From an uncultured Bacteroidales bacterium (GTDB taxonomy: Bacteria; Bacteroidota; Bacteroidia; Bacteroidales; F082): a DNA stretch of 11,803 nucleotides. The stretch lies in contig CAMKAR010000030.1 in the NCBI GenBank assembly GCA_946410535.1, positions 1 through 11,803 on the forward strand, given 5' to 3'. Below the pieces are notes generated by a model. It did not search any database and was not told the DNA's origin. It worked only from the letters and a program-made list of their open reading frames with translations. The translations under genes and the position numbers were made by a program. Below are positions 1 through 11,803 of the stretch, piece after piece. The stretch's first letter is position 1; every line of letters begins with the position of its first letter.

Positions 1-725
1 GAGAGTTTGTCGATGGACTCGGCGTCGGGAATCTCGCCCTTGCTTTCGTAATCCTCCAATTTGTTGACTTGCGCGTCGTCGATTTTCTTCCTCGAAAGGA
101 TGCCTTTTCGACGCAGAATGTTCATATAGACGACCCCCACGACACTGCCCACGACGAAGCCCATAGCCGCGATGGAGAGGCCGAAGTCGGCTCCGGGGAA
201 GCTCAAGCCTTGGTCGGCGGCAGCACCGGCGAAGATCTTACCGAAGTTCAAGGCCTGACCCGGACCTTGGCCATAACCCATGGGCAACAGCAAGCCGGCG
301 GCATAGAACAGTTTCTTGCCCAACATGAAAAACGGGATGGAAACGAGCAGACCCACAATGCCCTGTATGACATAGGTGCCCGCCGTCAAAGCGCCGGTCT
401 CGATTACCTTCATCGGCGACGACTTCGACTCTACCTTGTTGTTTTTCAAGGCCAAGGCCACAAATCCCAGACCCAATGCGTGATATGTCACGATTTCCAT
501 CATCGGCTTGTTGATGATGCCATCGCAGCCGGGAAACTGCTTGAAGATGAGGAGCAGCAGGCCACCGAGCAGGGCCGATGGCAGAAGGCTCTTCTTAAGG
601 AATGGGATCTTGGTCCTCAGCAAGTTACCCACCAAAAGGGCAACAGCCAAAATGCAAAATTGAATCAACCAGCGCCAGGCATCGGGACTGCTGAAGGTCA
701 TAACGGAAACGTCAAGAATGGTCAT
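1..725 (-). CDS. Sodium:glutamate symporter-like (GltS/ESS family) permease, partial at C-terminus
   Basis: This reading of the minus strand starts at the ATG at 725 and stays open for 241 codons to the window edge, so the C-terminal half is missing. The protein is an integral inner-membrane carrier. It has hydrophobic segments at about residues 16-32 and 41-55, then around 75-90, 105-130 and 140-155. A glycine-rich stretch, MGYGQGPGQALNFGKIF, near residue 155 resembles the Gly-rich reentrant loop of the ESS (GltS) family, where GGHGT or similar occurs. After it come another hydrophobic segment and a charged cytoplasmic linker (RRKGILSRKKIDDAQ...) at the truncation point, which fits the two-repeat GltS topology. 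Family knowledge suggests Na+-coupled uptake of glutamate or a related anion; the substrate here is inferred. The start is supported by a TATCTTTG promoter at 754-761 and by the lack of any alternative start. The gene is divergent from the chromate-transporter pair. Confidence 0.7.
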   Translation of the reverse strand, partial: MTILDVSVMTFSSPDAWRWLIQFCILAVALLVGNLLRTKIPFLKKSLLPSALLGGLLLLIFKQFPGCDGIINKPMMEIVTYHALGLGFVALALKNNKVESKSSPMKVIETGALTAGTYVIQGIVGLLVSIPFFMLGKKLFYAAGLLLPMGYGQGPGQALNFGKIFAGAAADQGLSFPGADFGLSIAAMGFVVGSVVGVVYMNILRRKGILSRKKIDDAQVNKLEDYESKGEIPDAESIDKL

Positions 726-753
726 TTTAATCAAGAATTAGAGATATTGCCCG

Positions 754-784
754 CAAAGATAGCGTTATTTTGAAACATGAACAA
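754..784 (-). promoter_or_regulatory. Bacteroidota-type promoter for the symporter gene
   Basis: Read on the minus strand, a TATCTTTG -7 element (761 to 754) lies 20 bp downstream of a TTG -33 element (784 to 782). This matches the Bacteroidota sigma factor consensus TTTG/TAnnTTTG. The predicted transcript starts near 750, leaving a leader of about 25 nt before the ATG at 725. Its -33 element lies between the two elements of the opposite-strand promoter. Confidence 0.7.
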
Positions 785-800
785 AAAACTTGTAATTTTG
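770..800 (+). promoter_or_regulatory. Bacteroidota-type promoter for the chromate-transporter pair
   Basis: A TTG (770-772, within a TTTTG run) is followed 20 bp later by TAATTTTG (793-800), a full -33/-7 match. The -7 element ends only 4 nt before the ATG at 805, so the mRNA is predicted to start at or next to the start codon. The element overlaps the divergent promoter of the symporter gene. Confidence 0.75.
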
Positions 801-804
801 CTGC

Positions 805-1368
805 ATGAAAAAACCGCTTCAACTGTTTTGGTCGTTCTTCAAAATCGGGGCCTTCACCCTCGGCGGCGGCTATGCCATGCTGTCGATGGTGGAGAAGGCC
901 GTCGTCGACCAGAAGAAATGGATTCCGACCGACGAGTTTTGGGACATGATTGCCGTGGTGCAGTCGCTGCCGGGTGTGTTTGCGGTCAACACGGCCTTGT
1001 ATGTCGGCCATCGCGTGGCGGGCACAAAAGGAGCCTTCGCTGCCATGCTCGGCGCCATCATCCCCAGCATCACCATCATTCTGCTTTTGGCCACGGTCTT
1101 CCGCGAGTACCGCGACCAGCCCGTGGTGGAACGCATCTTCAAGGGCATCCGTCCGTGCGTGGTGGCCCTCATCCTCGCCCCTTCCCTGCGCATGATCAAA
1201 TCCGCCAAGGTGACTTGGAAGACCGCCATCATCCCCATTGCCACGGTGTTTCTCATCTGGTGGCTGAAGGTCTCGCCGGCCTACGTCATCCTCGCCGCCA
1301 TTGCGGGAAGCTTGGTCTATGCAATAATCATCAATAAAAAAGCCAAAAAGGAGGAGGCCCAGCCATGA
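805..1368 (+). CDS. Chromate transporter family protein, first short-chain (SCHR) subunit
   Basis: This is a 187-residue inner-membrane protein of the CHR (chromate ion transporter) family. It carries the family's N-terminal motif FKIGAFTLGGGYAMLSMVEK near residues 12-31, then QSLPGVFAVNTALYVGHRVAG near 50-70, the counterpart of the LPGP...GY..aG motif, followed by several hydrophobic helices. A full-length ChrA is about 400 residues with two homologous halves; this protein is one half-size unit. The next gene encodes the second, and in characterised SCHR pairs both are needed for transport. Chromate or sulfate export is a family-based guess, and many Bacteroidota members have no proven substrate. 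The start at 805 fits the promoter, which leaves a 4-nt leader. The expected Pro after PG is Val here. The stop TGA overlaps the next ATG. Confidence 0.85.
   Translation: MKKPLQLFWSFFKIGAFTLGGGYAMLSMVEKAVVDQKKWIPTDEFWDMIAVVQSLPGVFAVNTALYVGHRVAGTKGAFAAMLGAIIPSITIILLLATVFREYRDQPVVERIFKGIRPCVVALILAPSLRMIKSAKVTWKTAIIPIATVFLIWWLKVSPAYVILAAIAGSLVYAIIINKKAKKEEAQP
1348..1354 (+). promoter_or_regulatory. Consensus Shine-Dalgarno-like site before second chr gene
   Basis: AAGGAGG lies 10 nt before the ATG at 1365, inside the 3' end of the upstream gene where it encodes Lys-Glu-Glu. Bacteroidota rarely rely on Shine-Dalgarno pairing, so it may be coincidental coding sequence or may reinforce the ATGA-coupled restart. 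Confidence 0.35.
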
Positions 1369-1904
1369 TTTACCTACAACTGCTTTGGGTCTTCGTGAAA
1401 ATCGGGGTGTTGGGTTTTGGCGGCGGCTATGCCATGCTCTCGCTCATCCAGCACGAGGTGGTGGACCACTACGGCTGGATGACTACCACCGACTTCGCCG
1501 ACATGGTGGCCATCTCGCAGATGACCCCTGGCCCCATCTCCATCAATTTGGCGACCTACGTGGGCTACACCACGGCGGGCTTTGGCGGCTCGCTGTTGGC
1601 CTCGTTTGCCCTCTGCCTGCCGTCCATCATCATGGTTTACCTTATCTTGAAACTCTTCATGAACAAGAAAAACAACTCATTGATGGACAACACCTTGAAA
1701 GGACTGAAACCCGCCATCGCCGGACTCATCTTCGCCGCCGGCCTCTCGATGATGAACACACAGAACTTCGTCGACTTCGGTCGAGGACAACACAATATCA
1801 GCGTGATTATCTGCGTTTTGGCTTTTGTGGCATCGTATTTCTTCAAGGCAAATCCGATATTGCTCATTGTGCTTTCGGGGGTGGTGGGGTTTATCGTGTA
1901 TTAG
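1365..1904 (+). CDS. Chromate transporter family protein, second short-chain (SCHR) subunit
   Basis: This 179-residue membrane protein is homologous to the gene just upstream. It has its own complete copies of the family motifs: FVKIGVLGFGGGYAMLSLIQHEVV near residues 10-33 and QMTPGPISINLATYVGYTTAGFGG near 49-72, followed by hydrophobic helices and a hydrophobic C-terminus. Because both proteins carry both motifs, this is a natural two-gene CHR system and not one chrA broken by a frameshift. The ATG overlaps the upstream TGA in an ATGA junction, so translation is probably coupled. An AAGGAGG sequence lies 10 nt upstream, unusual for this phylum. The partner protein is expected to form a heteromeric transporter with it. 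The substrate is unproven. Confidence 0.85.
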   Translation: MIYLQLLWVFVKIGVLGFGGGYAMLSLIQHEVVDHYGWMTTTDFADMVAISQMTPGPISINLATYVGYTTAGFGGSLLASFALCLPSIIMVYLILKLFMNKKNNSLMDNTLKGLKPAIAGLIFAAGLSMMNTQNFVDFGRGQHNISVIICVLAFVASYFFKANPILLIVLSGVVGFIVY

Positions 1905-1910
1905 GGGTAA

Positions 1911-1955
1911 GATTCAAGATTTAAAGATTTAAAATTCAATGATTTAAAATTCATG
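1911..1955 (+). repeat. AT-rich 15-bp tandem repeat in the chr/PNGase gap
   Basis: GATTTAAAATTCA occurs at 1926-1938 and again at 1941-1953, a period of 15 bp. A degenerate third copy (GATTCAAGATTTAAA) precedes them from 1911. The 56-bp gap between the stop at 1904 and the ATG at 1961 consists almost entirely of this repeat. No TAnnTTTG promoter is visible in it, so the downstream gene may be co-transcribed with the chr pair or use an atypical promoter. Confidence 0.7.
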
Positions 1956-1960
1956 ATTAT

Positions 1961-3670
1961 ATGAAAAAGACTATTATCACTCTCATCGCCTTGCTCTGTG
2001 CAGGTTTCTCTTTTGGGCAGCACGCCCTTATGTACCTAAGCTACGCCAAGGACGTCGCGGAACAAGACACGGCCTTCATCACCGTGGTGGAGAACGCGAA
2101 ATGCTTGAAAATCAGCGACAGCGAAAAAAGCATGAAAAACCCCATCCCTGGCTATGCCGAGAGCATGACCTATGTGGACTACAAGGCCGACTCGGTTTAT
2201 AGCATCGTGGAGTTCGAAGACGGGAAGTATTTCACTGCCAGCACTTTGACGAACAACAACGTGGTTTTCAGCGAGGAAGGTACGGAAAAAGTGCTCGGCT
2301 ACAAGTGCAAAAAGTATAAGACCAGCATCAACTCCAACACCATCGAGGTGTGGATGGCCGAGAATCTCGGTTTCGAAGCCACTCCGATGCCTGGTTTGGG
2401 CAGACTCAAAGGCGTGATGGTGCGTTGCATGAGAAACGGGGCTTACGTCACGGATCTGGAATCATTGAAAGACCAGAAATACGCCATGGTCGACATGATT
2501 CCCGACTACAAAGGCGAGCGCAAGACCTCGAAGGAATTGACCAAGATGCGCAAGGACAAAGTCATCGTCCGCATCCCCATTTTCGATGATGAGACCATCA
2601 ACTTCGCTGAATACGAACCAATTAGTGGCGAAATCCCCTACGATACCACCATACATTTCAGCCACGGCACCATCATCGTGAAGCGCGTAAAACTTCCCGA
2701 ATTTCCCGAACATTACCAGCTCTTCGCCGAAATCCACCAACGCTCGAACGGCGACGCCTACGACCGCTCGGCTTCCGTCTTCGTCATCCCTACCGAAAAG
2801 GCCAAGAGCTTCAAGGACGGCCTGACGCAAGGCATCGAGGCATTACCGCAGTTTGTTGGCAAAGACGGACAGCAATACCAAGGCATCAAGGCTGAGAAAG
2901 ACTACCTGCCGCCCATCGAGTTGGTGCGGTTCTTCACCTCGTTTGGCGCAGGCCACTACAACGACCGTGTGCAAATCGACGGCTTGGAATGGGCGGAAGA
3001 GAACTATTACAAGCAGGAAGTCAGCGAGTTGCGCGACCGATTGCGCGGCGATGTGCTCATCGGGGCTTTCATCGGCAATTACGACAAAGGCGGCCACAAA
3101 CTATCGCTCGACCTCGTAGCCTACCCGGGTGACGACAAATGGGGCAAAAAACCACCGCGACAGCATTCCATTCCGCTGTTCAACACCTGTAACGTCATGG
3201 AAATGAGCGGACAAAACTATGGTCGCCTCTTTGCCACCGACACCTTGGAAGTGGAATTCGAGTTGCCCGACAGCATCACCAACGTCCGCCTGCGCTACCT
3301 CAGCACTGGACACGGCGGCTGGGATGGCGGCGACGAGTTCAACCCCAAGGAAAACGCCATCTATATCGACGGCGTGAAGCGTTTCACCCACACGCCGTGG
3401 CGCTGCGACTGCGCCACCTTCCGCGACCAAAACCCCGTTTCGGGCAACTTCTGGAACGGGCTTTCCTCGTCCGACTATTCGCGTTCGGGCTGGTGCCCCG
3501 GCACGGCCACCAATCCCATCTATTTCGACCTCAACGATTTGAAGCCAGGCAAACACACCATTCGCGTCGCCATCCCGCAAGGCAAGGACGAAGGCACGAG
3601 CTTCAGCCACTGGATGGTGTCGGGGGCGGTGCTGTATGAGGAAAACAACAAAAAGAAATCAGTAGACTAA
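1961..3670 (+). CDS. Secreted PNGase F-like peptide-N-glycosidase with extra N-terminal domain
   Basis: This is a 569-residue exported protein. Residues 1-20 are a signal peptide (MKKTIITLIALLCAGFSFGQ). Residues ~21-190 form a beta-rich domain whose segment VLGYKCKKYKT...IEVWMAENLG (111-137) resembles the GLPGLI/DUF4412 type of Bacteroidota secreted domain. Residues ~205-560 resemble PNGase F, a two-jelly-roll amidase that cleaves N-glycans from asparagine. GDAYDRSASVFV (264-275) matches the CDEWDRYANVYV of Elizabethkingia PNGase F, placing Asp268 at catalytic Asp60. GHGGWDGGDEF (450-460) places Glu459 at Glu206. NPVSGNFWNGLSSSDYSRSGWCPG (491-514) is the conserved WCPG region. The counterpart of Glu118 is not evident near 368-375. 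The likely role is periplasmic or secreted glycoprotein deglycosylation; exact specificity is unknown. The 3' end overlaps aroC on the other strand by 12 bp. Confidence 0.8.
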   Translation: MKKTIITLIALLCAGFSFGQHALMYLSYAKDVAEQDTAFITVVENAKCLKISDSEKSMKNPIPGYAESMTYVDYKADSVYSIVEFEDGKYFTASTLTNNNVVFSEEGTEKVLGYKCKKYKTSINSNTIEVWMAENLGFEATPMPGLGRLKGVMVRCMRNGAYVTDLESLKDQKYAMVDMIPDYKGERKTSKELTKMRKDKVIVRIPIFDDETINFAEYEPISGEIPYDTTIHFSHGTIIVKRVKLPEFPEHYQLFAEIHQRSNGDAYDRSASVFVIPTEKAKSFKDGLTQGIEALPQFVGKDGQQYQGIKAEKDYLPPIELVRFFTSFGAGHYNDRVQIDGLEWAEENYYKQEVSELRDRLRGDVLIGAFIGNYDKGGHKLSLDLVAYPGDDKWGKKPPRQHSIPLFNTCNVMEMSGQNYGRLFATDTLEVEFELPDSITNVRLRYLSTGHGGWDGGDEFNPKENAIYIDGVKRFTHTPWRCDCATFRDQNPVSGNFWNGLSSSDYSRSGWCPGTATNPIYFDLNDLKPGKHTIRVAIPQGKDEGTSFSHWMVSGAVLYEENNKKKSVD

Positions 3671-4615
3671 AACAGCGTCGAGCGTCACCATCGCTGCCAA
3701 AGCCTCCACCAGCACCAAGGCACGCGGCAGGGCGCACACGTCGTGCCGTCCGCCGATGGCGATTTCGCATGGCTTCCCTGCCCTGTTCACCGTTTGCTGC
3801 GGCTTTGCAATACTCGGGATCGGCTTGAAGGCCACACGGAAAACCACGTCGTTGCCATTGGTAATGCCGCCTTGGATGCCGCCGGAATGGTTGGTCAACG
3901 TGGTGATGCGACCATCTTTATTAATAAAGGTGTCGTTGGCTTCGGAGCCTTTCATCTTCGCCAAGGCAAAGCCGTCGCCCACCTCGAAGCCTTTCACCGC
4001 CGGGATGCTGAACATGGCATGGGCCAACTCAGCCGAGAACTTCCCGAACATCGGTTCGCCCAAGCCCGCCGGCACGCCCATGATACGGCATTCGGCAATA
4101 CCGCCCACCGTATCACCCTCTTTTCGAGCCTGTTCCGCATCGCCCATATAGGTAACTTCAGCGGAGATTTGGATGCTTTTTTCCTTCAAAATCTGCTTGG
4201 CGATGGCACCTGCCACCACGATGGGCAAGGTGGTACGTGCCGAAGCCCTGCCACCACCGCGCCAGTCGCGGATGCCGTATTTCTGCTCGTAGGTGAAATC
4301 GGCATGAGAAGGGCGATACACATCTTTCAACGCCTCGTAATCTTCTGGTTTACAATCTTCGTTGCGCACCATGAAGGCAATTGGTGTGCCCAAAGTCACC
4401 CCGTCGAGCAGGCCCGAAAGCCATTCTATCTTGTCGGGTTCCAAGCGTTGCGAACTTGTTGTCGATTGCGCGGTCTTGCGCCGTTGCAATTCGCTGTCGA
4501 TGAAGCCGAAGTCCAACTTGAGTTGCGAGGGGCAGCCGTCGATGACGCCACCGATGGCCGTGCCGTGCGATTCGCCGAAAGTGGTGAGCCTGAAGATTTG
4601 TCCGATGGTATTCAT
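3659..4615 (-). CDS. aroC: Chorismate synthase, compact form
   Basis: This 318-residue cytoplasmic enzyme converts EPSP to chorismate using reduced FMN, the last step of the shikimate pathway. Family signatures are clear: FGESHG at residues 13-18, [28 protein letters not shown] at 101-128, [37 protein letters not shown] at 180-216, [13 protein letters not shown] at 242-254, and [11 protein letters not shown] at 289-299. Typical bacterial AroC is about 350-365 residues. This one lacks some 25-30 residues between the YMGD (156-159) and KEGDTVGG (165-172) motifs, and it ends shortly after the last signature. The core motifs are intact, so it is probably active. The start is fixed by a TATTTTTG promoter only 4 nt upstream (leaderless mRNA). 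It is divergent from smpB and overlaps the PNGase-like gene tail-to-tail. Confidence 0.95.
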
Positions 4616-4619
4616 GGGG

Positions 4620-4627
4620 CAAAAATA
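4620..4627 (-). promoter_or_regulatory. -7 element of the aroC promoter
   Basis: Read on the minus strand this is TATTTTTG, followed by four G residues and then the aroC ATG. Transcription is predicted to begin at or next to the start codon. I see no good TTG -33 element at the expected 19-21 bp distance. Confidence 0.6.
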
Positions 4628-4649
4628 GGAATAATTGGCAAGAATTTTG

Positions 4650-4657
4650 TAATTTTG
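4650..4657 (+). promoter_or_regulatory. -7 element of the smpB promoter
   Basis: TAATTTTG lies 8 nt before the smpB ATG at 4666, leaving a predicted leader of only about 5 nt. No clear -33 TTG is seen at the right distance. It shares a 50-bp divergent gap with the aroC promoter. Confidence 0.6.
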
Positions 4658-4665
4658 CCGCCATT

Positions 4666-5124
4666 ATGGAAAAAAAGAACACCAACAACATCAAGATAAA
4701 GAACAAACGCGCCTCGTTTGAGTACTTCCTCGTGGAGACGCTGACGGCAGGCATCGTGCTGACGGGAACGGAGATCAAGTCCATCCGCAACGGCAAGGCC
4801 ACCCTCGCCGACTCCTATTGCTCATTCAAGGGTAACGAGCTGTTTGTCATCGGGATGCACATCTCGGAATATGCGCAAGGCACCTACAACAACCACGACC
4901 CGAAGCGCGACCGCAAGCTGCTGCTCACCGCACGCGAGCTGCGCAAACTGAAGAACAAAGTGCAGGAAAAAGGCTTCACCATCGTGCCTGTCACCTTATT
5001 TATTAATGACAAAGGCCTGGCCAAAGTGGACATTGCGTTGGCTCGCGGCAAGCACTACTACGACAAGCGCGAGAGCCTGAAAACAAAAGACTCGAAACGC
5101 GACCTTGAAAGGATGATTGGGTAA
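4666..5124 (+). CDS. smpB: SsrA-binding protein SmpB
   Basis: This 152-residue protein is full length for the family. SmpB binds tmRNA and delivers it to stalled ribosomes for trans-translation. The N-terminal [40 protein letters not shown] (residues 13-52) is the OB-fold core with the characteristic GTEIKS..GK motif. [23 protein letters not shown] (64-86) and the basic C-terminal tail [23 protein letters not shown] are also typical; the tail enters the mRNA channel of the ribosome. No tmRNA gene is present in the window. The start is supported by the family N-terminus and the promoter 8 nt upstream. The stop codon at 5124 directly abuts the stop of the convergent outer-membrane protein gene. 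Confidence 0.97.
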
Positions 5125-5682
5125 TCAAAAACAATAGCCGACGCGGACGGCGAAGGGCGCGGCATAAGGCGTATCCATACCGCCAGTGGAGATGCTACTC
5201 CAACTCAGGTTGTAGAGCACCATGAAATAGACGAAGCTGCCATTGTAGGCATACTGCCGATAGCCCCCTCCAACGAAAACGCTGTTGAACCATTTCGAGG
5301 AAACGGTCTCACTCTGATAGCGGGCCACGCCATACATGATCTCGTCCTCGACATGCAGGAACAAGCCTCTGAAGACCTCGACATTGGTATAGGGTGCCAC
5401 GCCAAAATAGTGGCGGAACGTATTGCCAACGTATTTGTCGAAATAGCAATTCAAATTATAGATGCCACGAACGCCGATTTCCCATGGGCTGAGGATGCGA
5501 TAGCCCACCTGAGGCGCAATCGAAAACGACAAACGGCTACCATGGAGACCGAAGCCGAAATTGCCACCATAGACCATCCTTCCACGCATGTCCTGCCTAT
5601 CGGAAGAGGTCTGCGCCGAAACATTGCCACAAAAGCCCAATAACATCAAACAAAGCGATGCGATAATGCCAAACTTTCTCAT
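5125..5682 (-). CDS. Small outer-membrane beta-barrel-like protein, unknown function
   Basis: This encodes a 185-residue exported protein. Residues 1-23 are a signal peptide (MRKFGIIASLCLMLLGFCGNVSA followed by Gln). The rest shows alternating hydrophobic and polar strands rich in Tyr, Gly and Phe, such as IAPQVGYRILSPWEIGVRGIYNL and FNSVFVGGGYRQYAY. It ends in FAVRVGYCF, with the terminal Phe typical of the BAM-recognised beta-signal. An eight-stranded barrel is plausible from the length. I do not recognise a specific function; porin-like transport or a structural role cannot be decided. I chose ATG 5682 because a longer in-frame TTG start at 5709 would overlap the TATTTTTG promoter at 5699-5706 and spoil the signal peptide. 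It abuts smpB tail-to-tail. Confidence 0.8.
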   Translation of the reverse strand: MRKFGIIASLCLMLLGFCGNVSAQTSSDRQDMRGRMVYGGNFGFGLHGSRLSFSIAPQVGYRILSPWEIGVRGIYNLNCYFDKYVGNTFRHYFGVAPYTNVEVFRGLFLHVEDEIMYGVARYQSETVSSKWFNSVFVGGGYRQYAYNGSFVYFMVLYNLSWSSISTGGMDTPYAAPFAVRVGYCF

Positions 5683-5698
5683 TGTTTTGAATTTTCCG

Positions 5699-5706
5699 CA
5701 AAAATA
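5699..5706 (-). promoter_or_regulatory. -7 element of the outer-membrane protein promoter
   Basis: On the minus strand this reads TATTTTTG, 16 nt before the ATG at 5682. The nearest TTG (minus strand, 5734-5732) is 25 bp away, longer than the usual 19-21 bp, so the -33 element is uncertain. Confidence 0.55.
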
Positions 5707-5743
5707 CAATAAAATCCATTTCCCATCGTATCAAATAATAGTT

Positions 5744-5751
5744 TAATTTTG
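5744..5751 (+). promoter_or_regulatory. -7 element of the beta-helix lipoprotein promoter
   Basis: TAATTTTG lies 17 nt before the ATG at 5769. No convincing -33 TTG is visible at 19-21 bp. This and the divergent outer-membrane protein promoter share an 86-bp gap. Confidence 0.55.
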
Positions 5752-5768
5752 CTTTTTTATCCATCGTC

Positions 5769-7232
5769 ATGAAAAAAAGACATATCTTCCTCATACTGAG
5801 CCTCTTGCTTTTTGTCGCATATGCTTGCAAGAAAAACAACACAATCAATCCCGATGCCAACCTGAAACTTGAGTTTTCGGCTGACACGGTCTTGTTCGAC
5901 ACGGTGTTCACCTCGCTCGGTTCGGCCACACACCAACTGAGGATTTACAACAGACACAGCGACGACTTGAAAATCAGCTCGATACGTCTTACGGGTGGCG
6001 ACAACTCACCTTACCGCCTCAATGTTGACGGCGAGAGCGGCATCGAGTTTTACGACAAAATCATCCCAGCCGGCGACAGCCTCTTCTCGTTCCTGCGCGT
6101 CACCATCAACCCGAACGACCTCAACACACCATTCGTAGTTGAAGACGAACTGGAATTCATCACCAATGGCAACACACAGACCATCAAGCTGTTGGCATGG
6201 GGACAAAACGCCAACTACATTGTTGCCGACAAGGTGGTCACCTTGGGCAACGTGGCCTACCCTTACCACATCGTTGCCGACAGCCTGCAAACGACGGTTT
6301 GGACCAACGAAAGGCCCTACGTCATCTACGGCTGGGCACTCATCAACTCCTACGGGACACTGAAAATAGAGGCGGGAACCAAGGTGTATTGCCACAAAGG
6401 AGGCGGCATTTTCTCGTGGAGCGACGGACAACTCATCATCGACGGGACTGCCGACGAACCCGTCATCATCCAAGGAGACCGCTTGGAGCCGTATTACAAC
6501 GACACGCCAGGGCAATGGGAGCAAATCCTGATGATGGACGGTCGCGCCGGTGCCGACCATCGCATCAGCCACGCCATCATCCGCAACGGCACCATCGGCC
6601 TCAACTGTCAGTCGTCGCTGAAGGCGACCGAATGCGCCCTGTGTATCGACAATACCGTCATCGAAAACCAAAGCGGATATGGGATCCACTCCATCCTTTA
6701 TCCCGTTGAGGCCAAGAACTTCGTGATTGCCAACTGTGGCCTCGCCAACGTGTGGGCCTTTGGCGGCGATTACCGTTTTGTGCACGGCACCATCGCCAAC
6801 TACTGGAACGCCAACGAGCACAACAAGAACGAGAATGCCGTCGTGGTGACCAACCGTGCCGTTGACGGCAACAACGAGATTTTCTACTATCCCTTCCACA
6901 TGGAGATGGACAACTGCATCATCTACGGCAAGCAGAAGGACGAGTTCAAGACGAGCTTCGGCCCCGATGCCGACTCGACCTACCTTTTCGACCACTGCCT
7001 CATCAAGTCGGAGAAATACAACGGCGCAATGCCTGGCTTCAGCCACTGCCTCTTCAATCTTGAGCCCTATTTCGCCGGCCCGATGAAGCCCGACTGCCAC
7101 ATCGACAGCATCGCCTCGCCCGTCATCGGCACTGGCAACCCGCTCTTTGGCAACGAATTGCCCTACGATTTGGATGGTGTTTCGCGCATAGGTGCACCCG
7201 ATTTGGGGGCTTTTCAGTTTGTGGGTGATTAA
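5769..7232 (+). CDS. Lipoprotein with N-terminal Ig-like domain and right-handed beta-helix
   Basis: This is a 487-residue protein. The N-terminus MKKRHIFLILSLLLFVAYAC ends in a probable lipobox with Cys20 as the lipidated residue. The following residues KKNNT lack the acidic lipoprotein export signal used by Bacteroidota for surface display, so a periplasm-facing location is possible (inference). Residues ~30-150 look like an Ig-like beta domain (FSADTVLFDTVFTSLGSATHQLRIYN). Residues ~190-430 contain short repeating beta rungs (GTLKIEAGTKVYCHKGGGIF, GQLIIDGTADEPVIIQGDRL, HAIIRNGTIGLNCQ, CIIYGK, HCLIKS) of a right-handed parallel beta-helix. The end, YDLDGVSRIGAPDLGAFQF, is the terminal motif common in such Bacteroidota helix proteins. 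Related helices bind or cleave polysaccharides, but I see no lyase catalytic motif, so function is unassigned. It overlaps the convergent M23 gene by 4 bp. Confidence 0.8.
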   Translation: MKKRHIFLILSLLLFVAYACKKNNTINPDANLKLEFSADTVLFDTVFTSLGSATHQLRIYNRHSDDLKISSIRLTGGDNSPYRLNVDGESGIEFYDKIIPAGDSLFSFLRVTINPNDLNTPFVVEDELEFITNGNTQTIKLLAWGQNANYIVADKVVTLGNVAYPYHIVADSLQTTVWTNERPYVIYGWALINSYGTLKIEAGTKVYCHKGGGIFSWSDGQLIIDGTADEPVIIQGDRLEPYYNDTPGQWEQILMMDGRAGADHRISHAIIRNGTIGLNCQSSLKATECALCIDNTVIENQSGYGIHSILYPVEAKNFVIANCGLANVWAFGGDYRFVHGTIANYWNANEHNKNENAVVVTNRAVDGNNEIFYYPFHMEMDNCIIYGKQKDEFKTSFGPDADSTYLFDHCLIKSEKYNGAMPGFSHCLFNLEPYFAGPMKPDCHIDSIASPVIGTGNPLFGNELPYDLDGVSRIGAPDLGAFQFVGD

Positions 7233-8953
7233 TACACCACCTTAGCCGTAAACGTCTTCTTGTTCCCCACGCCATCGGTCACCACGACCTTGACGTTGTT
7301 GGTGCCTTTCTTGATTTTCTCGTCGAACTCATAGTAAAGCAAGGCATTCTTGGCATCGTATTGGCCCAACACCCACACGTCGTCAAGATAAATGTCGTAG
7401 GTCTCAATGCCTGTCATGTCGTCGGAAATCTTGAATCGCAACGACTTGAGCGAGCTCACCGCCTGCCCGTTCTTGAAATTGGTAGCCTTCACCGAGGGTG
7501 CCACCGAGTCGATTTTCAAGGTGTACTCACCCAAAGTGAATGTGGTGGTCTCGATGCAGCCGTCCTTCATCTTGCCGCCAAGCGAGCTGACCTTGCCGTT
7601 CTTGTCGATATTGGCGATGTAAAGCCTTTTGTCGGCAGCCCACTCCTCGTTGGGACGGATGCGGACAGTGACCTTCTTGAAAACAGCCATCTCCTCATCG
7701 CCGAAACGATAAATACGTGAGCAACAGCCTTTTTCGTCGCGCTGACCCGTGCGCACCCATTCGTCGCGGAAGAAAGTGCCCTTCTCCATCGAGACGTTGA
7801 AATCCTCGATGGTGATGTTGCTGTTCATCGATCCATCGGCAGTGACGAGATACTCGCTGCGGCGGTGTGTGGGGCGTTCCACCTCAACGGGTTCGATGCC
7901 CACGAGCTTGAACTTGGCCGTCGAAACGTTGCCAGCGAAATCGCTGATTTTGAAGCGCACTTCAATCGTGTCGCCTTCCTCGACGTGGGCAATGCCATTG
8001 CGTTTCTTGATCATCCGCAGCTTGTTGTTGGGGTCGGTTTCGGTGCGCACATAGCTCGACTTCTTCTGCTTGTAGTGGCGGTAGTCCAACAGGCTGTTGA
8101 CATAGCGCGGCTCGCTGTAAGAGAAGCTGTCAGCCTCCACCTGGAAAGCCAGCTCGTCGTCGAGGTAAAGCTCATAGAGATAAGGGCCGTTCTTGTTGGT
8201 CGAAGTGCCCACTTGGTCGTAGGTGCAAACACCGAACGAGATGTCGCCATTGGCATAGACTATTGGTCTGTCTTTCAAGACAAAACGACCATTTCCATTA
8301 TCCGATATAGAGAAGAACATCGGTTTGGAGGCCCGTTCGAGCGTCGACGTCTCGCCAATGGGATAGGCCGACACACCCTGAATGAGGGGCTTTACGTTGT
8401 CCTCGATCTTATAGCCGAAAAACATCGGGTTGACAGGCTTCTCGCTGTCGGTATGGCGAATTTCGAAGTGCAGGTGCGGCCCGCCCGAGCCGCCCGAGTT
8501 GCCCGAATAGCCAATCAGGTCGCCCTTCTTGACGGGAAACTTGTCTTTGTCGGGATAGATTTGCGAGGTGAATTTCTTGTGCTTGTATTGGTATTGCTTC
8601 ACGTATTTGGCTATCTCGCCCGAGAAACGCTGCATGTGCGCGTAAACCGTCGTAAAACCATCGTAATGCGTGATATACAACACGTTACCATATCCGTAAG
8701 GCGAAACCCCGATGCGGCTGACGTAGCCATCGGCCACGGCATACACCTTCTTGCCCTCCACGCCTTGCGTCTTGATGTCGAGGCCTGCATGGACATGGTT
8801 GGGACGGATTTCGCCGAACGTCGCCGAGAGCTGAATCGGGATGTCCAACGGGCTGCGATACTGTGGGAAACGCTCCTGAGCCATCAGGCCCAAGGCCAAA
8901 AAACAAAGCATTACGGTGAATGACAAACGCATTTTCATGTTGACAGACTTCAT
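7229..8953 (-). CDS. Secreted M23-family metallopeptidase (LytM domain)
   Basis: This 574-residue protein is predicted to cut peptidoglycan cross-links in the periplasm. Residues 1-25 are a signal peptide (…MRLSFTVMLCFLALGLMA, then Gln26). The LytM domain spans about residues 45-178. Its zinc ligands are intact: His55 and Asp59 in HAGLD, and His162 in HLHFE, with His160 of the HxH motif also present. YAHM (104-107) is the usual substrate-groove motif. A lysine- and tyrosine-rich insertion (~112-138) sits in the domain. Residues ~180-574 form a long beta-rich region with EGDTIEVRFKISDFAGN and Ig-like SLKSLRFKISDDMTGIETYDIYLDD segments, possibly for anchoring or binding. The start is limited by the TATCTTTG promoter at 8971-8978. 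ATG 8953, 8938 or 8932 are all possible and all precede the signal peptide. An open frame extends upstream but runs through the promoter and the divergent gene. Confidence 0.9.
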   Translation of the reverse strand: MKSVNMKMRLSFTVMLCFLALGLMAQERFPQYRSPLDIPIQLSATFGEIRPNHVHAGLDIKTQGVEGKKVYAVADGYVSRIGVSPYGYGNVLYITHYDGFTTVYAHMQRFSGEIAKYVKQYQYKHKKFTSQIYPDKDKFPVKKGDLIGYSGNSGGSGGPHLHFEIRHTDSEKPVNPMFFGYKIEDNVKPLIQGVSAYPIGETSTLERASKPMFFSISDNGNGRFVLKDRPIVYANGDISFGVCTYDQVGTSTNKNGPYLYELYLDDELAFQVEADSFSYSEPRYVNSLLDYRHYKQKKSSYVRTETDPNNKLRMIKKRNGIAHVEEGDTIEVRFKISDFAGNVSTAKFKLVGIEPVEVERPTHRRSEYLVTADGSMNSNITIEDFNVSMEKGTFFRDEWVRTGQRDEKGCCSRIYRFGDEEMAVFKKVTVRIRPNEEWAADKRLYIANIDKNGKVSSLGGKMKDGCIETTTFTLGEYTLKIDSVAPSVKATNFKNGQAVSSLKSLRFKISDDMTGIETYDIYLDDVWVLGQYDAKNALLYYEFDEKIKKGTNNVKVVVTDGVGNKKTFTAKVVY

Positions 8954-8970
8954 ATTGATGGAAATTTGGG

Positions 8971-9002
8971 CAAAGATACACCTTTTTTGTCTATTTTTGC
9001 AA
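8971..9002 (-). promoter_or_regulatory. Bacteroidota-type promoter for the M23 peptidase gene
   Basis: On the minus strand, TTG (9002 to 9000) is followed 21 bp later by TATCTTTG (8978 to 8971). The predicted start is near 8967, giving a leader of about 14 nt to ATG 8953. It overlaps the divergent promoter at 8992-8999. Confidence 0.65.
8992..8999 (+). promoter_or_regulatory. -7 element of the LtaS-like gene promoter
   Basis: TATTTTTG lies 20 nt before the ATG at 9020. The nearest upstream TTG (8966-8968) is 23 bp away, slightly long. This element falls within the in-frame extension that would begin at TTG 8966, which argues for the ATG at 9020. Confidence 0.6.
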
Positions 9003-9019
9003 CCATAAAGGAACAAATA

Positions 9020-11008
9020 ATGCGCCGCCAGACCCGAAAAGAGAGATTCAACGAATGGCTTTCGACCCCCTACATGCTGTTGCTCTACAGGATGCTGGCC
9101 ACCCTGCTTGCACTCAGCCTCAGCCGATGGATGCTCTATTTGTTCAACATACAATTTTTCCACCAGCTCAACATCAGACAGGCTTTGTCGCTCTATTTCA
9201 ACGGGATGCGTTTCGACCTTCCCATCGTATTCGGCATCAACCTCCTGACCATTCTCTTCTATTGTTTCCCGTCGCGACTGATTTACAATAAAGGATTGCA
9301 GCGTTTCGTCGACATCGTTTACGTCACGCTCAATGCCCTTGCCATCCTTTCCAACTTCTTGGATATCATCTGTTTCCATTTCTTCGGAAAGCACCTCACC
9401 ATCGACTTCATCAAGCTGCTCAGCCGTTCCGACGAGGTTTCGTTCGTCACCATGCGACAAGTGCTGTTCGACTACTGGTATTTGCTCGTCATTTTAATCC
9501 TTTTCGTTTTGATTATCAGGGTTGTGGCTGAGCAAACCAGAATCAAGCCACCCACCAAGGAAGAAGCACCCCGATGGCGTTTGCGCCAAGCCATCAGCCT
9601 GGTGGTCATGACGTTGCTGACCCTCGTTGCCGGACGTGGCGGACTGCAAGCCGAGCCTATCACGGTGGAGACCGCCATGCAATACACCGACCCACAAAAC
9701 GCACCCATCCTGCTCAACACGCCCTTTTGCCTCGTCACCACCCACGACACTGACCTTGAGGAGCTGAACGGACACTACAACAGCGACTTCACGCCCATCC
9801 ACAACACATTGGTGGCCAACCGCTTCATCGAAAACGACACCATCCAAGCCGACACCATCCCCACCAATGTGGTCGTCGTCATCCTGAAAAACGTCGGGCA
9901 GGAGATGATTGGCTACTACAGCCACGACCGACGCTACAAAATCACGCCCTTCCTCGACTCGTTGCTCGACAACAGCCTCACTTTCAACGGCATGTCGAAC
10001 AGTCGGCGCGGCCTCGAAGCGTTACCGTCCATCTTAGCCAGCCTCCCCGCGCTGATGGAGAACGACTTCACGAGGTCGGCCTATGCAACCAACGACTTCG
10101 ACGCCTATAGCCAACACCTGCAAAGGCGAGGCTACAACACCATCTTCATGCACGGTGGCAACAACGGTGTCTTGGGTTTCGACGACTTTGCACGACGCGC
10201 CGGCTTCAGCAAGTATTTCGGGCGCATCGAATACGGCGACGACAGCGACTTCGACGGACAATGGGGCATCTACGACGGGCCTTTCCTCCAATATGCCGTC
10301 AAGACCCTGAGTCGCGTGCACGAGCCTTTCGCGACGGCCATCTACACCCTTTCGTCGCGCTATCCCTATCGCGTGCCCAAAGACTTCGAGCTGCCCGACG
10401 AGAGCTACTTCTGGACCGGGTTCGAGAAGACGGTCTACTACGTCGACTGCGCCCTGCGCGACTTCTTCGAGGCTGCATCGCGGACAAAATGGTTCGACCA
10501 CACCCTCTTCGTCATCACCACCGACTATTCCAACAGCGAGCATTTCCAACCCGAATACAGCAACGTCTGGGGCATGTACGCCATTCCCGTCGCTTTCTAT
10601 TACCCACAGAAAATCAGTCCATTACGATGCAAAGAGATAGCCCAACAAATCGACCTTGGGCCATCGATACTTGCAGCGGTGGGAGCCAACGACACTTTGT
10701 TTTCGTTCGGGCGCAACCTGTTCGACCCCCTCAGCGAGCCGTCGTTTGTGAGCTACTACAACCTCACCTACCAATATTGCGACGGCACCTATCTCGTGCA
10801 ATCCGACGGAGAACAGCCCTTCGGCATCTTCAAGCCCATCAGCGACTCGCTGCTGAACGACAACCTCATCGACCGGCTGCAATGCCCCGACGTGTACGAC
10901 AAGCTGTACCGCTTCATCCAAGTCTACAACAACGGAATGATTCACAATAAACTAACCATAAATCATGATACGGAAATACATAGAAATCCTGACCAACCTC
11001 AACCTTAA
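9020..11008 (+). CDS. LTA synthase/phosphoglycerol transferase-like membrane protein, probable pseudoenzyme
   Basis: This 662-residue inner-membrane protein has five hydrophobic segments (about residues 18-40, 67-84, 97-120, 150-169, 189-206). The linker motif GRGGLQ...LNTPF follows, then a periplasmic sulfatase-fold domain (about 283-600). The fold and flanking motifs match Bacteroidota LtaS/OpgB-type proteins: TPFLDSLLDNSLTF, RGLEALPSILASLPAL, FMHGGNNGVLGFDDFARRAGF, DFDGQWGIYDGPFLQY and FDHTLFVITTDYSN. The active site is ruined, however. The metal-ligand Glu is Lys290 (ILKNV for ILESF), the Ser/Thr nucleophile position is Gly331 (RRGLEAL for RRSIEAL), SSHHPF is SSRYPY (447-448), and the DH pair is Asp502-Tyr503. 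A structural, binding or regulatory role is likelier than phosphoglycerol transfer. The start follows the promoter at 8992-8999; an upstream TTG at 8966 is rejected. Its last 44 bp overlap the mscS-family gene. Confidence 0.85.
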   Translation: MRRQTRKERFNEWLSTPYMLLLYRMLATLLALSLSRWMLYLFNIQFFHQLNIRQALSLYFNGMRFDLPIVFGINLLTILFYCFPSRLIYNKGLQRFVDIVYVTLNALAILSNFLDIICFHFFGKHLTIDFIKLLSRSDEVSFVTMRQVLFDYWYLLVILILFVLIIRVVAEQTRIKPPTKEEAPRWRLRQAISLVVMTLLTLVAGRGGLQAEPITVETAMQYTDPQNAPILLNTPFCLVTTHDTDLEELNGHYNSDFTPIHNTLVANRFIENDTIQADTIPTNVVVVILKNVGQEMIGYYSHDRRYKITPFLDSLLDNSLTFNGMSNSRRGLEALPSILASLPALMENDFTRSAYATNDFDAYSQHLQRRGYNTIFMHGGNNGVLGFDDFARRAGFSKYFGRIEYGDDSDFDGQWGIYDGPFLQYAVKTLSRVHEPFATAIYTLSSRYPYRVPKDFELPDESYFWTGFEKTVYYVDCALRDFFEAASRTKWFDHTLFVITTDYSNSEHFQPEYSNVWGMYAIPVAFYYPQKISPLRCKEIAQQIDLGPSILAAVGANDTLFSFGRNLFDPLSEPSFVSYYNLTYQYCDGTYLVQSDGEQPFGIFKPISDSLLNDNLIDRLQCPDVYDKLYRFIQVYNNGMIHNKLTINHDTEIHRNPDQPQP

Positions 11009-11803
11009 GATGGGTCTCAACGAGAGCCTTTCGATAGGTCTCGCCGAAACAGTTTCGACCCTGAGCCTACTCTTGCTCAGCATCGGCATCTTCTTCTTGG
11101 TCAAGTTCATACTGAAGAAAACCGTCTACAAAATCATCCAACGGTCGACAACCCAATACGACGACCTGCTCATCAAGAACAAGGTCATTGGGCGCATCTG
11201 CTTGCTCATCCCCGCGCTTCTCATCGGGGCTTTGCTTCCCGACGTCCTCCCCGACTTTCCCGACACCGCCACCTCGTTGGGAAAACTGGTCAAAATCTTC
11301 GAAATCGTCATCTACACCATGATTCTCAGCTCGATAATGACCACCTTGGAGGACATCTACAACACCCAAGAGATGTCGAAACTCAAGCCACTGACGGGTT
11401 TGGTGCAAGTCATCAAGATTGTGTTGTATGTCCTTGCCGTGCTGATTATCATCGCCTACCTTATGAACACCAAGCTCAGCACCATTTTCATCAGCTTGGG
11501 CACCATGTCGGCAGTATTGATGCTGGTCTTTCAGGACACCATCAAAGGCTTCGTGGGCAGCATACAGCTCTCGGCCAACGACATGCTCCGCATCGGTGAC
11601 TGGATTGCGGTGGGTCCCGCCGACGGCAACGTGCTGGAAATCAACCTCACAACAGTAAAGGTGCAGAATTGGGACAACACCATCACCACCATCCCAACCT
11701 ACAGTTTGGTGTCGAGTCCGTTCACCAACTGGCGCGGAATGTCGGAATCGGGCGGACGACGCATCGCCCGCACCATCAACATCGACGTGAACACCATACG
11801 CTA
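10965..11803 (+). CDS. MscS-family mechanosensitive channel, YbdG-like, partial at C-terminus
   Basis: The frame encodes 279 residues and runs off the right edge. It is an inner-membrane channel subunit that opens under membrane tension to release solutes. Hydrophobic helices lie near residues 31-50, 75-92, 110-126 and 146-166. The pore-lining helix is SLGTMSAVLMLVFQDTIKGFVGSIQL (177-202). The start of the beta domain, LSANDMLRIGDWIAVG, and NLTTVKVQNWDNTITTIPTYSLVSSPFTNWRGMSESGGRRI (227-266) are close to the YbdG/miniconductance subgroup. The ATG at 10965 overlaps the upstream gene by 44 bp in another frame and follows an A/T-rich stretch typical of Bacteroidota starts. A second ATG at 11010, one base after the upstream stop, would shorten the protein by 15 residues and cannot be excluded. 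It is probably co-transcribed with the LtaS-like gene, since no separate promoter is visible. Confidence 0.9.
   Translation, partial: MIRKYIEILTNLNLKMGLNESLSIGLAETVSTLSLLLLSIGIFFLVKFILKKTVYKIIQRSTTQYDDLLIKNKVIGRICLLIPALLIGALLPDVLPDFPDTATSLGKLVKIFEIVIYTMILSSIMTTLEDIYNTQEMSKLKPLTGLVQVIKIVLYVLAVLIIIAYLMNTKLSTIFISLGTMSAVLMLVFQDTIKGFVGSIQLSANDMLRIGDWIAVGPADGNVLEINLTTVKVQNWDNTITTIPTYSLVSSPFTNWRGMSESGGRRIARTINIDVNTIR

Follow-up and report, generated by a model that had tools for sequence, protein, structure and literature searches.

We found that an LtaS-like membrane protein of an uncultured Bacteroidales bacterium lacks the metal site and the nucleophile of LtaS-type enzymes and that its altered pocket and its membrane domain are conserved. 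The gene lies at positions 9020 to 11008 on the forward strand of the window, by which we mean the whole stretch of 11,803 nucleotides analyzed here. It is nearly certain that LtaS-type catalysis has been lost. On balance, it is probable that this LtaS/MdoB-type orthologue has abandoned metal-dependent phosphotransfer and has been retained for a PbgA-like, noncatalytic role in the envelope, in which it binds a phosphate-bearing ligand.

The reading frame of this LtaS-family pseudoenzyme gene spans 662 codons from the ATG at 9020 to the stop at 11008, both of which we located, and is open throughout, as originally predicted. Pfam Sulfatase (PF00884) matched the protein with an E value of 3.6e-23 and the NCBIfam LtaS model with an E value of 3.1e-19, at 69 bits against a cut-off of 970 bits. 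Long helices at residues 17-42, 52-73, 91-122, 153-172, and 186-205 of the AlphaFold2 model would fit a membrane anchor. The five-helix membrane domain, which also contains a weak DUF3413 match, comprises residues 1-205 (9020 to 9634), and it is followed in the model by a linker of residues 206-282 (9635 to 9865) and by a sulfatase/LtaS-fold core of residues 283-570 (9866 to 10729), all on the forward strand. Both elements of the LtaS/MdoB layout, the five-helix anchor and the sulfatase-fold domain, are present in the window protein, in line with the anchor, linker, and fold proposed for it earlier. In a fold search with the model, residues 256-644 were well covered; the membrane domain could be superposed solely via full-length PbgA, with an rmsd of 15-16 Å across both domains.

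Active-site residues were compared in a first alignment of the window protein with 120 proteins and 38 loci and in a wider one of 351 nonidentical rows, divided into a clade of 159 rows at ≥57% identity (window protein included) and 192 others. The metal ligands Glu, Thr/Ser, Asp, and His correspond in the window protein to Lys290 (9887 to 9889), Gly331 (10010 to 10012), Asp502, and Tyr503 (10523 to 10528 for the pair, with Tyr503 at 10526 to 10528), so that one of the four is kept. Of the phosphate-site His pair, His378 (10151 to 10153) is retained and the second is replaced by Arg447, which together with Tyr448 turns SSHHPY into SSRYPY. The original prediction had placed Lys290, Gly331, and Tyr503 correctly; its SSRYPY motif is present but starts at 10352 (10352 to 10369), 10358 being the Arg447 codon.

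Profile alignment to solved LtaS chains matched the family Glu column (Lys290) and the SSHHPY and DH columns to LtaS Glu, NHYP/NHFP, and DH, respectively, and together with the family alignments it upheld the claim that only Asp502 remains of the metal set. At the nucleophile, S. aureus LtaS is misaligned by about 3 residues in the profile alignment. We thus based the equation of T300 with residue 331 not on that alignment but on 3lxq (TRS), against which the column is well placed, on the start of model helix 331-340, where Gly331 stands, and on the conserved RRSIEA block. Since orthologues in the same gene slot and some paralogues from the same genomes hold the ligands at exactly these columns, the ligands have been lost and have not moved elsewhere in the subfamily.

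The alteration is shared by the whole clade. Lys290 was found in 157 of the 159 clade rows and in none of the 192 others, Arg447 in 158 (with a gap in the remaining one), and both Asp502 and His378 in all 159; position 503 is occupied by Tyr (131), Cys (18), Phe (9), or Asn (1). Lys290, Arg447, Asp502, and a non-His residue at 503 occur together in 156 of the 159 clade rows, the window included, whereas 166 of the 192 nonclade rows have the full set of Glu, Ser/Thr, His447, Asp, and His. No clade row combines Glu290 with His503, and His is absent at 447 and 503 in every clade row readable at these positions. Glu290 is present in two clade rows (L029 and L030); because both are nested inside the clade in the tree, it looks like a reversion. 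A decaying gene or a sequencing artefact, in favor of which nothing was found, is hardly credible given so widely shared a pattern and the low dN/dS values described below.

The nucleophile followed a different course. Position 331 is Ser in 127 clade rows, Gly in 19, Thr in 6, Asn in 3, Cys in 2, and Ala and Asp in 1 each. Of the four changed positions originally predicted, all are real and three are clade-wide, but the nucleophile has been lost only in the branch of the window and in some others; judging by the alignment, its loss is a later, sporadic step. The 133 rows with Ser/Thr331 could point to residual chemistry, which speaks against our best reading. They also favor the idea of a metal-free enzyme, in which Lys290 and Arg447 replace the metal and Ser331 still performs phosphotransfer or hydrolysis, with Gly331 of the window protein as a later loss; the invariant His378 and Asp502 agree with this. 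Nevertheless, we consider such an enzyme improbable, as position 331 has been lost repeatedly within the clade (to Gly, Asn, Cys, Ala, and Asp) with dN/dS still low and as His447 and His503 are absent. Ser, Gly, Thr, Asn, and Asp are common helix-capping residues. Since these five account for 156 of the 159 clade rows at position 331, the Ser331 of most members may be only a helix cap.

Canonical relatives at 39 to 54% identity share the gene slot [SmpB - g5769 -] M23(-) - LtaS(+) - MscS(+) with the window, where the divergent M23 peptidase-family gene, recognized by a domain match and by locus comparison, occupies 7229 to 8932 on the reverse strand. Within the stretches fetched for 40 loci (L151 to L190, three of them clade members), the MscS gene was present in 34 and the M23 gene in 33, and the slot is shared in most loci of Bacteroidales orthologues of the "LTA synthase family"/MdoB-like type (e.g., L151 and L171). 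These canonical orthologues have E, S, HH, and DH in the active site, a downstream diacylglycerol (DAG) kinase gene, and Arg125, all of which the window lacks; the predicted model of one of them (P0136) has the same elements as that of the window protein. In a quick tree of 126 rows, from which the trait columns were left out, the clade forms one branch (SH-aLRT 100) among the canonical orthologues of the same slot. Because of this position, the gene was most likely converted in place and not gained as a spare copy.

The median dN/dS over 34 clade pairs was 0.075 (Nei-Gojobori, dS 0.02 to 1.2), and the value for the window protein versus L001 was 0.057. The only two sister pairs close enough for the estimate gave 0.064 (both Gln447) and 0.102. 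The clade gene is thus under ordinary purifying selection and hence functional. The original claim of a pseudoenzyme under selection is supported by these values, the residue pattern, and the tree.

Catalytic residues have also been lost separately in further lineages of this orthologue. Noncanonical sites were found in 26 nonclade rows at 43 to 51% identity, or 21 once near-copies were removed, and the changes include replacement of the nucleophile by Pro or Ala and of the metal Asp by Asn, as well as deletions of the HGG and WGI loops. On the tree, the 21 rows require 9 label changes, 8 of them forced by well-supported branches. Over the whole tree, with the clade included and gaps counted as lost, the fewest changes per position were 10 for S331, 9 for H447, 8 for D502, 7 for H378, and 4 each for E290 and H503. 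Several noncanonical rows differ solely by Gln447 and may still be active. Altered or missing active-site loops, nucleophile, or metal Asp were observed in P0203, P0204, P0210, P0219, P0221, P0224, and L165, with frames of 590 to 659 residues. Since these other lineages have also lost catalytic residues, the enzyme would, on the tentative lipid-sensor scheme described below, probably already have had a second, noncatalytic function.

The protein might be kept only as a scaffold, needed either for its membrane domain or to build up an envelope complex as a structural subunit, with the soluble domain conserved for folding and the pocket empty. Such a role would agree with the separate losses of pocket residues and even whole loops, with a near-normal membrane domain in the 21 noncanonical rows (mean pairwise column identity of 0.531, versus 0.552 in canonical sisters), and with a merely structural Ser331. 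In those rows, however, the pocket is less conserved than the core (0.46 versus 0.552), whereas in the clade the pocket exceeds the remainder of the core in conservation (0.864 versus 0.783) and the residues newly acquired there are close to fixation, which makes a pure scaffold rather unlikely here. In canonical sisters, the pocket reaches 0.905 and the six ligand columns reach 1.0, compared with 0.849 for these columns in the clade, which is overall less diverse (0.708 versus 0.645). The pocket has therefore been loosened in the 21-row lineages and rebuilt in the clade, under slightly less constraint than an active site.

The neighboring gene content differs as well. A DAG kinase gene lies directly 3' of the LtaS-like gene, often overlapping it, in all 37 nonclade loci with enough downstream sequence, including 4 with a noncanonical site (L155, L157, L165, and L166). 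Of 35 clade loci, 14 have this gene downstream, and it is absent in the window; for the copy tested, its identity was confirmed by PF00781 and YegS_C. In a PF00781 census of 65 genomes, the operon DAG kinase was missing in 23 of 37 clade genomes, of which 22 have PF00781 matches solely on other contigs (G005 has one more, below the cut-off) and one, G320, has none. The operon copy in these 23 genomes is gone and has not moved. The second DAGK-family protein could also process DAG. LtaS-type transfer from phosphatidylglycerol is described as releasing DAG (PMC4192460), and the Gram-positive DAG kinase gene dgkB is described as dispensable when lipoteichoic acid synthesis is blocked (PMC10865820). 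Loss of a DAG-releasing reaction would thus lead one to expect loss of the kinase, as found in most clade members, and this absence is a further argument against a metal-free enzyme.

A catalytic LtaS-type paralogue was present in 11 of the 14 kinase-keeping and in none of the 23 kinase-losing clade genomes (Fisher test, 4e-7, with kinship ignored). When kinship was considered, three independent pairs were left, which went the same way in two or three cases and never the opposite way (sign test, P of at least 0.25); the fewest changes across clade genomes were 4 for the kinase and 6 for the paralogue. In G301, G303, and G310, whose completeness is unstated, the kinase is kept and the paralogue was not found.

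The check for an active paralogue that had been suggested for this protein gave a divided answer. A canonical LtaS-type paralogue exists in 11 of the 37 clade genomes (L040 to L043 were aligned, and L191 to L197 were judged by eye), whereas in 20, including the genome nearest to the window (G001), the LtaS-like gene is the sole PF00884 match, genome completeness being unstated. Regulation of an active paralogue was rejected as a general role on account of these 20 genomes. The other 6 encode only a secreted protein of about 300 to 490 residues, which we did not count as LtaS-like and which looks like a nucleotide pyrophosphatase/phosphodiesterase. Secreted phosphodiesterase-like proteins, mostly of about 300 residues, were seen in 10 clade genomes (L198 to L208), and in G262, G308, and G324 a phosphodiesterase-like gene lies about 5 to 7 kb downstream of the LtaS-like gene. 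G008 also encodes a sulfatase-type protein (L209).

In the window, the LtaS-like gene is overlapped at its end by 44 bases by a mechanosensitive channel (MscS) gene (10965 to 11803, forward strand, cut by the window end; PF00924, E value of 7.1e-19). This overlap and the presence of MscS in most relatives' loci would suit a dedicated partner of the channel, and regulation of the coencoded channel had been proposed as a specific role. That proposal is weakened, since the two genes adjoin in the window because the intervening DAG kinase gene and, in many relatives, a SUI1-family translation factor gene (e.g., L005:8832-9173) are absent. Direct contact is therefore secondary, and no MscS match was found in the downstream sequence examined for L025 and L027 (only 1,770 bases for L027). 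We consider a dedicated MscS partner very unlikely. SUI1 was found in 2 of the 13 genomes scanned and was not found in the other 11, G001 among them; as it is also unseen in several canonical loci, it does not track catalysis. The idea that its loss signals a wider loss of the operon was rejected.

Elsewhere in the window, we observed a split chromate-transporter pair (805 to 1904, forward strand; two half-size genes with a 4-base overlap) and a peptide-N-glycosidase F homologue (1961 to 3670, forward strand) that carries the two PNGase F domains together with an N-terminal domain of the PNGase F-II type. Between them lies a 15-base tandem repeat of 3.3 copies (1911 to 1958). The chorismate synthase gene (3659 to 4615, reverse strand) lacks an insert, 6 to 21 residues long, that is present in the four relatives compared (e.g., DAGLRDARRETSPESRSLESRV in L006). 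The alpha/beta hydrolase gene that follows MscS has similar short Arg/Ser-rich inserts, and the inserts resemble a short repeat element copied in frame. The idea of a mobile element was rejected, as the window had no phage match and its plasmid matches were distant (22 to 24% identity among the matches listed, 5 of 49). Promoter and terminator scans of the window gave nothing clearly above shuffled controls.

Returning to the noncatalytic, ligand-binding role that we favor, we infer both the ligand and the output of the clade protein. Lys290 would replace the Mn2+ ion, standing where one of its ligands stood and perhaps pairing with Asp502. Together with Arg447 and His378, it would form a cationic pocket, in which a phosphate-bearing head group could be held and not cleaved. 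Binding of a lipid or glycan head group, one of the roles originally put forward, is our preferred, as yet unproved reading of the sequences. Through the linker, the membrane domain might sense whether the pocket is occupied and, in the manner of PbgA/YejM, would act on a partner involved in the homeostasis of envelope lipids or lipopolysaccharide.

A more specific version of this scheme, which we put forward tentatively as possible, is that a PbgA-like lipid sensor arose a second time, independently. In a Bacteroidales lineage, a functional phosphoglycerol transferase beside a kinase recycling its DAG by-product would have been turned in place into a noncatalytic receptor, with Lys290/Arg447 in its pocket and a dyad of Asp115 and His125 in its membrane domain, and the kinase would have been dropped in most members. 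Asp115 (9362 to 9364, forward strand) is Asp in all 351 rows, and position 125 (9392 to 9394, forward strand) is His in 158 of the 159 clade rows and Arg in 191 of the 192 others; P0209, the earliest-branching clade row, has Arg125. A profile of the clade aligned Asp115 and His125 ungapped with D104 and H114 of E. coli YejM (Prob 69.7, E value of 4.2e-5), and no other D-X9-H occurs in residues 1-210 of the window protein or in residues 1-200 of YejM. The canonical-family profile, with Arg at position 125, was about as similar to YejM (Prob 65.3). In all, 24 columns have switched from the canonical sisters to the clade, column 125 among them, and the match of this column to YejM was noticed post hoc. 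In PbgA, D104 and H114 are described as a conserved dyad, whose mutation is reported to have only a small effect (PMC7018646).

The DUF3413 match of the window protein (residues 71-200; E value of 0.0044) reached 16.7 bits, compared with a Pfam cut-off of 27.1. We gave it little weight because cytochrome bd subunit II, an unrelated family, scored better (E value of 0.00076, likewise subthreshold), and it may be membrane-helix noise. At E values of up to 1, DUF3413 gave subthreshold matches to 5 of 7 clade proteins and no match to either of 2 canonical ones. No DUF3413 protein above the cut-off was found in 13 genomes; Bacteroides uniformis is named among DUF3413 members (PMC7018646). With regard to the LapB/FtsH-mediated control of LpxC that is characteristic of PbgA/YejM, LpxC was found in 12 of the 13 genomes. 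A zinc-ribbon search with PF18073, which matches Bacillus too, gave matches in all 13, in frames of 453 to 645 residues that we take to be probably RadA and not LapB, so that LapB was not identified in this way.

Regulatory membrane proteins of the LtaS fold whose active sites are altered have a precedent in PbgA/YejM, the activity of which is disputed: YejM has been reported as a Mg phosphatase (PMC7576196) and elsewhere as being without proper catalytic residues (PMC7773988). New here are the separate origin in Bacteroidales, the intact orthologue beside the clade in the tree, the repeated losses, and the departure of the kinase; among the titles and abstract openings of the literature searched, no paper described a Bacteroidota clade of LtaS-family proteins that is catalytically dead. 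From the intact orthologue through the altered pocket and sporadic nucleophile loss to kinase loss, these proteins form an evolutionary series of an envelope phosphotransferase becoming a nonenzyme, with the intact same-slot orthologue as a ready control. We predict that names like "phosphoglycerol transferase MdoB-like," which some clade members have been given, are functionally wrong for the clade.

Compared with the solved enzymes, the window protein differs at the very residues that handle metal and phosphate. Lipoteichoic acid is not known from Bacteroidales. The metal ligands E, T, and H of LtaS and LtaP (4uoo, 4uor, 4uop, 2w5q, and 2w8d) are K, G, and Y in the window protein, whereas VP1736 of Vibrio parahaemolyticus (3lxq) retains Glu, Ser, His, and Asp-His at the columns changed there. 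The phosphate-site His residues of Listeria LtaS are given as His-353 and His-422 (PMC4192460), and the latter corresponds to Arg447. With PbgA/YejM/LapC (6xlp, 6v8q, and 6vat), the window protein shares the D-X9-H dyad on helix 3 and the next loop and a periplasmic LtaS-like domain with an altered active site. YejM, however, retains Thr302 and has Gly450-Arg451 in place of Asp502-Tyr503; as it has lost different ligands, the two losses can be argued to be independent, and the Bacteroidales clade offers an independent parallel for the dispute over PbgA/YejM as an enzyme.
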